Shown piece after piece: positions 1-64,000 of a stretch of 64,000 bases of DNA. Origin of the DNA: Leeia aquatica (GTDB lineage Bacteria; Pseudomonadota; Gammaproteobacteria; Burkholderiales; Leeiaceae). Location: NCBI RefSeq assembly GCF_012641365.1, contig NZ_JABAIM010000001.1, positions 372,001 through 436,000 of the forward strand. Reading direction: 5' to 3'. Both the position numbers and the translations under genes were made by a program. The notes under the pieces are model-generated. The model was given only the letters and a program-made list of their open reading frames with translations, was not told where the DNA came from and searched no databases. Positions within the stretch are counted from its first letter, which is position 1, and each line of letters opens with the position of its first letter.

Positions 1-436
1 CCGCCCGCTGCCGGGCGCATTCAGCGCTGAAGCCCTCATCTTGCAGCACGGTTTGCAAGGCAGCGATCCAGCGTCTGCTTGCCTCTCCCATGTGATGACC
101 AAACCGTTCGCGAGCCTCGCCCATGGTATAGACATCAAGCGTACTGGCTTCCTGCCGACGCGCAGGATCCAGTCGCAACCGCTGAATGAAGCCTTGCAGG
201 CGCTCCAGCGGGGTTCCGGCCTCCTGCAAGGCCTGCAGGCCATGATAGAAGTAATCTCCTTCAGCGGAGAGCACCACTGCGGCCATCTCGTCTTTTCCAC
301 CCGGGAATTGAAGGTAGAGGCTGCCCTTCCCCAAACCGGTTTCAGCACTGATACGACTCAGCGTGGTGCCGTCATAGCCGTAGGTATGAAATACCCTTCG
401 CAATTGCGCGATCAGGGCGGCACGATCAACAGCCAC
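1..436 (-). CDS. TetR/AcrR-family transcriptional regulator (3' end cut by window edge)
   Basis: Translating the minus strand from a GTG at 436 gives an open frame to the window edge with a TetR-type N-terminal helix-turn-helix at about residues 5-45: the order TYGYDGTTLSRIS, then GKGSLYLQFPGGKDEM matches the usual TetR recognition helix and its G-x-LY-x-F continuation. An AAGAGG ribosome site lies 7 bases before the GTG, and no better in-frame start is upstream. About 145 residues are visible; the rest of the ligand-binding part is missing. It follows the alpha/beta hydrolase gene on the same strand after an 11-base gap, so the two are probably co-transcribed. The family represses nearby genes and is released by small ligands; the ligand here is unknown. 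Confidence 0.8.
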   Translation of the reverse strand, partial: MAVDRAALIAQLRRVFHTYGYDGTTLSRISAETGLGKGSLYLQFPGGKDEMAAVVLSAEGDYFYHGLQALQEAGTPLERLQGFIQRLRLDPARRQEASTLDVYTMGEARERFGHHMGEASRRWIAALQTVLQDEGFSAECARQRA

Positions 437-447
437 GCGATAACCTC

Positions 448-1236
448 TTAGCCGGAAGAAGTGAGCAGTGTAGCGCAGTCGTCCTGCTTCTGCCCGCCAG
501 ACGGCAGCTGACCCAGAAAGTGCTGTATCGCTACCGCAGCCGCCTCCGGGCAGGTCTGCAGCAAAAAGTGTGGCCCGGCGATCTGCACATGTATCGCCTG
601 TGGCAGGCTTGCACGCAAGCACTGTGTCGTCTTGCGCGGCAGCAGTCGATCAGCGGCAGGATGCAGGCATAGTATGGGTAGCGTCGGTGGCACAGGCGCC
701 GCGCCTTCCCGCTCAACACTGATTGCCCGCAAGCGCTGCAAAATGTGCGCTCTCGGCTGCACGGACCAAGCCGCCTGCAGCCTTTGCCAATACACGCTGG
801 GCAAGCGCCAGGGTGTCGTCAGGAAAAAACGCCCCCAGCGCAAAGGCACACGCTGCAGCGGCAGGCGTGACAGCAAGGGCAGCAGATAGCGCAGGAGTGG
901 CCGGGGTGAGCGGACAAAGGTGGCGCACAGCACCAGTCCCTGCATCCCTGGTGGCGGTTGGCGTGCAATACGCAAGGCCACCGGGCCGGAGAACGATTCC
1001 GCCAGCAGCACAAAGGCTTGATCGGGTAGCTGCGTCCGAACCCATGCCGCCAGGGTGTCATAGTCCCCGGCCAGCTGGGCCGGGTAAGCCAGCACCTGCA
1101 CAGACAGCGATCCGCCCAGCGCACGCAGCAAGGGCTCAAACAGCAAACCGCTGCCATCCAGACCCGGCAATAACACCAATACCACGCCGCCCCCTTCCGC
1201 TGCGGAGGAAACCCTCCCTTGACACCCTCTTGCCAT
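448..1236 (-). CDS. Alpha/beta hydrolase fold protein
   Basis: A 262-residue protein with the alpha/beta-hydrolase layout: a glycine-rich oxyanion segment (LLPGLDGSG) near residue 22, a nucleophile elbow ESFSG at 80-84 with the putative catalytic Ser82, and late acid and histidine candidates (PAADRLLP and AGPHFLLQ). There is no signal peptide, so it is probably a cytoplasmic esterase or related hydrolase; the substrate cannot be read from sequence. The first 17 residues look unlike the fold, and a GTG about 50 bases further in (VVLVLLPGLDG) follows a G-rich stretch, so the true start may be there. It lies directly upstream of the TetR gene at 1-436. Confidence 0.7.
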   Translation of the reverse strand: MARGCQGRVSSAAEGGGVVLVLLPGLDGSGLLFEPLLRALGGSLSVQVLAYPAQLAGDYDTLAAWVRTQLPDQAFVLLAESFSGPVALRIARQPPPGMQGLVLCATFVRSPRPLLRYLLPLLSRLPLQRVPLRWGRFFLTTPWRLPSVYWQRLQAAWSVQPRAHILQRLRAISVEREGAAPVPPTLPILCLHPAADRLLPRKTTQCLRASLPQAIHVQIAGPHFLLQTCPEAAAVAIQHFLGQLPSGGQKQDDCATLLTSSG

Positions 1237-1279
1237 GCAAGGACGATGTCATGATCAATATGCCCGAATGTCATACAGC

Positions 1280-1690
1280 ATGAGCCTGATTTCCCGCCTG
1301 TTCAAGCGCACGCCCCCAGACTTTGCCGTCGGCCAGGTCTGGACTTACCGACACCGTGCCGGAGAGCCCGGCTCGACCCTGCAAATCTGCCAGATCGACC
1401 AGGATGCACGGTTGGGGCGTATTTTCCATATCGGGGTACAGCGCGTACGCATCCCCACACCGGGTGGTGGTCTATGCGAAAACATGCCTCACCTGCCCGT
1501 ATCGCTGGAAACCCTGCAACAGAGTGTCACAGCCTGGCAGCGGGATGCCCCAGTGCCGGATGACTACCGTGAAGGCTATCAAATCTGGCGCGACGCCTTT
1601 GATCGGGGTGAGGCGGGCATTTTCACGATTCCGGTCGCTGACATTCTGGATGTTACGGCCCGCATGGCTGAGCAAGGTCAACCCGCGTGA
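1280..1690 (+). CDS. Conserved hypothetical protein, 136 aa
   Basis: I do not recognise the family. The protein is soluble and compact, begins MSLISRLFKRTPPDFAVGQVW, and has no signal peptide or membrane segment. The start at 1280 puts the gene after the divergently read hydrolase; an in-frame ATG at 1268 is also possible. Its last codon overlaps the GTG start of the next gene at 1687, so the three genes at 1280-2582 probably form one small operon. No catalytic motif is visible, and I assign no function. Confidence 0.6.
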   Translation: MSLISRLFKRTPPDFAVGQVWTYRHRAGEPGSTLQICQIDQDARLGRIFHIGVQRVRIPTPGGGLCENMPHLPVSLETLQQSVTAWQRDAPVPDDYREGYQIWRDAFDRGEAGIFTIPVADILDVTARMAEQGQPA

Positions 1691-2163
1691 AGCCGATCCT
1701 GCTGCTGGCCCTGCTGACGCTGGCCGGTACGGCAGCACGAGCCCATCCACAGTTCGGTCTGGCTGCGCTGTCCCCGGATGGCAGCTGCGCCGCCTTTGCC
1801 ACGCCCTTGCCGCCGCAGGTCAAGCGCTTGCGCATGACACAATTGGATACAGCACATCGCCGCCAGTCGCAATGGGTCAGGCTGGGGCCCATGACAGATC
1901 AGCCCTGCCCTGCTGCGCAGGCGGCCATGCTGGAAGGTGCGGCTTATTATCCGCTGCAGCTGCCCAAGGCCGTACAGGCACTGAACTATCAGGTGGTCTA
2001 TACCGATACGCCGTCTTCCATGCCCCACGTACGCGTTTGCAGCAGCCAGGAAGGCCTCTGGTTCTCGGCTTGGTCGGCAAAAGGCCGTAACCGGCTCTGG
2101 CATGCCTATGCCTATTTGGGCTATGACGTACAGCCGAACTGCACGGTTGAGGAAACCGAATGA
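1687..2163 (+). CDS. Hypothetical secreted protein, 158 aa
   Basis: Starts at a GTG that overlaps the stop of the preceding gene. The N-terminus (MKPILLLALLTLAGTAARAH) is a good Sec signal peptide with cleavage after ARA, so the mature protein should be periplasmic. The mature part contains four cysteines (SPDGSC, QPCPA, VRVCSS, PNCTV), suggesting disulfides. No known domain is recognised. It overlaps the next gene by an ATGA junction, which suggests translational coupling. Confidence 0.6.
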   Translation: MKPILLLALLTLAGTAARAHPQFGLAALSPDGSCAAFATPLPPQVKRLRMTQLDTAHRRQSQWVRLGPMTDQPCPAAQAAMLEGAAYYPLQLPKAVQALNYQVVYTDTPSSMPHVRVCSSQEGLWFSAWSAKGRNRLWHAYAYLGYDVQPNCTVEETE

Positions 2164-2582
2164 TGCGCCGCTCGTTGCTGGCCGCCTTGCTGTTGCTCAC
2201 CAGCCTGGGCAGTCTGGCGCATAGCCCATGCCCGCCCCCCACCCTCTTTCAACCACAGGTCAAGCAACACTTTGAGCAGGGGCAGCTCACTGCCCTGCTG
2301 GATCGTGCACAGCCGGTCACCGTTGTGCTGGACAATGAATATGATGAGCAGACACCCCGTCGTCGCCTGCACTTTTCCCCTGCCGAGGCACGCCGCTGGC
2401 TGGATGCGCAACTGAGCGGCAGTGAAACCCGACTTGTCCCTGAGCCGGTGCATTGCAATCAGCGCGGGTGCCGCTATACCGCGCCCGAACTGACGGTACA
2501 CCACGCGGTGTATCTACTGGGCTGGCAATACACGGCAGGGCGTTGTCCCCGCCTGAATCTGGTGCACCTTATGCTGGGATGA
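2160..2582 (+). CDS. Hypothetical secreted protein, 140 aa
   Basis: Begins with a signal peptide (MRRSLLAALLLLTSLGSLAH), so the product is predicted to be exported. Mature cysteines occur in SPCPPPT, HCNQRGCRY and GRCPRL, a pattern that fits periplasmic disulfides. Its start overlaps the stop of the preceding secreted protein (ATGA), so both are probably made together. The role is unknown; the family is not recognised. Confidence 0.6.
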   Translation: MMRRSLLAALLLLTSLGSLAHSPCPPPTLFQPQVKQHFEQGQLTALLDRAQPVTVVLDNEYDEQTPRRRLHFSPAEARRWLDAQLSGSETRLVPEPVHCNQRGCRYTAPELTVHHAVYLLGWQYTAGRCPRLNLVHLMLG

Positions 2583-2604
2583 ACAAAAATTGCGCTTGCA
2601 ATTT

Positions 2605-2638
2605 ATTGAACGTCGTATAAAAATGCACACCGTTCAAT
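2605..2638. promoter_or_regulatory. Inverted repeat upstream of tetR, candidate operator
   Basis: ATTGAACG at 2605-2612 and its exact complement CGTTCAAT at 2631-2638 flank an AT-rich TATAAA (2616-2621) that could serve as a -10 element. The repeat ends 15 bases before the TetR start codon, where an autoregulatory TetR operator would be expected. The 18-base spacing between arms is long for one TetR dimer, so this could also be two half-sites. Confidence 0.45.
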
Positions 2639-2653
2639 TTAAAGGTGTGCAGC

Positions 2654-3250
2654 ATGGATGCGCCAGGTCGTCGGGAACGCAAGCAGCAAGAATCCGCTCA
2701 GCATATTGCGGAAGTCGCCATGACCCTCTTCGGGCAACATGGCTATGACGCGGTCAGCATGGAGGATATTGCCCGTGAAGCGGATGTCGCCAAAGGCACC
2801 TTGTACAAGCGCTTTCCGGTCAAGGAGGCCATCCTGGCCCATCATTTCCAGCAAGACCTGCAACAGCTGCAACCCCTGATTCAGCAGAGCCTGCGAAACG
2901 AGCCGGACTGCCCAAGCCGCCTTCGCGCCTATTTCCGCCAGGCAGCCCTGTGGAGCCAGCGCCACCGCGCTTACCTGCGCCCCTGGCTGGCCTATCGCTA
3001 TGCACGTGCGTTTGATCCCGACGTCCCCAGAAGCGGCGCCGGTCAGGCTCTGGCGGCCTTGCTGGCCGAAGGCGTACGCTGTGGCGAGATCCGTAACGAT
3101 ATTCCGCTGGAAGAGTTGCTGCTGGGTCTGGAGTATCTGCACTCCAGCGCCCTAATGCGCTGGCTGTCCAATGAGCAGGTGGACCTGGGCCAAAGCCTGG
3201 ACCATATGCTGACCCTGTTTCTGCAAGGCTCGGAGCACCCATCATGCTGA
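2654..3250 (+). CDS. TetR/AcrR-family regulator of the downstream PEP-utilising enzyme
   Basis: 198 residues with a clear TetR N-terminal DNA-binding domain at about residues 8-55 (ESAQHIAEVAMTLFGQHGYD, then DIAREADVAKGTLYKRF). The ATG at 2654 follows AAAGGTG with 6 bases between. The C-terminal part is helical, as expected for ligand binding and dimerisation. The stop overlaps the start of the 847-residue enzyme by 7 bases, so regulator and enzyme are translationally coupled. An inverted repeat sits in the promoter region. By family behaviour it probably represses its own operon; the inducer is unknown. Confidence 0.85.
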   Translation: MDAPGRRERKQQESAQHIAEVAMTLFGQHGYDAVSMEDIAREADVAKGTLYKRFPVKEAILAHHFQQDLQQLQPLIQQSLRNEPDCPSRLRAYFRQAALWSQRHRAYLRPWLAYRYARAFDPDVPRSGAGQALAALLAEGVRCGEIRNDIPLEELLLGLEYLHSSALMRWLSNEQVDLGQSLDHMLTLFLQGSEHPSC

Positions 3251-5787
3251 TCGACTGGCCCGAGACGTTCACACGTGGTCCTGCCGAAACCGGCGGTAAG
3301 GCCTGGCAACTTTCGCGCCTGCACCGCTACGGCTTTCCGGTGACCGAAGGTCGGGTCCTCCCCGCCCAAGCCTATCGTGACTGGGTTGCCGCAGGCCGCC
3401 CCGCCTTGCGCGACCACCCCGCTGCGTGGGACTGGCTATGGCAGCTGCCTGCCCACTGGCGGCAGCGCTCCCTGGCTATCCGCTCATCCGCGCTGGCTGA
3501 AGATGGGCCGGAGCATTCTTTTGCCGGCATTCACCACACCACGCTGGGCGCGGTCGGCATTGAGGCGATCCTGAGCGGCATCGAGGCGGTCTTCCGTTCG
3601 GTGGATAGTCCGCAGGCCGTAGCCTACCGTGAGCACTTCCAGATTGATGCCGCATCGGTCGCCATGGCTGTGGTCATCATGCCTTTGCTGACGGCTAACA
3701 GCGCAGGGGTCTGCTTTACCTGCAACCCACAGCAGGGGCGCCGCGATCAGGTGCTGATCCAGGCCACGCTGGGCCTCGGTGAAGCACTGGTATCGGGTGC
3801 AACGGAACCAGACGAAGCCTTGCTGACCTATGACAGTAACCAGCAGCTGCAGCAGGATTACTACCGCATTGGTCGCAAGCAAGTGCAAACCCACAGCTCG
3901 CTGCATGGCCCGGTAGAGACCCGCAGCAGCGAGCAGGCTGCCTCCATGCGTGCGCTATCAGAGCAACAGGTGCAGCAGCTGGCGGCTTGCTGCATTGAAG
4001 CGGCTTATGCGCTGGACGATACCCAGACCGCCTGGGACATTGAGTGGGCCTGGCAAGCCAACCAGCTCTACCTGCTGCAGGCACGGCCCGTCACCCGTTT
4101 GGGCGAAGCGCTACCGGCCGCGCTGGCTAATCAGACGGGATTCTGGTCCAACGCCAATACCAAGGATGTCATCCCGCACCAGCTGAGCCCGCTCGATAGC
4201 AGTGTCATGGGCATCATGGTCAATCGCATGCTCACCGTAACCGGCAAACTGTTGCAATACCCCTTCCACCCGGGAGCGGTGCGTACTCGCCTGCTTAATG
4301 GCCGTGCCTATCTGCACCTCAGCCTGCTGCAATGGGAGTTCCACGATGGCTTTGGCTTTGCGCCAGCCTCCACCAATCAGCTGGCCGGTGGGACCCAGCC
4401 TGAAATTACGGTGCCGCCACTCAGTAAGCAGCACAAGCGACTCGTGCTACGCCGCATGCTGCGCATTACGCCTTCGATGATGCGCTTGCGTCGCAAGGCC
4501 AACAAACTGCATGCCGATGCGCTGGAAGAAGCACGCAACTGGCTCCCCGCTGGATGGGCGCAATGGGAAAACCAGCAACTCGCGCAGGAGATTGACCGAC
4601 TATACCGCCATGTCTGGCAGCAGGAGGAGCTGCAGCGACTACAGACCGGCAGCGGCGTGACCTATACCCTGCTGCTGGGCAAGCTGTCCCAACGCATGCC
4701 GAGGGCTGAAGCACAGCAACTGTTGAGTGGTTTGCTGGCGGACCAGCCTTCCAGCATCACCATGCAGCAGAACCTGCAACTGATGGACGTTGCCCGGCTG
4801 GCCCGACAGCACGCTGACGTTGTGAGCTGGCTGCGTAGCCCGGAGCGGGATCAGCAGCCATGGGACACCACCTGGGCAGCTGACCATCCTTTCCGCATGG
4901 CCTTTGCCGATTTCCTCAAGACCTATGGCCATCGCGCCATCTATGAGTCGGACAGCACCCAGCCGCGCTGGGCAGAAAACCCGGCTTATTTGCTGGACTG
5001 TCTGGCGGGCTGGCTGGATGTGGACTTTGACACCCTCGCGGTCCATCGCAAACAGCGGGCTGAAGCGGCCCGGCGCGCCCTGCGCAGCAAGCTGCCCTGG
5101 TATCGCCGCCTGCTGCTGCCGGGCATGCTCAAGCAAAGCGCGCTCGAATTCTCACAGCGCGAGCAAGCCCGCAGCTCACTGGTCAGCTATATCCTGCCGC
5201 AACGGCGCATGCTGCTCGAAGCGGGGCGTCGCCTGCAGCAGGCGGGCGAGCTGGCTGCGCCAGAGCACATTTTCTGGCTGGTGCGAGAAGAGATCCCGCT
5301 CGCCTTATCTGGCGCACGCGCAGGACGCTGGGCAGCACTGGTGGCCGACCGGCAATTGCAACGCCAGCACTGGGAGCATAATCCGGCGCCGGATGTGGTG
5401 TTCTATGGCACCACGCAGCCGGTCAGCACGCCAGCAGCGACTGAGGTGGCACCTTCGGACGTTCTCAAGGGGCTGCCCGTCTCCAATGGCCGGGTGCAAG
5501 GCAAGGTGCGACGCTTGCGCCACCCCAGCGAAGGCACCCGCCTGGCCACGGGTGAAATCCTGCTCGCGCCCTCGACAGACCCTGGCTGGACACCGCTGTT
5601 CCTCAAGGCAGCCGGGCTGATTCTGGAAACCGGTGGCTATCTGTCGCACGGTGCCATCGTGGCGCGCGAGTTTGGCCTGCCCGCTGTGGTCAACATCACC
5701 CACGCCATGACCTTGCTGCAGGACGGGGATGAGGTCGAGCTTTGTGGTGATACCGGGGAGGTGCGCCGCCTCGCTCCGCAAGCCTGA
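3244..5787 (+). CDS. PEP-utilising phosphotransferase, rifampin phosphotransferase (RPH)-like
   Basis: An 847-residue protein with the three-part layout of rifampin phosphotransferase and PEP synthase relatives. An N-terminal ATP-binding domain spans about residues 1-285 (GGKAWQLSRL, LAIRSSALAEDG, LYLLQARPVTR). A long middle region follows. A C-terminal swivelling phosphohistidine domain spans about 760-847, with TGGYLSHGAIVAREFG and the catalytic His at 802. The length is close to RPH (about 865 residues), and it lacks the C-terminal PEP/pyruvate barrel of true PEP synthase. RPH uses ATP to phosphorylate rifampicin; the same layout occurs in enzymes of unknown substrate. Coupling to a TetR gene favours an inducible small-molecule-modifying role. 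The substrate is inferred, not shown. Confidence 0.75.
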   Translation: MLIDWPETFTRGPAETGGKAWQLSRLHRYGFPVTEGRVLPAQAYRDWVAAGRPALRDHPAAWDWLWQLPAHWRQRSLAIRSSALAEDGPEHSFAGIHHTTLGAVGIEAILSGIEAVFRSVDSPQAVAYREHFQIDAASVAMAVVIMPLLTANSAGVCFTCNPQQGRRDQVLIQATLGLGEALVSGATEPDEALLTYDSNQQLQQDYYRIGRKQVQTHSSLHGPVETRSSEQAASMRALSEQQVQQLAACCIEAAYALDDTQTAWDIEWAWQANQLYLLQARPVTRLGEALPAALANQTGFWSNANTKDVIPHQLSPLDSSVMGIMVNRMLTVTGKLLQYPFHPGAVRTRLLNGRAYLHLSLLQWEFHDGFGFAPASTNQLAGGTQPEITVPPLSKQHKRLVLRRMLRITPSMMRLRRKANKLHADALEEARNWLPAGWAQWENQQLAQEIDRLYRHVWQQEELQRLQTGSGVTYTLLLGKLSQRMPRAEAQQLLSGLLADQPSSITMQQNLQLMDVARLARQHADVVSWLRSPERDQQPWDTTWAADHPFRMAFADFLKTYGHRAIYESDSTQPRWAENPAYLLDCLAGWLDVDFDTLAVHRKQRAEAARRALRSKLPWYRRLLLPGMLKQSALEFSQREQARSSLVSYILPQRRMLLEAGRRLQQAGELAAPEHIFWLVREEIPLALSGARAGRWAALVADRQLQRQHWEHNPAPDVVFYGTTQPVSTPAATEVAPSDVLKGLPVSNGRVQGKVRRLRHPSEGTRLATGEILLAPSTDPGWTPLFLKAAGLILETGGYLSHGAIVAREFGLPAVVNITHAMTLLQDGDEVELCGDTGEVRRLAPQA

Positions 5788-5808
5788 CCGCTGCCCATGC
5801 ACCGCCCA

Positions 5809-5839
5809 CCGAGGGTCGCCACCTGCGGCTTGCCCTCGG
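5809..5839 (+). terminator. Hairpin after the PEP-utilising enzyme gene
   Basis: CCGAGGG (5809-5815) and CCCTCGG (5833-5839) form a 7-bp stem shortly after the stop at 5787. The downstream sequence is GC-rich with only a short T run, so it is a weak candidate terminator. Confidence 0.4.
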
Positions 5840-5858
5840 CGCGGCTTTCGGTCAGAAT
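5830..5858 (+). promoter_or_regulatory. Candidate trp operon promoter
   Basis: TTGCCC (5830-5835) and CAGAAT (5853-5858) are separated by 17 bases and each matches four of six consensus positions. Transcription would start near 5865, giving a leader RNA of about 320 bases before trpG that contains the short Trp-rich ORF. Confidence 0.4.
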
Positions 5859-5896
5859 AGCTGCTGTCCCAATGTTGAGCTTCTGAACGCTCCATC

Positions 5897-5944
5897 ATGA
5901 CTTTCAATACCCTGAAACCGGATTGGCGATGGCGTCGCGCGTAA
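5897..5944 (+). CDS. trpL: Candidate trp leader peptide, 15 aa
   Basis: A 15-codon frame, MTFNTLKPDWRWRRA, ends in TAA at 5942-5944 about 240 bases before trpG. It carries Trp codons at positions 10 and 12 (TGG CGA TGG). Closely spaced Trp codons are rare by chance and are the hallmark of trp leader peptides, which sense charged tRNA-Trp through ribosome stalling. The second TGG and the last three codons lie in the 5' arm of a hairpin followed by five T residues. The ribosome-binding site is poor, which is the main weakness. The role is inferred from position and composition. Confidence 0.6.
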   Translation: MTFNTLKPDWRWRRA

Positions 5945-5962
5945 GCGCCCGCCCGGCTTTTT
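5931..5962 (+). terminator. Candidate trp attenuator terminator
   Basis: GGCG (5931-5934) and GCGC (5937-5940) pair with GCGC (5945-5948) and CGCC (5950-5953) around a GTAA loop, with a small internal loop. The stem is followed by CGGC and TTTTT (5958-5962). The 5' arm is translated as the end of the leader peptide, so a ribosome stalled on the Trp codons would mask it and allow read-through into trpGDC. About 225 further bases, with additional GC-rich hairpin potential, separate it from trpG. Confidence 0.5.
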
Positions 5963-6187
5963 GCAGCTTCCGTTTTCAGGAGTTCCGGCATGTTTGCCCT
6001 CCCCGCTTCGCCCCGTATCATCGTGTTTCACCCTGTCCCCGCTGTGGGGGCATGGCCCTGGCGCCCCGCGCCTTAACGACCCTCTTCCCCTTTGCCGCCG
6101 GGCCTTCCTGCAGGAATTGGCCCGCCCCCGGATACCCCGTGGCGCCCGGATTGCGCCATGCTGAAATGACTAAGGATACCTTCCAAC

Positions 6188-6757
6188 ATGCTGGTCCTGA
6201 TTGATAACTACGACAGCTTTACCTATAACCTGGCGCAGTACTTTGGCGAGTTGAACCAAGAGGTCAGGGTCTACCGCAACGATGAAATCAGCGTTGCCGA
6301 CATTGAGGCCATGAAGCCAGATCATCTGGTGGTCTCCCCCGGCCCGTGCACCCCAAACGAAGCCGGTATCTCGGTGGCAGCCATTCTGCACTTTGCGGGC
6401 AAGCTGCCGATCCTCGGCGTCTGCCTCGGGCACCAGTCCATCGGGCAGGCATTTGGCGGCAAGATCGTCCACGCCCAACAACTGATGCACGGCAAGACCT
6501 CACCGGTACACCATCGCGGCACCAGCTGCTTTACCGGCCTGCCCAATCCGGTCACCTGCACCCGTTACCACTCACTGGTGATTGAGCGTGCCAGCCTGCC
6601 GGATTGCCTGGAGGTCACCGCCTGGACCGAGGATCAGGAAATCATGGGGGTACGCCACCGCAGCCTGCCGATCCACGGCGTGCAGTTCCATCCGGAATCC
6701 ATCCTCACCGAGCATGGCCACGCCATGCTGCAAAACTTCCTGACGGGGGCCGCATGA
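6188..6757 (+). CDS. trpG: Anthranilate synthase glutamine amidotransferase subunit
   Basis: 189 residues, the normal length for a class I glutamine amidotransferase. The triad is visible: Cys79 in GVCLGHQ, and His168 and Glu170 in QFHPES. The N-terminus ([19 protein letters not shown]) and [13 protein letters not shown] oxyanion loop are typical of TrpG/PabA. It releases ammonia from glutamine for TrpE, whose gene is not in this window; the same subunit may also serve PabB. It is first in trpG-trpD-trpC and sits behind the putative leader peptide and attenuator. Confidence 0.93.
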
Positions 6758-6795
6758 ACGCCCCGCTGACCCCATCGCTTACTGGAGATACCGGC

Positions 6796-7824
6796 ATGAT
6801 TACCCCGCAAGAAGCCCTGGTGCGTGTCATCGAGCACCGCGAAATCTTCCATGACGAAATGCTGCACCTGATGCGCATGATCATGCGCGGTGAAATGAGC
6901 CCGGTACAAATGGCCGGGCTCATCATTGGCCTGCGCGTGAAAAAAGAGACCGTGGGTGAGATCACCGCCGCGGCCCAGGTGATGCGCGAGTTTGCCACCA
7001 AGGTGGAGCTGGATGACCACACCCATCTGGTCGACATCGTCGGCACCGGTGGTGACGCCTCGCATACCTTCAACATCTCCACCACCAGCATGTTTGTCGC
7101 CGCCGCCGCTGGCGCGCGCGTCGCCAAGCATGGTGGCCGCTCGGTATCCAGCAGTTCAGGCAGCGCCGATGTGCTGGAATCGCTGGGTGCCAACATCAAT
7201 CTCCCCCCTGCCAAGGTGGCCGAGTGCATCCGTGAAACCGGCATCGGCTTCATGTTCGCCCCCAACCACCACAGCGCCATGAAACACGCAGCGCCGGTGC
7301 GCAAGGAACTGGGCGTGCGTACCCTGTTCAACATCCTCGGGCCACTCACCAACCCGGCTGGTGCCAAGAACCAGCTGATGGGCGTGTTCCATCCGGACCT
7401 GGTCGGCATCCAGGTTCGCGTGTTGCAGCGGCTGGGCAGCGAGCATGTGCTGGTGGTGTACGGCATGAACGGCATGGATGAGCTCTCGCTCTCCGGCGAA
7501 AGCATGGTGGGCGAACTGGTGAATGGCCAGATTCGCGAGTATGTGGTCCACCCGGCGGATTTCGGCATGCCGGTCTATGACAGCCGCGTGCTACGGGTGG
7601 CCGACGTGGATGCCTCCAAGGCCAAGGTATACGAGGCGCTGGACAATGCAGAAGGCCCGGTACGCGATATCGTGCTGCTCAATGCCGGCGCCGCCCTCTA
7701 CGCGGCGCAAGTATGCGGCAACATCAGCGAAGGCGTAACGCTCGCCCGTGTGGCGGTTGCCAGCGGTGCCGCCCGCGCCAAGCTGGAGCAATTCGTCCGC
7801 GTCACCCAGCAGCTAGCCCAATAA
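6796..7824 (+). CDS. trpD: Anthranilate phosphoribosyltransferase
   Basis: 342 residues from the ATG at 6796, the usual TrpD length. It joins anthranilate and PRPP in tryptophan synthesis. Diagnostic segments are [17 protein letters not shown] (PRPP-binding loop), [18 protein letters not shown] and [11 protein letters not shown]. An in-frame ATG at 6754 overlaps the trpG stop (ATGA) and would add 14 residues; I prefer 6796 because GGAG lies 9 bases upstream and homologues begin MITPQ. Coupling through the 6754 start cannot be ruled out. The gene follows trpG and precedes trpC. Confidence 0.93.
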
Positions 7825-7829
7825 CCCCC

Positions 7830-7848
7830 CGCCCCTGCGGGGGCGCTT
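7830..7848 (+). repeat. Intercistronic GC hairpin between trpD and trpC
   Basis: CGCCCC-TGC-GGGGCG can fold just after the trpD stop and 20 bases before trpC. There is no T tract, so it is more likely an RNA-stability or translational element than a terminator. Confidence 0.35.
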
Positions 7849-7868
7849 GACCCTGCGAGCCGTACACC

Positions 7869-8669
7869 ATGTCTGACATTCTGCAACGCATCCTCAGCGT
7901 GAAGGCGGAGGAAGTCGCCGCTGCCCGCCAGCACACCAGCCAGGCCATGCTGGAAGCCCAGATCGCCCAACAAGGCCCAACGCGGGATTTTGTCGGCGCC
8001 ATCCGCGCCCGGCATGCCCGGCAGCACCCGGCCATCATCGCCGAGATCAAAAAGGCCAGCCCCAGCAAAGGCGTGATCCGCGAGGATTTCGAGCCCGCCA
8101 GCATCGCCGCTTCTTATGCCAGCGCAGGCGCAGCCTGCCTGTCGGTGCTCACCGATGCCCCCTTCTTCCAGGGCTCACCGGACTACCTGAAAGCCGCCCG
8201 TCAGGCGTGCGATCTGCCCGTCTTGCGCAAAGACTTCCTGGTCGATGCTTACCAAGTCTACGAAGCACGGGCGATGGGTGCAGACTGCATCCTGCTGATC
8301 GCCGCCGCGCTGAGCCTGGCACAGATGCAGGACATGGAGCGTCTGGCCCATCAACTGGGCATGGCGGTGCTAGTGGAAGTGCACAATGGCGACGAACTGA
8401 CCGCCGCCCTGCAACTGAGCACCCCGCTGATCGGCATCAACAACCGTAACCTGCGCACCTTTGAGGTCAGCCTCGATACTACGCTGGACCTGCTGGCCCG
8501 CATCCCCGCCGACCGTATCGTGGTCACCGAAAGCGGCATCCTGCAAGCGGCGGATGTCGCGCTGATGCAGCAACATCAGGTACACACCTATCTGGTGGGC
8601 GAAGCCTTCATGCGCCAGCCCGATCCCGGCGTAGCCTTGCAGGCATTGTTCGGCAACTTCAACGCCTGA
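7869..8669 (+). CDS. trpC: Indole-3-glycerol-phosphate synthase
   Basis: 266 residues forming a TIM barrel of normal length. Family motifs are present: [15 protein letters not shown] with the catalytic lysine, [40 protein letters not shown] and VTESGI. It closes the ring of CdRP to indole-3-glycerol phosphate. It follows trpD after a 44-base gap with a small hairpin and is probably in the same operon. It is not fused to TrpF, as is usual in betaproteobacteria. Confidence 0.95.
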
Positions 8670-8722
8670 CAGATTCACCCGCCACCACCGACTGATGATC
8701 AGGACTCAGCACGGAGAACATC

Positions 8723-9256
8723 ATGACACAGGAAATCGCAACCCTCGGTGGTGGCTGCTTTTGGTGCCTGGAAGCCATTTTCCAGCAACTGCGTGGCGTG
8801 GAGAAGGTGGTATCCGGCTACAGTGGCGGGCATGTGCTCAATCCGGATTACAAGCAGGTGTGCCAGGGCACCACGGGCCATGCTGAAGTGGTGCAGGTCA
8901 CATTTGATCCAGCGCAGATCGGCTATACGGACCTGCTGACGGTGTTCTTTACCATGCACGACCCGACCACGCTCAACCGGCAAGGGCATGATGTGGGCAC
9001 CCAGTACCGCTCGGTGATTTTCAGCCATGATGACCATCAGGCGCGTATCGCCCGCGAGCTGATGCAGCAGCTGGCTCCCGAGTTTGACCAGCCTATCGTC
9101 ACCGAGATCCGCCCGCTGGAGGTCTTCTACCCGGCGGAAGACTACCATCAGGACTACTACCAGCAACACCGCCAGCAGCCCTACTGCATGGCGGTGATCA
9201 GCCCCAAGCTCAGCGCGCTGCGCCGCAAGTTCGCGGCTCAAACCAAGCCAAGTTAA
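8723..9256 (+). CDS. msrA: Peptide methionine (S)-S-oxide reductase
   Basis: 177 residues with the MsrA active-site motif GGCFWCLE (catalytic Cys12, second Cys15), then VSGYSGG and GHAEVVQVTFDP. It reduces methionine-S-sulfoxide in proteins, recycled by thioredoxin, in the cytoplasm. There is no export signal and no fused MsrB domain. It lies 53 bases after trpC on the same strand and its stop overlaps that of the convergent thiQ by 4 bases. Confidence 0.95.
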   Translation: MTQEIATLGGGCFWCLEAIFQQLRGVEKVVSGYSGGHVLNPDYKQVCQGTTGHAEVVQVTFDPAQIGYTDLLTVFFTMHDPTTLNRQGHDVGTQYRSVIFSHDDHQARIARELMQQLAPEFDQPIVTEIRPLEVFYPAEDYHQDYYQQHRQQPYCMAVISPKLSALRRKFAAQTKPS

Positions 9257-10206
9257 TCCTCTGGCAGTGGCACCCGTAGCGCCAGGTCACGGTGGCAGGG
9301 CATGCTGTCGCCCACGCCGGGGCAGCCGAGCTGGTGCCATTCCCGCTGCGACAGCAGCAAGACCCAGTGTTGCCCGCTCTCTTCGACCTGAAGCTCGATC
9401 TGGCCGCCCAGCCGCTGTAATTGCCGAATGCAGGCATTGGCCGGGCCGTTGAAGCTGAACGCGTGCTCCGGCCACAGTCCGTCTGCATCCAGATTGCGGT
9501 GACCGAGGAAACGGGCTGCCCAGCGGCTGCCCGGCTGGTGGTAAAGCTGGTGCGCCGGGGCGCAGTGAATCAGCCGGCCTTGCCGGATCAATGCAATGCG
9601 GTCGCCCAGCTGGAAGGCTTCGCGCTGATCGTGGGTGACCAGCAGGCAGGGGATCGCCGCCTCACACAGCACCTCGCGCAGCATGGCTTGCAGCTCGCCA
9701 CGCAGCGATTCGTCCAGGTTGGAGAAGGGTTCATCCAGCAGCAGCAGCCGGGGGGCGGCTGCCAGTGCACGTGCCACCGCCACCCGTTGCTGCTGCCCGC
9801 CAGACAAGGTCCACACCGGTCTGCCTGCCAGCGCTTCGAGCTGCAGGCGCTGCATCCAGTGATCAACCCGCTCAGTACGCTGGCGGGCATCGGTTTTCTG
9901 CACGGTAGGCGCAAAGGCGACGTTGTTCACCACGCTCAGGTGCGGGAACAGTGCGTAGTCCTGAAACACCATGGCGAACTGCCGCTGCTCGGCAGGCACT
10001 TCGGCCAGATCCTGCCCTTGCCAGCACACCCGCCCCTGATCCGGGCGCTCCAGCCCGGCCACCAGCTTCAGCAAGGTGCTTTTGCCGCAGCCAGACGGCC
10101 CCAGCAGGACCAGTGTTTCGGTGCCCTGCAGTTGCAGGCTGATCTGGTTCACCGCCAGTTGTGCGGCGCCGGGGTAGTGTCGGCACACCCCTTGCAGTTC
10201 AAGCAC
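9253..10206 (-). CDS. thiQ: Thiamine ABC transporter, ATP-binding protein
   Basis: A 317-residue ABC ATPase: Walker A GPSGCGKST at 36-44, Q-loop in VFQDYALFP, signature LSGGQQQR at 134, Walker B LLLLDEP at 154-160 and the H-loop His at 192. About 100 residues follow the ATPase core, as in Fe/thiamine/sulfate-type importers. It overlaps the 3' end of the permease gene by 8 bases. Assignment to thiamine rests on the TPP riboswitch at the head of the operon and the ThiB-like binding protein; the ATPase alone would be ambiguous with ferric-iron importers. Confidence 0.85.
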   Translation of the reverse strand: MLELQGVCRHYPGAAQLAVNQISLQLQGTETLVLLGPSGCGKSTLLKLVAGLERPDQGRVCWQGQDLAEVPAEQRQFAMVFQDYALFPHLSVVNNVAFAPTVQKTDARQRTERVDHWMQRLQLEALAGRPVWTLSGGQQQRVAVARALAAAPRLLLLDEPFSNLDESLRGELQAMLREVLCEAAIPCLLVTHDQREAFQLGDRIALIRQGRLIHCAPAHQLYHQPGSRWAARFLGHRNLDADGLWPEHAFSFNGPANACIRQLQRLGGQIELQVEESGQHWVLLLSQREWHQLGCPGVGDSMPCHRDLALRVPLPED

Positions 10207-11743
10207 GCTGCCGCCCTCCCATGATCAAGGCAAAGACACCGCTGGCCAGCAACAGCAACTGGCAGGCCGCGGCTTGCGCCTGTAGCAAGTTGGTCCTGCC
10301 CGGGCGGCCCAGATGTTCATAAATCAGGGTGGTCACCGTGGCCCATTCCGGACGTTGCAGAAACAGGGTCACGGCAAACTCGCCCAGCATGCTGGCGGCA
10401 GCAAAGGCCAGCCCCACCCGCAGGCCGGGCAGCAATTGGGGCCAGACCACACGCCAGCCCGTCTGCCAGATGTTTGCCCCCAGGTTGCGCGCCGCCTGCG
10501 CCTGCTGCGGCGGTAGTTGCCGCCAGGCCAGCGTGAGGTTGCGGGTGACAAAGGGATACGCCAGCAGCACGTAGCCCGCGATCAACAAAGCCAGGCTGCC
10601 TGCCCACGCCGGATAGCTGATCAGCAAACCCAGCGACAATACGGAGGCGGACACCAGATACGGCGCGTAGCCCGCCAGTGCCCCCAGGCGCGGCCAACGC
10701 AACAGCACGCGGGCGAGCACCGCCCCCAGTACCGCCGCCAGCGGCAACGTCAACAAGGCAAAGCGCAGGGTATTGCCCACCGCAGGCCACCAGCTTTCGT
10801 CCTGCCACAGCAGACGGTAGCCCGCCCCGCCCTGTGCCAGGCTTTGCCACAGCAAAGCCAGTAAGGGTGCCAGTACCAGCGCACTGACCAGCAGCATCAG
10901 CAGGCTGGCCAGCAGTTTATGCAGGCGGGTCAAAGGCCAGTGCATCGGGAGGCCGCTTTGCGGCAGGGGCAGCACGCGCTCCTGCCGTGCATACAAGCCC
11001 ACCAGCAGCGCACACCAGAGACATTGCAGCAGGGCCAGCACGCTGGCGGTGCCGAGGTCCAGCTGCATGGTGGTGAGACTGTAGATTTCCACTTCCAGCG
11101 TGGACCAGAAACGCCCGCCCAGCATCAGGGCTACGCCAAAGCTGGTGGAGCAGAACAGGAAGGTCAGCAGCAAGGCGGCCAGCACGCCGGGGCGAATCAC
11201 CGGCCACACCACGCGGCGCAAAATCTGCGCGGGTGATGCGCCCAGCGTGCGGGCGGCCATGATGCTGGAAGCCGGTACTCGCCCCAGCGCGGTGTAACTC
11301 ATCCACACCACCAGACCGAGGTTATAGAACAGATAACCCCACATCAGCAGCGGGAAGCCCTCCTCCAGCGACCACGGCAACACGCCGGTATGGCCTACCA
11401 GCGACAGCACCGCAAGCGCAGCAACTACCGTAGGTACCAGAAAGGGCAACAGCAAGGCCCGCAACCACCAGCGATGCCCAGGAAAGCGCCAGGTAAAACA
11501 ATACCAGGCCACTGGCACGCCCAGCACACCACATAGCAGGGCTGCCAACGCCCCTTGCAGTACCGTGAGTCCGATCCGCTTCCAGTAATACCCGTCACCA
11601 AGTACCAGCACGCTGGACGCCCCGCCGCTCGCCAGCATGTGGCAGAAGGGCCAGACCACCACCACAAGCAGGTAGGCCAGCGTCAGCCCCCCCAGCGCGC
11701 CCAGTAACAGGCGTGGCAAACGGTCAGCGTGCCGGGTGGTCAT
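10199..11743 (-). CDS. thiP: Thiamine ABC transporter, permease protein
   Basis: 514 residues with about twelve hydrophobic segments in two homologous halves, each with a binding-protein-dependent transport motif (TLGASPAQILRRVVWPVIRPG and NLGANIWQTGWRVVWPQL, the EAA-loop regions that contact the ATPase). This duplicated permease is typical of ThiP and FbpB. It lies 17 bases after thiB and overlaps thiQ. Located in the inner membrane; it moves thiamine or its phosphates into the cell. Confidence 0.85.
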   Translation of the reverse strand: MTTRHADRLPRLLLGALGGLTLAYLLVVVVWPFCHMLASGGASSVLVLGDGYYWKRIGLTVLQGALAALLCGVLGVPVAWYCFTWRFPGHRWWLRALLLPFLVPTVVAALAVLSLVGHTGVLPWSLEEGFPLLMWGYLFYNLGLVVWMSYTALGRVPASSIMAARTLGASPAQILRRVVWPVIRPGVLAALLLTFLFCSTSFGVALMLGGRFWSTLEVEIYSLTTMQLDLGTASVLALLQCLWCALLVGLYARQERVLPLPQSGLPMHWPLTRLHKLLASLLMLLVSALVLAPLLALLWQSLAQGGAGYRLLWQDESWWPAVGNTLRFALLTLPLAAVLGAVLARVLLRWPRLGALAGYAPYLVSASVLSLGLLISYPAWAGSLALLIAGYVLLAYPFVTRNLTLAWRQLPPQQAQAARNLGANIWQTGWRVVWPQLLPGLRVGLAFAAASMLGEFAVTLFLQRPEWATVTTLIYEHLGRPGRTNLLQAQAAACQLLLLASGVFALIMGGRQRA

Positions 11744-11760
11744 GATGTGCGTACGTCAGC

Positions 11761-12783
11761 TCAAGGCCGCATGATGCGGGTCCAGCGCGCCACCCAGTCT
11801 TGCAACTGCTGTGCATTCTGGCTGACCACCGGTTGCTCATTCTTGTTGCTGCCCTGCGGCGCCTGGGCGAAACGATAGCTGTCATCCAGCTTCACCGTTT
11901 GCAGCACCGGGAACATCCACATGGAGGTGGGCAGCTCCTGCTGCACGCCTTCCGATTGCAGGAAAGCAATGAAAGCCTTGCCCAGTGCGGCTTCCTTGCC
12001 CCCCTTGACCAAGGCGACGCCTTCTACCTGCATGAAGCGGCTGCCCGGCAGATACAGATTATCGGTGGGCGGCTCTTTCAGCTTGCCTTCGCTGTAGAAC
12101 AGCTCCGCAGCGGGTGAGGTCTGGTAGCTGACCACAAAGGGGCGCTTGCCGCCATTGCGGGAGAATTCCTTCTCATAGGCTTCGGTCCAGCCCTGAGTGA
12201 TCTTCAGGTCGTTGTCACGCAGTTTTTCCCAGAACGCCCAGGCTTTCTGCTCGCCAAAGTGGTTGACGGTGGCCGCCAGAAACGCAAGGCCGGTACTGCT
12301 GGTTGCCGGGTTTTCCACCACCAGCATGCCTTTGTAAGCAGGCTGGGTGAGGTCTTCCAGCGTCTTGGGCAGCGCCAGCTTGTGTTGCGCGACATAGGCT
12401 TTGTCGACATTCAGCATCACCCAGCCGTAGTCCACCGGGGTCAAGGCATCACCCAGCTTGAAGCTCCGCACGTTGGCGCTGGTCGGGGCCGTGTAACGCT
12501 CCAGCACGCCAGCGGATTGCGCTTTGGCCAGCAGCAGGTTGTCAATGCCGTACACCACATCGGCAATCGGTGCCGACTTGGTGAGGATCAGCTTGTTCAG
12601 CATCTCTCCCGCATCGCCCGCCTTGATGATGCTGACCTTGACGCCATTCTTCTGCTCGAATTCGGCCAGTTTTTGTTTATTCACCGAGAATGAGCTGTGT
12701 GACAGTACACGCAACTCGGCAGCTTGCAGGGCAGACGCAGCCAGAACGGCCACAGCGGAAACAACCAGACGACGCAACAACAT
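11761..12783 (-). CDS. thiB: Thiamine ABC transporter, periplasmic binding protein
   Basis: 340 residues with an N-terminal signal peptide (MLLRRLVVSAVAVLAASALQA) and the extracellular solute-binding fold of ThiB (LRVLSHSSFSVNKQKLAEFEQKNG, later VEGVALVKGG and SMWMFPV). I start it at the second of two ATGs (12783) because AAAAGGGG abuts the first ATG but is 6 bases from the second. It captures thiamine, TMP and TPP in the periplasm. First gene of thiBPQ, directly under a TPP riboswitch. Confidence 0.9.
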   Translation of the reverse strand: MLLRRLVVSAVAVLAASALQAAELRVLSHSSFSVNKQKLAEFEQKNGVKVSIIKAGDAGEMLNKLILTKSAPIADVVYGIDNLLLAKAQSAGVLERYTAPTSANVRSFKLGDALTPVDYGWVMLNVDKAYVAQHKLALPKTLEDLTQPAYKGMLVVENPATSSTGLAFLAATVNHFGEQKAWAFWEKLRDNDLKITQGWTEAYEKEFSRNGGKRPFVVSYQTSPAAELFYSEGKLKEPPTDNLYLPGSRFMQVEGVALVKGGKEAALGKAFIAFLQSEGVQQELPTSMWMFPVLQTVKLDDSYRFAQAPQGSNKNEQPVVSQNAQQLQDWVARWTRIMRP

Positions 12784-12791
12784 GAACATCC

Positions 12792-12810
12792 CCTTTTACG
12801 GACGAAAAGG
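12792..12810 (-). promoter_or_regulatory. Shine-Dalgarno-sequestering hairpin of the thiB riboswitch
   Basis: On the minus strand CCTTTT (12810-12805) pairs with AAAAGG (12797-12792) over a 7-base loop. The AAAAGG arm is the thiB ribosome site. There is no T tract, so this looks like a translational on/off platform acting directly on thiB. Confidence 0.6.
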
Positions 12811-12827
12811 AGAAAGCGCTAGAACAC

Positions 12828-12903
12828 GCTCCCTCCGCTGGCATGACCCAGATCAGGTGTTAGGGTATCTCTCAGCCCGGCACGCGGGCACCCCTGGTGT
12901 GCA
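12828..12903 (-). promoter_or_regulatory. TPP riboswitch (THI element)
   Basis: The minus strand carries the conserved THI-box segments in order: GGGGTGCC, GGGCTGAGA followed by GATACCC, CCTGATCTGGGTCATGCCAGCG, then GGAGGGA. These are the TPP-sensing helices of the aptamer. ACAC and GTGT near the two ends can close the P1 helix. It lies about 45 bases upstream of the thiB start and predicts repression of thiamine uptake when TPP is abundant. Confidence 0.95.
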
Positions 12904-12911
12904 AGGCCGCG

Positions 12912-12917
12912 ATTATA
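12912..12917 (-). promoter_or_regulatory. -10 box of the thiBPQ promoter
   Basis: A perfect TATAAT on the minus strand just upstream of the riboswitch. The -35 region, at 12935-12940, is weak. The start site would fall near 12905, immediately before the aptamer. Confidence 0.55.
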
Positions 12918-13046
12918 CACAGCCCACCCGGGCTCGCCCAGTGACGTTCATCGCCCTGTAATGAATGCAGCCTTTGTCCGACTGAAGATTACCGGCCACC
13001 ATTCGGCTGGCTCTGGTGAACTCACCCAACACTCAGGAGACACAAC

Positions 13047-13307
13047 ATGAATCTACCCCTTCGTAACTCGGGCGCCGTACTGGCTTTGGCGGCAGCCGCA
13101 TTGCTGGCCGGTTGCAGCAGCATGGGCAATGCAGACAAGATGAGCAGTGCCGACAAGGTGATGTGCAGCGGCGTCAACAGCTGCAAGGGTACGTCGGAAT
13201 GCAAGACCGCCAGCAGCGCCTGCAAGGGTCAGAACAGCTGCAAGGGGCAAGGCTGGCTGTCAATGAGCGCCGCAGAATGCAGCAAGGCCGGTGGCAAGGC
13301 GATGTAA
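13047..13307 (+). CDS. Cys-rich lipoprotein, bufferin (BufA2)-like
   Basis: 86 residues with a lipoprotein signal (lipobox LLAGC, Cys23) followed by six cysteines at 40, 46, 52, 59, 65 and 78, in a repeated pattern: CSGVNSCKG, then CKGQNSCKGQGW. This resembles the small periplasmic copper-binding bufferins of the BufA2 type, which are usually exported soluble peptides; the lipobox and the absence of a neighbouring bufB/bufC pair are unusual. ACTCAGGAGACACAAC upstream gives a good ribosome site. A metal-binding role is inferred from the Cys pattern. Confidence 0.65.
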   Translation: MNLPLRNSGAVLALAAAALLAGCSSMGNADKMSSADKVMCSGVNSCKGTSECKTASSACKGQNSCKGQGWLSMSAAECSKAGGKAM

Positions 13308-13525
13308 TTCCGCCCGCGCCAAAAGCAACAGGGCGGGAAATCCCGCCCTGTGTCCTCTTCATCCTCCCACCGGCCTTTCGGCCCTTCACGCAGTTCACGC
13401 TGTAATTGTTGCCGCGCTTGCTGCCGCTTGGCTTTCTCGCTGTTGCCATGCGCCCCGGCATGACGCTGCCGGGCTGCCAGTGCCAGCGCATTGCGTGGCA
13501 CCAGGGTTTTTCCTCTTTGCTTCAT
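13229..13525 (-). CDS. Possible small basic protein downstream of rtcB
   Basis: The ATG at 13525 is preceded by AAGGAG with 8 bases spacing and lies 67 bases after rtcB on the same strand. The first 50 residues are strongly basic and helical (MKQRGKTLVPRNALALAARQ, then KAKRQQARQQLQRELRE), resembling small RNP-rich basic proteins common in proteobacteria. The frame runs through a strong hairpin at 13329-13350 and into the antisense of the lipoprotein gene before stopping at 13229, which is odd for a real gene. Only the N-terminal half looks protein-like. Confidence 0.4.
   Translation of the reverse strand: MKQRGKTLVPRNALALAARQRHAGAHGNSEKAKRQQARQQLQRELREGPKGRWEDEEDTGRDFPPCCFWRGRNYIALPPALLHSAALIDSQPCPLQLF
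13329..13350. terminator. Bidirectional hairpin terminator
   Basis: CAGGGCGGGA and TCCCGCCCTG form a 10-bp perfect stem between the lipoprotein gene (plus strand) and the rtcB side (minus strand). On the minus strand it is followed by TTGCTTTT, so it can act as the terminator for the rtcB transcript. Confidence 0.6.
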
Positions 13526-13592
13526 GATGACGGCTCCTTGATTCAAATCTTGATTTGAGATTGGGGGGAGCCTCCGCTCCCCCGCAGGCGGT

Positions 13593-14801
13593 TCAGCCCT
13601 TGATGCACAGCACTTGTTTCAGGGTATGGACCACTTCCACCAGATCGGTCTGGTGTGACATCACCTGGTCGATATCCTTGTACGCACCGGGAATCTCGTC
13701 CAGCACGCCACGGTCCTTGCGGCACTCCACACCGGCGGTTTGCAGCTCCAGGTCATGCCGGGTAAAACGTCGCCGCGCGTCCGTCCGGCTCATCACGCGG
13801 CCCGCGCCATGCGAGCAGGAGCAGAATGATTGCGCATTGCCCAGCCCACGCACGATGAAACTGCGCGCCCCCATGCTGCCGGGGATAATGCCCAGCTCTC
13901 CCTGCCCGGCGCGAATAGCACCTTTGCGGGTGATGTACAGCGATTGCCCGAAGTGTGTTTCTTCCTGCACATAGTTGTGGTGGCAGTTGATGGCCTCGCC
14001 ATCCAGCCCAAAGGCGGGCAGCAAGGGCCGTATGGCGGACACCACCAGCTCCATCATGGTGCGCCGGTTGAGCAAGGCGTAATCCTGTGCCCAGTTCAGC
14101 GCCTCCACATAGTCATCAAACCACTCACTGCCTTCTTGCAGATAGGCGAGGTCGATGTCTGGCAGATGAATCTGATGGCGACGCATTTCCTTGCGGGCCG
14201 CGTCGATGAAATAGCGCCCCATGACATTACCGATGCCCCGGCTGCCTGAGTGCAGCATCACCCACACCCGTTGTTCTTCGTCCAGGCACAGCTCGATGAA
14301 GTGGTTGCCACCGCCCAGCGTGCCCATCTGGCAACGCCAGGTCTGGGCAAACTTGCGCTGCATCTTCATCAGCCCCGGATGCTTGCCGACAATGACATCC
14401 AGCCGCGCATCCAGCGGACGGCTGATACGGGCAAACGCGCTGCCGCGTACTTTGCTGGCTTCGTGCTGGTTGAACCCCACCGGCACACTGGCTTCGATAC
14501 TGCTGCGCAAGCGGAGCAGATTGTCAGGCAGGTCTGACGCCGTCAGCGTGGTACGAATGGCGTTCATGCCGCAACCGATATCCACCCCGACAGCCGCCGG
14601 AATGATGGCGCCCTTGGTGGGAATCACACTGCCCACGGTGGCGCCGATACCAGCATGGACATCCGGCATGGCCGCGATATGGCCATGTACGATGGGGAGT
14701 TGTGCCACATTGACCAGCTGCTGCATGGCCTGTGGCTCGATCTGGTCCGTCCAGATCTTGACCGGAACCCGGCCTTTATTGAGGGTAAGCAAAATGCCCA
14801 T
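13593..14801 (-). CDS. rtcB: RNA-splicing ligase RtcB
   Basis: 402 residues, close to the 408 of E. coli RtcB. The metal-binding Cys77 lies in GVDIGCGMN, GNHFIEL and HSGSRGIG are conserved, and the guanylylated histidine lies in SCSHGAGRVMSR. The enzyme joins 2',3'-cyclic phosphate or 3'-phosphate RNA to 5'-OH ends with GTP and Mn2+, in RNA repair. No RtcA, RtcR or archease gene is next to it. A GGAAGA ribosome site lies 6 bases before the ATG, immediately after a strong terminator-like hairpin, so expression probably depends on read-through of the leader. Confidence 0.95.
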   Translation of the reverse strand: MGILLTLNKGRVPVKIWTDQIEPQAMQQLVNVAQLPIVHGHIAAMPDVHAGIGATVGSVIPTKGAIIPAAVGVDIGCGMNAIRTTLTASDLPDNLLRLRSSIEASVPVGFNQHEASKVRGSAFARISRPLDARLDVIVGKHPGLMKMQRKFAQTWRCQMGTLGGGNHFIELCLDEEQRVWVMLHSGSRGIGNVMGRYFIDAARKEMRRHQIHLPDIDLAYLQEGSEWFDDYVEALNWAQDYALLNRRTMMELVVSAIRPLLPAFGLDGEAINCHHNYVQEETHFGQSLYITRKGAIRAGQGELGIIPGSMGARSFIVRGLGNAQSFCSCSHGAGRVMSRTDARRRFTRHDLELQTAGVECRKDRGVLDEIPGAYKDIDQVMSHQTDLVEVVHTLKQVLCIKG

Positions 14802-14818
14802 GTTGAATCTTCCAATGC

Positions 14819-14908
14819 AAAACGCCCCGGGTAAGCCGGGGCGTGCAAGGAAGCGCGTCGTCTACCTGGCCTCGGCGGATCATGAACAAACCGATCCAAC
14901 CCGGGGCG
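14819..14908 (-). promoter_or_regulatory. Attenuator-like leader of rtcB: terminator with a competing upstream arm
   Basis: On the minus strand ACGCCCCGG (14844-14836) pairs with CCGGGGCGT (14830-14822), followed by TTTT: an intrinsic terminator ending about 8 bases before the rtcB ribosome site. An upstream copy, CGCCCCGGG (14908-14900), is a perfect 9-bp partner for the same 3' arm (CCCGGGGCG, 14831-14823), so the two pairings exclude each other. The upstream copy lies inside a CCGATC/GATCGG hairpin loop. This is a terminator/antiterminator layout; the signal is unknown. Confidence 0.6.
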
Positions 14909-14924
14909 AAGACTGGGAGATCGG

Positions 14925-14954
14925 TTACTGGGTCAAGCCTTTCTGCGTCGTCAT
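14925..14954 (-). CDS. Possible rtcB leader peptide, 9 aa
   Basis: A 9-codon frame, MTTQKGLTQ, begins at 14954 with AAAGGAG placed 7 bases upstream, a textbook ribosome site, and stops at 14925. The stop is 16 bases before the upstream 9-mer that competes in the rtcB terminator. A ribosome loading or stopping here could change which hairpin forms. It is too short to be judged by codon use; the evidence is the ribosome site and position. Confidence 0.45.
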   Translation of the reverse strand: MTTQKGLTQ

Positions 14955-15150
14955 CGATACTCTCCTTTCTGGGTTGACGTACTACACATCCAACAATGCG
15001 GCGCAGTCTGCCGCAGTCGACTGGGCAGCGTCAATGGTGTGCGCTAAGCAAAGTGCAACCATTACGCAACAGTGTATCTTTATGGCAACAAATCATTCCT
15101 TGACCCCGGCTTGATACCCTCGTCAAAAAGGCGGAGAATGCGCTGCAAGT

Positions 15151-15189
15151 CGGCTTGCATGTGGGGAATCCACAGCATGGTGCAAGCCG
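15151..15189 (+). promoter_or_regulatory. Structured leader hairpin before nadA
   Basis: CGGCTTGCA (15151-15159) pairs perfectly with TGCAAGCCG (15181-15189), and inside it TGTGG pairs with CCACA. A run of six T residues follows at 15204-15209, some 15 bases downstream, too far for a classic terminator. It lies 72 bases before the nadA start and may be an RNA regulatory element or a DNA operator for an NAD regulator. Confidence 0.4.
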
Positions 15190-15261
15190 ATGACGCCAAC
15201 CCGTTTTTTGCCGTACGCCACAGAGCTGCGTACCGCCCTCATGCCTGCTGGAGGAATTCCC

Positions 15262-16182
15262 ATGGCCAAGTCTGTCGTTACCCTCGCCCACTATTACACC
15301 ACCCCGGAAATCCAGCAGATGGCCGACAAGGTCGGTGATAGCCTGGAGCTTTCGCTGTTTGCGCGCGACGCCCAGGCCGACATCATCGTGTTTGCCGGTG
15401 TGCGTTTCATGGCGGAAACCGCCAAGATCCTGAATCCGAACGCAACGGTCGTCCTGCCGGATCGCGGGTCGACCTGTTCGCTGGTCGAACAGACCGATGT
15501 GGCTGCGCTGAAAGCATGGCGCGAAGCCCACCCGGACCATGTGCATGTGTCCTACATCAATTCGTCCGCCCAGCACAAAGCCTTGTCGGACTGGATCGTG
15601 ACCAGCCGCAATGTGGACGACATCATTGCCCACCTGTATGCCGAGGGCAAGAAAGTGATCTTCTCGCCCGACCGCAATATGGGTGCCTATCTGAATTTCC
15701 AGTATGGCTACGACATGCCCTTGTGGTCCGCCGTCTGTGAAGTGCATGACAAATTCAACCAGGCGGCCCTGGATGAAGCGTTTGCCAGTGTTGGCGGACT
15801 GCCGCATGCCCTGATCGCCCACCCTGAGAGCCCGTTGCCGGTGTTGCAGCAGGCCGATTACGTGGGATCGACCAGCGGCATGCTGAACTGGGTCAAGCAG
15901 TATCAGGGCGCGGCCAATGGCGTGATCTTTGTCGCAACCGAGGATGGCATTCTCTACAACATGAAGCTGGCCCGTCCGGAACTGGACATCCGCCAGGCGC
16001 CGATTTATGCCGGTTGCCAGTGCAACCAGTGTCCATACATGAAGCTGAATACCATTGAGGCCGTCAAACGCGCGCAACAAGGCGAAGGTATCGTGATTGA
16101 TTACCTGAGTGAGGCCGATATGGATGCGGCCCGTTTGCCGATTGAGCGCATGCTGGAATTTTCCAGTCAGTATTATCGTTGA
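15262..16182 (+). CDS. nadA: Quinolinate synthase
   Basis: 306 residues that align by eye with E. coli NadA: AHYYTTPEIQQMADK at the N-terminus, VAGVRFM-like VFAGVRFMAETAKIL, HPESP and CPYMKLNT. The three [4Fe-4S] ligands are present at Cys72, Cys159 and Cys257 (in CQCNQCPYM). It condenses iminoaspartate with dihydroxyacetone phosphate to quinolinate. It is about 40 residues shorter at the N-terminus than E. coli NadA. I chose the ATG at 15262 because GGAGGAATTCCC precedes it; an in-frame ATG at 15190 would add 24 unlikely residues. The neighbour is not nadB/nadC but a NadM-Nudix gene. Confidence 0.9.
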   Translation: MAKSVVTLAHYYTTPEIQQMADKVGDSLELSLFARDAQADIIVFAGVRFMAETAKILNPNATVVLPDRGSTCSLVEQTDVAALKAWREAHPDHVHVSYINSSAQHKALSDWIVTSRNVDDIIAHLYAEGKKVIFSPDRNMGAYLNFQYGYDMPLWSAVCEVHDKFNQAALDEAFASVGGLPHALIAHPESPLPVLQQADYVGSTSGMLNWVKQYQGAANGVIFVATEDGILYNMKLARPELDIRQAPIYAGCQCNQCPYMKLNTIEAVKRAQQGEGIVIDYLSEADMDAARLPIERMLEFSSQYYR

Positions 16183-16193
16183 GGGGCGGCGCG

Positions 16194-17249
16194 GTGAAAC
16201 TGGACTACCTGATCTACATTGGCCGCTTCCAGCCGCTGCACCATGGCCATCTGGCCACGGTACAAAAGGCGCTGGAGCTGGCGGAAAAAGTCATCATCAT
16301 CTGCGGCTCCGCCCGCCGTGCCAAGAGCTATGAGTTGCCCTGGTCGGTCGAAGAGCGTGAGCAGATGCTGCGTGCCTGCCTGAGTCCGGAGCAGCAAAAC
16401 CGGGTGTACTGCGTCGGGGTATCTGATCGCATGTACAACGACCAGCAGTGGGTCACCGAGGTGCAGAATGCGGTGGACAAGGTGATCGCGGTGGATACCG
16501 TCAATCTGGCCAGCCGCCCGGCCAGCTATCGCATCGGCACCATTGGCTCCAAGCTGGGCTTTGATACCTACTATCTGGACTTTTTCCCACAATGGCAGCG
16601 TATCGAAGTCGAAGAGGTACCGGGGCCTAACGCCAGCGCCATCCGCCACGCCTACTTTGAGAGCCCGGAAGCATTTGAGCCGTTTGAAGCCCTGCTGCCG
16701 GAACCCGTACGTACCTGTCTGCTGGAATTCCGCCGCAGCAGCGAGTACGCCAATCTGGCATCCGAATATCGCTTTGTGCAGCAATACAAGGCGGCCTGGC
16801 GCGCTGCCCCCTACCCGCCCACCTTTGTGACCGTAGACGCGGTGGTCATTCACTCTGGCCACATCCTGCTGGTGCGCCGCCGCGCCCAACCGGGCAAAGG
16901 ACAATGGGCTTTGCCGGGAGGGTTTGTGGAGCAGAACGAGCGGCTGAAGGATGCCGCCATCCGCGAGCTGCGTGAAGAAACCCGTCTGAAAGTACCGGTG
17001 CCGGTGCTGGCGGGCTCGATTCGGGGCAGCAAGGTGTTTGACCATCCTGGTCGCAGCCTGCGCGGCCGCACCATCAGCCATGCCTTCCTGTTCGAACTGG
17101 TCCCCACCCAGGAAGGCTTGCCGCGGGTGAAGGCCGCAGATGATGCCGACAAGGTACGCTGGGTACCGCTCTCACAGTTTTCCCGCATGGAGAGCGAGTT
17201 GTTCGAGGACCACTTCTATATGGTGAACTGGTTCCTCGGCCAGATTTGA
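16194..17249 (+). CDS. Bifunctional NMN adenylyltransferase / Nudix hydrolase
   Basis: 351 residues from the GTG at 16194, which has GAGGGG 7 bases upstream. The N-terminal nucleotidyltransferase domain carries GRFQPLHHGH (residues 10-19). The C-terminal Nudix domain carries the box GGFVEQNERLKDAAIRELRE and on to EETRL (242-264) with all invariant residues. This is the NadM-Nudix fusion, which makes NAD from NMN and ATP and hydrolyses ADP-ribose or related dinucleotides. It follows nadA after 11 bases, so the two NAD genes form an operon. A TTG at 16179 is an alternative start. Confidence 0.9.
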   Translation: MKLDYLIYIGRFQPLHHGHLATVQKALELAEKVIIICGSARRAKSYELPWSVEEREQMLRACLSPEQQNRVYCVGVSDRMYNDQQWVTEVQNAVDKVIAVDTVNLASRPASYRIGTIGSKLGFDTYYLDFFPQWQRIEVEEVPGPNASAIRHAYFESPEAFEPFEALLPEPVRTCLLEFRRSSEYANLASEYRFVQQYKAAWRAAPYPPTFVTVDAVVIHSGHILLVRRRAQPGKGQWALPGGFVEQNERLKDAAIRELREETRLKVPVPVLAGSIRGSKVFDHPGRSLRGRTISHAFLFELVPTQEGLPRVKAADDADKVRWVPLSQFSRMESELFEDHFYMVNWFLGQI

Positions 17250-17357
17250 TCCGTATCATTGCAGTGCGCATTCCGGGTTAACCCTGATGGAGAGGACGCC
17301 GGATTGGTGTAGACTGAAACCCGGATGTCACATTTGATTGGAATAGCGCGAGTCCGT

Positions 17358-18212
17358 ATGGGGACCAGGAAAACCCTCCGCTTACGAAGCCTCTGCTGCA
17401 AGCAGCAGCTCAGGTCCGTGATGTGCAGCCTGAGCATCCTGCTTGCCGGAAGCGCCATGGCAGACCATCACTGTACCCGGCTTCGGGTGTCCGGCAATGC
17501 CGAGTACCCCCCTTTCCTGTGGGTAGATCCCGTGCATGCCGAGCAGCTGGTCGGTGCCAATGCCGAGCTGATGTCCATGCTGTCCAAAGAAATCGGCATT
17601 CCGGTACAGATGGTATATAGCGGCCCATGGGGGCGCACTCAAGCCATGACGAAAGCCGGTCTGGTTGACATGATCGCGGGGGCATTTGATACCCATGAAC
17701 GCCGCGGCTACATGAGCTACATCAGCACGCCGATCTATCTGACACGCAGCGTGATCTGGATCCGGGATGACAAGCCCATTGCCCCGAAGAATTGGGAAGA
17801 ACTGGCGAATTTCTCAGGCATCACGGTCATCAACAACAGCTTTGGCAATAATTTCGACATGTTTGCCGAGCGCATGCTTCATATTCAGAAAGTCGGCAGC
17901 CTTGAGGTTGCCTTGCGCATGCTGCAAGCGGGCCGTGCCGACTATCTGGTCTATGAAGATCAGCCTGCCCAGGCCTACATCCAGAAGCTGGGACTCAAGC
18001 GACTCAGCATCCTGCCCCTGCCCATCAGCCAGGAAGCACTGTATCTGACACTGTCGCTCAAATCACCTTGCTATAGTCCGGAGCTGGTCAGTCGGCTGGA
18101 AGCCGCGATGAAAAAGCTGAACAGCCAGGGCGTCATGTCGGGTCTTTTGGAAAAGTATCAGCAGGCATGGGGCGCACCAGCAATCAATACACCGCGTGCA
18201 CCCTTATTCTGA
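17358..18212 (+). CDS. Periplasmic solute-binding protein, amino-acid (SBP_bac_3) type
   Basis: About 284 residues. A signal peptide ends at LLAGSAMA before the mature DHHCTRLRVSGNAEYPPFLWVD, the typical first strand of family 3 binding proteins. Later segments (GPWGRTQAMTKAGLVDMIAGAF, YMSYISTPIY, GRADYLVYEDQPAQAYI) fit the two-lobed fold. No permease or ATPase gene is nearby, so it is an orphan, possibly a stand-alone sensor-type or shared receptor. Start choice among 17325, 17358 and 17421 is uncertain because none has a good ribosome site. Confidence 0.7.
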   Translation: MGTRKTLRLRSLCCKQQLRSVMCSLSILLAGSAMADHHCTRLRVSGNAEYPPFLWVDPVHAEQLVGANAELMSMLSKEIGIPVQMVYSGPWGRTQAMTKAGLVDMIAGAFDTHERRGYMSYISTPIYLTRSVIWIRDDKPIAPKNWEELANFSGITVINNSFGNNFDMFAERMLHIQKVGSLEVALRMLQAGRADYLVYEDQPAQAYIQKLGLKRLSILPLPISQEALYLTLSLKSPCYSPELVSRLEAAMKKLNSQGVMSGLLEKYQQAWGAPAINTPRAPLF

Positions 18213-18247
18213 CGGCGACGGGAAAAGCAGAGCTGGAGGAATGATAC

Positions 18248-18323
18248 TGGCGTCCCCACGGGGATTCGAACCCCGGTTATCGCCGTGAAAGGGCGGTGTC
18301 CTAGGCCTCTAGACGATGGGGAC
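18248..18323 (-). tRNA. tRNA-Glu (anticodon TTC)
   Basis: A 76-base cloverleaf on the minus strand: acceptor GTCCCCA with TGGGGAC, anticodon loop CTTTCAC carrying TTC, T-arm GGGGTTCGAATCCCC, and an encoded CCA at the 3' end. It reads glutamate codons and supplies Glu-tRNA for tetrapyrrole synthesis. It stands alone rather than in an rRNA spacer. Confidence 0.97.
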
Positions 18324-18374
18324 ATCGGGACTACTGGAGCAGCTTGTCCAGCAGCGAGGCATTGCGAGGGCTGA

Positions 18375-18403
18375 ACTATAGAGAAAGCCGCCACACCTGT
18401 CAA
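18375..18403 (-). promoter_or_regulatory. Strong sigma70 promoter for tRNA-Glu
   Basis: On the minus strand a perfect TTGACA (18403-18398) is followed after 17 bases by TATAGT (18380-18375). Transcription would start near 18368, about 45 bases before the tRNA 5' end. The rest of 18404-18572 shows no gene. Confidence 0.8.
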
Positions 18404-18572
18404 GTCCGCACACTTTCTGTGCAGCAATACAGCCACATGCCTTCTGGCAGTGCATACATCACGCCAAACATGGCAAAGGCTGGCATTTTTTACATGGCAT
18501 GAGCCTTGCTGATCAAGTCATGCCCCGGGCGATCCCTGGGGCTTCTGATTATTTGCCTCACAAGGAAAGACC

Positions 18573-19097
18573 ATGCCTGACCATAGCATGATGCAACTGA
18601 CGACCCCGGACGCCATTAAAAGCCGTCTGCCCGAACTCTGTCATTTACTGCGGGATGCAGTAGAGGGCGGTGCCTCAGTGGGTTTTACCCTGCCCCTGAG
18701 TGAAGAAGCGCTGCAAGCCTACTGGCACGCCGTAGCATCGCAACTGGATGATGGCTTGCTGCTCTGGGTATTGTACGAAGACGATACGCTGGCGGGCAGT
18801 GTCCAGCTCAGCCTGTGCGGCAAGAGCAACGGCCGCCACCGTGCGGAGGTACAAAAGCTGTTTGTTCTGCAGGCCTGCCGTCGCCGCGGTTACGCCCAGC
18901 AATTGATGGCAGTGGTAGAAGAAGCTGCACAGGCGCATGGACGCCACCTGCTGGTGCTGGATACCGAATCGGGCAAACCTGCTGTACAACTCTATCGTAG
19001 TCTGGGTTATCAGTTCGGGGGCAGCATTCCGGACTATGCCTATAGCCCGGATGGCGAGCTGCACCCGACCGAGTACTACTACAAGTTACTGGCCTGA
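18573..19097 (+). CDS. GNAT-family N-acetyltransferase
   Basis: 174 residues. Motif A of GNAT enzymes is clear: EVQKLFVLQACRRRGYAQQL, where RRRGYA is the acetyl-CoA pyrophosphate loop, followed by LLVLDTESGKPAVQLYRSLGY (motif B). The substrate is not evident; the gene is single, with AAGGAAAGACC before the ATG. It converges with mltB across a strong hairpin. Confidence 0.85.
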   Translation: MPDHSMMQLTTPDAIKSRLPELCHLLRDAVEGGASVGFTLPLSEEALQAYWHAVASQLDDGLLLWVLYEDDTLAGSVQLSLCGKSNGRHRAEVQKLFVLQACRRRGYAQQLMAVVEEAAQAHGRHLLVLDTESGKPAVQLYRSLGYQFGGSIPDYAYSPDGELHPTEYYYKLLA

Positions 19098-19103
19098 GCC
19101 CAC

Positions 19104-19124
19104 CCCGCCCTGCCCCAGGGCGGG
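19104..19124. terminator. Shared terminator hairpin between GNAT gene and mltB
   Basis: CCCGCCCTG, CCC loop, CAGGGCGGG: a 9-bp perfect stem between two convergent genes, followed by TAAAT on the plus strand. Confidence 0.55.
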
Positions 19125-19128
19125 TAAA

Positions 19129-20112
19129 TCACGCAGCGCCAGCCGCAATGGCATTGGCAAGGCGCACCACACTCATGGCGTACAGCGTGCTCTTGTTATA
19201 GCGGGTAATCACAAAGAAATTGGGCAGACCCAGCCAGTGCTCTACCACACCAGGCGAGGTTTCCAGCGGGAACAGAATGGCTTTATCCTGCAGGTTGACC
19301 TCGCCCATCGGCTTGACGCCGAACTTGGCCATCTCGGCCACCGTCCAGTTCAGGTTGAAACGCTCGGCCACCAGGGTCGGGTAGCTTTCACCGCTGACCA
19401 TGGCCTGTACCGTCAGGTCGCCACCTTTCTGCCAGCCATAGGACTGCAAATAGTTGGCAATGCTGTAGATGGCATCGGTCTGATTGTTCCAGATGTCCTT
19501 GTGGCCATCACCATCGCCATCCACTGCATACTTGTTAAAGGTAGAGGGCATGAATTGTGGCAAGCCCATCGCACCAGCGTAGGAGCCCTTGTAAGTGAGC
19601 GGGTCGCCCCCTTCTGCCCGCGCCAGGAGCAGGAAGGCTTCCAGTTCTCCCTGGAAGTACTCGGCACGACGCGGATAATCAAAGCCGATGGTGCTGAGCA
19701 CGTCGACCAGCCGGAAGCTGCCCGCATTACGACCGTAATCGGTTTCAACGCCGAGGATGGCCACGATGATCTCTGCCGGCACGCCATATTTGGCGCTGGC
19801 GGCTTCCAGCGTCGCCCGGTTCTGCTTGTAGTACGCCACGCCCCGGGCAATGCGGGTGCTGTTGACAAAGTTGGGCTGGTACTTGTACCAGGGTTGCGCC
19901 GTACCCGGGCGATCGAGAATCTCCAGCACCCTGGGCTTTTCCACCACCTGGTCAAACAGACGATAGAGCGATTCTTTCTCAAACTGGTGCTGTTTCACCA
20001 TCTTGTCGATGAAGGCGGCCACCTCTGGCTTGGCAGCCAGATCCGAGGCCTGTGCCGATATACCCAGCATGATGCTGCTTGCCACTACGGCAAGTTGTCG
20101 TAAAACAGCCAT
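19129..20112 (-). CDS. mltB: Membrane-bound lytic murein transglycosylase B
   Basis: 327 residues with a signal peptide (cleavage after AQA; no lipobox Cys, unlike E. coli MltB, so soluble in the periplasm). Slt35-type motifs: ILGVETDYGRNAG with catalytic Glu123, GSYAGAMGLPQFMPST, and YAVDGDGDGHKDIWN, an EF-hand-like calcium loop. It cleaves peptidoglycan with formation of 1,6-anhydromuropeptides. It lies 53 bases after the XRE-cupin gene on the same strand. Confidence 0.92.
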   Translation of the reverse strand: MAVLRQLAVVASSIMLGISAQASDLAAKPEVAAFIDKMVKQHQFEKESLYRLFDQVVEKPRVLEILDRPGTAQPWYKYQPNFVNSTRIARGVAYYKQNRATLEAASAKYGVPAEIIVAILGVETDYGRNAGSFRLVDVLSTIGFDYPRRAEYFQGELEAFLLLARAEGGDPLTYKGSYAGAMGLPQFMPSTFNKYAVDGDGDGHKDIWNNQTDAIYSIANYLQSYGWQKGGDLTVQAMVSGESYPTLVAERFNLNWTVAEMAKFGVKPMGEVNLQDKAILFPLETSPGVVEHWLGLPNFFVITRYNKSTLYAMSVVRLANAIAAGAA

Positions 20113-20165
20113 GAGTCAAACAATCCCTGTGTAGGTTGATGTTGTATCGTTCATGTGCACGCCGC

Positions 20166-20744
20166 TCAGGGGTGGATCACTACCAGCACGGCTCGTGCGG
20201 GTAGTGCATGGCGGTTGTGGATGGCGTGCTCGCAATCCGCACCATAGCGGGCGGTTTCGCCGGATTGCAAGACATGCCGCTCATCCTGCACACACACTTC
20301 CAGCTCTCCCTCGAGCACCGTCAGGTGTTCACGTGCGCCCGGGTCATGTCCGGCAGACACCAGCTCACCATGCGGCGCCAGTGTCAGCTCATACCACTCA
20401 AAGCGCCCTGCCAGCTCCATCGGCCCCAGAATGCGAAGCTGATAGCGTTGTTCCGGGCCACTCAACGCCGGTGTCTCGTGCCGACGTACGACATGAATAT
20501 GATTGGGTTGTTCCCGCTCAGTCGTAAAAAGCTGTGCCAGCTCCAGCCCGAAAGCATTGGCCAGTCGCCAGGTCACGGCGATGGTCGGGTTGGCCTTGTC
20601 CCGCTCAATCTCGGACAGCATGGACTTGGACACCCCGGCAATGCGGGACAGGTCGTCCAGCGTCATGCCACGCTCAGCGCGCAATGCCTGTATCAGGCTG
20701 CCGATGCGTGGCGGGGACTGGGGAATATTGGGGACATCAGACAC
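20166..20744 (-). CDS. XRE-family regulator with C-terminal cupin domain
   Basis: About 192 residues: an N-terminal helix-turn-helix at about residues 15-70 (IQALRAERGMTLDDLSRIAG, SKSMLSEIERDKANPTI) and a C-terminal cupin (LVSAGHDPGAREHLTVLEGE and so on). Such proteins sense a small molecule through the cupin and control neighbouring catabolic genes. The gene is divergent from kbl-tdh, so threonine/glycine catabolism is the likely target. The longest frame starts at GTG 20771, but that codon abuts a 16-bp palindrome and has no ribosome site; I prefer the GTG at 20744. Confidence 0.85.
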   Translation of the reverse strand: MSDVPNIPQSPPRIGSLIQALRAERGMTLDDLSRIAGVSKSMLSEIERDKANPTIAVTWRLANAFGLELAQLFTTEREQPNHIHVVRRHETPALSGPEQRYQLRILGPMELAGRFEWYELTLAPHGELVSAGHDPGAREHLTVLEGELEVCVQDERHVLQSGETARYGADCEHAIHNRHALPARAVLVVIHP

Positions 20745-20772
20745 GTGGTTTCCAATCAGGGGTCGAAACACA

Positions 20773-20788
20773 GTTCGATATATCGAAC
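20773..20788. promoter_or_regulatory. 16-bp perfect palindrome, candidate XRE operator
   Basis: GTTCGATATATCGAAC is fully symmetric and lies between the divergent XRE-cupin gene and kbl-tdh. A related half (TTCGATCATGTTC) follows at about 20802. Size and position fit a dimeric XRE regulator acting on one or both promoters. Confidence 0.6.
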
Positions 20789-20911
20789 TTTAATCTTTTA
20801 TTTCGATCATGTTCAGGATAGACTGAAGACATACTAACAAAATACCCGGCGACGGGCTGCTAAACTGAATGCAGCAATCGCCCTTCCCCACCCTCCCCCA
20901 AGGACGGACCC

Positions 20912-22111
20912 ATGCGTGACGCTTTCTTGCAGCACCTGCAAACTACCCTGCAGCAGATTCGTGATGATGGCTTCTACAAACAGGAACGCCTGATCCAGAG
21001 CCCGCAACATGCTGGCATTACCCTAAAAGGTGGTCAGCAGGTACTGAATTTCTGCGCCAACAATTACCTGGGGCTGGCGGACGATGCCCGCCTGATCGCA
21101 GCCGCCAAGCAAGGTCTGGACGAGTTTGGCTTCGGCATGGCCTCGGTTCGCTTTATCTGTGGCACGCAGACCTTGCACACCCGGCTGGAAGCGGCGCTGT
21201 CAGCCTTTCTGGGCACCGACGACACCATCCTGTACGGCAGCTGCTTTGATGCCAATGGTGGCCTGTTTGAAACCCTGCTGTCCGAGGACGATGCCATCAT
21301 CAGCGATGAGCTGAACCACGCATCCATCATTGATGGTGTGCGCCTGTGCAAAGCCAAGCGCTTCCGCTACAAAAACAACGACATGGCTGATCTGGAAGCC
21401 CAGTTACAAGCCGCCGATGCCGCAGGGGCCCGCTTCAAGCTGATCGCCACCGATGGTGTGTTCTCGATGGATGGCATCATTGCTGATCTGAAGTCGGTGT
21501 GTGATCTGGCCGACCGTTATGGTGCACTGGTGATGGTGGATGATTCCCACGCGGTCGGTTTCATTGGTGAACACGGTCGCGGCACTCCGGAGCTGTGTGG
21601 GGTGGAAAGCCGCATCGACATTTATACCGGCACGCTGGGCAAGGCACTAGGTGGCGCATCCGGCGGCTACACCTCAGGTCGCAAGGCCATCATTGACCTG
21701 CTGCGCCAGCGCTCACGTCCCTACCTGTTCTCCAATAGCCTGGCCCCGACCATCGCCGCCGCCTCGCTGACAGTACTGGAATTGCTGCAAAGTGAGGAAG
21801 GCGCGCAGTTGCGCCGGCAGGTACGTGCCAATGGCGAACTCTTCCGTCGTGAAATGAGTGCGCTGGGCTTCAATCTGGTTCCCGGCCAACATCCGATCAT
21901 CCCGGTGATGCTGGGCGATGCGGCCTTGGCCAGCCGGTTGGCGGATGCCTTGCTGCAGGAAGGCGTGTATGTGATCGGCTTCTCTTACCCGGTGGTACCG
22001 AAAGGCAAGGCACGCATCCGTACCCAGATGAGTGCGGCCCACACAACAGCGCAGATTGAGCAAGCGGTAGCCGCCTTTGCCAAGGCCGGTAAAGCCGTCG
22101 GTGCCATCTGA
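20912..22111 (+). CDS. kbl: 2-amino-3-ketobutyrate coenzyme A ligase (glycine C-acetyltransferase)
   Basis: 399 residues, essentially the E. coli Kbl length. Typical segments: [48 protein letters not shown] and the PLP-lysine region [15 protein letters not shown]. It splits 2-amino-3-ketobutyrate with CoA into glycine and acetyl-CoA. It is followed by tdh, whose product supplies the substrate. Confidence 0.97.
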
Positions 22112-22122
22112 GGAGCATGACC

Positions 22123-23151
22123 ATGAAAGCACTGGCCAAACTGAGCCCGGAACCGGGCCTGACGCTGACCCGGGTAAAAAAACCCGAGGTCGGGCATAAC
22201 GATGTCCTGATCAAGATCCGCAAAACCGCCATTTGTGGCACCGACATTCACATCTGGAAGTGGGACGAGTGGGCGCAAAAGACCATCCCGGTACCGATGC
22301 ATGTCGGCCACGAGTATGTGGGGGAGATCGTCGAGATGGGACAGGAAGTGCGCGGCTTCCAGATTGGGGATCGCGTCTCGGGAGAGGGCCACATCACCTG
22401 TGGCTTCTGCCGCAACTGTCGCGCCGGTCGCCGTCACCTGTGCCGCAATACCACCGGCGTGGGGGTGAATCGCGAAGGCGCGTTTGCCGAGTATCTGGTG
22501 ATTCCCGCCTTCAATGCCTTCAAGATTCCGGATGATATTTCCGACGATCTGGCCGCCATCTTCGACCCCTTTGGCAATGCCACCCATACCGCGCTGAGCT
22601 TCAATCTGGTGGGTGAGGATGTACTGATCACCGGCGCCGGGCCGATTGGCATCATGGCCGTCGCCATTGCACGCCATGTCGGCGCACGCCACATCGTGAT
22701 CACCGATGTGAATGACTACCGGCTGGAACTCGCCCGCAAAATGGGTGCGACCCGCGCGGTCAATGTCAGTCGGGAAAACCTGCAGGACGTGATGGACGAA
22801 CTGCGGATGACGGAAGGCTTTGACGTTGGTCTGGAAATGTCCGGCGTACCTTCGGCCTTCTCCAGCATGCTCACGCACATGAACCACGGCGGCAAGATCG
22901 CCCTGCTCGGCATCCCGCCCAGCAATACTGCCATTGACTGGAATCAGGTGATCTTCAAGGGGCTGGAGATCAAGGGGATTTATGGCCGGGAAATGTTCGA
23001 GACCTGGTACAAGATGGTCTCCATGCTGCAAAGCGGCCTGGACCTGAGCCCCATCATTACCCACCACTACACGGTGGATGACTACCAGGCTGGCTTTGAG
23101 GCCATGCTCTCCGGCCAGAGCGGCAAGGTCATCCTCGACTGGACCCGTTAG
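22123..23151 (+). CDS. tdh: L-threonine 3-dehydrogenase
   Basis: 342 residues, zinc-dependent MDR family. Catalytic zinc ligands lie in [12 protein letters not shown] and [10 protein letters not shown]; the structural-zinc cysteines are in [15 protein letters not shown]; the NAD-binding loop is [12 protein letters not shown]. It oxidises threonine to 2-amino-3-ketobutyrate. Of two close ATGs, 22123 has AGGAG at 7 bases while 22117 has it at 1 base, and 22123 matches the homologues (MKALAKL). The gene begins 11 bases after the kbl stop, which itself forms part of the ribosome site. Confidence 0.97.
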
Positions 23152-23175
23152 CCCCTACTGAGTTGTGGCTGAATT

Positions 23176-23203
23176 GCCAACCTGTACAAAAGGACAGGTT
23201 GGC
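23176..23203 (+). promoter_or_regulatory. lux box upstream of luxR
   Basis: The core ACCTGTACAAAAGGACAGGT (23180-23199) matches the ACCTGT-N8-ACAGGT pattern of the classical lux box at all twelve outer bases. The symmetry extends to 10-bp arms (GCCAACCTGT and ACAGGTTGGC). A CACAAT at 23219-23224 would place a start site near 23231, which centres the box at about -42, the usual LuxR activation position. It could also fold as RNA after tdh, but no T tract follows. Confidence 0.75.
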
Positions 23204-23427
23204 AGCACTCTCAAGTGCCACAATCCGCACGGCATGCCACAGATGGGGTAAAGTGAAGCCAGACTCAGCGCACAGATGGGCAAGCGACACCCCGTCTGGA
23301 GTTGGAACCATTCAGAAGATGGGGTGAATGCGTGTCATGCAGCGTACATGATAAGCATTTACGATCCGCACTACTGCACCATGCTTCATGAATGGATGGT
23401 CGGGTCAGACTTCTAGCGGGGAAAATG

Positions 23428-24222
23428 ATGAACACTTCTGGACTGGAATCCATTCAACCCATGCTGTCCAGCATGTCGTCCCAACAAATGCAAAAGGTGC
23501 TCTCCTGGCTGCTGGAAATCAGCCAGATTCAGGATCAAGCCCACTTGATCCGCTTCTGCCAGAATTTGCATGATGATTTGCCCATCCGCAGCATGGCCAT
23601 CGCATTCGGCAAGATCAACCAGCGGCAGGAAGTCAGCGAGATTGATCAGCTGATCAATATCAGCTACGCCCAACAATGGTTCAACTGCTATCAGGAGAAT
23701 GGCCTGGCCAAGAGCGACCCCGTGCTGAACACTTTGCCCAAGTCGCCACAAGCCAAGGTCTGGTCTGACATTTATGCACAGGTCAGCACGCCGGAGCAGA
23801 AGACGTTTGTCACCGCGGCGCGTGATTTTGGACTGGAACAAGGCATGAGTTTTGGCCACTTTGCGCCGCGCGAAGGCCAAGCCAGTTTTCTGTCGATCGC
23901 CACCACCCCCAAACTGACGCCTGACATTGCCGCAATCTTGATGAGCCTGGCCCCTCACCTCAATCTGGCGGCCTTGCGCTCGCGTGAACCGAATGACCCC
24001 GTTCAGGCCGGTGCGCTCAGCAGCCGGGAAAGCGACATCCTGCAATGGATGAAGTTCGGCAAAACCAATTGGGAAATCGCCATGATCCTGGGCATTTCCG
24101 AGCGCACCGTGAAGTTTCATGTCAGCAACGTGATCAAGAAACTGTCGGCAAACAATCGCGCTCACGCGATTGCATTATCAATGCGTCAGGTGCGATCCGG
24201 GCATGGCGTAGCCAGCGCCTGA
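23428..24222 (+). CDS. LuxR-family acyl-homoserine-lactone receptor
   Basis: 264 residues with an N-terminal autoinducer-binding domain and a C-terminal LuxR helix-turn-helix (LSSRESDILQWMKFGKTNWE, then ISERTVKFHVSNVIKKL). The residues invariant in true AHL receptors are present: Trp84, Tyr88, Asp97-Pro98, Trp112 and Gly139 in the first domain and Glu201, Leu205 and Gly211 in the second, so it should bind AHL rather than be a degenerate solo. I chose the second ATG (GGGG lies 6 bases before it). Its last 89 bases overlap the convergent luxI gene. A lux box lies about 230 bases upstream, suggesting autoregulation. Confidence 0.93.
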   Translation: MNTSGLESIQPMLSSMSSQQMQKVLSWLLEISQIQDQAHLIRFCQNLHDDLPIRSMAIAFGKINQRQEVSEIDQLINISYAQQWFNCYQENGLAKSDPVLNTLPKSPQAKVWSDIYAQVSTPEQKTFVTAARDFGLEQGMSFGHFAPREGQASFLSIATTPKLTPDIAAILMSLAPHLNLAALRSREPNDPVQAGALSSRESDILQWMKFGKTNWEIAMILGISERTVKFHVSNVIKKLSANNRAHAIALSMRQVRSGHGVASA

Positions 24223-24796
24223 AACGCTCCCCCATATTGGGCCAATCCAGAAACCCGGCGATGGACAGCACGCCGCCGTCCATCACTCGGGGCTCGCCTG
24301 CCGCCGTACCCGGCAAGCCCGCCTGGCAGGCCCGCAGAAAGTAGTTGTACTCCGTCACAAAGTAGGTTCGCTCTACGCCGCGTTGCCGGGCCCAGCAGTA
24401 CATGCCGATATACAGCAACTTGCTGACTTCCGGCAGGCGGTTGCCTTGCGCATTGCGCACTACACCCATGCGGGTGACTTCAGCAGTCCGGGCTGTTTTC
24501 TCTATATCGCGGGCGCTCGGCATCAGGCACAGGAATTCATGCTCCAACATGAAAGGCTCGTCGCTAGGGGTAAGCCGCATGCACCCAACTGGGCGTTCCG
24601 CACCATCCAGAACCAGAAAATTATCTGACCACAGGTCGTAACGGTCATCATCCAGCCCATCCTCACGAGCAGGCAGCCAGCCCAGCTCATCATGGAAAAT
24701 CTGGTGGCGCAACTCATACTGCGTGCGCAAGTCACGTGCATTGTCGATCTGAATCAGCCGGTACTCACCCAGTTGCAGCGGGAAATCCTGAAACAT
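24134..24796 (-). CDS. LuxI-family acyl-homoserine-lactone synthase
   Basis: 220 residues. The LuxI invariant residues are all found with correct spacing: Arg30, Phe34, Trp40, Asp51, Asp54, Arg74, Phe88, Glu106 and Arg109. The enzyme makes an AHL from SAM and acyl-ACP; chain length cannot be read. The start is the second of two ATGs (24796), 7 bases after GGAG; the long upstream extension of the frame is not protein-like. It runs toward luxR and the two coding regions share 89 bp, an arrangement known from EsaI/EsaR- and YenI/YenR-type systems. A CTG-N10-CAG element lies upstream. Confidence 0.92.
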   Translation of the reverse strand: MFQDFPLQLGEYRLIQIDNARDLRTQYELRHQIFHDELGWLPAREDGLDDDRYDLWSDNFLVLDGAERPVGCMRLTPSDEPFMLEHEFLCLMPSARDIEKTARTAEVTRMGVVRNAQGNRLPEVSKLLYIGMYCWARQRGVERTYFVTEYNYFLRACQAGLPGTAAGEPRVMDGGVLSIAGFLDWPNMGERFRRWLRHARIAPDALIMQSRERDCLPTVS

Positions 24797-24871
24797 TGCC
24801 ATTCTCCAGTTGTGGTGCGGATCCGGACGGATGCGCAGGGCCACTGTAAGGCGAACCGGAAAACGGCGGAG

Positions 24872-24887
24872 CTGCTCTTTGTAGCAG
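24872..24887 (-). promoter_or_regulatory. lux-box-like element upstream of luxI
   Basis: CTGCTACAAAGAGCAG on the minus strand fits the CTG-N10-CAG core of lux boxes with 5-bp arms (CTGCT/AGCAG). A TACAGT at 24848-24843 could be the -10 element; its start site near 24837 would centre the box at about -42.5. It lies about 75 bases before the luxI start. Confidence 0.55.
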
Positions 24888-24964
24888 TTGTGAAATGTTG
24901 AATCGTGGCTATGATTGAATATTACGCTCAGTAAAAATGAACAAGTACTCACCCATCAGCGGGA

Positions 24965-25636
24965 TCAAGCCTGTACTTGCACCCGGTTTCCACGCGGGTT
25001 TGGCTCCGGCAGATAAAAGCGGTTGATCTCTTCGGCGGTCAGTACCCTGCCATTGCCGGATACCGGGGGTGAGCTGGCGGCCTGATACTGCTCACGCCGG
25101 GCCTCGGCCTCCAGCTGGCTCGCCGCGGCTGCGACGGCACGATCCTGCGGTGAGGGATCGGCAGGCGCCAGTGCGGCAGCACGGGCGGCCCGTGCAATCG
25201 ACAAGGTTTCTTCCGGTGAACGCCCTTTACTCAGGCGGATGGATACTTCACCGCTAACGGCGTAGCTCTGCCCATCTGGCCCACGGGTAAAGCCATAGCT
25301 GGCACCACCGATGGCCAGACCGCCGCTGGCCGCAATATGGGCTTGCTCATGACGGCGCACCGCCTGATCCTGCTGCTTCAGGTCTGCCACCTCAGCCTGT
25401 TCTGATTCCGTGAGTGCGGTGGCTTGCCCACTCGCCTCTTCGGCCGCTGGCGCCCCCTCTTCCGGGGAGGTGGCTGACCTGGCCAAGCCTTCCGACGACA
25501 GCGTCACCTTGCTGCCCAGGCAGCCTTCGCAGCCACATCCTGATGAGCACGTCGCGGTGGTGCCGTTAGTTGCGATCTGCCTTGCTGGGGTCGACACCTG
25601 CAAGGCAAGCGCAGTGGTAATGGAGCCCAGTTCCAT
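24965..25636 (-). CDS. Putative metalloprotease, SprA-related family
   Basis: 223 residues. The central part matches the SprA-related family: QDQAVRRHEQAHIAASGG with an HEQAH zinc-protease-like motif, then YGFTRGPDGQSYAVSGEVSIRL. The N-terminus carries a Cys cluster, CSSGCGCEGCLG, that looks metal-binding, and the flanks are Ala/Glu-rich and probably disordered. The start at 25636 follows GAAGGTGA. No signal peptide is evident. Proteolysis has not been read from sequence; only the HExxH-like motif supports it. Confidence 0.7.
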   Translation of the reverse strand: MELGSITTALALQVSTPARQIATNGTTATCSSGCGCEGCLGSKVTLSSEGLARSATSPEEGAPAAEEASGQATALTESEQAEVADLKQQDQAVRRHEQAHIAASGGLAIGGASYGFTRGPDGQSYAVSGEVSIRLSKGRSPEETLSIARAARAAALAPADPSPQDRAVAAAASQLEAEARREQYQAASSPPVSGNGRVLTAEEINRFYLPEPNPRGNRVQVQA

Positions 25637-25770
25637 GGGCAATCACCTTCGCCAGGATGATGATGACAGTATGCGCTTTTCACATGCTGAAACAAAGTCT
25701 TGCGGCCAGACGGTCGTCCTGCGGCGCCGTTTCAGGCATACTTGTGGCATAAGCTTATTCCGGAGTTGCC

Positions 25771-26862
25771 ATGAGTCACCGCCGTTGGGTTCAGGATGCC
25801 ATCCGCAAGATTGAAGCGGACTTTAATCGCTCCGCCGACACCCACCTGATCACCCTGCCCCTGCCGGGTTTTCCGGGCATTGATGTCTACCTGAAGGACG
25901 AATCCAGCCATCCTACCGGCAGTCTGAAGCACCGTCTGGCCCGCTCACTGTTCCTGTATTCGCTGTGTAATGGCTGGCTGCATGCCGGTAGTACGGTGGT
26001 AGAAGCCTCCAGTGGCTCGACGGCCATTTCGGAAGCCTATTTTGCACGTTTGCTGGGCCTGCCATTCATTGCCGTGATGCCGGCCACCACGTCGCCCGAC
26101 AAGATTGCCGCCATCGAATTCCAGGGGGGCCGTTGCCATCTGGTGCAGGACCCGACCGCCATCTACAGTGAATCCGAGCGCTTGGCCCGCGAGAACAATG
26201 GCCACTTCATGGACCAGTTCACCTACGCCGAGCGCGCGACGGACTGGCGCGCCAACAACAATATTGCGGAGTCCATGTTCCAGCAGATGAAGAAGGAACC
26301 ACATCCGGTTCCGCAGTGGATCGTCACCAGCCCGGGGACTGGCGGTACCACGGCGACGGTCGGGCGCTATGTCCGCTATCAGCAGCTGAATACCCGCGTG
26401 CTGTGTGCCGATGCGGAGCAGTCGGTGTTCTTTGACCACTATGTCAGTCGCGATCCGGACCTGAAACTGGAGTGCGGCTCACGCATTGAAGGTATTGGCC
26501 GCCCACGGGTGGAAGCCTCATTCATTCCGGACGTGATCGACGCCATGGTGAAAGTACCCGATACCGCCTCACTGGCTGCGATGCACTACCTCGCCAAGCG
26601 TCTGGGGCGCAGGGTCGGCGGGTCGACTGGCACCAACTTCATCGGCGTGCTGCTGGCTGCACAGGCCATGCGCCAGGCAGGTGAGACCGGCTCGATCGCC
26701 ACCATTCTGTGTGATGGCGGTGAGCGTTACTCCTGCAGCTACTACAATCCGGAATGGCTGCAGCAGCGCGGCTGGGACCTCAGCGATGCGCAGTCCACCA
26801 TCCAGGCCTGTGCAGAACAGGGTACCACTCTGCCGTGGGACATCCGCAGCAGCGGTTTGTAA
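25771..26862 (+). CDS. PLP-dependent cysteine synthase-family protein (Cds1-like)
   Basis: 363 residues of fold-type II PLP enzyme. The PLP lysine lies in ESSHPTGSLKHRLA, the substrate loop is EASSGSTAISEAYFA, and the phosphate-binding loop is TSPGTGGTTATVGRY. The C-terminal extension and GGSTGTNFIG resemble L-cysteine desulfhydrase Cds1 rather than CysK/CysM. It probably acts on cysteine or a related beta-substituted amino acid. It is a single gene with CGGAG before the ATG. Confidence 0.8.
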   Translation: MSHRRWVQDAIRKIEADFNRSADTHLITLPLPGFPGIDVYLKDESSHPTGSLKHRLARSLFLYSLCNGWLHAGSTVVEASSGSTAISEAYFARLLGLPFIAVMPATTSPDKIAAIEFQGGRCHLVQDPTAIYSESERLARENNGHFMDQFTYAERATDWRANNNIAESMFQQMKKEPHPVPQWIVTSPGTGGTTATVGRYVRYQQLNTRVLCADAEQSVFFDHYVSRDPDLKLECGSRIEGIGRPRVEASFIPDVIDAMVKVPDTASLAAMHYLAKRLGRRVGGSTGTNFIGVLLAAQAMRQAGETGSIATILCDGGERYSCSYYNPEWLQQRGWDLSDAQSTIQACAEQGTTLPWDIRSSGL

Positions 26863-27008
26863 GCAGAGTTTGATCCGCCCGCGCCGATGGTCGTGCCATG
26901 AGGCGGGCGAGTCTGAAAAAAATGTCATCCGGCGCGCACCGTTTTGCGATCAAGCAGCCTCTTTGCAGATGAGGATGTCCTCTCCCCATCATGTTCAAGG
27001 AGGTTGCC

Positions 27009-27218
27009 ATGTTTTATGCAAAGAATTTACCCCATTGGGAGCGCGTACTTCGCGTGCTGGTAGCGGTCGCCGCCACCGGTTATACCGTTGTGAACTGGAG
27101 CCACTCGGTATGGGCGGTTGCAGCAGGCTTGAGCGCCATCACACTGGCCTTGACTGGACTGGTCGGCTTTTGCCCGATGTGTGCCGTGGCCGGGCGTAAA
27201 CCCGTCCACAAGGGATAA
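27009..27218 (+). CDS. DUF2892 small inner-membrane protein
   Basis: 69 residues from the ATG at 27009, which has AAGGAGGT 4 bases upstream. It has two hydrophobic segments and ends GFCPMCAVAGRKP, the C-P-x-C pattern typical of the YgaP-type DUF2892 membrane domain, which in other proteins accompanies rhodanese domains. It is followed 3 bases later by an ECF sigma factor gene, so the two are co-transcribed. Function unknown. Confidence 0.8.
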   Translation: MFYAKNLPHWERVLRVLVAVAATGYTVVNWSHSVWAVAAGLSAITLALTGLVGFCPMCAVAGRKPVHKG

Positions 27219-27221
27219 GCC

Positions 27222-27764
27222 ATGATCACAGGCGTGATGGAGCGTGACCTGCTGGTTCGGGCCGCACAAACGGGTGACCCGGCCGCGATTTCACAGCTGC
27301 TGGCACAATGCCAGCCCGATGTGAGGCGTTATGCCCGGCGCCATTGTCACGCCAGCGATGTGGATGATGCGGTACAGGAATCACTGCTGACCCTGTCCCG
27401 CAAGCTGGGTGGGCTGAAGGCAGCGATTGCCTTCACCGCCTGGCTGTCTACGATCATCAAGCGCCATTGCATGAAGTTGGCGCGCATCACGCTCCGGCTG
27501 GATCCGCTGGATGAAGAGGCCATAGCGCAACAACTGACCAGCCGCACGGACATTTCACTGCGCATCGACCTGACACACGCGCTGGAGTCCCTGCCCGAGC
27601 ATTATCGAGAAGTCATCCTGCTGCGGGACTTTGAAGCATTGACCATTGCGGAAATGGCCGCGCAACTGCGCGAATCGCCTGGCGCCATCAAAAGCCGCTT
27701 GCACCGCGCCCGCGAACTGATTCGCGAGTACCTGCTCAGCGAGAGCACATCGCACGCGGGCTGA
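27222..27764 (+). CDS. ECF-type sigma-70 factor
   Basis: 180 residues with region 2 (LLAQCQPDVRRYARRHCHAS, DVDDAVQESLLTL) and region 4 (LPEHYREVILLRDFEALTIA, GAIKSRLHRARELIRE). No anti-sigma gene follows; the only partner is the DUF2892 membrane protein immediately upstream, which could sequester or couple it to the membrane. AGGGATAAGCC precedes the ATG. Its regulon is not predictable here. Confidence 0.85.
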   Translation: MITGVMERDLLVRAAQTGDPAAISQLLAQCQPDVRRYARRHCHASDVDDAVQESLLTLSRKLGGLKAAIAFTAWLSTIIKRHCMKLARITLRLDPLDEEAIAQQLTSRTDISLRIDLTHALESLPEHYREVILLRDFEALTIAEMAAQLRESPGAIKSRLHRARELIREYLLSESTSHAG

Positions 27765-27795
27765 CCATCCGCATGCGCCATGTATCAAAGTGCAC

Positions 27796-28623
27796 TTATG
27801 CTTGCTCGGCCGGCTGCGGTGCAAAGCGCTGTTGCATCATGTGCAGGTAACCCGCTTCACCAAGTTGCTCGCGCGCAGCCAGCAGCGCTAGCGCATCTGC
27901 CCCCACCACATAGCGGACCCGCTGTCGTTCACCATCCGTCACCGCCGTGTAGATCACATCCGCCACCGCCTCTGGCGTGGAATAGTACCCTTGCCGCTGT
28001 GAAAATGCCTGCCGCACCTGAGTGACATATTCATGATAGGGGTGATCGTCCCCCTGATAGGTCAAACTCAGCGAGCGACCTGCAAAGTCGGTTGCCACCC
28101 CGCCCGGCGCCACGAATTTGCTCTGGATGCCCCAGGGCGCCAGCTCATAGTGCAGGGCCTCACTCAAGCCCACCACGGCATATTTGGTAGCATGGTAGAC
28201 GGCATTGAGCGGCATGGTCACCAAACCGCCGATGGAGGCGATGTTGACGATCACCCCTTGTTGCTGGGCACGCATGGCAGGCAACACGGCACGGATGGTC
28301 GCCATGACACCCTGTACGTTGGTTTGCCACTGCCTTTCCAGCAAGGTTTCACTGGCGGTTTCCAAGGGGCCGAATGCACCAAATCCGGCATTGTTGACCA
28401 GCGCATCAATGCGACCAAAGCGCTGCAGGGTTTCCGCCATTACAGCAGCAATCTGCGTGGGCTGAGTCACATCCATTGCCATGACGGCAATCGTGTCCGG
28501 CAGAGGATGCGCTTCTGGCTGTCTCATGGTCGCCACCACCTGCCAGCCTTTGCTGGCAAACAATACTGCTGCAGCCCGGCCAATCCCGCTGGAACAACCG
28601 GTTATCACAATCACAGGTTTCAT
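27796..28623 (-). CDS. Short-chain dehydrogenase/reductase
   Basis: 275 residues, classical SDR: cofactor loop TGCSSGIGRA, NNAGFGAFG, catalytic Ser in VNIASIGG and YHATK. There is Gly-Cys rather than a basic residue in the loop, so cofactor preference is not clear. It lies downstream of a TetR gene on the same strand, and a 14-bp palindrome shared with the tetR promoter overlaps its ribosome site. Substrate unknown. Confidence 0.88.
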   Translation of the reverse strand: MKPVIVITGCSSGIGRAAAVLFASKGWQVVATMRQPEAHPLPDTIAVMAMDVTQPTQIAAVMAETLQRFGRIDALVNNAGFGAFGPLETASETLLERQWQTNVQGVMATIRAVLPAMRAQQQGVIVNIASIGGLVTMPLNAVYHATKYAVVGLSEALHYELAPWGIQSKFVAPGGVATDFAGRSLSLTYQGDDHPYHEYVTQVRQAFSQRQGYYSTPEAVADVIYTAVTDGERQRVRYVVGADALALLAAREQLGEAGYLHMMQQRFAPQPAEQA

Positions 28624-28626
28624 TAT

Positions 28627-28640
28627 CGAATTTCCATTCG
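28627..28640. promoter_or_regulatory. TetR operator-like site before the SDR gene
   Basis: CGAATTTCCATTCG matches 12 of 14 bases of the perfect palindrome upstream of the adjacent tetR gene. It lies 4 bases before the SDR start, so binding would block both transcription and ribosome access. Confidence 0.6.
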
Positions 28641-28657
28641 TTTAAAAGGCAAAAAAA

Positions 28658-29230
28658 TCAGGCGCAGAGTGCATCCCAGCAAAGGGAAAACGCCGCCTGA
28701 CGGAGGTCGGGTCCATCTGACAGTACACCATCCTGAATCAAACGGCTGAGGTCGCGTACCGAAGACTGCACAGACGCCATCAACAAAGGCAGCGGCAGTG
28801 GCTTCAGTTGTTCGCTTTGCTGACCCGCCAGCAGCAGCTCGGCAAAGAAATGCTGCATATTGCTGCTTAGCTCACGACTGCTCGCACTGAGGAAGGCCGA
28901 GCTGTGGTACTGCTCCATGAACACCAGCTCCTGCGGGTACTGCAAGCGGTTGTCCACCATATTGTGCCAGATGGTGCGGATGCGCGCTTTCAGCGGCTTG
29001 CCAGGGTCATCCTGTGCAATCAAGCGCTGAAAACTGCGGCTTTTGGCCTGCTGGTAGAGGCTGTCCAGCAGGTCTTGCTTGGAGGGGTAATACACATACA
29101 GGGTGCTGGCAGCCAGGCCTGCGGCACGGGCGATATCCGCCATTTTCAGCCGCAGCAGCCCCTGCTCCTGTACCAGCTGGTAGGTGGCCTGTTCGATGGC
29201 GGTTTGCTTGAGATCGTCCTTGGGTCGCAT
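28658..29230 (-). CDS. TetR-family regulator of the SDR gene
   Basis: 190 residues with N-terminal TetR helix-turn-helix (AIEQATYQLVQEQGLLRLKM, DIARAAGLAASTLYVYYPSK). The remainder is helical. The start is uncertain: ATG at 29230 or GTG at 29239, with no strong ribosome site. A perfect 14-bp palindrome lies 16 bases upstream and a near copy precedes the SDR gene 35 bases downstream, which points to control of both. Confidence 0.85.
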   Translation of the reverse strand: MRPKDDLKQTAIEQATYQLVQEQGLLRLKMADIARAAGLAASTLYVYYPSKQDLLDSLYQQAKSRSFQRLIAQDDPGKPLKARIRTIWHNMVDNRLQYPQELVFMEQYHSSAFLSASSRELSSNMQHFFAELLLAGQQSEQLKPLPLPLLMASVQSSVRDLSRLIQDGVLSDGPDLRQAAFSLCWDALCA

Positions 29231-29245
29231 GAACGGCACTATAAC

Positions 29246-29259
29246 CGAATTTAAATTCG
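29246..29259. promoter_or_regulatory. Perfect palindromic TetR operator
   Basis: CGAATTTAAATTCG, 14 bp, fully symmetric, immediately upstream of the tetR start and near-identical to the site before the SDR gene. Confidence 0.65.
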
Positions 29260-29289
29260 CTTTAAATACCGTTCATCCTTTTACATGCC

Positions 29290-29658
29290 TTAGCCTTGCA
29301 GCAGGGACCATGCGTACTCGTCACCCCGGTTCGCCGCCAAACCGACCAACAGCGTGAAAATCCGTTGTGGATCATCCTTGATCCATTGCTGCAGTTCGCC
29401 CATGCGCTGCTGCGCAGGATGCTCCGGGCTCACCGCGCCCACAGCTGCGGCTTGCTGCTCCAGCTGGTTGATGTCACGCAGCGGCAGCTCTGGATAATGC
29501 TTGAGGATGGCCTCAAAGATAACCAGGCGATACGCCGGGGGCAACAGCTGCGCGTCCAGCAGCATGGCGGTACGAATGATCTCGCCCACCACCGCCGACT
29601 TGACGGAGAGGACTGGCTGCTGCTTCTTGCTGACTTTCTTTTGCCGGAAAATGGCCAT
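29290..29658 (-). CDS. Hypothetical protein, 122 aa
   Basis: A soluble, mostly helical protein beginning MAIFRQKKVSKKQQ with a basic start, then VVGEIIRTAMLLDAQLLPPAYRLVIFEAIL. No family is recognised, and no catalytic motif or signal is visible. It lies 44 bases after the CDF transporter gene on the same strand and may be the third gene of the arsR-CDF operon. Confidence 0.55.
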   Translation of the reverse strand: MAIFRQKKVSKKQQPVLSVKSAVVGEIIRTAMLLDAQLLPPAYRLVIFEAILKHYPELPLRDINQLEQQAAAVGAVSPEHPAQQRMGELQQWIKDDPQRIFTLLVGLAANRGDEYAWSLLQG

Positions 29659-29702
29659 GATTGCTGTCTTTCAGTGATTGCTGGCGCGATGATACCTGAA
29701 GC

Positions 29703-30713
29703 TCAGCGCACCTGGGCTTCATGCAGGCTGCAATGATGCTGCACCGCCCCCTGCTCCACCTGCAAGGTGCAATGCTGGATGCGATAGCGGCTACGCAACA
29801 TTTCGGCCATCTGCTCCAGCATGGCATCGCTGGCCCCCTGAGGCATGACCAAGTGCGCGGTCAACGCCGTCTCCGACGTACTCATCCCCCAGATATGCAC
29901 ATCGTGCACCCCGGTCACCCCCGGTAGCGCACCCAGGGTGTCGATCACCTCTTGCGGCTGGATGTGCTCTGGCACGGCATTAAGGGCCAGCCGCACCGAA
30001 TCCCGCAGCAATCCCCAGGTACCCCACACAATCACCCCCATGATTACGAGACTGATCACCGGATCGATCCAGTACCAGCCGGTCCACCACATCAGCACCC
30101 CGGCCACCACCACACCCGCCGACACCGCCGCATCGGCCGTCAGATGCAGGTAGGCGCCCCGCTGGTTCAGGTCACCCTTGCTGCCCTTGATGAACAGCAT
30201 GGCCGACAGGCCATTGATGACGATACCGATCAAGGCCACCACCGTCACGGTCATGCCGGCGACCTGCGGTGGCTCACCCAAGCGGCGCATGGCCTCCCAG
30301 GCAATCCCGCCACACGCCAGCAGCAGCATCAATGCATTGGCCAGCGCCGCCAGAATGGAACTGCTACGTAAGCCATAGGTGAAACGGCTGGACGGAGTAC
30401 GCCGCCCCATCCAGGCGGCAGCCCACGCCAGCAGCAAGCCCATCACGTCCGACAGGTTATGCCCGGCATCTGCCAGCAAGGCGGTGGAATTGGCAAGCAC
30501 CCCATAGACAAACTCTACGGTCACGAACACGGCATTCAGGCCCACGGCCAGTGCAAACAGGCGGTTCACTTCTGCGGGCTGTGGCAAACCATGGTGATGA
30601 CCATGGTGCCCATGCCCATGCCCGTGGTCGTGGTCGTGGTCGTGGTCGTGCGGATGAGCATGCCCATGCTGGCAGCCCGCGTGGGAAGCGGTTTCATGGC
30701 GACGGTAGCTCAT
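29703..30713 (-). CDS. Cation diffusion facilitator metal efflux transporter
   Basis: 336 residues. The N-terminus is very His-rich (alternating HD, HG and HH over about residues 16-42), typical of zinc-binding ends of CzcD/ZitB-type transporters. Six membrane segments follow with the CDF metal-site residues LLADAGHNLSD and HLTADAA (a D/H site), then a C-terminal cytoplasmic ferredoxin-like domain (VHDVHIWGMSTSETALTAHL). It exchanges Zn2+, Co2+ or Cd2+ for protons across the inner membrane. Its start overlaps the ArsR stop by ATGA, giving a metal-responsive operon. Confidence 0.92.
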   Translation of the reverse strand: MSYRRHETASHAGCQHGHAHPHDHDHDHDHGHGHGHHGHHHGLPQPAEVNRLFALAVGLNAVFVTVEFVYGVLANSTALLADAGHNLSDVMGLLLAWAAAWMGRRTPSSRFTYGLRSSSILAALANALMLLLACGGIAWEAMRRLGEPPQVAGMTVTVVALIGIVINGLSAMLFIKGSKGDLNQRGAYLHLTADAAVSAGVVVAGVLMWWTGWYWIDPVISLVIMGVIVWGTWGLLRDSVRLALNAVPEHIQPQEVIDTLGALPGVTGVHDVHIWGMSTSETALTAHLVMPQGASDAMLEQMAEMLRSRYRIQHCTLQVEQGAVQHHCSLHEAQVR

Positions 30714-31021
30714 GCCAACTCCCCTTCCCCATCCGGCTCGGCCAGATGCTCCAGCAGATCGCTGATCATGCCGCTGATGTGCTGGTCAGCCGCCATGTAA
30801 AACACCTGCTTGCCTTGCCGCTCAGCGCGCACAATGCGCGCGGCCTTCAGCAAGCGCAAATGGTGGGACACCAGCGAGCTGCTCAAGCCCAAGCGCTCGG
30901 CCATGGCCGTCACCGGCACCGGCTCCTCCAGGCAGCTCATGACCACGCGCAAGCGGGTGGGGTCTCCCAGCAAGCGAAACAGATCGGCCAGTTCGGCTAC
31001 ATCGACATCATGGATTGGCAT
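30710..31021 (-). CDS. ArsR/SmtB-family metal-responsive repressor
   Basis: 103 residues from the ATG at 31021 (GGTGAGCGC upstream). Winged-helix DNA-binding domain: DLFRLLGDPTRLRVVMSCLE, VTAMAERLGLSSSLVSHHLRLLK, VRAERQGKQVFYMAADQHI. The C-terminal D/H residues (DQHISGM, HLAEPD) fit an alpha5-type zinc site as in CzrA/SmtB; there is no alpha3 Cys pair for arsenite. It is coupled to the CDF gene and has an SmtB-like operator upstream. Confidence 0.9.
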   Translation of the reverse strand: MPIHDVDVAELADLFRLLGDPTRLRVVMSCLEEPVPVTAMAERLGLSSSLVSHHLRLLKAARIVRAERQGKQVFYMAADQHISGMISDLLEHLAEPDGEGELA

Positions 31022-31040
31022 GCGCTCACCGCAAACAATT

Positions 31041-31060
31041 AAACATATATTCAAATGTTA
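31041..31060. promoter_or_regulatory. SmtB/CzrA-like operator
   Basis: AAACATATATTCAAATGTTA contains AACAT-N8-ATGTT inverted arms, the kind of imperfect AT-rich palindrome bound by zinc-sensing ArsR proteins, 20 bases upstream of the arsR start. Confidence 0.55.
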
Positions 31061-31154
31061 CATGTTATTCATCCCTCCATCAAGCCCGCCCGCATGGCCA
31101 TCCGGACAGGGCACGACTGGTGGATCAGGCCAACATCCTTTATCGTTCCGGGGC

Positions 31155-31613
31155 ATGGATGATTTTGAACTGTCACGCTATCTGCAAGCGTCGCCGGATG
31201 CCACCCAGCGCGGCCCGCTGGAGACGGTGCTGGCCTATATTGCGGCATTCCAGGCCTGGTCACGTGACTGTCATCACTGGGCGCGCCACCATCGAGAACG
31301 GGTTGCCGAGCTGCAAAGCGGCCCCGCCCGTGACGCTTTGCGCCAGATTCAGCAGGTGTACTGCACACTAAAGCATCGCCCCTTCCAGCGGGACAGCAGC
31401 GGCTATTACTTCTATGGGGGAACAGCAGATGCCAATCCGGATGGGGCACAGTTGACGCAACAGGACAAGCGCTCCGCCACAGTCCAGACCCTGCGCCGTC
31501 CCCCGCATGCACCGGCGTTCCGCTTCAGCCTGAAAAAGCAAGGTCAAGTCTGGCGTATCTGCAGCCTGGAGCGCCTGAACGGATGCGGAACATGGGAAGC
31601 GGATCGACTGTAG
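31155..31613 (+). CDS. Hypothetical protein, 152 aa
   Basis: Starts at ATG 31155 (MDDFELSRYLQAS); the longer frame upstream is antisense to arsR. No signal peptide. The C-terminus (PAFRFSLKKQGQVWRICSLE) resembles the last strands of NTF2-like folds, but the match is weak. It ends 2 bases before the convergent LysR stop. No function assigned. Confidence 0.5.
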   Translation: MDDFELSRYLQASPDATQRGPLETVLAYIAAFQAWSRDCHHWARHHRERVAELQSGPARDALRQIQQVYCTLKHRPFQRDSSGYYFYGGTADANPDGAQLTQQDKRSATVQTLRRPPHAPAFRFSLKKQGQVWRICSLERLNGCGTWEADRL

Positions 31614-31615
31614 CC

Positions 31616-32554
31616 CTAGCCTCGGCGGGCAGGCAGCAACCCCGCAGTGGACAGTCGGGACAGCACGTCTGCACAGCGCTCCGTCAGAAATTGCCGCAAG
31701 GTCTGCACCAGCGGGCTTACTTGCCTGCGCCCGGCACAGAGCAGATTCAGCGGCACCGGCTCCCCAGCCCAGTCAGGGCATAGGGCAACCAGGCGGCCTG
31801 CCAGCAGGTCTTCGGCCACATCCAGCGCCGACTTGTAGGCGATACCCTGCCCATCCAGCGCCCAGCGGCGTACCGCATCGCCATCATCCGTACTGCGATT
31901 GCCGGTGACCTGGAACGACACTTCACGGCCCTGCGGGAAAAACCGCCAACGGTCATAGACCACATCGCCGTGCTGGTACGTCAAACAGTTATGCGCGACC
32001 AGCGCAGCCGGTGTGGCAGGTTGACCATGCCGTGCAATATAAGTGGGCGCTGCACACAGCACCCGTCGATTATCAGATGCCACGGGCAAGGCCACCAGCG
32101 AGGAGTCCGGCAAAGTGCCATAGCGCAGGGCCAGGTCTACCGGCTGCCGGTAGACATCCGCCAGCCGGTCTGTCACCAGCAGCCGTAACTGCAGCTCCGG
32201 ATGCTGCTCTTGAAACTGGTCCAGCCAGGGCAACACCACATTACGCCCCAGATCGGACGGCAGGGAGAGCTGCAATAACCCTCGCAATGCCCGGATGCCG
32301 GTCAACGCGGCCTCACGCCCGTCGGCCAGCAACTGCAATGCCTGTCTGCAGTGATCCAGGTATATCCGGCCCTCGGTGGTCAGGCGCAGGCTGCGGGTCG
32401 ACCGCAAGAACACCGCCACCCCCAGCTCAGCTTCCAGTCGCTTGATCGCCATGCTGACAGCAGCGGGCGTCATGTTCAGTCGTCGTGCCGCGGATGAGAG
32501 GCTGCCCAGGTCCGCAGCCAGTTGAAAGATTTCCAGATCGCGCAAGGTTTGCAT
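31616..32554 (-). CDS. LysR-family transcriptional regulator
   Basis: 312 residues from ATG 32554. N-terminal LysR winged helix (LRDLEIFQLAADLGSLSSAA, TPAAVSMAIKRLEAELGVAVF) and a C-terminal substrate-binding domain. It is divergent from the monooxygenase-reductase-PEBP operon at 32720-34611, which is its most likely target. No clear T-N11-A palindrome was picked out in the AT-rich gap 32555-32719. Confidence 0.9.
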   Translation of the reverse strand: MQTLRDLEIFQLAADLGSLSSAARRLNMTPAAVSMAIKRLEAELGVAVFLRSTRSLRLTTEGRIYLDHCRQALQLLADGREAALTGIRALRGLLQLSLPSDLGRNVVLPWLDQFQEQHPELQLRLLVTDRLADVYRQPVDLALRYGTLPDSSLVALPVASDNRRVLCAAPTYIARHGQPATPAALVAHNCLTYQHGDVVYDRWRFFPQGREVSFQVTGNRSTDDGDAVRRWALDGQGIAYKSALDVAEDLLAGRLVALCPDWAGEPVPLNLLCAGRRQVSPLVQTLRQFLTERCADVLSRLSTAGLLPARRG

Positions 32555-32719
32555 GCCGGGATGATAAGCCCGCCCCACGTCATTTTCAAATAGTGATTAC
32601 AAGTCAATCAATCATCAGTGTGTTTTTTTAAAAATTAACTTGCCGCATGATGCTCCCGAAACGTGACCCGCCCAACCGACTACCCGGCAAGTGGGGTCCG
32701 CATCAGCCAAAGGATCATC

Positions 32720-33007
32720 ATGCCCCTGAGTATCATCGCCACAATTGTGGCTCATCCAGAACACCGTGAAGCCGTCGGCACCGCGCTGCGTGACATGCTG
32801 GCGCCCACCCGGGTCGAACCCGGCTGTCAGCAATATGACCTGCATGTGGATCAAGCCGACCCACTGTGCTGGGTCATGATTGAACGCTGGGCAGATGCCG
32901 CTGAGCTGGAAGCACACCTGCACAGCCCGCACATGGCTCGTTTGCAATCCGCCATTGCAGGCAAGGCCGCTGGCATCGACATCCAGCGCCTTGACCTTAT
33001 TGCCTGA
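32720..33007 (+). CDS. Antibiotic biosynthesis monooxygenase-domain (YgiN-like) protein
   Basis: 95 residues from ATG 32720 (AAAGGATC upstream). The ABM dimeric alpha/beta-barrel pattern is visible: IATIVAHPEHREAVGTALRD, EPGCQQYDLHVD and ERWADAAELEAHLHSPHM. Small enzymes of this type oxidise quinols or aromatic compounds without cofactor. It is first in an operon with a quinone/alkenal reductase-like protein, which fits quinone handling. Confidence 0.85.
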   Translation: MPLSIIATIVAHPEHREAVGTALRDMLAPTRVEPGCQQYDLHVDQADPLCWVMIERWADAAELEAHLHSPHMARLQSAIAGKAAGIDIQRLDLIA

Positions 33008-33031
33008 ACCTACCTTTAAAGGAGTATCACC

Positions 33032-34048
33032 ATGAAAGCCATTGCTTACCAGAAGAACCTGCCCATTACCGACCCTGCCTCGCTGCAGGACATTCAACTG
33101 CCCGAACCGGTGGTCACCGGCAGCGACCTGCTGGTCGAAGTCAAAGCCATTTCCGTCAACCCCGTGGATTACAAAATCCGGGTCGGACGCCCGGTAGGGG
33201 AAGGACAATGGGGCGTACTGGGCTGGGACGCGGCCGGTATTGTCCGTGCAGCAGGGCCTGATGCCGTGCTGTTCAAGCCGGGTGACCGGGTCTGGTACGC
33301 GGGCGACATCGCCCGCCCCGGCAGCAATGCCGAGTTGCAGCTGGTGGATGAGCGCATAGTCGGCCACATGCCGGAGCGTCTTGGCTTTGCCGAAGCGGCG
33401 GCCCTGCCGTTGACGGCCATCACTGCCTGGGAACTGTTGTTTGACCGCCTGGGCGTCGTACCCGGCAAAAGCCCGTCCCAGCAATCGCTGTTGATTGTGG
33501 GTGCTGCAGGCGGGGTGGGCTCCATCCTGACGCAGCTGGCACGTCGTCTGACCTCGCTGAATGTCATTGGCACTGCTTCACGCCCGGAAACCCAGGCCTG
33601 GGTTCGTGAACTGGGCGCGCACCATGTCATTGACCATCAACGTCCTTTTGCCGAAGAGCTGCAACGTATTGGCCTGAAAAACGTCACCATGGTGGCCAGC
33701 CTCAACCACAGCGACGATCACTTCGCCCAAATCGCCGACATCATCGCTCCGCAAGGCCGCTTTGCACTCATTGACGATCCCAAGTCCCCTTTGGACATCA
33801 TGAAGCTCAAAGCCAAGAGTATTTCCCTGCACTGGGAGCTGATGTTTACCCGCTCGCTGTTCAAGACAGAAGATATGATTACCCAGCACCGCCTGCTGGA
33901 TGAAGTGGCCGCACTGGTCGACGCCGGCGTGATCCAGACCACGGTCGCCGAGCACTTTGGCACCATCAATGCCACCAACCTGAAGCGCGCCCACACCATG
34001 CTGGAAAGTGGCAAGGCTCGCGGCAAGATTGTGCTTGAAGGCTTCTGA
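33032..34048 (+). CDS. Zinc-binding-family alcohol dehydrogenase / quinone reductase-like
   Basis: 338 residues, MDR superfamily. The cofactor loop is VGAAGGVGSILTQLA (A-x-x-G form, NADPH type). The N-terminal catalytic domain lacks the zinc-binding Cys and His (SVNPVDYKIRVG in place), so it is a zinc-free QOR-like reductase despite the family name. It probably reduces quinones or enones. AAAGGAG lies 7 bases before the ATG; second gene of the LysR-divergent operon. Confidence 0.85.
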   Translation: MKAIAYQKNLPITDPASLQDIQLPEPVVTGSDLLVEVKAISVNPVDYKIRVGRPVGEGQWGVLGWDAAGIVRAAGPDAVLFKPGDRVWYAGDIARPGSNAELQLVDERIVGHMPERLGFAEAAALPLTAITAWELLFDRLGVVPGKSPSQQSLLIVGAAGGVGSILTQLARRLTSLNVIGTASRPETQAWVRELGAHHVIDHQRPFAEELQRIGLKNVTMVASLNHSDDHFAQIADIIAPQGRFALIDDPKSPLDIMKLKAKSISLHWELMFTRSLFKTEDMITQHRLLDEVAALVDAGVIQTTVAEHFGTINATNLKRAHTMLESGKARGKIVLEGF

Positions 34049-34074
34049 ACCCACCCGCTTCTTTGGAGGACTTG

Positions 34075-34611
34075 ATGAAATTACTGTTTGCCACACTGAC
34101 CATGAGCTTTTCCCTGTCTGCCCATGCCGCTGACTTCACCCTGAGCAGCACGCAAATTGCACCGGGCGCGGCCATCCCTGCAGCGCAGTACGCCAACGCT
34201 TTCGGCTGCACCGGTAACAGTGTCATGCCGGACCTGCAGTGGCGCAATGCCCCGGCAGGCACCAAGAGCTTTGCCGTGACCTTCTACGATCAGGACGCCC
34301 CCACGGGCAGTGGCTTCTGGCACTGGGTAGCCTATGACATCCCGGCCACGACACAGTCTCTGCCCGGTGGGGTCAACGCGGGCCCTCTGCCTGCAGGGAC
34401 CATTGAAGGCAATACGGATGTGGGCCAACCAGGCTTCTTTGGCCCCTGCCCGCCCGCAGGCCGCCTCCATCATTACACCTACACGGTACACGCGCTGAAG
34501 GTCGACAAATTGCCCGTCGGCAAAGGGGCCACCGCAGCGCTCGTGGGTTTCTTCCTCTGGCAGCACAGCCTCGGCAAAGCCAGCTTCACCGTAACCGCCG
34601 GTCCGCGCTGA
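34075..34611 (+). CDS. Periplasmic PEBP-family protein (YbhB/YbcL-like)
   Basis: 178 residues from ATG 34075 (GGAGGACTTG upstream), with a signal peptide ending AHA. Family motifs: GNSVMPDLQWRNAPAGTKSF, TFYDQDAPTGSGFWHWVAYD, GFFGPCPPAGRLHHYTYTVH. The phosphatidylethanolamine-binding fold binds anionic ligands; the bacterial role is unclear. Third gene of the operon. Confidence 0.9.
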   Translation: MKLLFATLTMSFSLSAHAADFTLSSTQIAPGAAIPAAQYANAFGCTGNSVMPDLQWRNAPAGTKSFAVTFYDQDAPTGSGFWHWVAYDIPATTQSLPGGVNAGPLPAGTIEGNTDVGQPGFFGPCPPAGRLHHYTYTVHALKVDKLPVGKGATAALVGFFLWQHSLGKASFTVTAGPR

Positions 34612-34620
34612 GCGCCACCA

Positions 34621-34645
34621 GCAGGGCCACATGCCGTGGCCCTGC
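34621..34645 (+). terminator. Hairpin after the PEBP operon
   Basis: GCAGGGCCAC and GTGGCCCTGC form a 10-bp stem around ATGCC, 10 bases after the stop. It lacks a T tract, so termination would be weak or factor-assisted. Confidence 0.45.
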
Positions 34646-34826
34646 CCCCTCCCCAAGCCCTGCCTCCTCACTGCAAACTACCACCCCGTCCCACCAGCAT
34701 CACACGCCTTGCCCTGTCTGACGGGTGAAGCCCGCACAGACATCAGGTAAACTGCATGCCGCGCACCGTCTGTCGTGGCGGGCGTCTATAGTACATATTG
34801 CATACCCGTTTTCCCCAGGAGTACAC

Positions 34827-35312
34827 ATGCCCTCTTTTGACGTTGTTTCGGAAGTCAATCTGGTTGAAGTCCGCAATGCGGTTGACCAAACCCAGAAAGA
34901 AGTCGGCACCCGATACGACTTCAAGGGCACCGACGCCCGCGTGGAGCAAAGCGAGAAGGTGCTGACCCTCTATGCCGATGCAGAATTTCAGCTCGATCAG
35001 GTGAAAGACATCCTGCTGCAGAAACTGGCCAAGCGTCAGGTAGATGTGCGCTGCCTCGACCACGGCAAGATCGAGAAAGTCAGTGGTAACAAGGTCAAGC
35101 AGAGCATTACCGTCAAGGAAGGCATCGACAGTGAGCTGGCGAAAAAGATCGTTCGCCTGATCAAGGATTCCAAGATGAAGGTGCAAGCCGCCATCCAGGG
35201 CGATGCGGTGCGCGTGACCGGCGCCAAGCGGGACAATCTGCAGGAGGCTATCGCGCTGATCCGCAAGGAAGTCACCGATTTCCCGCTGCAGTATCAGAAT
35301 TTCCGCGATTGA
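34827..35312 (+). CDS. yajQ: YajQ-family nucleotide-binding protein
   Basis: 161 residues from ATG 34827 (CCAGGAG upstream). [33 protein letters not shown] and [13 protein letters not shown] are diagnostic. YajQ homologues bind c-di-GMP and modulate transcription factors in Xanthomonas and Pseudomonas. Here it is immediately followed (4 bases after its stop) by a flagellar-type sigma54 response regulator. Confidence 0.93.
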
Positions 35313-35316
35313 TGCC

Positions 35317-36646
<1,330 letters not shown>

Positions 36647-36648
<2 letters not shown>

Positions 36649-36666
36649 GGGCGGAGCCCCGCCCTC
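36647..36666. terminator. Convergent hairpin between the response regulator and prmB
   Basis: GAGGGCGG, AGCC loop, CCGCCCTC: an 8-bp stem beginning in the stop codon region of the plus-strand gene and 12 bases from the convergent prmB stop. Confidence 0.45.
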
Positions 36667-36678
36667 ACCTGTCGACCC

Positions 36679-37596
36679 TCAGTAGCCCGCCTCTACCAGC
36701 TCTTCCCGCGTCAGCAGAAAGACAAACTGGTCCCCGCTGGCGGTATCCAGCCAGGTGAACGGCAGCTCCGGGTAATCGCCCTCCAGCACGTCGCGGTTAT
36801 GCCCAATCTCCACCACCAGCACACCACCGGGGATGAGGAAGCGGCTGGCTTCGGCAATGATCTTGCGCGTCGCATCCAGTCCGTCGTCCCCACTGCCCAA
36901 GGCGAGCTCAGGCTCGTGCAGGTATTCCTGCGGAAGCTCAGCCACCGATTCGGCATTAACATAGGGGGGGTTGCTGATGATCAGGTCGTACTGCTTTTCC
37001 GGCAGATTGCTGAACAGGTCAGAACACATCAGGTTGATGCGCTCGCCCAGGTCATAGTCGCTGACATTGTGCTCCGCCACCGCCAGCGCATCCGGCGACA
37101 GATCAACGGCATCAACCTCCGCATTCGGGAAAGCCTCTGCCAGCAAAATGGCGAGGCAGCCCGAGCCCGTACACATGTCCAGCGCGCTGACCACTTCTTC
37201 AGGCTCATTCACCCACGGGGCCAGTTGCTCACGCAGCAGCTCGGCGATGAAAGAGCGCGGCACAATCACCCGCTCATCCACATAGAAGCGGTACTCACCC
37301 AGCCAGGCCTCGCGGGTCAGGTAGGCTGCCGGCACCCGTTCATCCACCCGACGATACAGCAGGTGCAGCACCGATTGCAGCTCCCCCGGTGTCAGCCGGG
37401 CATCCAGAAACGGCTCCAGCTGGTCGAGCGGCAGATGCAGGCTGTGCAGAATCAGATACGCCGCTTCGTCATGTGCATTGGTCGAGCCATGACCAAACAC
37501 CAGCCCGGCTTCATGAAAGCGGCTGATGGCAAAGCGCAAGACATCGCGCACGGTATGCAGGCTTTGCCTAGCTTCGTTGAACAGGGAAACACTCAT
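36679..37596 (-). CDS. prmB: Ribosomal protein L3 N5-glutamine methyltransferase
   Basis: 305 residues. SAM-binding motif DMCTGSGCLAILLA and the glutamine-methyltransferase signature ISNPPYV are present; the N-terminal helical domain and PAAYLTREAWLGEYRFYVD favour PrmB over PrmC. It methylates Gln150 of ribosomal protein L3. It begins a minus-strand run downstream of marC and dapE. Confidence 0.92.
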   Translation of the reverse strand: MSVSLFNEARQSLHTVRDVLRFAISRFHEAGLVFGHGSTNAHDEAAYLILHSLHLPLDQLEPFLDARLTPGELQSVLHLLYRRVDERVPAAYLTREAWLGEYRFYVDERVIVPRSFIAELLREQLAPWVNEPEEVVSALDMCTGSGCLAILLAEAFPNAEVDAVDLSPDALAVAEHNVSDYDLGERINLMCSDLFSNLPEKQYDLIISNPPYVNAESVAELPQEYLHEPELALGSGDDGLDATRKIIAEASRFLIPGGVLVVEIGHNRDVLEGDYPELPFTWLDTASGDQFVFLLTREELVEAGY

Positions 37597-37616
37597 GATG
37601 AACTCTTCAGATGAAA

Positions 37617-38276
37617 TCAGCCACGCAGGCCCGGCAACAGGGTCAGCAAGCCTTCGGCAATAAATTCGACCGCCAGCGCGGCCAGGATCAGGCCCATCAG
37701 GCGCGTGGCCACGTTGATGCCCGTACGGCCTACCACACGGGTAATCGGGGTAGCCAGCTTGAAGGCCACCCAGGTCAATATCCCGATGGCCACACCCGAG
37801 CCGATCAAGCCCAGGTACTCGTACCAGTGGTCTGCCTTCTGGGCATAGACGATCACCGTCGAAATCGTTCCCGGACCGGTCAGCAAGGGAATCGCCAGCG
37901 GTACCACGGCAATACTGTGCCGTAATTCAGCCTCCGAGGTTTCCTCGGGCGTGGTCCGGCTACCGCCCATTTGCGCATTGAGCATGCTGATCGACATCAG
38001 CAGCATGATCAGGCCACCCCCCACCTGGAAGCTGGCGACCGAGATGCCAAAGAACGCAATAATGCTGCGCCCAAGCAAGGCCGACACGATGATCACCATC
38101 GCCACCGTCACGGCGGCAATCTTGATGGTCCGGCGCTTTTCGCGTTCATTTTGCTGCGTGGTCAGGCTGACAAAAAACGGAATCGCGCCAAAGGGATTGA
38201 CCAGTGCCAGCAGGGCAACAAAAGTCTTCAGGCTATCGAGCACAAAGACATAAGCATGCGGGTTGAATCGGTTCAT
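37617..38276 (-). CDS. MarC-family integral membrane protein
   Basis: 219 residues from ATG 38276, with six hydrophobic segments and the family pattern FVALLALVNPFGAIPFFVSL and PLLTGPGTIS. The role of MarC/YhgN proteins is not established; despite the name, they are not proven drug transporters. The start at 38276 removes an unlikely 27-residue extension that overlaps dapE. It lies 8 bases after dapE. Confidence 0.9.
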   Translation of the reverse strand: MNRFNPHAYVFVLDSLKTFVALLALVNPFGAIPFFVSLTTQQNEREKRRTIKIAAVTVAMVIIVSALLGRSIIAFFGISVASFQVGGGLIMLLMSISMLNAQMGGSRTTPEETSEAELRHSIAVVPLAIPLLTGPGTISTVIVYAQKADHWYEYLGLIGSGVAIGILTWVAFKLATPITRVVGRTGINVATRLMGLILAALAVEFIAEGLLTLLPGLRG

Positions 38277-38284
38277 GCTGGCTT

Positions 38285-39788
<1,504 letters not shown>

Positions 39789-39827
39789 GGGATATCGTCC
39801 AGATCATACAGGGTTGCAGGATGGCAA

Positions 39828-39850
39828 GCGGGCGGCCACTGGCCGCCCGC
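39828..39850 (-). terminator. Hairpin downstream of pilU
   Basis: GCGGGCGGCC and GGCCGCCCGC form a 10-bp perfect stem with a 3-base loop, 40 bases after the pilU stop. On the minus strand it is followed by TTGCC only, so it may need Rho or serve as an mRNA 3'-end stabiliser. Confidence 0.5.
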
Positions 39851-39890
39851 AATGAAACCCGCCCTCCGGCTTCATGTCAACCGGAAAAGC

Positions 39891-41066
39891 TCATTCATCC
39901 ACTTTCAGGTCGAAATCAAAGCTGACATCGCCCTCATCCTTGGGGGCTGCAACCGGGCGAGCAGGCGCACCCGCAATCTGTTGTGCCTCTTCCACCTTGG
40001 CATGGGCCTTGCCGTCGTTATTGATCTTCCAGGCCAGGTTGGTCGGGCTGTCGGCGTTGGCCAATGCTTCCTGCAAGGTGATCCGGCCTTCCTTGTAAAG
40101 AATGAACAGCGACTGCTCAAAGGTTTGCGAACCCTCAGACACGCTGTTTTCCATCGCCTCACGGATCAGGTCGATCTGACCGGTGCGGATCAACTCTGCC
40201 ACGCGCTGCGAGTTGAGTAGCACTTCCACGGCAGGCACCAGTTTACCGTCCACCCCCTTGACCAGCCGCTGCGAAATCACCGCCTTCAACGACACCGACA
40301 AGTCCAGCAGCAAGCTGGGGCGCGCCTCGTGCGGGAAGAAGTTGATGATGCGGTTCATCACATGGTAGCTGTTGTTGGCATGCAGGGTGGAGAGGATCAA
40401 ATGCCCGGCCTGGGCATAGGTCAGCGCGTGCTGCATCGCCTCCCGGTCGCGGATTTCACCAATCATCAGCACATCCGGCGCCTCCCGCATGGCGTTCTTC
40501 AGCGCATGGGAGTAGGTCTGGGTATCAATGCCGACTTCGCGCTGGTTGACGATGGACTTGCGGTGTTCAAACACGAATTCGATCGGATCTTCCACCGTCA
40601 AAATGTGGCCGCTCTTGCTGCGGTTACGGTGCTCCAGCATGGCGCTGAGCGAGGTGGACTTGCCGCTGCCGGTCGAGCCCACCACCAGGATCAGGCCCAG
40701 CTTGCCCATGATCAGCTCTTCCAGTACCGGCGGCAGGTTCAGCTCGGCAATGGTCGGCGCGTGGGAGCGGATGTAGCGGATCACAATGCCGATTTCACCG
40801 CGCTGTTTGAAGATGTTGACCCGAAAATTACCGACATCCAGTACCGGGTAGCCGAAATTCATCTCCCATTCGCTCTCAAAGCGGGCAATCTGGGTGGAAT
40901 CCATCAGCTGATAGGCGATACGCTTGATCTGGTCGCCATTGAACACTTGCTGATTGACGGGATGAATCACCCCTTCAATCTTGATCTGGGCTGCCGCGCC
41001 TGCCGTAAAGAACAGGTCGGATGCACGGCGGTCAGCCATCAGTTTCAGCAGTGGCGTAATGTCCAT
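39891..41066 (-). CDS. pilU: Type IV pilus retraction ATPase
   Basis: 391 residues from ATG 41066. PilT/PilU secretion ATPase: Walker A VVGSTGSGKST, Asp box TVEDPIEFVFEHRKS, Walker B VLMIGEIRDREAM and the His box STLHANNSYH. The C-terminal extension past residue 345, rich in Ala and Asp, and the sequence SRDR-free N-terminus favour PilU over PilT. It powers twitching and DNA uptake pili with PilT, whose gene is not in the window. Confidence 0.88.
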   Translation of the reverse strand: MDITPLLKLMADRRASDLFFTAGAAAQIKIEGVIHPVNQQVFNGDQIKRIAYQLMDSTQIARFESEWEMNFGYPVLDVGNFRVNIFKQRGEIGIVIRYIRSHAPTIAELNLPPVLEELIMGKLGLILVVGSTGSGKSTSLSAMLEHRNRSKSGHILTVEDPIEFVFEHRKSIVNQREVGIDTQTYSHALKNAMREAPDVLMIGEIRDREAMQHALTYAQAGHLILSTLHANNSYHVMNRIINFFPHEARPSLLLDLSVSLKAVISQRLVKGVDGKLVPAVEVLLNSQRVAELIRTGQIDLIREAMENSVSEGSQTFEQSLFILYKEGRITLQEALANADSPTNLAWKINNDGKAHAKVEEAQQIAGAPARPVAAPKDEGDVSFDFDLKVDE

Positions 41067-41231
41067 GATGCTCCCTAACACGCACTAAAGCACGGTTTTA
41101 TACATTGGCTGAGACTTTACCACAGTATAACGTCATGTGGAGGGCAGCCCGCTCCAGACTGAATCATCATGTTTTGCTGGACTAAAAATCATGGCATGAT
41201 CGCGGCATCCCACAACCCGCCAGCCCCCGCC

Positions 41232-41801
41232 ATGACCAACCCGCTTTTATTCAACATCCCGACAAGCCTCCATACCGAGCGGCTCACCCTGCGCTGCCCG
41301 CAGGCGGGGGACGGACCGCTGCATCTGGATGCCGTACAGACCTCACTCGCCGAGCTGCGATCCTTGCCGACTTCCTTTCCCTGGAGCCTAGCAGAACCCA
41401 GTCTGGACAACTCCGAGCTGTATTGCCGTGAACACCACGCCAAATTCATCCGGCGTGAACGGCTGCTGATGCTGATGATTGAGCGGGATTCGGGGTTATG
41501 TGTCGGCTGTTGCGGCCTGCAGAACATGGACTGGGAGCATCCACAGTTCGAGCTGGGCATCTGGTGCCGCAGTAGCCATCACGGCAAGGGATTGGCGCGG
41601 GAAGCGCTGCAGGCGGCCATCCAGCTGGCAACATCAACCTTGCATGCTCGCCGTCTGCACGGCCTGATCGAAGCCAATAATCTTTCCAGCCGCAAGCTGA
41701 TGGACCGCCTGGGTTTTCAGCTGGAAGGTATGCATCCAGAGTTTGCCAAAGCACCGGATGGCACCCTGGTGGACTACTGCAGCTATGCAAAGCGCTACTG
41801 A
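41232..41801 (+). CDS. RimJ/RimL-type GNAT acetyltransferase
   Basis: 189 residues from ATG 41232, beginning MTNPLLFNIPTSLHTERLTL, the usual RimJ/L opening, with LGIWCRSSHHGKGLAREALQ as the acetyl-CoA loop and NNLSSRKLMDRLGFQLEG. It may acetylate protein N-termini or small amines. The start is uncertain (41169, 41196 or 41232); none has a strong ribosome site. Confidence 0.85.
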   Translation: MTNPLLFNIPTSLHTERLTLRCPQAGDGPLHLDAVQTSLAELRSLPTSFPWSLAEPSLDNSELYCREHHAKFIRRERLLMLMIERDSGLCVGCCGLQNMDWEHPQFELGIWCRSSHHGKGLAREALQAAIQLATSTLHARRLHGLIEANNLSSRKLMDRLGFQLEGMHPEFAKAPDGTLVDYCSYAKRY

Positions 41802-41857
41802 AAGCGCGGCGCCCGTCCCATCAGGTATAATCAGGTTTTATCTGTCTGGACATCCTC

Positions 41858-42421
41858 ATGGGCCATCGGCTTTCCCGCATTACCACCCGCACCGGCGATG
41901 ACGGCAGCACCGGGCTGGGCGATGGCAGCCGGGTGGCCAAGACGCACCCGCGCATTGCTGCACTCGGCGATACCGACGAGCTGAACAGCCAGCTTGGCGT
42001 GCTGCTGTGTGAAGACCTGCCACCCCGCATTCGAGACTTGCTGTCCGCCATTCAGCACGACCTGTTTGACCTGGGTGGCGAGCTGGCGGTGCCCGGCTGG
42101 CATTCCTTGCAGGAATCTCACCTGCTGCAGCTGGATCAGGCGCTGGCGGACTTCAATGCTGAGCTGCCTCCGCTCAAGGAATTCATCCTGCCGGGTGGCA
42201 GCAAGGCAGCCGCACAATGCCATGTGGCACGCGCTGTCAGCCGCCGTGCCGAGCGCCAGTTGCTGGCCATCGAAGAGGCAGGCATGGCTGGTTCGCTCGC
42301 GGCCCGTTACCTGAACCGCCTGTCCGACCTGCTGTTTGTGCTGGCGCGGGTACTCAATCGCCATCATCAGGTACCGGATGTGCTGTGGCAGCCGGGTCGG
42401 CATGATGCAGGCAAGGCCTGA
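41858..42421 (+). CDS. Cob(I)alamin adenosyltransferase, PduO type
   Basis: 187 residues. N-terminal RITTRTGDDGSTGLGDGSRV binds ATP, and CHVARAVSRRAERQL with YLNRLSDLLFVLAR is the active-site signature. It transfers adenosyl from ATP to cob(I)alamin to make adenosylcobalamin. Its stop overlaps the next start by one base (TGATG). Confidence 0.95.
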   Translation: MGHRLSRITTRTGDDGSTGLGDGSRVAKTHPRIAALGDTDELNSQLGVLLCEDLPPRIRDLLSAIQHDLFDLGGELAVPGWHSLQESHLLQLDQALADFNAELPPLKEFILPGGSKAAAQCHVARAVSRRAERQLLAIEEAGMAGSLAARYLNRLSDLLFVLARVLNRHHQVPDVLWQPGRHDAGKA

Positions 42422-43287
42422 TGTCCCCTTACGACTTTCACTGCCACTCCACCGTCTCGGACGGCATGCTGAGCCCCACGGCCGTGGTGGAGCGAGCGGC
42501 TGCGCGCGGTGTACGGGTGCTGGCGCTCACGGATCACGATGAACTGAGCGGCCTGGCAGAAGCCGCCACTGCTGCCCGACAGTGTGGCATTCACCTCGTC
42601 AACGGTGTGGAAATCTCGGTCAACTGGGGCAAGCACACCCTGCACATCGTCGGCTTGGGCATCGACCCCGAGCATGCGGTTTTACGCGATGGCTTGCAGC
42701 GCATTCGCAGTGGCCGTACCGAACGGGCCCAGCAGATGGCCGCCGGGCTGGCCAAAGTGGGCATCGAGGGCGCCTTTGAGGGCGCCATGCGCTTTGCTGA
42801 CAACCCGGACATGATCGGTCGCGCCCATTTTGCCCGCTTTCTGGTCGAGCAAGGACGTGCTCGCAATCTGCAAGCCGTCTTCAAGAAATACCTGACCCCC
42901 GGCAAACCCGGCTATGTGCCACATCTGTGGGCCACCCTGCCGGAAGCCATCGAATGGCTGCATGCTGCAGGCGGGCTGGCCATCCTCGCTCATCCCGGCC
43001 GTTACGACATGGGCAAAAAGACCATGAACGAACTGGTGGAGATTTTCACCCGTTTTGGCGGCGATGGCATCGAAGTCGGCACCGCCAACCATACGCCAGA
43101 CTTGGTCGCCCGTTTTGCCCGGCTGGCGGAATCTTTCGACCTGTGGGCCTCGGTGGGCTCAGATTTCCACGGACAGGGCCACTATGGCGATCTGGGCCAG
43201 TTCCCGCCGCTCCCTGACTATTGCAAGCCGGTCTGGCAAGCGCTGGGGGTCACCCTGCCTGCCGAAGTACCGGCCACCCTGCCCTGA
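42421..43287 (+). CDS. PHP-domain phosphoesterase, RNase AM / nucleoside bisphosphate phosphatase
   Basis: 288 residues of the PHP superfamily: metal residues in DFHCHSTVSDG, ALTDHDELSG, NGVEIS, LAHPGRYD and GSDFHGQGHYG. Length and order match YciV/Rnm (RNase AM), which trims the 5' ends of rRNA and degrades 3',5'-bisphosphate nucleosides. It is translationally coupled to the preceding adenosyltransferase and followed by yciO, the usual trpS-side neighbourhood. Confidence 0.85.
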   Translation: MSPYDFHCHSTVSDGMLSPTAVVERAAARGVRVLALTDHDELSGLAEAATAARQCGIHLVNGVEISVNWGKHTLHIVGLGIDPEHAVLRDGLQRIRSGRTERAQQMAAGLAKVGIEGAFEGAMRFADNPDMIGRAHFARFLVEQGRARNLQAVFKKYLTPGKPGYVPHLWATLPEAIEWLHAAGGLAILAHPGRYDMGKKTMNELVEIFTRFGGDGIEVGTANHTPDLVARFARLAESFDLWASVGSDFHGQGHYGDLGQFPPLPDYCKPVWQALGVTLPAEVPATLP

Positions 43288-43305
43288 TACGGACCCGCTA
43301 CCCTC

Positions 43306-43935
43306 ATGTCACAGTTCTTTCAGATTCACCCGGAAAACCCGCAGCCTCGCCTTATTCGCCAGGCAGCGCAGATCGTGCAGGAAGGCGGCGTCATCGTCTA
43401 CCCGACCGACTCCTGTTATGCGCTCGGTTGCCATATGGGTGACAAGGCGGCACTGGAGCGCATCCGCCAGATTCGCCAGCTGGATGACAAGCACCACTTC
43501 ACCCTGGTGTGCAATGACCTCTCCGCCATCGCCACCTACGCCAAGGTGGATAACCAGCAATACCGGCGGCTCAAGGCCATTACGCCAGGTAGTTACACGG
43601 TGATCCTGCAAGCCACCAAAGAAGTCCCCAAGCGGCTGCTGCACCCGAAGAAGAGCACCATTGGCCTGCGCATTCCTGATCATCCGGTCGCGCTGGCGCT
43701 GGTGGAAGAACTGGGCGAGCCCTTGCTCTCAGTGACCTTGCTGCTGCCGGGTGAAGAACAAGCGCCGTTTGACCCCTATGAGATTCGCTCGCAGCTGGAG
43801 CGGCAGGTGGATCTGGTGATCGACGGCGGTTACTGCGGCATGGAGCCCACCACGGTGGTCGACCTCACCGACGATGAGCCAGTGCTGATCCGGGCTGGCA
43901 AAGGTAGCCTGGCTGCCTTGGGTCTGGAGGAATAA
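43306..43935 (+). CDS. yciO: YciO/Sua5-family L-threonylcarbamoyladenylate synthase-like protein
   Basis: 209 residues of the YrdC/Sua5 fold: GGVIVYPTDSCYALGCHMGD with the nucleotide site, KHHFTLVCNDL, GLRIPDHP and a C-terminal IRAGKGSL. This is the YciO subgroup, whose activity in the t6A tRNA pathway is weaker or different from TsaC. It lies in the rnm-yciO-M50-trpS run. Confidence 0.9.
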   Translation: MSQFFQIHPENPQPRLIRQAAQIVQEGGVIVYPTDSCYALGCHMGDKAALERIRQIRQLDDKHHFTLVCNDLSAIATYAKVDNQQYRRLKAITPGSYTVILQATKEVPKRLLHPKKSTIGLRIPDHPVALALVEELGEPLLSVTLLLPGEEQAPFDPYEIRSQLERQVDLVIDGGYCGMEPTTVVDLTDDEPVLIRAGKGSLAALGLEE

Positions 43936-43939
43936 GGTC

Positions 43940-44569
43940 ATGGACTTTCAATTCAAGGACATTTTGCTGTACGCGGTACCTATCCTCTTGGCGATTACCC
44001 TGCATGAAGCCGCGCACGCCTATGCGGCATTACGGCTGGGCGACAAGACGGCCTGGATGCTGGGCCGGGTCTCCATGAACCCGATCAAGCATATTGACCC
44101 GATCGGCACCATCCTGCTGCCCATTCTGTGTCTGATCGCGGGGGGCTTCCTGTTTGGCTGGGCCAAGCCGGTGCCCGTCAACGCCAACAATCTGCGCAAT
44201 CCCAAGCGGGACATGTTCTGGGTATCGCTGGCCGGGCCGGGCATCAACATCATCATGGCGGTGTTCTGGGGCTTGGTACTGAAGTATCTGGCACCGGACA
44301 TGGGCGATCTGGCCCAGCCCATGCATCAAATGGCGTGGATGGGGCTCAGTATCAATGCCATGCTGGCGGCACTCAATCTGCTGCCGATCCCGCCGCTGGA
44401 TGGTGGCAGAATGCTGATCAGCCTGCTGCCGCGCCCATGGGATCAGATGCTGGAGAAAGTTGTCCCTTACGGCATGTTCATTGTCATTGGCCTGATCCTT
44501 ACCAAGACCCTGAACATCGCACTGGCCCCTATGCTGTATGTCATCGACCTGATATTGTCGGTGCTGTAA
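43940..44569 (+). CDS. Site-2 protease family (M50) intramembrane metalloprotease
   Basis: 209 residues, about five hydrophobic segments. The zinc motif HEAAH is in the first segment (LLAITLHEAAHAYAA) and the second zinc-binding motif is NLLPIPPLDGGRM. There is no PDZ domain, unlike RseP. It lies 4 bases after yciO and 43 before trpS, an arrangement common in beta- and gammaproteobacteria. Substrates unknown. Confidence 0.93.
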   Translation: MDFQFKDILLYAVPILLAITLHEAAHAYAALRLGDKTAWMLGRVSMNPIKHIDPIGTILLPILCLIAGGFLFGWAKPVPVNANNLRNPKRDMFWVSLAGPGINIIMAVFWGLVLKYLAPDMGDLAQPMHQMAWMGLSINAMLAALNLLPIPPLDGGRMLISLLPRPWDQMLEKVVPYGMFIVIGLILTKTLNIALAPMLYVIDLILSVL

Positions 44570-44612
44570 TCCAAGCTGTCCGATTGAACTTCACGAAAGA
44601 AAGCCTGTTTTC

Positions 44613-45815
44613 ATGTTTGCTGATCGCGTCCTCTCCGGCATGCGCCCCACTGGCGCCCTGCACCTCGGCCACTATCATGGTGTGCTGAAGAACTGGGCCA
44701 AGCTGCAGAGCGAGTACGACTGTTACTTTATGGTGGCGGACTGGCATGCGCTGACCACCAATTACGACAATGTGCAGATCATTGAAAACAGCGTCTGGGA
44801 AATGGTGATTGACTGGCTGGCGGCCGGTGTCGACCCGAACCAGGCCACCCTGTTCATCCAGAGCCGGGTGCCGGAGCACGCCGAGCTGCACCTGCTGCTG
44901 TCAATGGTTACCCCCAATGGCTGGCTGGAACGGATGCCCACCTACAAGGACCAGCAGCAGCAACTGAGCCAGAAAGACCTGAATACTTACGGCTTTCTTG
45001 GCTACCCGCTGCTGCAGGCGGCAGACATCCTGATCTACCGGGGCAATATGGTGCCAGTGGGTGAAGATCAGGTGCCGCACGTGGAATTCACCCGCGAGAT
45101 TGCGCGCCGCTTCAATCACTTGTTTGGCAAGGAACCGGATTACCAGCAGAAAGCCGAAGCCGCCATCAAGAAACTGGGCGGCAAGAAGGGCAAGCTGTAT
45201 GACGAGCTGCGTACCCGCTACCAGCAAGAAGGCGATGGTGAAGCGCTGGAAGCAGGCCGCGCCCTGCTGGAAGACGCGCAAAACCTGAGCCTGGGCGACC
45301 GTGAGCGGCTGTATGGCTACCTGGAAGGCGGCGGCAAGATGATCCTGCCGGAGTCACAACCGCTGCTGACCGCCGCCTCCAAGATGCCGGGGCTGGATGG
45401 CCGCAAGATGTCCAAGTCCTATCAGAATACCGTCACCCTGCGCGATACACCGGAGACGGTGGCGAAAAAGGTCAAGCAGATGCCGACCGATCCGTCACGC
45501 GTGCGCCGTACCGACCCCGGCAACCCGGAGAAATGCCCGGTGTGGCAGCTGCATCAGGTCTACAGCGACGATCAGGTGAAGAACTGGGTGCAGCAAGGCT
45601 GTACCAGCGCCGGTATCGGCTGTATCGAATGCAAGCAGCCGGTGATCGACAGCATGGTGGCGGAGCAGAAGCCGATGCAGGAACGGGCACAAATGTACCA
45701 GGATGACCCGACGCTGGTACGCAACATCATCGCCGATGGTTGCGAGCGCGCACGCAAGGTAGCACAGGAAACCATGCGTGACGTGCGCGAGGCGATGGGC
45801 CTGCTGTACAGCTAA
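44613..45815 (+). CDS. trpS: Tryptophanyl-tRNA synthetase
   Basis: 400 residues, longer than the 334 of E. coli TrpS. The class I motifs are HLGH in GALHLGHYHGV and KMSKS near residue 268; GEDQVPHVEFTREIARRFN binds tryptophan/ATP. The extra length includes a central insertion (about 185-230, KKLGGKKGKLYDELRTRYQQ) and a C-terminal CTSAGIGCIECKQP, both seen in betaproteobacterial forms. Charging of tRNA-Trp links this gene to the putative trp attenuator at 5.9 kb. Confidence 0.96.
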   Translation: MFADRVLSGMRPTGALHLGHYHGVLKNWAKLQSEYDCYFMVADWHALTTNYDNVQIIENSVWEMVIDWLAAGVDPNQATLFIQSRVPEHAELHLLLSMVTPNGWLERMPTYKDQQQQLSQKDLNTYGFLGYPLLQAADILIYRGNMVPVGEDQVPHVEFTREIARRFNHLFGKEPDYQQKAEAAIKKLGGKKGKLYDELRTRYQQEGDGEALEAGRALLEDAQNLSLGDRERLYGYLEGGGKMILPESQPLLTAASKMPGLDGRKMSKSYQNTVTLRDTPETVAKKVKQMPTDPSRVRRTDPGNPEKCPVWQLHQVYSDDQVKNWVQQGCTSAGIGCIECKQPVIDSMVAEQKPMQERAQMYQDDPTLVRNIIADGCERARKVAQETMRDVREAMGLLYS

Positions 45816-45824
45816 CGGTCCACC

Positions 45825-46625
45825 GTGAATCAGCTCGCCTTCCCGACGCCCGTGGCCGAGCCGCTGGCGCAAGTGCGCGGCGAGCCGTTTCACGACATAC
45901 CGCTGGACCTGTTCATTCCGCCGGATGCCCTGCGGGTATTTCTGGAGGCCTTTGAAGGCCCGCTCGATTTGTTGCTGTACCTGATTCGTCGCCAGAATGT
46001 TGATGTACTCGACATTCCGATGGCCAGCCTCACGGCACAGTACATGGAATACGTCGAAGCGATGAAGGTGCAGCAGCTGGAGCTGGCGGCAGAATACCTG
46101 CTGATGGCGGCGGTACTGATCGAGATCAAGTCCCGCCTGCTGTTGCCGCGCCCCGCCGTGCTGACGGAAGATGGCATCGAGGAAGACCCGCGTGCGGCGC
46201 TGGTACGCCGCCTGCTGGAGTATGAGCAGATCAAGGCAGCAGCCTTTCGACTGGATCAATTGCCACAGGCCGAGCGGGATTTTCAGTGGGTGGAGGTGTG
46301 GCTGCAGCGTACCGCCGTGATCCAGCTGCCGGATGTTCACCCGGCAGACCTGCTGGAAGCCTGGCAGTATATTGCGCGCCGTGCCCGCCTGAACCGCCAC
46401 CATCAGGTGTCGAAAGAGGGCCTGTCGGTACGGCAGCGGATGAGTGAACTGCTCAAACGCCTGCAGCGTGAACTGTACACCCCGTTTGTGGACCTGTTCG
46501 ATACCGCAGCCGGGGTGGCCGATCTGGTGGTCAGTTTTCTGGCCTTGCTGGAGTTGTGCAAAGAGCGCCTAGTACAGATCGCACAAAGCGAGCCGTATCA
46601 ACCAATCTACGCTAAGCTGGTATAG
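45825..46625 (+). CDS. scpA: Segregation and condensation protein A
   Basis: 266 residues starting with GTG at 45825. Kleisin-family Scp[54 protein letters not shown]. It bridges SMC heads with ScpB in chromosome condensation. The first 35 residues are an extra N-terminal segment. It starts 9 bases after trpS and is followed by scpB. Confidence 0.95.
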
Positions 46626-46635
46626 TGCCGCACCG

Positions 46636-47187
46636 ATGGATAGTCTCAACCACGCCCGCCTGATTCTGGAGACTGTGCTGCTGTCCAGCGCACAGCCGCT
46701 GACGCTGGCACAACTGAAGCAGGTGCTGGGCGACGGTCTGGAGCAGGCGGTCATCCGCAGGTTGCTGACCGATTTGCAGCAGGCCTGGCAAGGCCGGGGC
46801 GTGGAGCTGGTACAACTGGCCGAGGGCTGGCGTTTTCGCACCCGGCCGGAGTTCCAGCCGTATCTGGACCGGCTGAACCCGGAAAAGCCGCCCCGCTACT
46901 CGCGGGCCGTGCTGGAGACGCTGGCGGTGATCGCCTATCGGCAACCGGTAACCCGTGGCGATATCGAAGCGATACGCGGGGTGTCGGTCGCCAGCACCAT
47001 CATCCAGTCGCTGCAAGCGCGCGGCTGGATTGAAACCGTTGGACATCGTGATGTACCGGGGCGGCCTGCCTTGCTGGCGACCACCCCACAGTTTTTGAGT
47101 GATCTGAATTTACGCAGTTTGAGTGAGCTTCCCCCGCTGGATGACCTCGAGCAGCTCACCCATCAGGAAAGTTTGCCTCATGTCTAA
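46636..47187 (+). CDS. scpB: Segregation and condensation protein B
   Basis: 183 residues with two winged-helix domains: [35 protein letters not shown] and [40 protein letters not shown]. It pairs with ScpA and SMC. It lies 10 bases after scpA and overlaps the start of rluB by 8 bases. Confidence 0.95.
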
Positions 47188-48394
47188 GTCTTCGCGTCCG
47201 GCTGCGGCCCGACAACCCGTCCGTCAGGCTGGCAGCCGTCAGCAGCGTCGGCCAGCTGCCAACAGCGGTCAGGCCCCGGCCGACACGTCCACGCCACGCG
47301 CACGCGGCGGCCAAGCCGCTGCCAGCAAGGCCAGCTACGGCACCCCGACCGGCGGCTACGGCCAGCGCAGTGACCGCCGTAGCCAGCCCACCCCACGCCC
47401 CGCCACCACCGAGGAAGAGGGCCAGCGCCCACGCAAACCGGCAGTGGTGGAGGTGGGCGACGCACCGGCCCTCAAGCGGGGCGGTCGCCGCCCACCGCGC
47501 AGTGCCGACATCGAGATCATCGGCAAGCGCGCCCCGGCCCAATTACGCACCGGCAGCAGCAAGAGCAGCACCCCGGACAAGGCACGCCGGGTCACCCTGG
47601 TGCGGCGCAGTGAGAAAGACCTGCAACAGCCCAAGCAGAAAGTGCAGCTGGACCAGGAACCGGTACGCTTGCAAAAAGCGCTGGCGCAGGCGGGCCTTGG
47701 CTCACGCCGGGACATGGATGCCTTGGTCGAGGCTGGTCGGGTGACCGTCAACGGGCAGCCTGCCACGCCAGGCACCCGGGTCACGCCGGAAGACATGGTA
47801 CGGGTGGATGGCAAAGCGGTTCGCCTACGAGCACAAAACCGCTTGCCGCGTATCCTGATGTACCACAAGCAGGAAGGCGAGCTGGTCACCCGCGATGACC
47901 CGGAAGGCCGCGTGACGGTGTTTTCGCGCCTGCCACGGGTACAGGGCAGTTTCTGGACCGTGGTCGGTCGGCTGGACTACAACACCAGCGGTCTGCTGCT
48001 GTTTACTACCTCGGGCGATCTGGCCAACCGCCTCACCCACCCGCGCTTTGAAGTCGAGCGCGAGTATGCGGTACGGGTGTTTGGTGAGCTCACCGACGAA
48101 CAGAAAAAGGCGCTGACCACCGGCGTACAGCTGGAAGACGGCCCAGCCCGGTTTGATGTGCTGGTGGATCAGGGGGGCGAAGGGCTGAACCACTGGTACA
48201 AGGTGATTCTCAAGGAAGGCCGCAACCGCGAAGTGCGCCGCATGTTCGAGCATTTCGGCCTGACGGTCAGCCGCCTGATGCGGGTGCGCTTTGGCCCGCT
48301 GGGTCTGCCGCCACGGCTAAAGCGCGGTACCTGGGCCGAACTGGACGACGACCAGGTGCTGGCCATCATGCGCTGGGCCAAGCTGGTCGACTGA
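47180..48394 (+). CDS. rluB: 23S rRNA pseudouridine synthase B
   Basis: 404 residues from ATG 47180. The first 150 residues are a Arg/Ser/Ala/Gly-rich, probably disordered basic tail. It is followed by an S4 RNA-binding domain ([34 protein letters not shown]) and an RsuA-family catalytic core with the active Asp in [15 protein letters not shown]. It makes pseudouridine 2605 in 23S rRNA. The ATG overlaps the scpB stop; the scpAB-rluB order is a common proteobacterial cluster. Confidence 0.93.
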
Positions 48395-48398
48395 GCCC

Positions 48399-49553
48399 AT
48401 GGATCAGCCGGCGCTGACCCCAGCCGAGCTGCAGCAGGCGTTCGCGCTCTTCAATGCAACGTCGGTACAGCTGACCCAGCAGTTTGAAACCTTGCAGCAG
48501 CAAGTCAGCCACCTGAGTGAAGAGCTGGCGGCCAGCAACCAGGCCTTGCAGCAGCAGCTGGTAGAAAAGGATGCGCTGGCCCGTCGCGTCTCCTCGCTGC
48601 TGGCGGCGCTGCCTGCCGGAGTGCTGGAGCTGGATGCCGAGGGCGTGATTACCGCGGCCAACTGGGCGGCCGAGCAATGGTTCGGGCCGAACCTGCCCAG
48701 CCAGCGCTGGCTGGATGTGGCGGTCAAGCACCTGCGCCCCACCCTCTCTCCCGAAGAATGGGAATTGCTGGATGGGCTGGGGCAGCACCGCGCCCGCCTC
48801 GCCATCCAGACCACCGCAGGCGCGAATGGTGAAGGGCAGATACTGCTGATCACCGACCTGACCGGCCACTACCTGCTGCAACAGCAACTGGAGCAGCACA
48901 AGAAGCTCGCCGCGATGGGGGAAATGGCGGCAGGCCTGGCCCACCAGCTGCGCACACCGCTGGCCACCGCCCTGCTCTATGTAAGCCACCTGGGTAATCC
49001 ACAACTGCCGGATGCGCAGCGGCAGAAGTTTACCGAGAAAACCACCGCCCGCCTGCACGATCTGGAAGGCCTGATTGCCGACATGCTGTTGTTTGTGCGC
49101 GGCAGTAATCACGAGCAGGAGGCCTTTGATGCTGGCCCGGTGCTGCAGGATGCCCTCGCCACCGTGCTGCCTCACGCCCAGGCACGCCAATGCCAGCTCG
49201 ACAGCCCGGCAGCCCTGCCACCGATACCCCTGACCGGCAGCCGCACCGCCTTGCAAGGTGCGGTCATCAACCTGCTGGAAAACGCCGTCAGCTTTGCGCA
49301 GCACGCCGTCACCCTGGAAGTCAGGTTACTCAATGGCTGGTTGTACCTGCACATCAGCGACGACGGCCCCGGCATCCCGCCCGAGCAACAATCCCGTGTC
49401 TTTGAACCCTTCTTTACCACCCGCAACGAAGGCACCGGCCTTGGGCTCGCCATCGTCAAACGGGTGGCGGAAGACCATGGTGGTGCCGTCAGCCTCCACA
49501 GCACACCGAATCAGGGTTGCCGCTTCGAAGTCGTATTGCCACTGCGAGCCTAG
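48399..49553 (+). CDS. Sensor histidine kinase, FlrB/FleS-like
   Basis: 384 residues without membrane segments: a coiled coil (about 25-70), a PAS-like domain (LLAALPAGVLELDAEGVITAANWAAEQWF), then HisKA with the H-box GLAHQLRTPLA, whose HQ pair is typical of FlrB/FleS rather than HE of NtrB, and HATPase (NLLENAVSFA, DDGPGIPPEQQ, GTGLGLAIVK). It would phosphorylate an FlrC-type regulator; the likely partner lies at 35317-36648. It follows rluB by 4 bases, so it may share its transcript. Confidence 0.87.
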   Translation: MDQPALTPAELQQAFALFNATSVQLTQQFETLQQQVSHLSEELAASNQALQQQLVEKDALARRVSSLLAALPAGVLELDAEGVITAANWAAEQWFGPNLPSQRWLDVAVKHLRPTLSPEEWELLDGLGQHRARLAIQTTAGANGEGQILLITDLTGHYLLQQQLEQHKKLAAMGEMAAGLAHQLRTPLATALLYVSHLGNPQLPDAQRQKFTEKTTARLHDLEGLIADMLLFVRGSNHEQEAFDAGPVLQDALATVLPHAQARQCQLDSPAALPPIPLTGSRTALQGAVINLLENAVSFAQHAVTLEVRLLNGWLYLHISDDGPGIPPEQQSRVFEPFFTTRNEGTGLGLAIVKRVAEDHGGAVSLHSTPNQGCRFEVVLPLRA

Positions 49554-49574
49554 TCTCGCAATCGCGCAATAGAC

Positions 49575-50195
49575 CTATGCCCAGAAGCCATACGCCATGG
49601 CCAGTGCCATGCCCAGAATGACCACCGCTGACAACTTATGCAGCACAGCCTGATAGCGGTTGAAACGTGCCACCACCCTTGGCCGGGTAAACAGCCAGAC
49701 CACGCAGGCATCCCAAGCCAGCACCAGGCTGGGCATCCAGATGGCTGCCGTCAGCTGCACCGCATCACTGGCATGATGGGTGTGCAGGGCCGCGAACAGT
49801 GCGGCATAGAACAGGCCATTCTTCGGGTTGAGCATGCCGGAGCTGAAACCCAGCAGAAAGGCGCGGCGTTCCCCGCCAGACATCACCCCCTTCACCCCCA
49901 CCACCACCGGCTGCAAACCGGCGGTCAGGAAAGCATGTGACAGCCATAGCAGGTAGACCACCCCACCCCAGTACAACAGCACATAGGCCACCGTGTGGCT
50001 CTCCAGCCCACGAACACCCAGCGCCGCCATCGCGACATACATCGCATTGGCGAGCGTGATGCCGAGCGTGGTCCATAACCCGGCACGGACACCCCGACTC
50101 GTCGCCGTGTTCAGCAGCAGGAAGAAATCTGGCCCCGGGCTGAGCAAGGCCAGGAAATGTGTCCCCACTGCCAGCAAAAACAATTGCCATTCCAT
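49575..50195 (-). CDS. LysE/RhtB-family amino-acid exporter
   Basis: 206 residues, six hydrophobic segments. The family opening is FLLAVGTHFLALLSPGPDFFLLLNTATSRG and the mid motif is GFSSGMLNPKNGLFYAALF. It exports amino acids or related metabolites. The AraC gene 400 bases upstream on the same strand may control it, as in other LysE loci. Confidence 0.92.
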   Translation of the reverse strand: MEWQLFLLAVGTHFLALLSPGPDFFLLLNTATSRGVRAGLWTTLGITLANAMYVAMAALGVRGLESHTVAYVLLYWGGVVYLLWLSHAFLTAGLQPVVVGVKGVMSGGERRAFLLGFSSGMLNPKNGLFYAALFAALHTHHASDAVQLTAAIWMPSLVLAWDACVVWLFTRPRVVARFNRYQAVLHKLSAVVILGMALAMAYGFWA

Positions 50196-50276
50196 ACAGA
50201 CCTCCTCGCAAGAAAGCCTGATGATAGAAAGGGCAGGCTGATGATTCTTGCAAAAAAGTCCGGCGCAGTCGCCTGC

Positions 50277-50579
50277 TCAGCAGGCGTTGGCGTAGACCTG
50301 CTGGTAATGCTCGACAGTCGGGAACGGGTTGTAGAAGTGATGCAGCAAGGCCCGCCACTGCTGGTACTGGGGCGAACCACGAAAACCGATCGTATGATCT
50401 TCCAGCGTATCCCACCCCACCAGCAAAATGTATTGCGAAGGCTGCTCCATACAGCGCTGCAATTGGTGGTGCCGATAGCCGGGCATGCTGGCGATCAGGG
50501 TGGAGGCTTGGGCAAAGGCTTGTTCAAATGCCGTCTCTTGACCGGGAATGACCTTGAGGATGGCGACTTCCAGAATCAT
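50277..50579 (-). CDS. Antibiotic biosynthesis monooxygenase-domain protein
   Basis: 100 residues of the ABM fold: EVAILKVIPGQETAFEQAFA, MPGYRHHQLQRCMEQPSQYILLVGWDTLEDHTIGFRGSPQYQQW. Heme-degrading or quinol monooxygenases look similar; the substrate is not apparent. It lies 12 bases after the AraC gene and is probably co-transcribed with it. Confidence 0.85.
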   Translation of the reverse strand: MILEVAILKVIPGQETAFEQAFAQASTLIASMPGYRHHQLQRCMEQPSQYILLVGWDTLEDHTIGFRGSPQYQQWRALLHHFYNPFPTVEHYQQVYANAC

Positions 50580-50591
50580 GGTGGTCCTTGT

Positions 50592-51392
50592 CTAGCGATG
50601 CAGCAGCCGTGTGTACTGTTGCGGGGTGACGGCGACCCGCCCCTTGAAGGCGTTGCTGAAATGGCTTTGATCGGTAAACCCCGTTTCCAGTGCCACCGAT
50701 ACCACCGCCTGCTGCTGCGCCAGCAGCTGCTTGGCCTGATTCAGACGCAGGTCGATGATGGCCTGGTGCGGTGTGGAGCCGTAATGTTGCCCATAGGCGG
50801 CCAGCAGACTGCTGCGACTTTTGCCGCTCAGCGCAGCCAATTGCGCCAGGCTCAGCCCTTGTGGCATGGCGGACTGTAGCGTCAGATTGAGTGTTTGCAG
50901 CCAGAGCGGGATCGTCGCCCGCTCGGATGGCGCATGCGGCAGTTGTGCCAGCAGTGCAAGCAAGGTTGCCTGTTTCTGTGCTGCCGTGGTCACCGTACTG
51001 AGTTGGTCGAAAGCTTCATCCACCCGAGTAGCCAGACCTGGACGGTCGTGAGGCTGACACACCGAAAAGGGCAACTCAGCCTGCTCAAGCGATACCGGCC
51101 CGGCGACGGCCAACAAGGCGGGCACATCCAGATACAACATGCGGTAACCCCAGAACTGGTCTGGCCTGGGGTTGCACGAATGCAGCAGGTAGGCCGGGAT
51201 CACCACCACATCACCTGCGCCAAGTGCAATCTCCCGCTGCCCCTTGACCCGCAGGCGGGATTGCCCGGCATCCACTTTGCCTATCGACAATACCGGATGC
51301 GAGTGCGCGCGATAGCAGGCCCGGCTGTTGATGGCCTGCCGCAATTCGTAACAGGGTAGCGCCGGATCGCGCCAGAAGCGGACAGACTCCAT
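50592..51392 (-). CDS. AraC-family regulator
   Basis: 266 residues from ATG 51392. N-terminal cupin (YRAHSHPVLSIGKVDAGQSR, AGDVVVIPAYLLHSCNP) and a C-terminal double helix-turn-helix (MPQGLSLAQLAALSGKSRSS and VSVALETGFTDQSHFSNAFKG). It is likely to act on the downstream monooxygenase and LysE exporter genes. Confidence 0.9.
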   Translation of the reverse strand: MESVRFWRDPALPCYELRQAINSRACYRAHSHPVLSIGKVDAGQSRLRVKGQREIALGAGDVVVIPAYLLHSCNPRPDQFWGYRMLYLDVPALLAVAGPVSLEQAELPFSVCQPHDRPGLATRVDEAFDQLSTVTTAAQKQATLLALLAQLPHAPSERATIPLWLQTLNLTLQSAMPQGLSLAQLAALSGKSRSSLLAAYGQHYGSTPHQAIIDLRLNQAKQLLAQQQAVVSVALETGFTDQSHFSNAFKGRVAVTPQQYTRLLHR

Positions 51393-51397
51393 ACCCG

Positions 51398-51769
51398 TCA
51401 ACCTGGCTCTTTACCCCGCAGCGCCGGGTCTTTGCGACACTGTTGCAAGGGCTTGGCCTGGGTGCTGAGAATGCGCGCAATATCATGACTGCCGGGGATG
51501 GCGATCACGCGCATGCAGGCGCAGCCATGCCCATGGCTACCGTTGGTCGCCACCCATTGCCGCCCACTGAGAGACGGCCAGTCCCCCTCAGCCTGATGCC
51601 CCCCCTGCTCGCTGATCGTCCACTCACCATCGCGGTCGATCAGCCAGGCATTGTTTGGCGTCGGGTTATCAAACCAGCCGCAACGCAACACACCTTGACC
51701 GGCGGCTGATGCTGTCACTGTGAGCATGCCCAGCAGCATCGTCAACACCCATACTTTCTTACCCGGCAT
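51398..51769 (-). CDS. DUF4087 periplasmic protein
   Basis: 123 residues with a signal peptide (VWVLTMLLGMLTVTASAAG). The mature part has the DUF4087 pattern: RCGWFDNPTPNNAWLIDRDG, EWTISEQGGHQAEGDWP, WVATNGSHGHGCACMRV. Function unknown. It ends 5 bases before the AraC gene start at 51392. Confidence 0.8.
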   Translation of the reverse strand: MPGKKVWVLTMLLGMLTVTASAAGQGVLRCGWFDNPTPNNAWLIDRDGEWTISEQGGHQAEGDWPSLSGRQWVATNGSHGHGCACMRVIAIPGSHDIARILSTQAKPLQQCRKDPALRGKEPG

Positions 51770-51816
51770 ACCCTGCTCTCCTGATCACCCAACAGTCATC
51801 CTGCATCGGCGCTTCT

Positions 51817-53901
51817 TCACTCCACTGCTGCCGCGCGAACCTCGACCAGACAGTCATAGAAGGTGGGGGCCGCTCCCAGGTCGGTCAGGGCTTGGCTGGT
51901 GAGTTCGTTAGCATTCTTGCCATCCTTGGCATGCTTGCGCCACCAGATGGACGGAATCACCACCACGCCGGGCCGCACCCGCTCGCTCACTTCCAGCCGC
52001 AATTGCAGGCAGCCCCGGTCGTTGACCACTTCCACCCATTGCTCATGCTGCAATGCGCGGGCGGCAGCATCGTCCGGGTGCATTTCCACGCTGGGCTCAC
52101 CTCGCTTGGGCCACAGTCCCGGCTGGTTGGCAAAGGTGGTGTTGAGGAAGTGGCGTGAGGGGGGGGAGATCATCTGCAAGGGGTAACGTGCAGCCAGCTC
52201 CGGCGTACGCTGCGGGGATTCGTGCGGTGGCTCAAAACCGGGCAGCGGATCCAGCCCTTCGGCAGCCAGCGCTTCCGCGTAGAACTGGCACTTGCCACTG
52301 CGGGTAGGAAACCCGCCCTGTGCAAAGGGTGCATCAGGCAGGTTCAGCTTTTGCCAGCCCTGCGCGCGCAGGCTGGACCACTGGATACCCTCGGTCCAGG
52401 CGTGCGGTTGCAGGGCCTGGGCTGCCAGGGCATCATCGGCGTCCTGAAAACAGGCGTCCTGCCAGCCGCAGTACTGCGCCAGCTGGCGGAAGATGTCGCT
52501 ATTGCTGCGGGCTTCACCCGGCGGCGTGACTGCAGGCAGATTGGCCAGCAGCCAGCTGTGCCCATAAGACTTGTGCAGGTCAACATGCTCCATCTGCATG
52601 GTGGCGGGCAGCAGGATGTCGGCGTAATCCGCGGTATCGGTCTGGAAGTGCTCCAGCACCACGGTAAACAGGTCTTCCCGGGCGAAGCCAGCCACCACCT
52701 TGCCGGATTCCGGTGCCACCGCCACCGGGTTGCTGTTGTAGACCACCACCGCGTCCACCCGGGGGCCAAAGTCGCCCCCGCCCGGATGGGTCAAGGCGTC
52801 ACCGATGGTGCTCATATTGATGGTGCGCGGTTGCGGATCCGGCATCAGGTCCGGGCGTTGCAGGGCGGCGTTGTCGATCGGGAAAAACCCCGAGGTGGAC
52901 ATCAGCATGCCCCCGGCGCGCTGCCGCCATGCCCCGACCAAACTGGGCAGACAGGCTACGGCACGGGTGGCCTGTCCACCGCCCCGGGTACGCTGCATGC
53001 CATAGTTGAGGCGAATGGCCACCGGCTGCTGCTGCCGCACTGCAAGCTCACCATACTCCCGTGCCAGCCGCTCCACTTGCGCCTGCGGGATGCCACACAG
53101 TGCGGCCACCCGCGCCGGCGGGTAGTCCAGAGCCCGCTCACGCAAGGCCTCAAAGCCCTCGGTGTACTGCCGGATATAGTCATGGTCCAGCAGGTCTTCA
53201 CGGATCAGCACATGCATGATGCCGAGCGCCAGTGCGGCATCGGTGCCGGGCAGCAAGGCGACGTGCTCGTCACATTTGTCAGCCGTCAGCGTCCGGTAGG
53301 GATCAATCGCCACCACCCGTGCGCCGCGCCGCTTGGCTTCTTGCACCCGCGTCCAGTAATGCAGGTTGGACGTGATGGAGTTGGTGCCCCACAGCCAGAT
53401 CAGCCGTGCCTCCTGCACAAAGCTCATGTCCATGCCGACACTGGCCCCGTAGGTATGCTTGAGGCCCGCAGCGCCTGCGGAGGCACAGATAGTGCGGTCC
53501 AGCTGGGAGGCACCCAGCTTGTGAAAGAAGCGGGCGGACATGCTGTTACCCTGCACCAGCCCCATGGTGCCGGCGTAACTGTAGGGTAGAATGCGCTGCG
53601 GGTTATCCGCCGCAATCGCCAGCAGGCGTTGGGAGATGGTGGTCAGTGCCTCGTCCCAGCTGATCCGCTCGAAGCGCCCTTCCCCTTTGCGCCCCACCCG
53701 CTTCATCGGGTAGAGCAGGCGATCCGGATGATACAAACGCTCGGCGTAGCGCGACACCTTGGTACACAGTGCACCCTGGGTCGGTGGATGGTCTGGGTCG
53801 CCCGCCACCCGCACCACCTTGCCTTCTTCCACCGTAATGCGCATGGCACAGGTATCGGGGCAATCATGCGGGCAGGCGGCTTGGACAATGGTCTGGCTCA
53901 T
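51817..53901 (-). CDS. Molybdopterin-dependent oxidoreductase (DMSO-reductase family)
   Basis: 694 residues, single subunit. The N-terminal [4Fe-4S] motif is CPHDCPDTCAM with a fourth Cys in GALCTK. Mo-bis-pterin segments include GTNSITSNLHYW, AIDPYRTLTADKCDEHVALLPGTDAALALG, NYGMQRTRGG and YNSNPVAVAPESGKV. There is no Tat signal, so it is cytoplasmic. The Mo ligand is not obvious (a Ser or Cys in RTICASAGAAG is a candidate). No electron-transfer subunit is adjacent. Substrate unknown. Confidence 0.85.
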   Translation of the reverse strand: MSQTIVQAACPHDCPDTCAMRITVEEGKVVRVAGDPDHPPTQGALCTKVSRYAERLYHPDRLLYPMKRVGRKGEGRFERISWDEALTTISQRLLAIAADNPQRILPYSYAGTMGLVQGNSMSARFFHKLGASQLDRTICASAGAAGLKHTYGASVGMDMSFVQEARLIWLWGTNSITSNLHYWTRVQEAKRRGARVVAIDPYRTLTADKCDEHVALLPGTDAALALGIMHVLIREDLLDHDYIRQYTEGFEALRERALDYPPARVAALCGIPQAQVERLAREYGELAVRQQQPVAIRLNYGMQRTRGGGQATRAVACLPSLVGAWRQRAGGMLMSTSGFFPIDNAALQRPDLMPDPQPRTINMSTIGDALTHPGGGDFGPRVDAVVVYNSNPVAVAPESGKVVAGFAREDLFTVVLEHFQTDTADYADILLPATMQMEHVDLHKSYGHSWLLANLPAVTPPGEARSNSDIFRQLAQYCGWQDACFQDADDALAAQALQPHAWTEGIQWSSLRAQGWQKLNLPDAPFAQGGFPTRSGKCQFYAEALAAEGLDPLPGFEPPHESPQRTPELAARYPLQMISPPSRHFLNTTFANQPGLWPKRGEPSVEMHPDDAAARALQHEQWVEVVNDRGCLQLRLEVSERVRPGVVVIPSIWWRKHAKDGKNANELTSQALTDLGAAPTFYDCLVEVRAAAVE

Positions 53902-54033
53902 GCAGCAACTCTCAAGGACGGCGAGGGCAACACCGCATTATTCCGCTTCGGACTACTCGCTGACAAGTCAACCGCTCGCCTTGCCGGCACTATGACGATA
54001 ACATGGTTAATTGACTAGCATAAAGGAGCTCCC

Positions 54034-54435
54034 ATGCGACACCTGCTGACTGCCTTGCTCACCCTGATGGCTTTGTCGAGCCAAGCTGCCCCGCTTGAAG
54101 TCACGCTCAAAGATGGCGAGCGCGTCCGGATCGGAGAACATGGCCCGCTGCTGCAAGCCATGGTATTGGAGGATTCACGCTGCCCGGTGGACGTGCAATG
54201 TATTCAGGCCGGGCAGGTATTGTTGATGCTGGCGGTCAGCCCTGCAGAAGGCACGCCACCCACCATGGTGGCAGTGAGCTGGCCAGACCACAGCCAGCCC
54301 AAATGGCGGGCGCGCTACACCCATCCGGACTATCGCTTTGAGCTGCTGTCACTGGAGCCGAGAGCCTGCACCTCCTGCAAGCTCATGCCCGGCCACACTA
54401 TCCGCTTGCGCATCACGCCCAGAAAGAAACCGTAG
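54034..54435 (+). CDS. Hypothetical secreted protein, 133 aa
   Basis: Signal peptide cleaved after SSQA. The mature part contains EDSRCPVDVQCIQAG, a pattern found in many uncharacterised secreted proteins, and a second Cys pair CTSCKL. AAAGGAG precedes the ATG. No function known. Confidence 0.6.
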   Translation: MRHLLTALLTLMALSSQAAPLEVTLKDGERVRIGEHGPLLQAMVLEDSRCPVDVQCIQAGQVLLMLAVSPAEGTPPTMVAVSWPDHSQPKWRARYTHPDYRFELLSLEPRACTSCKLMPGHTIRLRITPRKKP

Positions 54436-54444
54436 CGCAGCGAC

Positions 54445-54786
54445 TCAAGGTTTCTCGAAGGTGTAGGCGCGACGGATCACCCCGTCTTCCACTTCCCAGA
54501 TCACCACCATAATGATCGGTTCGTCATTGATGCCGACAATACGCTCGTGATCAATCACCTTGCTGCCACAGACAATGCGTTGCAACAGCTCGGCGTGCAG
54601 CTCAGGCTTGTTGAAGCGCTGGCTGGCATAGAAGTCCGCCACCGCTTGCTTGCCGCTCAAGCGGACCGTGCCGGACGGCAGCAGGATCATTTCGATATCG
54701 TCGTGGAAATTGACGATGAAGGCTTGCAGGTCTTTGGCGTTATACGCCTCCAGCTGACGCTGGGCAGGCAGTTCGATGTGATTCAA
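54445..54786 (-). CDS. NTF2-like / SnoaL-type small protein
   Basis: 113 residues with the NTF2 cone pattern: QRQLEAYNAKDLQAFIVNFHDDIEM, GKQAVADFY, VVIWEVEDGVIRRAYTFE. Such proteins can be isomerases, hydrolases or binding proteins. Its ATG overlaps the stop of the RibBA-like gene (ATGA), so the two are coupled. Confidence 0.75.
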   Translation of the reverse strand: MNHIELPAQRQLEAYNAKDLQAFIVNFHDDIEMILLPSGTVRLSGKQAVADFYASQRFNKPELHAELLQRIVCGSKVIDHERIVGINDEPIIMVVIWEVEDGVIRRAYTFEKP

Positions 54787-55886
54787 TGTTCTTCTCCATC
54801 CGGCAGCACATAGCCGGTAATTTCCAGACCAAAGCCGGTCATGCTGGCAATGCGCATCGGCTGCGCCATCACCTTCATTTTACCGACACCCAGGGCGCGC
54901 AAAATCTGCGCACCAATACCAAACGTCTTGGCATCCCATTTACCACTGCGTCGCTCACTCTCCGGTGCGACCCGCGCCAGCAGCTCGTCACCGCTTTCCG
55001 GACGATGCAGCAGCAGGGCCACACCACAGCCTTCTTGCTGGATGCGGCGCAAGGCCGGGTAGATGCCCCAGGAGTGGCCACTGGGCGCGCACTCCAGCAA
55101 ATCCATGACAGACAGCGGCTCATGCACCCGCACCAGCACCTCCTGCTCGGGCGAGGGTTGTCCGGACACCAAGGCCAGATGGGTACGCGCAGCCAAGCGG
55201 TCACGGAACGCCACCAGGCGGAAGCGCCCGGCTGGCGTATCGATCTCACGGTCGGCCACCTGCTCCACCAGCGTTTCCGTCTGATGGCGGTAATGAATCA
55301 GATCGGCAATGGTACCTACCTTCAGATTGTGGGTGCGGGCAAAAGCCAGCAGCTCCGGCAGACGGGCCATGGTGCCATCGTCGTTCATGATCTCGCAGAT
55401 CACCGCTGCCGGCGCGGCCCCAGCCAGCCGGGCCAGGTCACAGCCCGCTTCGGTATGACCGGCGCGAACCAGCACGCCACCAGGCTGAGCCTTGAGCGGG
55501 AACACATGGCCAGGCTGGACAATGTCGCTCGGTTTGCAGTCCCGCGACACTGCGGTCTTGATGGTATGCGCCCGGTCTGCGGCAGAGATGCCGGTGGTCA
55601 CGCCCTCGGCGGCCTCAATGGACACGGTAAAGGCGGTGCCGAACTGGGTGCCATTGCGCTGTGCCATCATCGGCAGACCGAGGAACTGGCAGCGCTCTTC
55701 GGTCAGGGTCAGGCAGATCAGGCCACGGCCATGCTTGGCCATGAAATTGATGGCTTCCGGCGTCACAAACTCTGCCGCCAGCACCAGATCGCCTTCGTTT
55801 TCGCGGTCTTCTTCATCGACCAGGATCACCATGCGCCCAGCGCGCATATCGCTGATGATGTCCTGAATGGGGGCTATTTCACTCAC
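54783..55886 (-). CDS. ribB: 3,4-dihydroxy-2-butanone-4-phosphate synthase with degenerate RibA domain
   Basis: 367 residues from a GTG at 55886. The N-terminal half (about 1-205) is a complete Rib[62 protein letters not shown]. The C-terminal half resembles GTP cyclohydrolase II but has lost the zinc cysteines and the R-C-D-C-G motif ([26 protein letters not shown] stands there), so it should not open GTP. RibBA forms with an inactive C-terminus are frequent. The frame can be extended to 55958, but those residues are not conserved-looking. Confidence 0.85.
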
Positions 55887-55976
55887 GGTCGCTATCCATT
55901 TGTCTACGCGGCCAATGGCCAATCCGGCTACCATGCCAGAGACTGGCGACGCCAGCAAGCGTAAATCCGACCCGCT

Positions 55977-57428
55977 TCACCCCTTGGCAGACGCCTTGAC
56001 CAGGCGCGCCAGCAGTGCCACATGCTCATCCATCCGCGTGACCGGCACCTGGGCATAGCCCAGAATGAAACCGTTGGTTTTTGGCCCTTCTGCCGTCATG
56101 GCATAGCTGCTCAAAGAGTGCAGCACCAAGCCCTGACTGATGGCTCGATCCGCAATCTGCTGATCTGGAAATGCATCCGGCAGGCGAATGGACAGATGCA
56201 TGCCCGCCGCGCCACCGGTACGTTGCGCCAGCCCTCCAAGGTGTTGCTCCAGCGATGCATTCAGGGCATCACGACGTTCCCCGTACAAGCGGCGCATGCG
56301 TCGCAAGTGGCGGGCAAATTCCCCTTCGCGGATAAAGTGGGCCAGTGCCAGCTGCTCTACCTGCCGCCCCCAGGGACGACAACGGCTCAGCCAGTTCTGC
56401 ACCCGGCCCAGCAATGCCAAGGGGACAATCATGTAAGCCAGCCGCAGTGCCGGAAACAGGGTTTTGCTGAAGGTGCCCAGATACACCACCGGTGCATCCG
56501 GTTGCAGGCCCTGCATGGCAGGCAAAGGCGGGCCATCTCGGCGAAACTCGCTGTCGTAATCATCCTCGATCAGCAGACTGCCGTGGCGCTTGGCCTGCTC
56601 CAGCAGCGCCAGCCGCCGCTGCAGGCTCATCACGTTGCCCAAGGGAAACTGGTGCGATGGCGTAACATAAATCAGCTGCGGCGGATGCTGCCAGTCCGTC
56701 GGTGTGGGGGCCAACCCTTCCGCATCCAGCGGGATGCCGCGTACCTGCAGGCCAGCATTCCCCATTGCCCAGCGCGCACCCGGATAGCCGGGATCCTCGA
56801 TCCAGGCCAGACTGCCCGCATCGGCAAACCACTGCGCGCACAGGCTCAGGCTATGCTGTGTTCCTTCGGTAATGATCACCTGATGCGGGTCACAACGCAC
56901 GCCACGGCTCATGCGCACATGCGCGGCCACCGCCTCACGTAACTGCGGCTCCCCGGCACTCTCCCCATAGTTCAGCTGTTCAACGCACGCCTGCTGCCAC
57001 TGCCGGGTCAGCACCCGTTGCCAGCGCGCCATCGGAAACTCCCGCAGCGCAGGTACTCCCGGGGTAAACGCATCCAGGGTATCGGGTTCACTGCGTGATC
57101 CGGCAAAGGGCTGACTGCGTTGCGACAATGGCGACACGGCTTGTGGACGCATCACCGGCTGTTCCATAGACAGCACCGCGGCGACGCATGATCCTCTGCG
57201 GCTGGCGTGCAATAGCCCCTCGCCCCCCAACTGTTCATAGGCGAACAGCACAGAGTTGCGGGCCACCTGCAAGTCTGCCGCCAATTGCCGCGAGCCCGGC
57301 AGGCGACTGCCGGGGGCCAGCTCGCCCTGCAATATCATTTGCCGCAGTTGCTGATAGAGGCGCTGCTGTTGTGGTGCACGGTCGTCTTGCTGCTGCATGC
57401 GACTGACCAACAAGGCAAGGTCCATCAC
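55977..57428 (-). CDS. MocR-family regulator (GntR domain fused to aminotransferase fold)
   Basis: 483 residues: an N-terminal GntR winged helix (LYQQLRQMILQGELAPGSRL, ARNSVLFAYEQLGGEGLLHA), then a fold-type I aminotransferase domain with TEGTQHSL, EDPGYPGAR, and the PLP lysine in YLGTFSKTLFPALRL. These sense PLP or an amino acid, as PdxR does. It is divergent from a pyridoxamine-5'-phosphate oxidase-like gene, which is the obvious target. Confidence 0.9.
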   Translation of the reverse strand: MMDLALLVSRMQQQDDRAPQQQRLYQQLRQMILQGELAPGSRLPGSRQLAADLQVARNSVLFAYEQLGGEGLLHASRRGSCVAAVLSMEQPVMRPQAVSPLSQRSQPFAGSRSEPDTLDAFTPGVPALREFPMARWQRVLTRQWQQACVEQLNYGESAGEPQLREAVAAHVRMSRGVRCDPHQVIITEGTQHSLSLCAQWFADAGSLAWIEDPGYPGARWAMGNAGLQVRGIPLDAEGLAPTPTDWQHPPQLIYVTPSHQFPLGNVMSLQRRLALLEQAKRHGSLLIEDDYDSEFRRDGPPLPAMQGLQPDAPVVYLGTFSKTLFPALRLAYMIVPLALLGRVQNWLSRCRPWGRQVEQLALAHFIREGEFARHLRRMRRLYGERRDALNASLEQHLGGLAQRTGGAAGMHLSIRLPDAFPDQQIADRAISQGLVLHSLSSYAMTAEGPKTNGFILGYAQVPVTRMDEHVALLARLVKASAKG

Positions 57429-57471
57429 TGGCTCCAGAAAACAGGGTGTTTATGGCTCTAATAAAGGGCCA
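57429..57471. promoter_or_regulatory. Direct TGGCTC repeats in the MocR/PNPOx intergenic region
   Basis: TGGCTC occurs at 57429-57434 and 57453-57458 in the same orientation, and TGGC/GCCA (57453 and 57468) adds partial symmetry. MocR proteins typically bind direct repeats near divergent promoters; this is only a candidate. Confidence 0.35.
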
Positions 57472-57521
57472 CATCATGCGCTTATGCTGTGTACTGTTCA
57501 AGAACTGCTGGATCGCCCCTC

Positions 57522-59593
<2,072 letters not shown>

Positions 59594-59615
59594 ACGGTTC
59601 AGCAGTCAACCATAG

Positions 59616-59636
59616 CGGCCCCGCATCGCGGGGCCG
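59616..59636 (+). terminator. serS terminator
   Basis: CGGCCCCGC, ATC loop, GCGGGGCCG, then TTCTT. A 9-bp GC stem, 22 bases after the serS stop. Confidence 0.75.
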
Positions 59637-59640
59637 TTCT

Positions 59641-61053
59641 TCATGGTGCAGCGGCAGGCGCAGTTGACGTGGCCAGCAAGGGTAACTCCAGCGCAGGCTC
59701 AAGGCGGCTGAGAATGTCGTAATAGGTACGCACATTCTCGACAAAAATCACTGTTTCTCCGCCCCGCGCATAGCCATAGCGGGTCTTGGGCACCCACTTG
59801 GGATTACGCAACTGCACCAGGGTGGTCTTCAGATCGGTCCATGCATTCTGGTCCAGCTTCTGCATGCGGGCCAGCATGCGCGCATCGGCCAGATGGCCAA
59901 TGCCGATGTTGTAAGCCGCCAGCGCCATCCAGCTGCGGTCCGGCTCGCCAATCTGCGGGGGCAAATCGTCGTGCAGCATCTGCAAATAGCGTGCTCCGGC
60001 CATGATGTTCTGCTTGGAATCCGATCGGTCAGTGACCCCCATGCGGTCTGCTGTCTCCCCGGTCAGCATCATCAGGCCACGCACCCCCATCGGCGACACG
60101 GCAAACGGGTTCCAGTGCGACTCCTGATAGCCCAGTGAGGCCAGCAAGCGCCAGTCCACTCCGGTCAGCACCTGTGCATCCTGAAACCATTTGCGGTACT
60201 TGGGTAGCACTGTCAGCCGCTGCTGCAGGAAGGCCTCGACGTCCACCGGCTGCAAGCGATGCAAATGCCCGTAATAACGATCCAGCAGGCGCTTGAGCGT
60301 GCCATTTTGCTCAATGCGCTGAAAAAATTGCGCCACCTGCTTCTGAAACGCAGACGACGCATCCGGACGATAAGCCCAGGCCAGCTCAATCGGCTTGGGC
60401 AGCACCATGCCCTGCTGCAATTCCGGGTAAAAACGTCGCATCCCTGCCAGCAGGTGAGATTCCGTCACCACCGCTCCGGTGTGGCCATCCGCCAGCGATT
60501 CCAGCAGTTCCTCTGCGCTTTGTTCCTCAATGGCGGTCCAGGCCAGCTGCGGGTTGGCTTGCTTCAAAGACAGTAAGACCCCCTCTGCCGCACTTCCGGC
60601 AATCACCCGCGGTGGCTGGGTTTGCAAATCGCTGAGCGACTGCACGGGCGGCATCTCACCCGCATAGGCCACCACCGGCGTCACCCGCTGGTAGACCGGG
60701 CCAAAACGCAGCTGCTCCACCCCCGGCATCTGCCGTGCCATCCCCACCGCCAGCTGTGCCTTGCCTTTGAGCAAACCCTCCTGCACCTCGCTCATGCGTT
60801 GCACCACCTGCCAGCGAACCGCCACCCCGGTTTCCTCGGCAAACAGCGTGACCAGGTCGTACTCCAGCCCGGCAGGCTGGCCGTTGGTATCCAGGTAGTA
60901 GGTGGTCGCATCATTGCGGGTCAGCACCACCAACTCCTTTACCGGAGCAGGCGCCGATGCCACGGGTACTTTAGATGCCGGCTCGCAGCCTGTCAGTAGC
61001 AAGCCCAGCAGTATCGCCCCGGGAAAGGCTATCCAGCGTGTTGTTTTCAGCAA
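59641..61053 (-). CDS. mltF: Membrane-bound lytic transglycosylase F
   Basis: 470 residues. The N-terminus is a lipoprotein signal with lipobox LLTGC. It is followed by a solute-binding-like regulatory domain (LVVLTRNDATTYYLDTNGQP, AEGVLLSLKQ) and a C-terminal SLT domain with the catalytic Glu in LGYQESHWNPFAVSP, then GVRGLMMLT and YNIG. It cleaves peptidoglycan at the outer membrane. The start is a TTG at 61053 (TTG CTG AAA); no ATG fits the signal peptide. Confidence 0.92.
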   Translation of the reverse strand: MLKTTRWIAFPGAILLGLLLTGCEPASKVPVASAPAPVKELVVLTRNDATTYYLDTNGQPAGLEYDLVTLFAEETGVAVRWQVVQRMSEVQEGLLKGKAQLAVGMARQMPGVEQLRFGPVYQRVTPVVAYAGEMPPVQSLSDLQTQPPRVIAGSAAEGVLLSLKQANPQLAWTAIEEQSAEELLESLADGHTGAVVTESHLLAGMRRFYPELQQGMVLPKPIELAWAYRPDASSAFQKQVAQFFQRIEQNGTLKRLLDRYYGHLHRLQPVDVEAFLQQRLTVLPKYRKWFQDAQVLTGVDWRLLASLGYQESHWNPFAVSPMGVRGLMMLTGETADRMGVTDRSDSKQNIMAGARYLQMLHDDLPPQIGEPDRSWMALAAYNIGIGHLADARMLARMQKLDQNAWTDLKTTLVQLRNPKWVPKTRYGYARGGETVIFVENVRTYYDILSRLEPALELPLLATSTAPAAAP

Positions 61054-61059
61054 TTAGGC

Positions 61060-61089
61060 TTGTCTCTTCAGCGTGGAGTCGCTTATAAT
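61060..61089 (+). promoter_or_regulatory. Promoter of tRNA-Ser
   Basis: TTGTCT (61060-61065) and a perfect TATAAT (61084-61089), 18 bases apart, 13 bases before the tRNA. Confidence 0.65.
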
Positions 61090-61102
61090 AGCCGACTCCA
61101 CT

Positions 61103-61193
61103 GGAAAGGTGGCAGAGAGGTCGAATGCGCCGGACTCGAAATCCGGTTTACAGTTATGCTGTAACGTGGGTTCGAATCCCACCCTTTCCGCCA
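61103..61193 (+). tRNA. tRNA-Ser (anticodon CGA)
   Basis: 91 bases, class II tRNA with a long variable arm (TTTACAGTTATGCTGTAA). Acceptor GGAAAGG with CCTTTCC, anticodon loop ACTCGAAA with CGA, T-arm GTGGGTTCGAATCCCAC, encoded CCA. It reads UCG. Confidence 0.97.
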
Positions 61194-61199
61194 GATTGC

Positions 61200-61227
61200 C
61201 GGGCCGGTATCGAAAGATACCGGCCCG
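61200..61227 (+). terminator. tRNA-Ser terminator
   Basis: A 12-bp perfect stem, CGGGCCGGTATC and GATACCGGCCCG, with a GAAA tetraloop followed by TTT, 7 bases after the tRNA. The rest of 61231-61416 holds no gene. Confidence 0.85.
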
Positions 61228-61416
61228 TTTGCATTTCAGCCCTCCCATACCATGTTGTATGATCCATACAACACCTGCAGTGTAGGCTCGCATCAGCTTC
61301 TGCACATTTTGTGCAATGTTCTGCACAGGTCGTACCCGGTTCTTGCAGCGGGTCTTGCATAATTAACCGACTCAGAATGGCCCTGCCCCCGTACAGCCAA
61401 CCCCAAAGGAGGCAAC

Positions 61417-61857
61417 ATGACGATCAGACGAATGGATAACGTGTCCATTGTGGTGGAAGACCTCGACCGCTGCATTGCGTTCTTTGTTGAGCTGGGTTTA
61501 AGTCTGGAAGGACGAATGCCCATTGAGGAGGAATGGGCTGGCCGAGTTACCGGCGTGAGGGGACAGCGCGTCGAGATCGCCATGTTGCGAACGCCCGACG
61601 GGCATAGCCGCATTGAGCTCTCACGCTTTGATGCCCCTGCCATTGCTTCAGACCACCGGATGGCACCGGTCAACGCGCTGGGGTATCTGCGCGTGATGTT
61701 TACCGTTGAAGATATTGACGACACCCTGCAGCGCCTCAGCCAGCTGGGGGCCCAGCTCGTGGATGAAGTGGTCAATTACCGCGATATCTACCGGCTCTGC
61801 TACATTCGCGGACCAGAGGGTATCCTCATCGGGCTGGCACAGCAGCTCACTCCTTAA
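61417..61857 (+). CDS. VOC-family (glyoxalase/bleomycin resistance) protein
   Basis: 146 residues with two beta-alpha-beta-beta-beta modules: MDNVSIVVEDLDRCIAFFVELGLSLEG and YLRVMFTVEDIDDTLQRLSQLGA, ending GPEGILIGLAQQ. Possible metal ligands are His/Glu in the usual positions (NVSIVV lacks the first His). Substrate unknown. AAAGGAGGCAAC gives a good ribosome site. Confidence 0.85.
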   Translation: MTIRRMDNVSIVVEDLDRCIAFFVELGLSLEGRMPIEEEWAGRVTGVRGQRVEIAMLRTPDGHSRIELSRFDAPAIASDHRMAPVNALGYLRVMFTVEDIDDTLQRLSQLGAQLVDEVVNYRDIYRLCYIRGPEGILIGLAQQLTP

Positions 61858-62019
61858 TGCACTGAATAAGCCAGCTTGCCACTTACCTCGCTACACGCTT
61901 AGCGGACCGCCGTGCGCCCATCCCCCACATGATAAAGTGAACTTGCATTTGATTTTCGTCATGTCAGCTTCACGTTGTTCCGCTATTATGCTGCAATGCA
62001 ATATAACCGTGAGGGCAGC

Positions 62020-62781
62020 ATGATGCAGTTACAAGGCAAGGCAGCGTTGGTGGTGGGTGTCGCCAATGAGCACAGTCTGGCGTGGGGGTGTGCGCAGGCA
62101 TTTCATGAGGCAGGGGCACAACTGGTGTTGACCTACCTGAATGAAAAGGCGCTGCCCTTCGTCGGCCCGCTGGCAGACCGTATCGGTGCAGACTTGCTGC
62201 CGCTGAACGTGGAAACCCCGGGTGAACTGGAGGCTGTGTTTGGTCATATTGAGCGCCGCTGGGGCAAGCTGGATGTGCTGCTGCATTCAATCGCCTTCGC
62301 CAACAAGGAAGACCTGCATGGCCGCCTGGTCGATTGCTCTGCAGAAGGCTTTGCCCGCGCCATGGATGTCTCCTGCCACTCGCTGATCCGCATGAGCCGT
62401 CTGGCCGAGCCGCTGATGCGTGAGGGCGGCAGCATTTTGACCATGAGCTACTATGGCGCCGAAAAGGTGGTGCAGAATTACAATATGATGGGGCCAGTCA
62501 AAGCCGCGCTGGAGGCCTCGGTGCGTTACCTGGCCAGCAATTTGGGGGAGAAGCGGATCCGTGTCAATGCCATCTCTCCCGGCCCGGTGCGTACCCGTGC
62601 CGCCAGCGGCTTGCCACACTTTGACCAGCTGATCGAAGAGGCCTTGCAAGGTGCGCCGGAACACCGGCTGGTCACGCTGGAGGAAGTGGGTGCACTGGCA
62701 GCCTTCCTTGCCTCGGATGCCGCACGCGGCATCACTGGCAACACCGAGTACATCGACGCGGGTTATCACATCAAAGGCTGA
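62020..62781 (+). CDS. fabI: Enoyl-[acyl-carrier-protein] reductase (NADH)
   Basis: About 253 residues. FabI features: GKAALVVGVANEHSLAWGCA, LLHSIAFANKEDLHG, and the catalytic Tyr-x6-Lys in YNMMGPVKAALE; SPGPVRTRAASGL follows. It completes each fatty-acid elongation cycle and is the triclosan target. Starts at 62020 or 62023; GAGGG lies just before. It begins a cluster with pta and ackA, 3 bases to the next gene. Confidence 0.92.
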   Translation: MMQLQGKAALVVGVANEHSLAWGCAQAFHEAGAQLVLTYLNEKALPFVGPLADRIGADLLPLNVETPGELEAVFGHIERRWGKLDVLLHSIAFANKEDLHGRLVDCSAEGFARAMDVSCHSLIRMSRLAEPLMREGGSILTMSYYGAEKVVQNYNMMGPVKAALEASVRYLASNLGEKRIRVNAISPGPVRTRAASGLPHFDQLIEEALQGAPEHRLVTLEEVGALAAFLASDAARGITGNTEYIDAGYHIKG

Positions 62782-62784
62782 GCC

Positions 62785-63789
62785 ATGAACGCTGAAGATC
62801 AACACTATAGCGAAACCTCGCCACGCTACTTGGCCTTGATGAACAATGCCAAAGCACACCCCTCGCTGATTACCGCCGTGGTCCACCCCTGCGACGATGT
62901 GTCGCTGGGCGGCGCACTGGAGGCGATGCAGGCCGGGCTGATCGCCCCGATTCTGGTGGGGCCGGAAGCCCGCATTCGGGCCACCGCCAAGCAACACGGG
63001 CTGGATATCAGCCGCTTCACCCTCTACCGCGATGGCCTGCCGCAAGCCAATCTGCCGCATGCGGTGCCGCCTTTCAGCATCGTCAATACCACTCATAGCC
63101 ATCAGTCGGCAGAAGTGGCTGTGCTGCTGGTCAGGCAAGGGCAGGCCCATGCGCTGATGAAGGGGAGCCTGCATACCGATGAGCTGCTGAAAGCCATCCT
63201 CGACAAGCACAATGGTTTGCGTACCGGCCGCCGCCTGTCGCATGTATTCGTGATGGACGTGCCCAACTACCACAAGCCACTGCTGCTGACCGATGGCGCG
63301 GTCAATATTGAGCCTGACTTGCTGGGCAAGGCCGACATCGTACAGAACGCCATTGAGCTGGCCCATGCGCTGGGCATTGCTGAGCCCAAGGTCGCCATCC
63401 TGTCCGCGGTGGAAACCATCAACCCGGCCCTGCCCTCCACGCTGGATGCGGCCGCGCTGTGCAAGATGGCCGACCGCAAGCAAATCAAGGGCGGCATTCT
63501 GGATGGTCCGCTGGCGTTCGACAATGCCATCTCTGCTGAGGCCGCCCACAACAAGGGCATTACCTCTGCAGTATCGGGCGATGCCGACATTCTGCTGGCA
63601 CCCAATCTGGAAGCGGGCAATATGCTGGCTAAGCAACTCACCTATCTGGCCGGTGCCCACTCCGCTGGTATCGTGCTGGGTGCGCGGGTGCCGGTGATGC
63701 TGACCAGCCGCGCGGACAATGAGCTATCGCGCCTGGCCTCTGCAGCGGTTGCCGTACTGCTGGCCGCCCACCACGGAGCCTCTCGCTGA
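62785..63789 (+). CDS. pta: Phosphate acetyltransferase (short form)
   Basis: 334 residues, only the catalytic PTA/PTB domain and without the N-terminal regulatory domains of the 714-residue E. coli enzyme. Segments ALMKGSLHTDELLKAI, SHVFVMDVPNYHKPLLLTDGAVNIEPDL and GGILDGPLAFDNA are typical. It converts acetyl-CoA to acetyl phosphate; phosphate butyryltransferase activity is a possible alternative. Its stop overlaps the ackA start (TGATG). Confidence 0.85.
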   Translation: MNAEDQHYSETSPRYLALMNNAKAHPSLITAVVHPCDDVSLGGALEAMQAGLIAPILVGPEARIRATAKQHGLDISRFTLYRDGLPQANLPHAVPPFSIVNTTHSHQSAEVAVLLVRQGQAHALMKGSLHTDELLKAILDKHNGLRTGRRLSHVFVMDVPNYHKPLLLTDGAVNIEPDLLGKADIVQNAIELAHALGIAEPKVAILSAVETINPALPSTLDAAALCKMADRKQIKGGILDGPLAFDNAISAEAAHNKGITSAVSGDADILLAPNLEAGNMLAKQLTYLAGAHSAGIVLGARVPVMLTSRADNELSRLASAAVAVLLAAHHGASR

Positions 63790-64000
63790 TGCTGCTGGTA
63801 CTGAATGCCGGGTCTTCCAGCCTCAAGTTTGCGCTCTACCCGCAGCAAGTCGCCGCAGCGCCCTTGGCCGATGGCCTGCTGGAGTGGCGGGATGGTCAGC
63901 TCAGCGGTGTTCTGCGGCAAGACGGCGAAGCCGACTGCCACTGGCAGGATGAGGCCGGAGCGCAGCCGCACGCTCGCATGCTGGGCTGGCTGCTGCACAC
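63789..64000 (+). CDS. ackA: Acetate kinase (5' end, cut by window edge)
   Basis: About 70 residues are visible: MLLVLNAGSSSLKFALYPQ is the acetate-kinase signature that binds the nucleotide phosphate. It continues past the window. It is translationally coupled to pta, so the pair runs the acetate/acetyl phosphate pathway. Confidence 0.9.
   Translation, partial: MLLVLNAGSSSLKFALYPQQVAAAPLADGLLEWRDGQLSGVLRQDGEADCHWQDEAGAQPHARMLGWLLH

Follow-up and report, generated by a model that had tools for sequence, protein, structure and literature searches.

In the 64,000-nucleotide stretch of DNA analysed here (the window), we identified a short leader ORF and an intrinsic terminator ahead of rtcB, which encodes an RNA ligase, and this leader is likely to be a ribosome-mediated transcription attenuator, transcribed constitutively and giving rise to rtcB expression when translation falters. 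The arrangement of leader and terminator is common to many proteobacteria and probably restricts production of the ligase to times of ribosome trouble. The features of the region are listed in Table 1.

Table 1. Features of the rtcB leader and adjoining genes in the window, in the order of transcription.
Feature	Position	Strand	Description
Candidate housekeeping promoter	15034-15005	-	TTGACG (15034-15029), 18 nt, CAGACT (15010-15005); leader ATG 50 nt downstream
Leader SD AAAGGAGA	14968-14961	-	Direct base reading; AAGGAG, spacing 7 nt
Segment 1, SD/start region	14965-14955	-	Able to pair with segment 2; duplex -10.7 kcal/mol
Leader ORF MTTQKGLTQ, 9 codons	14954-14925	-	ATG 14954, TAA 14927-14925; architecture shared by 47 of the 90 relatives that could be scored, window included
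Segment 2 CCGATCTCCC	14924-14915	-	Directly 3' of the stop codon; partner segment 1 or segment 3; sequence and folds
9-mer CGCCCCGGG	14908-14900	-	Near-copy of the terminator 5' arm; rival for the 3' arm
Segment 3 GGATCGG	14897-14891	-	Partner segment 2 or segment 4; sequence and fold
Segment 4 (GATCC) and GCCGAGGC	14881-14869	-	GCCGAGGC is a potential antiterminator partner of the terminator 5' arm
Intrinsic terminator	14844-14819	-	9-bp stem, 5-nt loop, TTTT 14822-14819; -18.1 kcal/mol
rtcB SD GGAAGA	14813-14808	-	Base reading; rtcB ATG 14801
rtcB, 402-aa RNA ligase	14801-13593	-	PF01139, 440 bits; outside the PrfH-linked RtcB2 (TIGR03073) subfamily
Small basic ORF, motif PRNxxAxAAxxRxAGxH	13525-13229	-	Downstream of rtcB; possibly co-transcribed

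The sequence-only reading of this region had described a 9-codon ORF with a strong SD, a 9-mer, a terminator, TTTT and the rtcB SD, and direct base reading showed all of these to be right to the base. The 9-mer is perfectly complementary to CCCGGGGCG (14831-14823) on the 3' side of the terminator, the arms of which read ACGCCCCGG (14844-14836) and CCGGGGCGT (14830-14822), and the leader lies 153 nt from rtcB. The promoter candidate is weak when taken alone (7 of 60 shuffles reach its score), the segment 1/2 duplex is unexceptional by itself (a fraction of 0.47 of the shuffles is as low), and the U-run of the terminator is short (TTTTGC). Over 53 leaders, window included, the best score of a promoter-like pair averaged 12.5, versus 8.7 (sd 0.19) after shuffling. 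A pattern scan placed the window terminator alone at chance level (one found, 0.6 expected), and by plain minimum free energy the stability of the whole stretch was not unusual (z -0.72); the case thus rests mainly on how the parts are laid out and on the reappearance of this layout in relatives. Assignment of the window region to an Rfam family was rejected, the three matches obtained being far under threshold.

The window RtcB does not belong to TIGR03073 (147.9 bits, below the cut-off of 271.8), and tree placement also argues against membership. It is 28-31% identical to four TIGR03073 members, and five members of that subfamily form a very distant clade in the RtcB tree. Among the ORFs between 13047 and 13593, which comprise the small basic ORF followed by the bufferin BufA2 on the opposite strand, no prfH-like gene was found directly downstream of rtcB. 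The small basic ORF gave no match in Pfam or NCBIfam searches, and its motif occurs 3' of rtcB in 21 of 107 loci, window included. In E. coli, rtcBA is under RtcR/sigma54 control. The genome studied here carries two rtcB genes, the second of which lies ~1.2 Mb away from the window copy, with which it shares 57% identity, and has both an adjacent rtcR and an upstream TGGCACG-N4-TTGC box. Neither an adjacent rtcR nor a -24/-12 box upstream was found at the window rtcB, and RtcR/sigma54 control of this gene was rejected, rtcR and the box being present only at the other copy, to which such control probably applies. The earlier remark that no rtcR is nearby is therefore correct locally, but does not extend to the genome.

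The upstream regions of relatives were scored for a strict layout, defined as an ATG leader of 8-16 codons and a terminator 40-100 nt past the leader stop. We compared 92 relatives with 15 other rtcB genes, a split made by source and similarity rank once the upstream sequences were known; upstream sequence was too short for two of the relatives (L073 and L079) and one of the other rtcB (L111), leaving 90 and 14. The strict layout was found in 47 of the 90 relatives, versus none of 261 other genes of the same loci and none of the 14 other rtcB (47/104 with both rtcB groups pooled); as the relatives are not independent of one another, counts are given in place of Fisher p-values. The layout is thus not due to chance, and the earlier proposal of a leader-peptide attenuator before rtcB gains support from it. 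In Acinetobacter, 26 of 27 copies have the layout. The 45 relatives outside the strict count, the nine Psychrobacter loci included, comprise 43 that failed and the two that were too short, and the detector overlooks five leaders that seem genuine on visual inspection (L041, L060, L066, L089, and L095), which were left out of the counts. The two large branches of the tree, a mostly betaproteobacterial and a gammaproteobacterial one, both contain detected leaders. Four of the 15 other rtcB (L004, L005, L113, and L114) nest in the gammaproteobacterial branch, so that the leader-bearing genes form no single clean clade. Among the same 15, an rtcR or a sigma54-type box was seen only for L005 in the stretches examined, and 'RtcR-type' is therefore a group label rather than a per-gene finding. 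Leader and RtcR are also not always separate, as the leader-bearing relative L008 has rtcR directly upstream in the same orientation. The 53 leaders encode 51 distinct peptides with a median of 11 codons, and no shared motif was seen among them; the longest residue run is three, observed once, and in 51 of the 53 every residue is used three times or fewer. The architecture is thus kept, and the peptide is not.

RNA helices masking the leader ribosome site covary in two groups of relatives. In an alignment of 15 Oxalobacteraceae and close relatives (A1), where L041 and the ends of L009 were placed by hand, the SD-hiding helix obtained a covariation score of 0.231 versus 0.149 +/- 0.013 in shuffles, none of 500 reaching it. 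The SD arm paired better with its own partner than with a swapped one in both the A1 and the Acinetobacter sets (0/5000 permutations as good in each; 2 of 5000 when A1 was reduced to one row per distinct SD arm). The covarying helix of Acinetobacter is positioned similarly to the segment 1/2 helix of the window. Covariation in relatives, proposed as a check by the sequence-only reading, was accordingly found.

Folding with a ribosome at different positions gave, in the window ensemble, a terminator probability of 0.01 without a ribosome, and of 0.11 and 0.80 with one placed at the start and at the stop, respectively. When the region from leader stop to terminator was shuffled 300 times, no shuffle was as low without a ribosome or with one at the start, and none had as large a difference between stop and start. 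All of these values refer to the ensemble; in the single best structure with the ribosome at the stop, the 9-mer still pairs with the 3' arm. The competition for the 3' arm suggested earlier is clear in the window but is not general, the terminators of relatives forming regardless: folds of the full-length leaders of the 53 loci gave mean terminator probabilities of 0.87, 0.87 and 0.86 whatever the ribosome position. The stop value was above the start value by over 0.1 in two loci, L025 and the window, and the opposite order was seen in three. In five loci (L009, L050, L063, L091, and L093) the automatic choice of terminator is doubtful, the probability being low throughout, and these were kept in the averages. 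In truncated transcripts of the window, the terminator 5' arm was paired upstream with a probability of 0.67 with the ribosome at the start versus 0.19 at the stop, a difference that is not significant alone (5.7% of 300 shuffles reach it). Averaged over the 53 loci, this pairing gained 0.277 at start relative to stop (shuffles 0.021 +/- 0.016), and 0.152 when the Oxalobacteraceae-type group was set aside, leaving 39 loci (shuffles 0.019 +/- 0.020); the gain was robust to five footprint choices. In nested folds of truncated Acinetobacter transcripts, moving the ribosome had no effect (start exceeding stop by a mean of 0.02). Two pairings recur in relatives, one between the leader ribosome site and an arm downstream of it, the other between the terminator 5' arm and RNA further upstream, and a ribosome at the leader start is predicted to favour the antiterminator on average, not in every test.

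Acinetobacter is the only genus of this rtcB branch for which we found experimental data. Its leader is AbsR28, as established by a match to Rfam RF02606 in an Acinetobacter locus (L083) and by 70 letters of the published AbsR28 probe that match exactly in two Acinetobacter loci. AbsR28 resembles the window leader in having the same rtcB branch downstream and in combining an SD, a 9-codon ORF and a terminator, but differs in having been published as a stand-alone sRNA and in that its model misses the window region (no match up to E 5). Published work describes a discrete RNA of ~180 nt by Northern blotting and RACE in the growth phases tested (PMC3976366), which agrees with the terminated short RNA expected from the sequence-only reading, and, in a different strain, an annotated sRNA of 203 nt (PMC5320573). 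In tigecycline-treated A. baumannii, rtcB and the next gene are reported to rise 252-fold, the largest increase of that study (PMC7652931), and a 2.6-fold rise of an RtcB-family gene with minocycline is given in PMC9741440. The drug-induced rtcB of A. baumannii is probably the one behind AbsR28, going by gene order and by sequence identity in genomes of the genus. Among the open-access papers searched, no joint mention of AbsR28 and rtcB was found.

Regarding the mechanism, a housekeeping promoter would keep the leader transcribed constantly, and a ribosome reading the 9-codon ORF to its stop would allow the terminator to form, so that transcription would yield no more than a short RNA of roughly 150-190 nt. 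Ribosomes that load without advancing, for instance under tetracycline-class drugs or when the translation machinery is damaged in another way, would remain parked at the leader start and cover the SD, releasing the downstream arm that is its alternative partner. By refolding, upstream segments could then capture the terminator arms, and the polymerase would continue into rtcB and possibly into the small ORF that follows. As the peptide has no specific sequence, the device would respond to how far the ribosome advances rather than to a particular amino acid. Translation state, one of the signals suggested earlier, is supported as plausible, and RNA damage, the other, is hypothetical. The anatomy, the recurrence, the covariation in two groups and the predicted average switching come from the present analysis, and the data on a short RNA and on induction by drugs from papers on Acinetobacter only; for the window copy, we infer transcription, an equivalent mode of action and the sequence of the refolding steps. 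We also consider, with considerable doubt, a wider role as a sensor of ribosome integrity, in which the SD arm of the leader is itself the sensing element. Ribosomes that are stalled, or cut at the anti-SD of the 16S 3' end, would fail on the leader and switch on a ligase able to re-seal cut rRNA, closing a feedback loop of repair that would be separate from RtcR in most lineages and old in beta- and gammaproteobacteria, with AbsR28 as a by-product.

It is very unlikely that the leader is only the gene of a trans-acting sRNA with its own terminator, rtcB being controlled otherwise. Besides the discrete and annotated RNAs cited above, the results of PMC11796373 support an sRNA by Mn2+-dependent pairing of AbsR28 with tssM mRNA, a compensatory mutant and a knockout phenotype, as well as by Mn2+ binding; however, the leader directly precedes one rtcB branch in many families, its SD, start and stop are retained while the peptide drifts, and the reported drug induction extends to rtcB itself (PMC7652931). 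Both roles can be true together. The AbsR28 seed A27GGA30 given in PMC11796373 may be the leader's own SD, a guess made from the probe sequence. Slimmer still are the chances of a terminator that does no more than dampen rtcB or shield it from transcription arriving from upstream, with a short ORF of no role. Such a reading fits the weak promoter of the window leader and the frequency of terminators alone, which the same test found in 79 of 261 other upstream regions, but it leaves unexplained the joint layout, present in none of these 261, and the covariation of the SD helix, and in the window the upstream neighbour nadA is oriented away from the leader. RtcB ligases use Mn2+, and a Mn2+-responsive leader or riboswitch that binds the metal of RtcB, the short ORF being incidental, we regard as highly improbable. 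The binding of Mn2+ by AbsR28 in ITC and its altered lead-probing pattern speak for such a device (PMC11796373), whereas no aptamer-like core common to the clades was seen (what is shared is the SD helix, the ORF and the terminator), no Rfam riboswitch matched the window region or 15 relatives, and the inducers reported are translation inhibitors (PMC7652931, PMC9741440). Attenuation specific to an amino acid or an arrest peptide has the least to commend it and is barely credible, as regulatory codon runs are absent from MTTQKGLTQ and the 53 leaders and 51 of the 53 peptides are distinct, despite a layout that is that of classical leader-peptide attenuators and the importance of Gln3 and Phe4 of P. 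aeruginosa PA5471.1 in a cca mutant (PMC13041342).

The ribosome-mediated attenuator proposed here has its closest precedent in PA5471.1-armZ of P. aeruginosa. The primary paper on this attenuator is Morita 2009, cited here through later work. Trp-type attenuators consist of a leader ORF, mutually exclusive helices and an intrinsic terminator. The window has the translatable short ORF with an SD and the terminator before the gene that mark this class, along with a weak promoter candidate, but differs from the trp type in that the leader's own SD is a pairing arm and codon runs are lacking. According to PMC12057347, PMC13041342 and PMC3516279, the PA5471.1 leader is transcribed constitutively, and ribosome-targeting drugs or an early stop lead to read-through into armZ. 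The sequence-only reading knew of no described rtcB attenuator of this form; armZ is one for an RtcB-family gene, although from another subfamily (PMC12057347, PMC13041342). Among the open-access papers searched, the combination of rtcB and leader-peptide attenuation was found in one, on MexXY/armZ, and ten of 13 papers mentioning rtcB and an attenuator deal, to judge by their titles, mostly with eukaryotic IRE1/ER stress. armZ resembles the window rtcB in having a short leader ORF (13 codons there) before an RtcB-family gene, although that leader lies about 250 bp upstream, compared with 153 nt. The gene after armZ, PA5470, is a predicted release factor, whereas no release-factor gene was found at the window rtcB; judging by this neighbour, ArmZ probably belongs to the PrfH-linked RtcB2, and the window RtcB falls outside that subfamily. 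If the attenuator is real, its conservation would mark failing ribosomes as the occasion on which one rtcB lineage needs its ligase, and the armZ drug-sensing attenuator would be one case of a broader RtcB theme. AbsR28 would then be recast as an mRNA leader, the deletion of which would also upset rtcB control, and the 252-fold tigecycline response of A. baumannii rtcB in one study (PMC7652931) would have a possible explanation.

The minus strand upstream of rtcB in the window was re-read, which bore out the leader and terminator coordinates proposed in the sequence-only reading; the features are listed in the table. The upstream neighbour, nadA, is located on the plus strand and diverges from rtcB, and transcription of rtcB should thus begin in the shared intergenic stretch and cross the leader, unless it begins inside the leader. 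A candidate promoter, TTGACG-18-CAGACT, is found 50 nt 5' of the leader ATG and is weak taken alone (7 of 60 shuffles were equally good); transcription of the leader and rtcB probably starts from 15034-15005.

Features of the rtcB leader and neighbouring genes (window positions), and leader-like ORFs of two relatives
Feature	Position	Strand	Remark
Leader ribosome site (SD) AAAGGAGA	14968-14961	-	base-by-base reading
Leader ORF MTTQKGLTQ	ATG 14954, TAA 14927-14925	-	sequence reading
9-mer CGCCCCGGG	14908-14900	-	sequence reading
Terminator, 9-bp stem, 5-nt loop	14844-14822	-	then TTTT 14822-14819
rtcB SD GGAAGA	14813-14808	-	sequence reading
rtcB ATG	14801	-	sequence reading
Small basic ORF 3' of rtcB	13525-13229	-	motif PRNPxAxAAxxRxAGxH...
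BufA2-family bufferin-type metallophore gene	13047-13307	+	past rtcB end, opposite strand
Leader-like ORFs 5' of TIGR03073 rtcB2	L115, L119		MKNTLLPFADLFS and MQQLHLQYLFGI

The rtcB loci used for comparison (L-numbers) comprised 80 named relatives, the best 80 of 590 confirmed, and up to 30 loci from a second source, the closest from 399 genomes of the order. With five duplicates removed, these were divided, once the sequences had been seen, into 92 loci of the window's rtcB branch, counting the window itself, plus a further 15 rtcB genes; on this division a mechanical test (SD, ORF of 5-25 codons and intrinsic terminator hairpin of <= -8 kcal/mol, within 350 nt) identified a leader ORF with terminator in 56 of the 92 and 1 of the 15. 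Under a stricter test (ATG, 8-16 codons, terminator 40-100 nt past the stop) 47 of 90 scorable loci had the pair; it was absent from all 14 scorable genes of the second group and from all 261 further ORFs of these loci, 79 of which had the terminator alone. An rtcB match was present in 28 of 60 sampled Acinetobacter genomes, and the leader in 26 of 27 leader-type loci read from this genus. No leader was seen in any of the nine Psychrobacter loci, L073 and L079 having too little upstream sequence. Several gammaproteobacterial loci also had no leader, and there another gene seems, by eye, to reach rtcB. In L047, L049 and L061, where no leader was detected, the ORF ending 5' of rtcB is by eye similar to ribosome-binding factor A.

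The 53 leaders passing the spacing rule encode 51 different peptides of 8-16 codons (median 11), with N, Q, T and A as the commonest residues and a longest residue run of three, seen once. Use of the three stop codons is nearly even (19, 19 and 15), and the stop-to-terminator spacing varies little (median 61, quartiles 57-67). The promoter-like pairs 5' of the leaders had a mean score of 12.5, compared with 8.7 (sd 0.19) for shuffles, a frequent form being TTGACA with a -10 box ~40-70 nt 5' of the ATG. A free peptide within a fixed architecture is consistent with sensing of ribosome occupancy and not of a single amino acid.

Covariation, which the sequence-only reading had named as a check, was found in SD helices of two alignments. 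The first comprises 15 leaders of Oxalobacteraceae and their close relatives; here the SD/start region forms a helix with an arm just 5' of the terminator, and a second helix inside the ORF covers the ORF stop. Two arms, CTCGGGG and CGAGCCGG, do not vary, and 94.3% of alignment cells pair. The covariation score of 0.231 was reached in 0 of 500 shuffles (0.149 ± 0.013), slid versions scored worse, and partner-swap permutations gave 0 of 5000, or 2 of 5000 with distinct arms. In the second, of 26 Acinetobacter leaders, the partner of the SD/start region is a segment soon after the stop, at -17.9 kcal/mol when each SD meets its own partner and -14.9 with swapped ones (0 of 5000 permutations, also when each distinct SD arm was entered once). 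Across all 53 loci, downstream pairing of the SD averaged -12.5 against -10.3 ± 0.29 for shuffles; singly, 15 loci reach 5%, and the window is not among them. By eye, a TTCGGAC-like stretch between terminator and rtcB in most Acinetobacter copies could pair with the invariant GTCCGAAT 5' of the terminator, a possible extra switch in the read-through RNA.

Predicted folding depends, on average, on ribosome position. When the RNA was cut 5' of the terminator 3' arm, the mean probability that the terminator 5' arm paired upstream was 0.62 with the ribosome covering the leader start, 0.35 at the stop and 0.39 without ribosome (53 loci); start exceeded stop by >0.1 in 34 loci, with the reverse in 7. 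The mean start-stop difference was 0.277, compared with 0.021 ± 0.016 when the stop-terminator stretch was shuffled (20 rounds, largest 0.051), and ranged from 0.246 to 0.294 over five footprint choices; in the 39 loci outside the Oxalobacteraceae-type group it was 0.152 against 0.019 ± 0.020. In the Acinetobacter nested fold, ribosome position had no effect (mean difference 0.02). Full-length folds formed the terminator in nearly all loci and all ribosome states (means 0.87, 0.87 and 0.86), and switching in relatives, if any, must therefore be kinetic, the 5' arm being captured before the 3' arm is made. A full-length switch was predicted in the window and one further locus, L025. In the window the terminator probability was 0.80 with the ribosome at the stop, 0.11 at the start and 0.01 without ribosome, values that none of 300 shuffles matched; the proposed capture of the terminator 3' arm by the 9-mer, an upstream near-copy of the 5' arm, held in these folds. 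The single best structure for a ribosome at the stop still has the 9-mer paired, which calls for caution, and kinetically the local 9-bp hairpin may beat the distant partner regardless of equilibrium. The window's 5'-arm effect alone (0.67 vs 0.19) was matched by 5.7% of shuffles.

In the proposed mechanism, a constitutive promoter would transcribe the leader, and the terminator would form when the leader is fully translated. With a ribosome held at the leader start, the arm that pairs with the SD would be exposed, upstream segments would capture the terminator arms, and rtcB would be transcribed; refolding presumably follows this order, and the window leader is probably responsive to drugs. 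The published logic of the Pseudomonas aeruginosa leader PA5471.1-armZ matches this, with read-through reported upon early stop or ribosome-targeting drugs (PMC13041342, PMC12057347). E. coli RtcB has been reported to re-ligate MazF-cut 16S rRNA. Leader-peptide attenuation is a known kind of control, with armZ as its RtcB-family precedent; new, as far as our searches show, are the probable attenuator on another rtcB lineage of wide distribution, a covarying helix in which the ribosome site of the leader itself takes part, and the match between the Acinetobacter sRNA AbsR28 and this rtcB leader.

The Rfam AbsR28 model matches Acinetobacter L083 at 2798-2974, where rtcB begins at 3001, and gave no further leader match among 15 relatives searched. 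The published probe, compared over the 70 letters left after removal of the 8-letter end common to the listed probes, matches exactly in two Acinetobacter loci (L154 and L159), ending 105 nt 5' of the rtcB ATG, and holds an SD and the 9-codon ORF MPTLQGKTQ. AbsR28 is described as ~180 nt by Northern and RACE in the growth phases tested, and as adjoining a lysine permease gene (PMC3976366); the L148 leader likewise adjoins a permease gene, its protein read by eye as an amino-acid permease. In A. baumannii, tigecycline is reported to raise rtcB and the gene directly 3' 252-fold, the study's largest rise (PMC7652931), and minocycline to raise an RtcB-family gene 2.6-fold (PMC9741440). Because many Acinetobacter genomes carry a second, less similar rtcB, the tigecycline-induced gene can be named only as probably the one behind AbsR28, as gene order supports. 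Our literature search found no paper treating AbsR28 and rtcB together. The reported absR28 deletion (PMC11796373) could also take out the rtcB leader, so that altered RtcB may be part of the effects credited to the sRNA.

The statement that no rtcR is nearby is correct for the window copy, but the genome does have RtcR: a second rtcB, its protein 57% identical to the window RtcB, has a divergent rtcR beside it and a sigma54-type box, TGGCACGGGCTTTGC. Among the 92 loci, whose flanks were ~1.5 kb per side for genome-search loci and short in some others, an rtcR homologue was found only in L008 (1057-2646, plus strand; 71% identical over 529 residues), directly 5' of leader and rtcB in the same direction; RtcR and leader control may meet at this locus. 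The window RtcB scores 440 bits against Pfam RtcB and falls far below the cut-off of the PrfH-linked TIGR03073 (147.9 vs 271.8); it is 28-31% identical to four TIGR03073 members, and a very long branch separates it from five in the tree. By eye, short ORFs resembling a leader precede the gene in two of five TIGR03073 loci (L115 and L119), so that the attenuator theme may span both RtcB subfamilies. In L115 the ORF end GCAGATCTTTTTAGC has a long complement closer to the gene.

The small basic ORF motif was found downstream of rtcB in 21 of 107 loci; the ORF also follows rtcB in L148 (1261-1103), and AB57_3343 probably corresponds to it. The protein has no convincing Pfam or NCBIfam match and is a possible RtcB partner. 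A conserved protein of ~320-355 aa is encoded 3' of rtcB in a cluster of 18 loci, including L006, L008, L010, L013, L039, L050, L074, L090 and L096; the L039 copy had no match in Pfam or NCBIfam. In L051, L055 and L059, a protein similar by eye ends 5' of rtcB.
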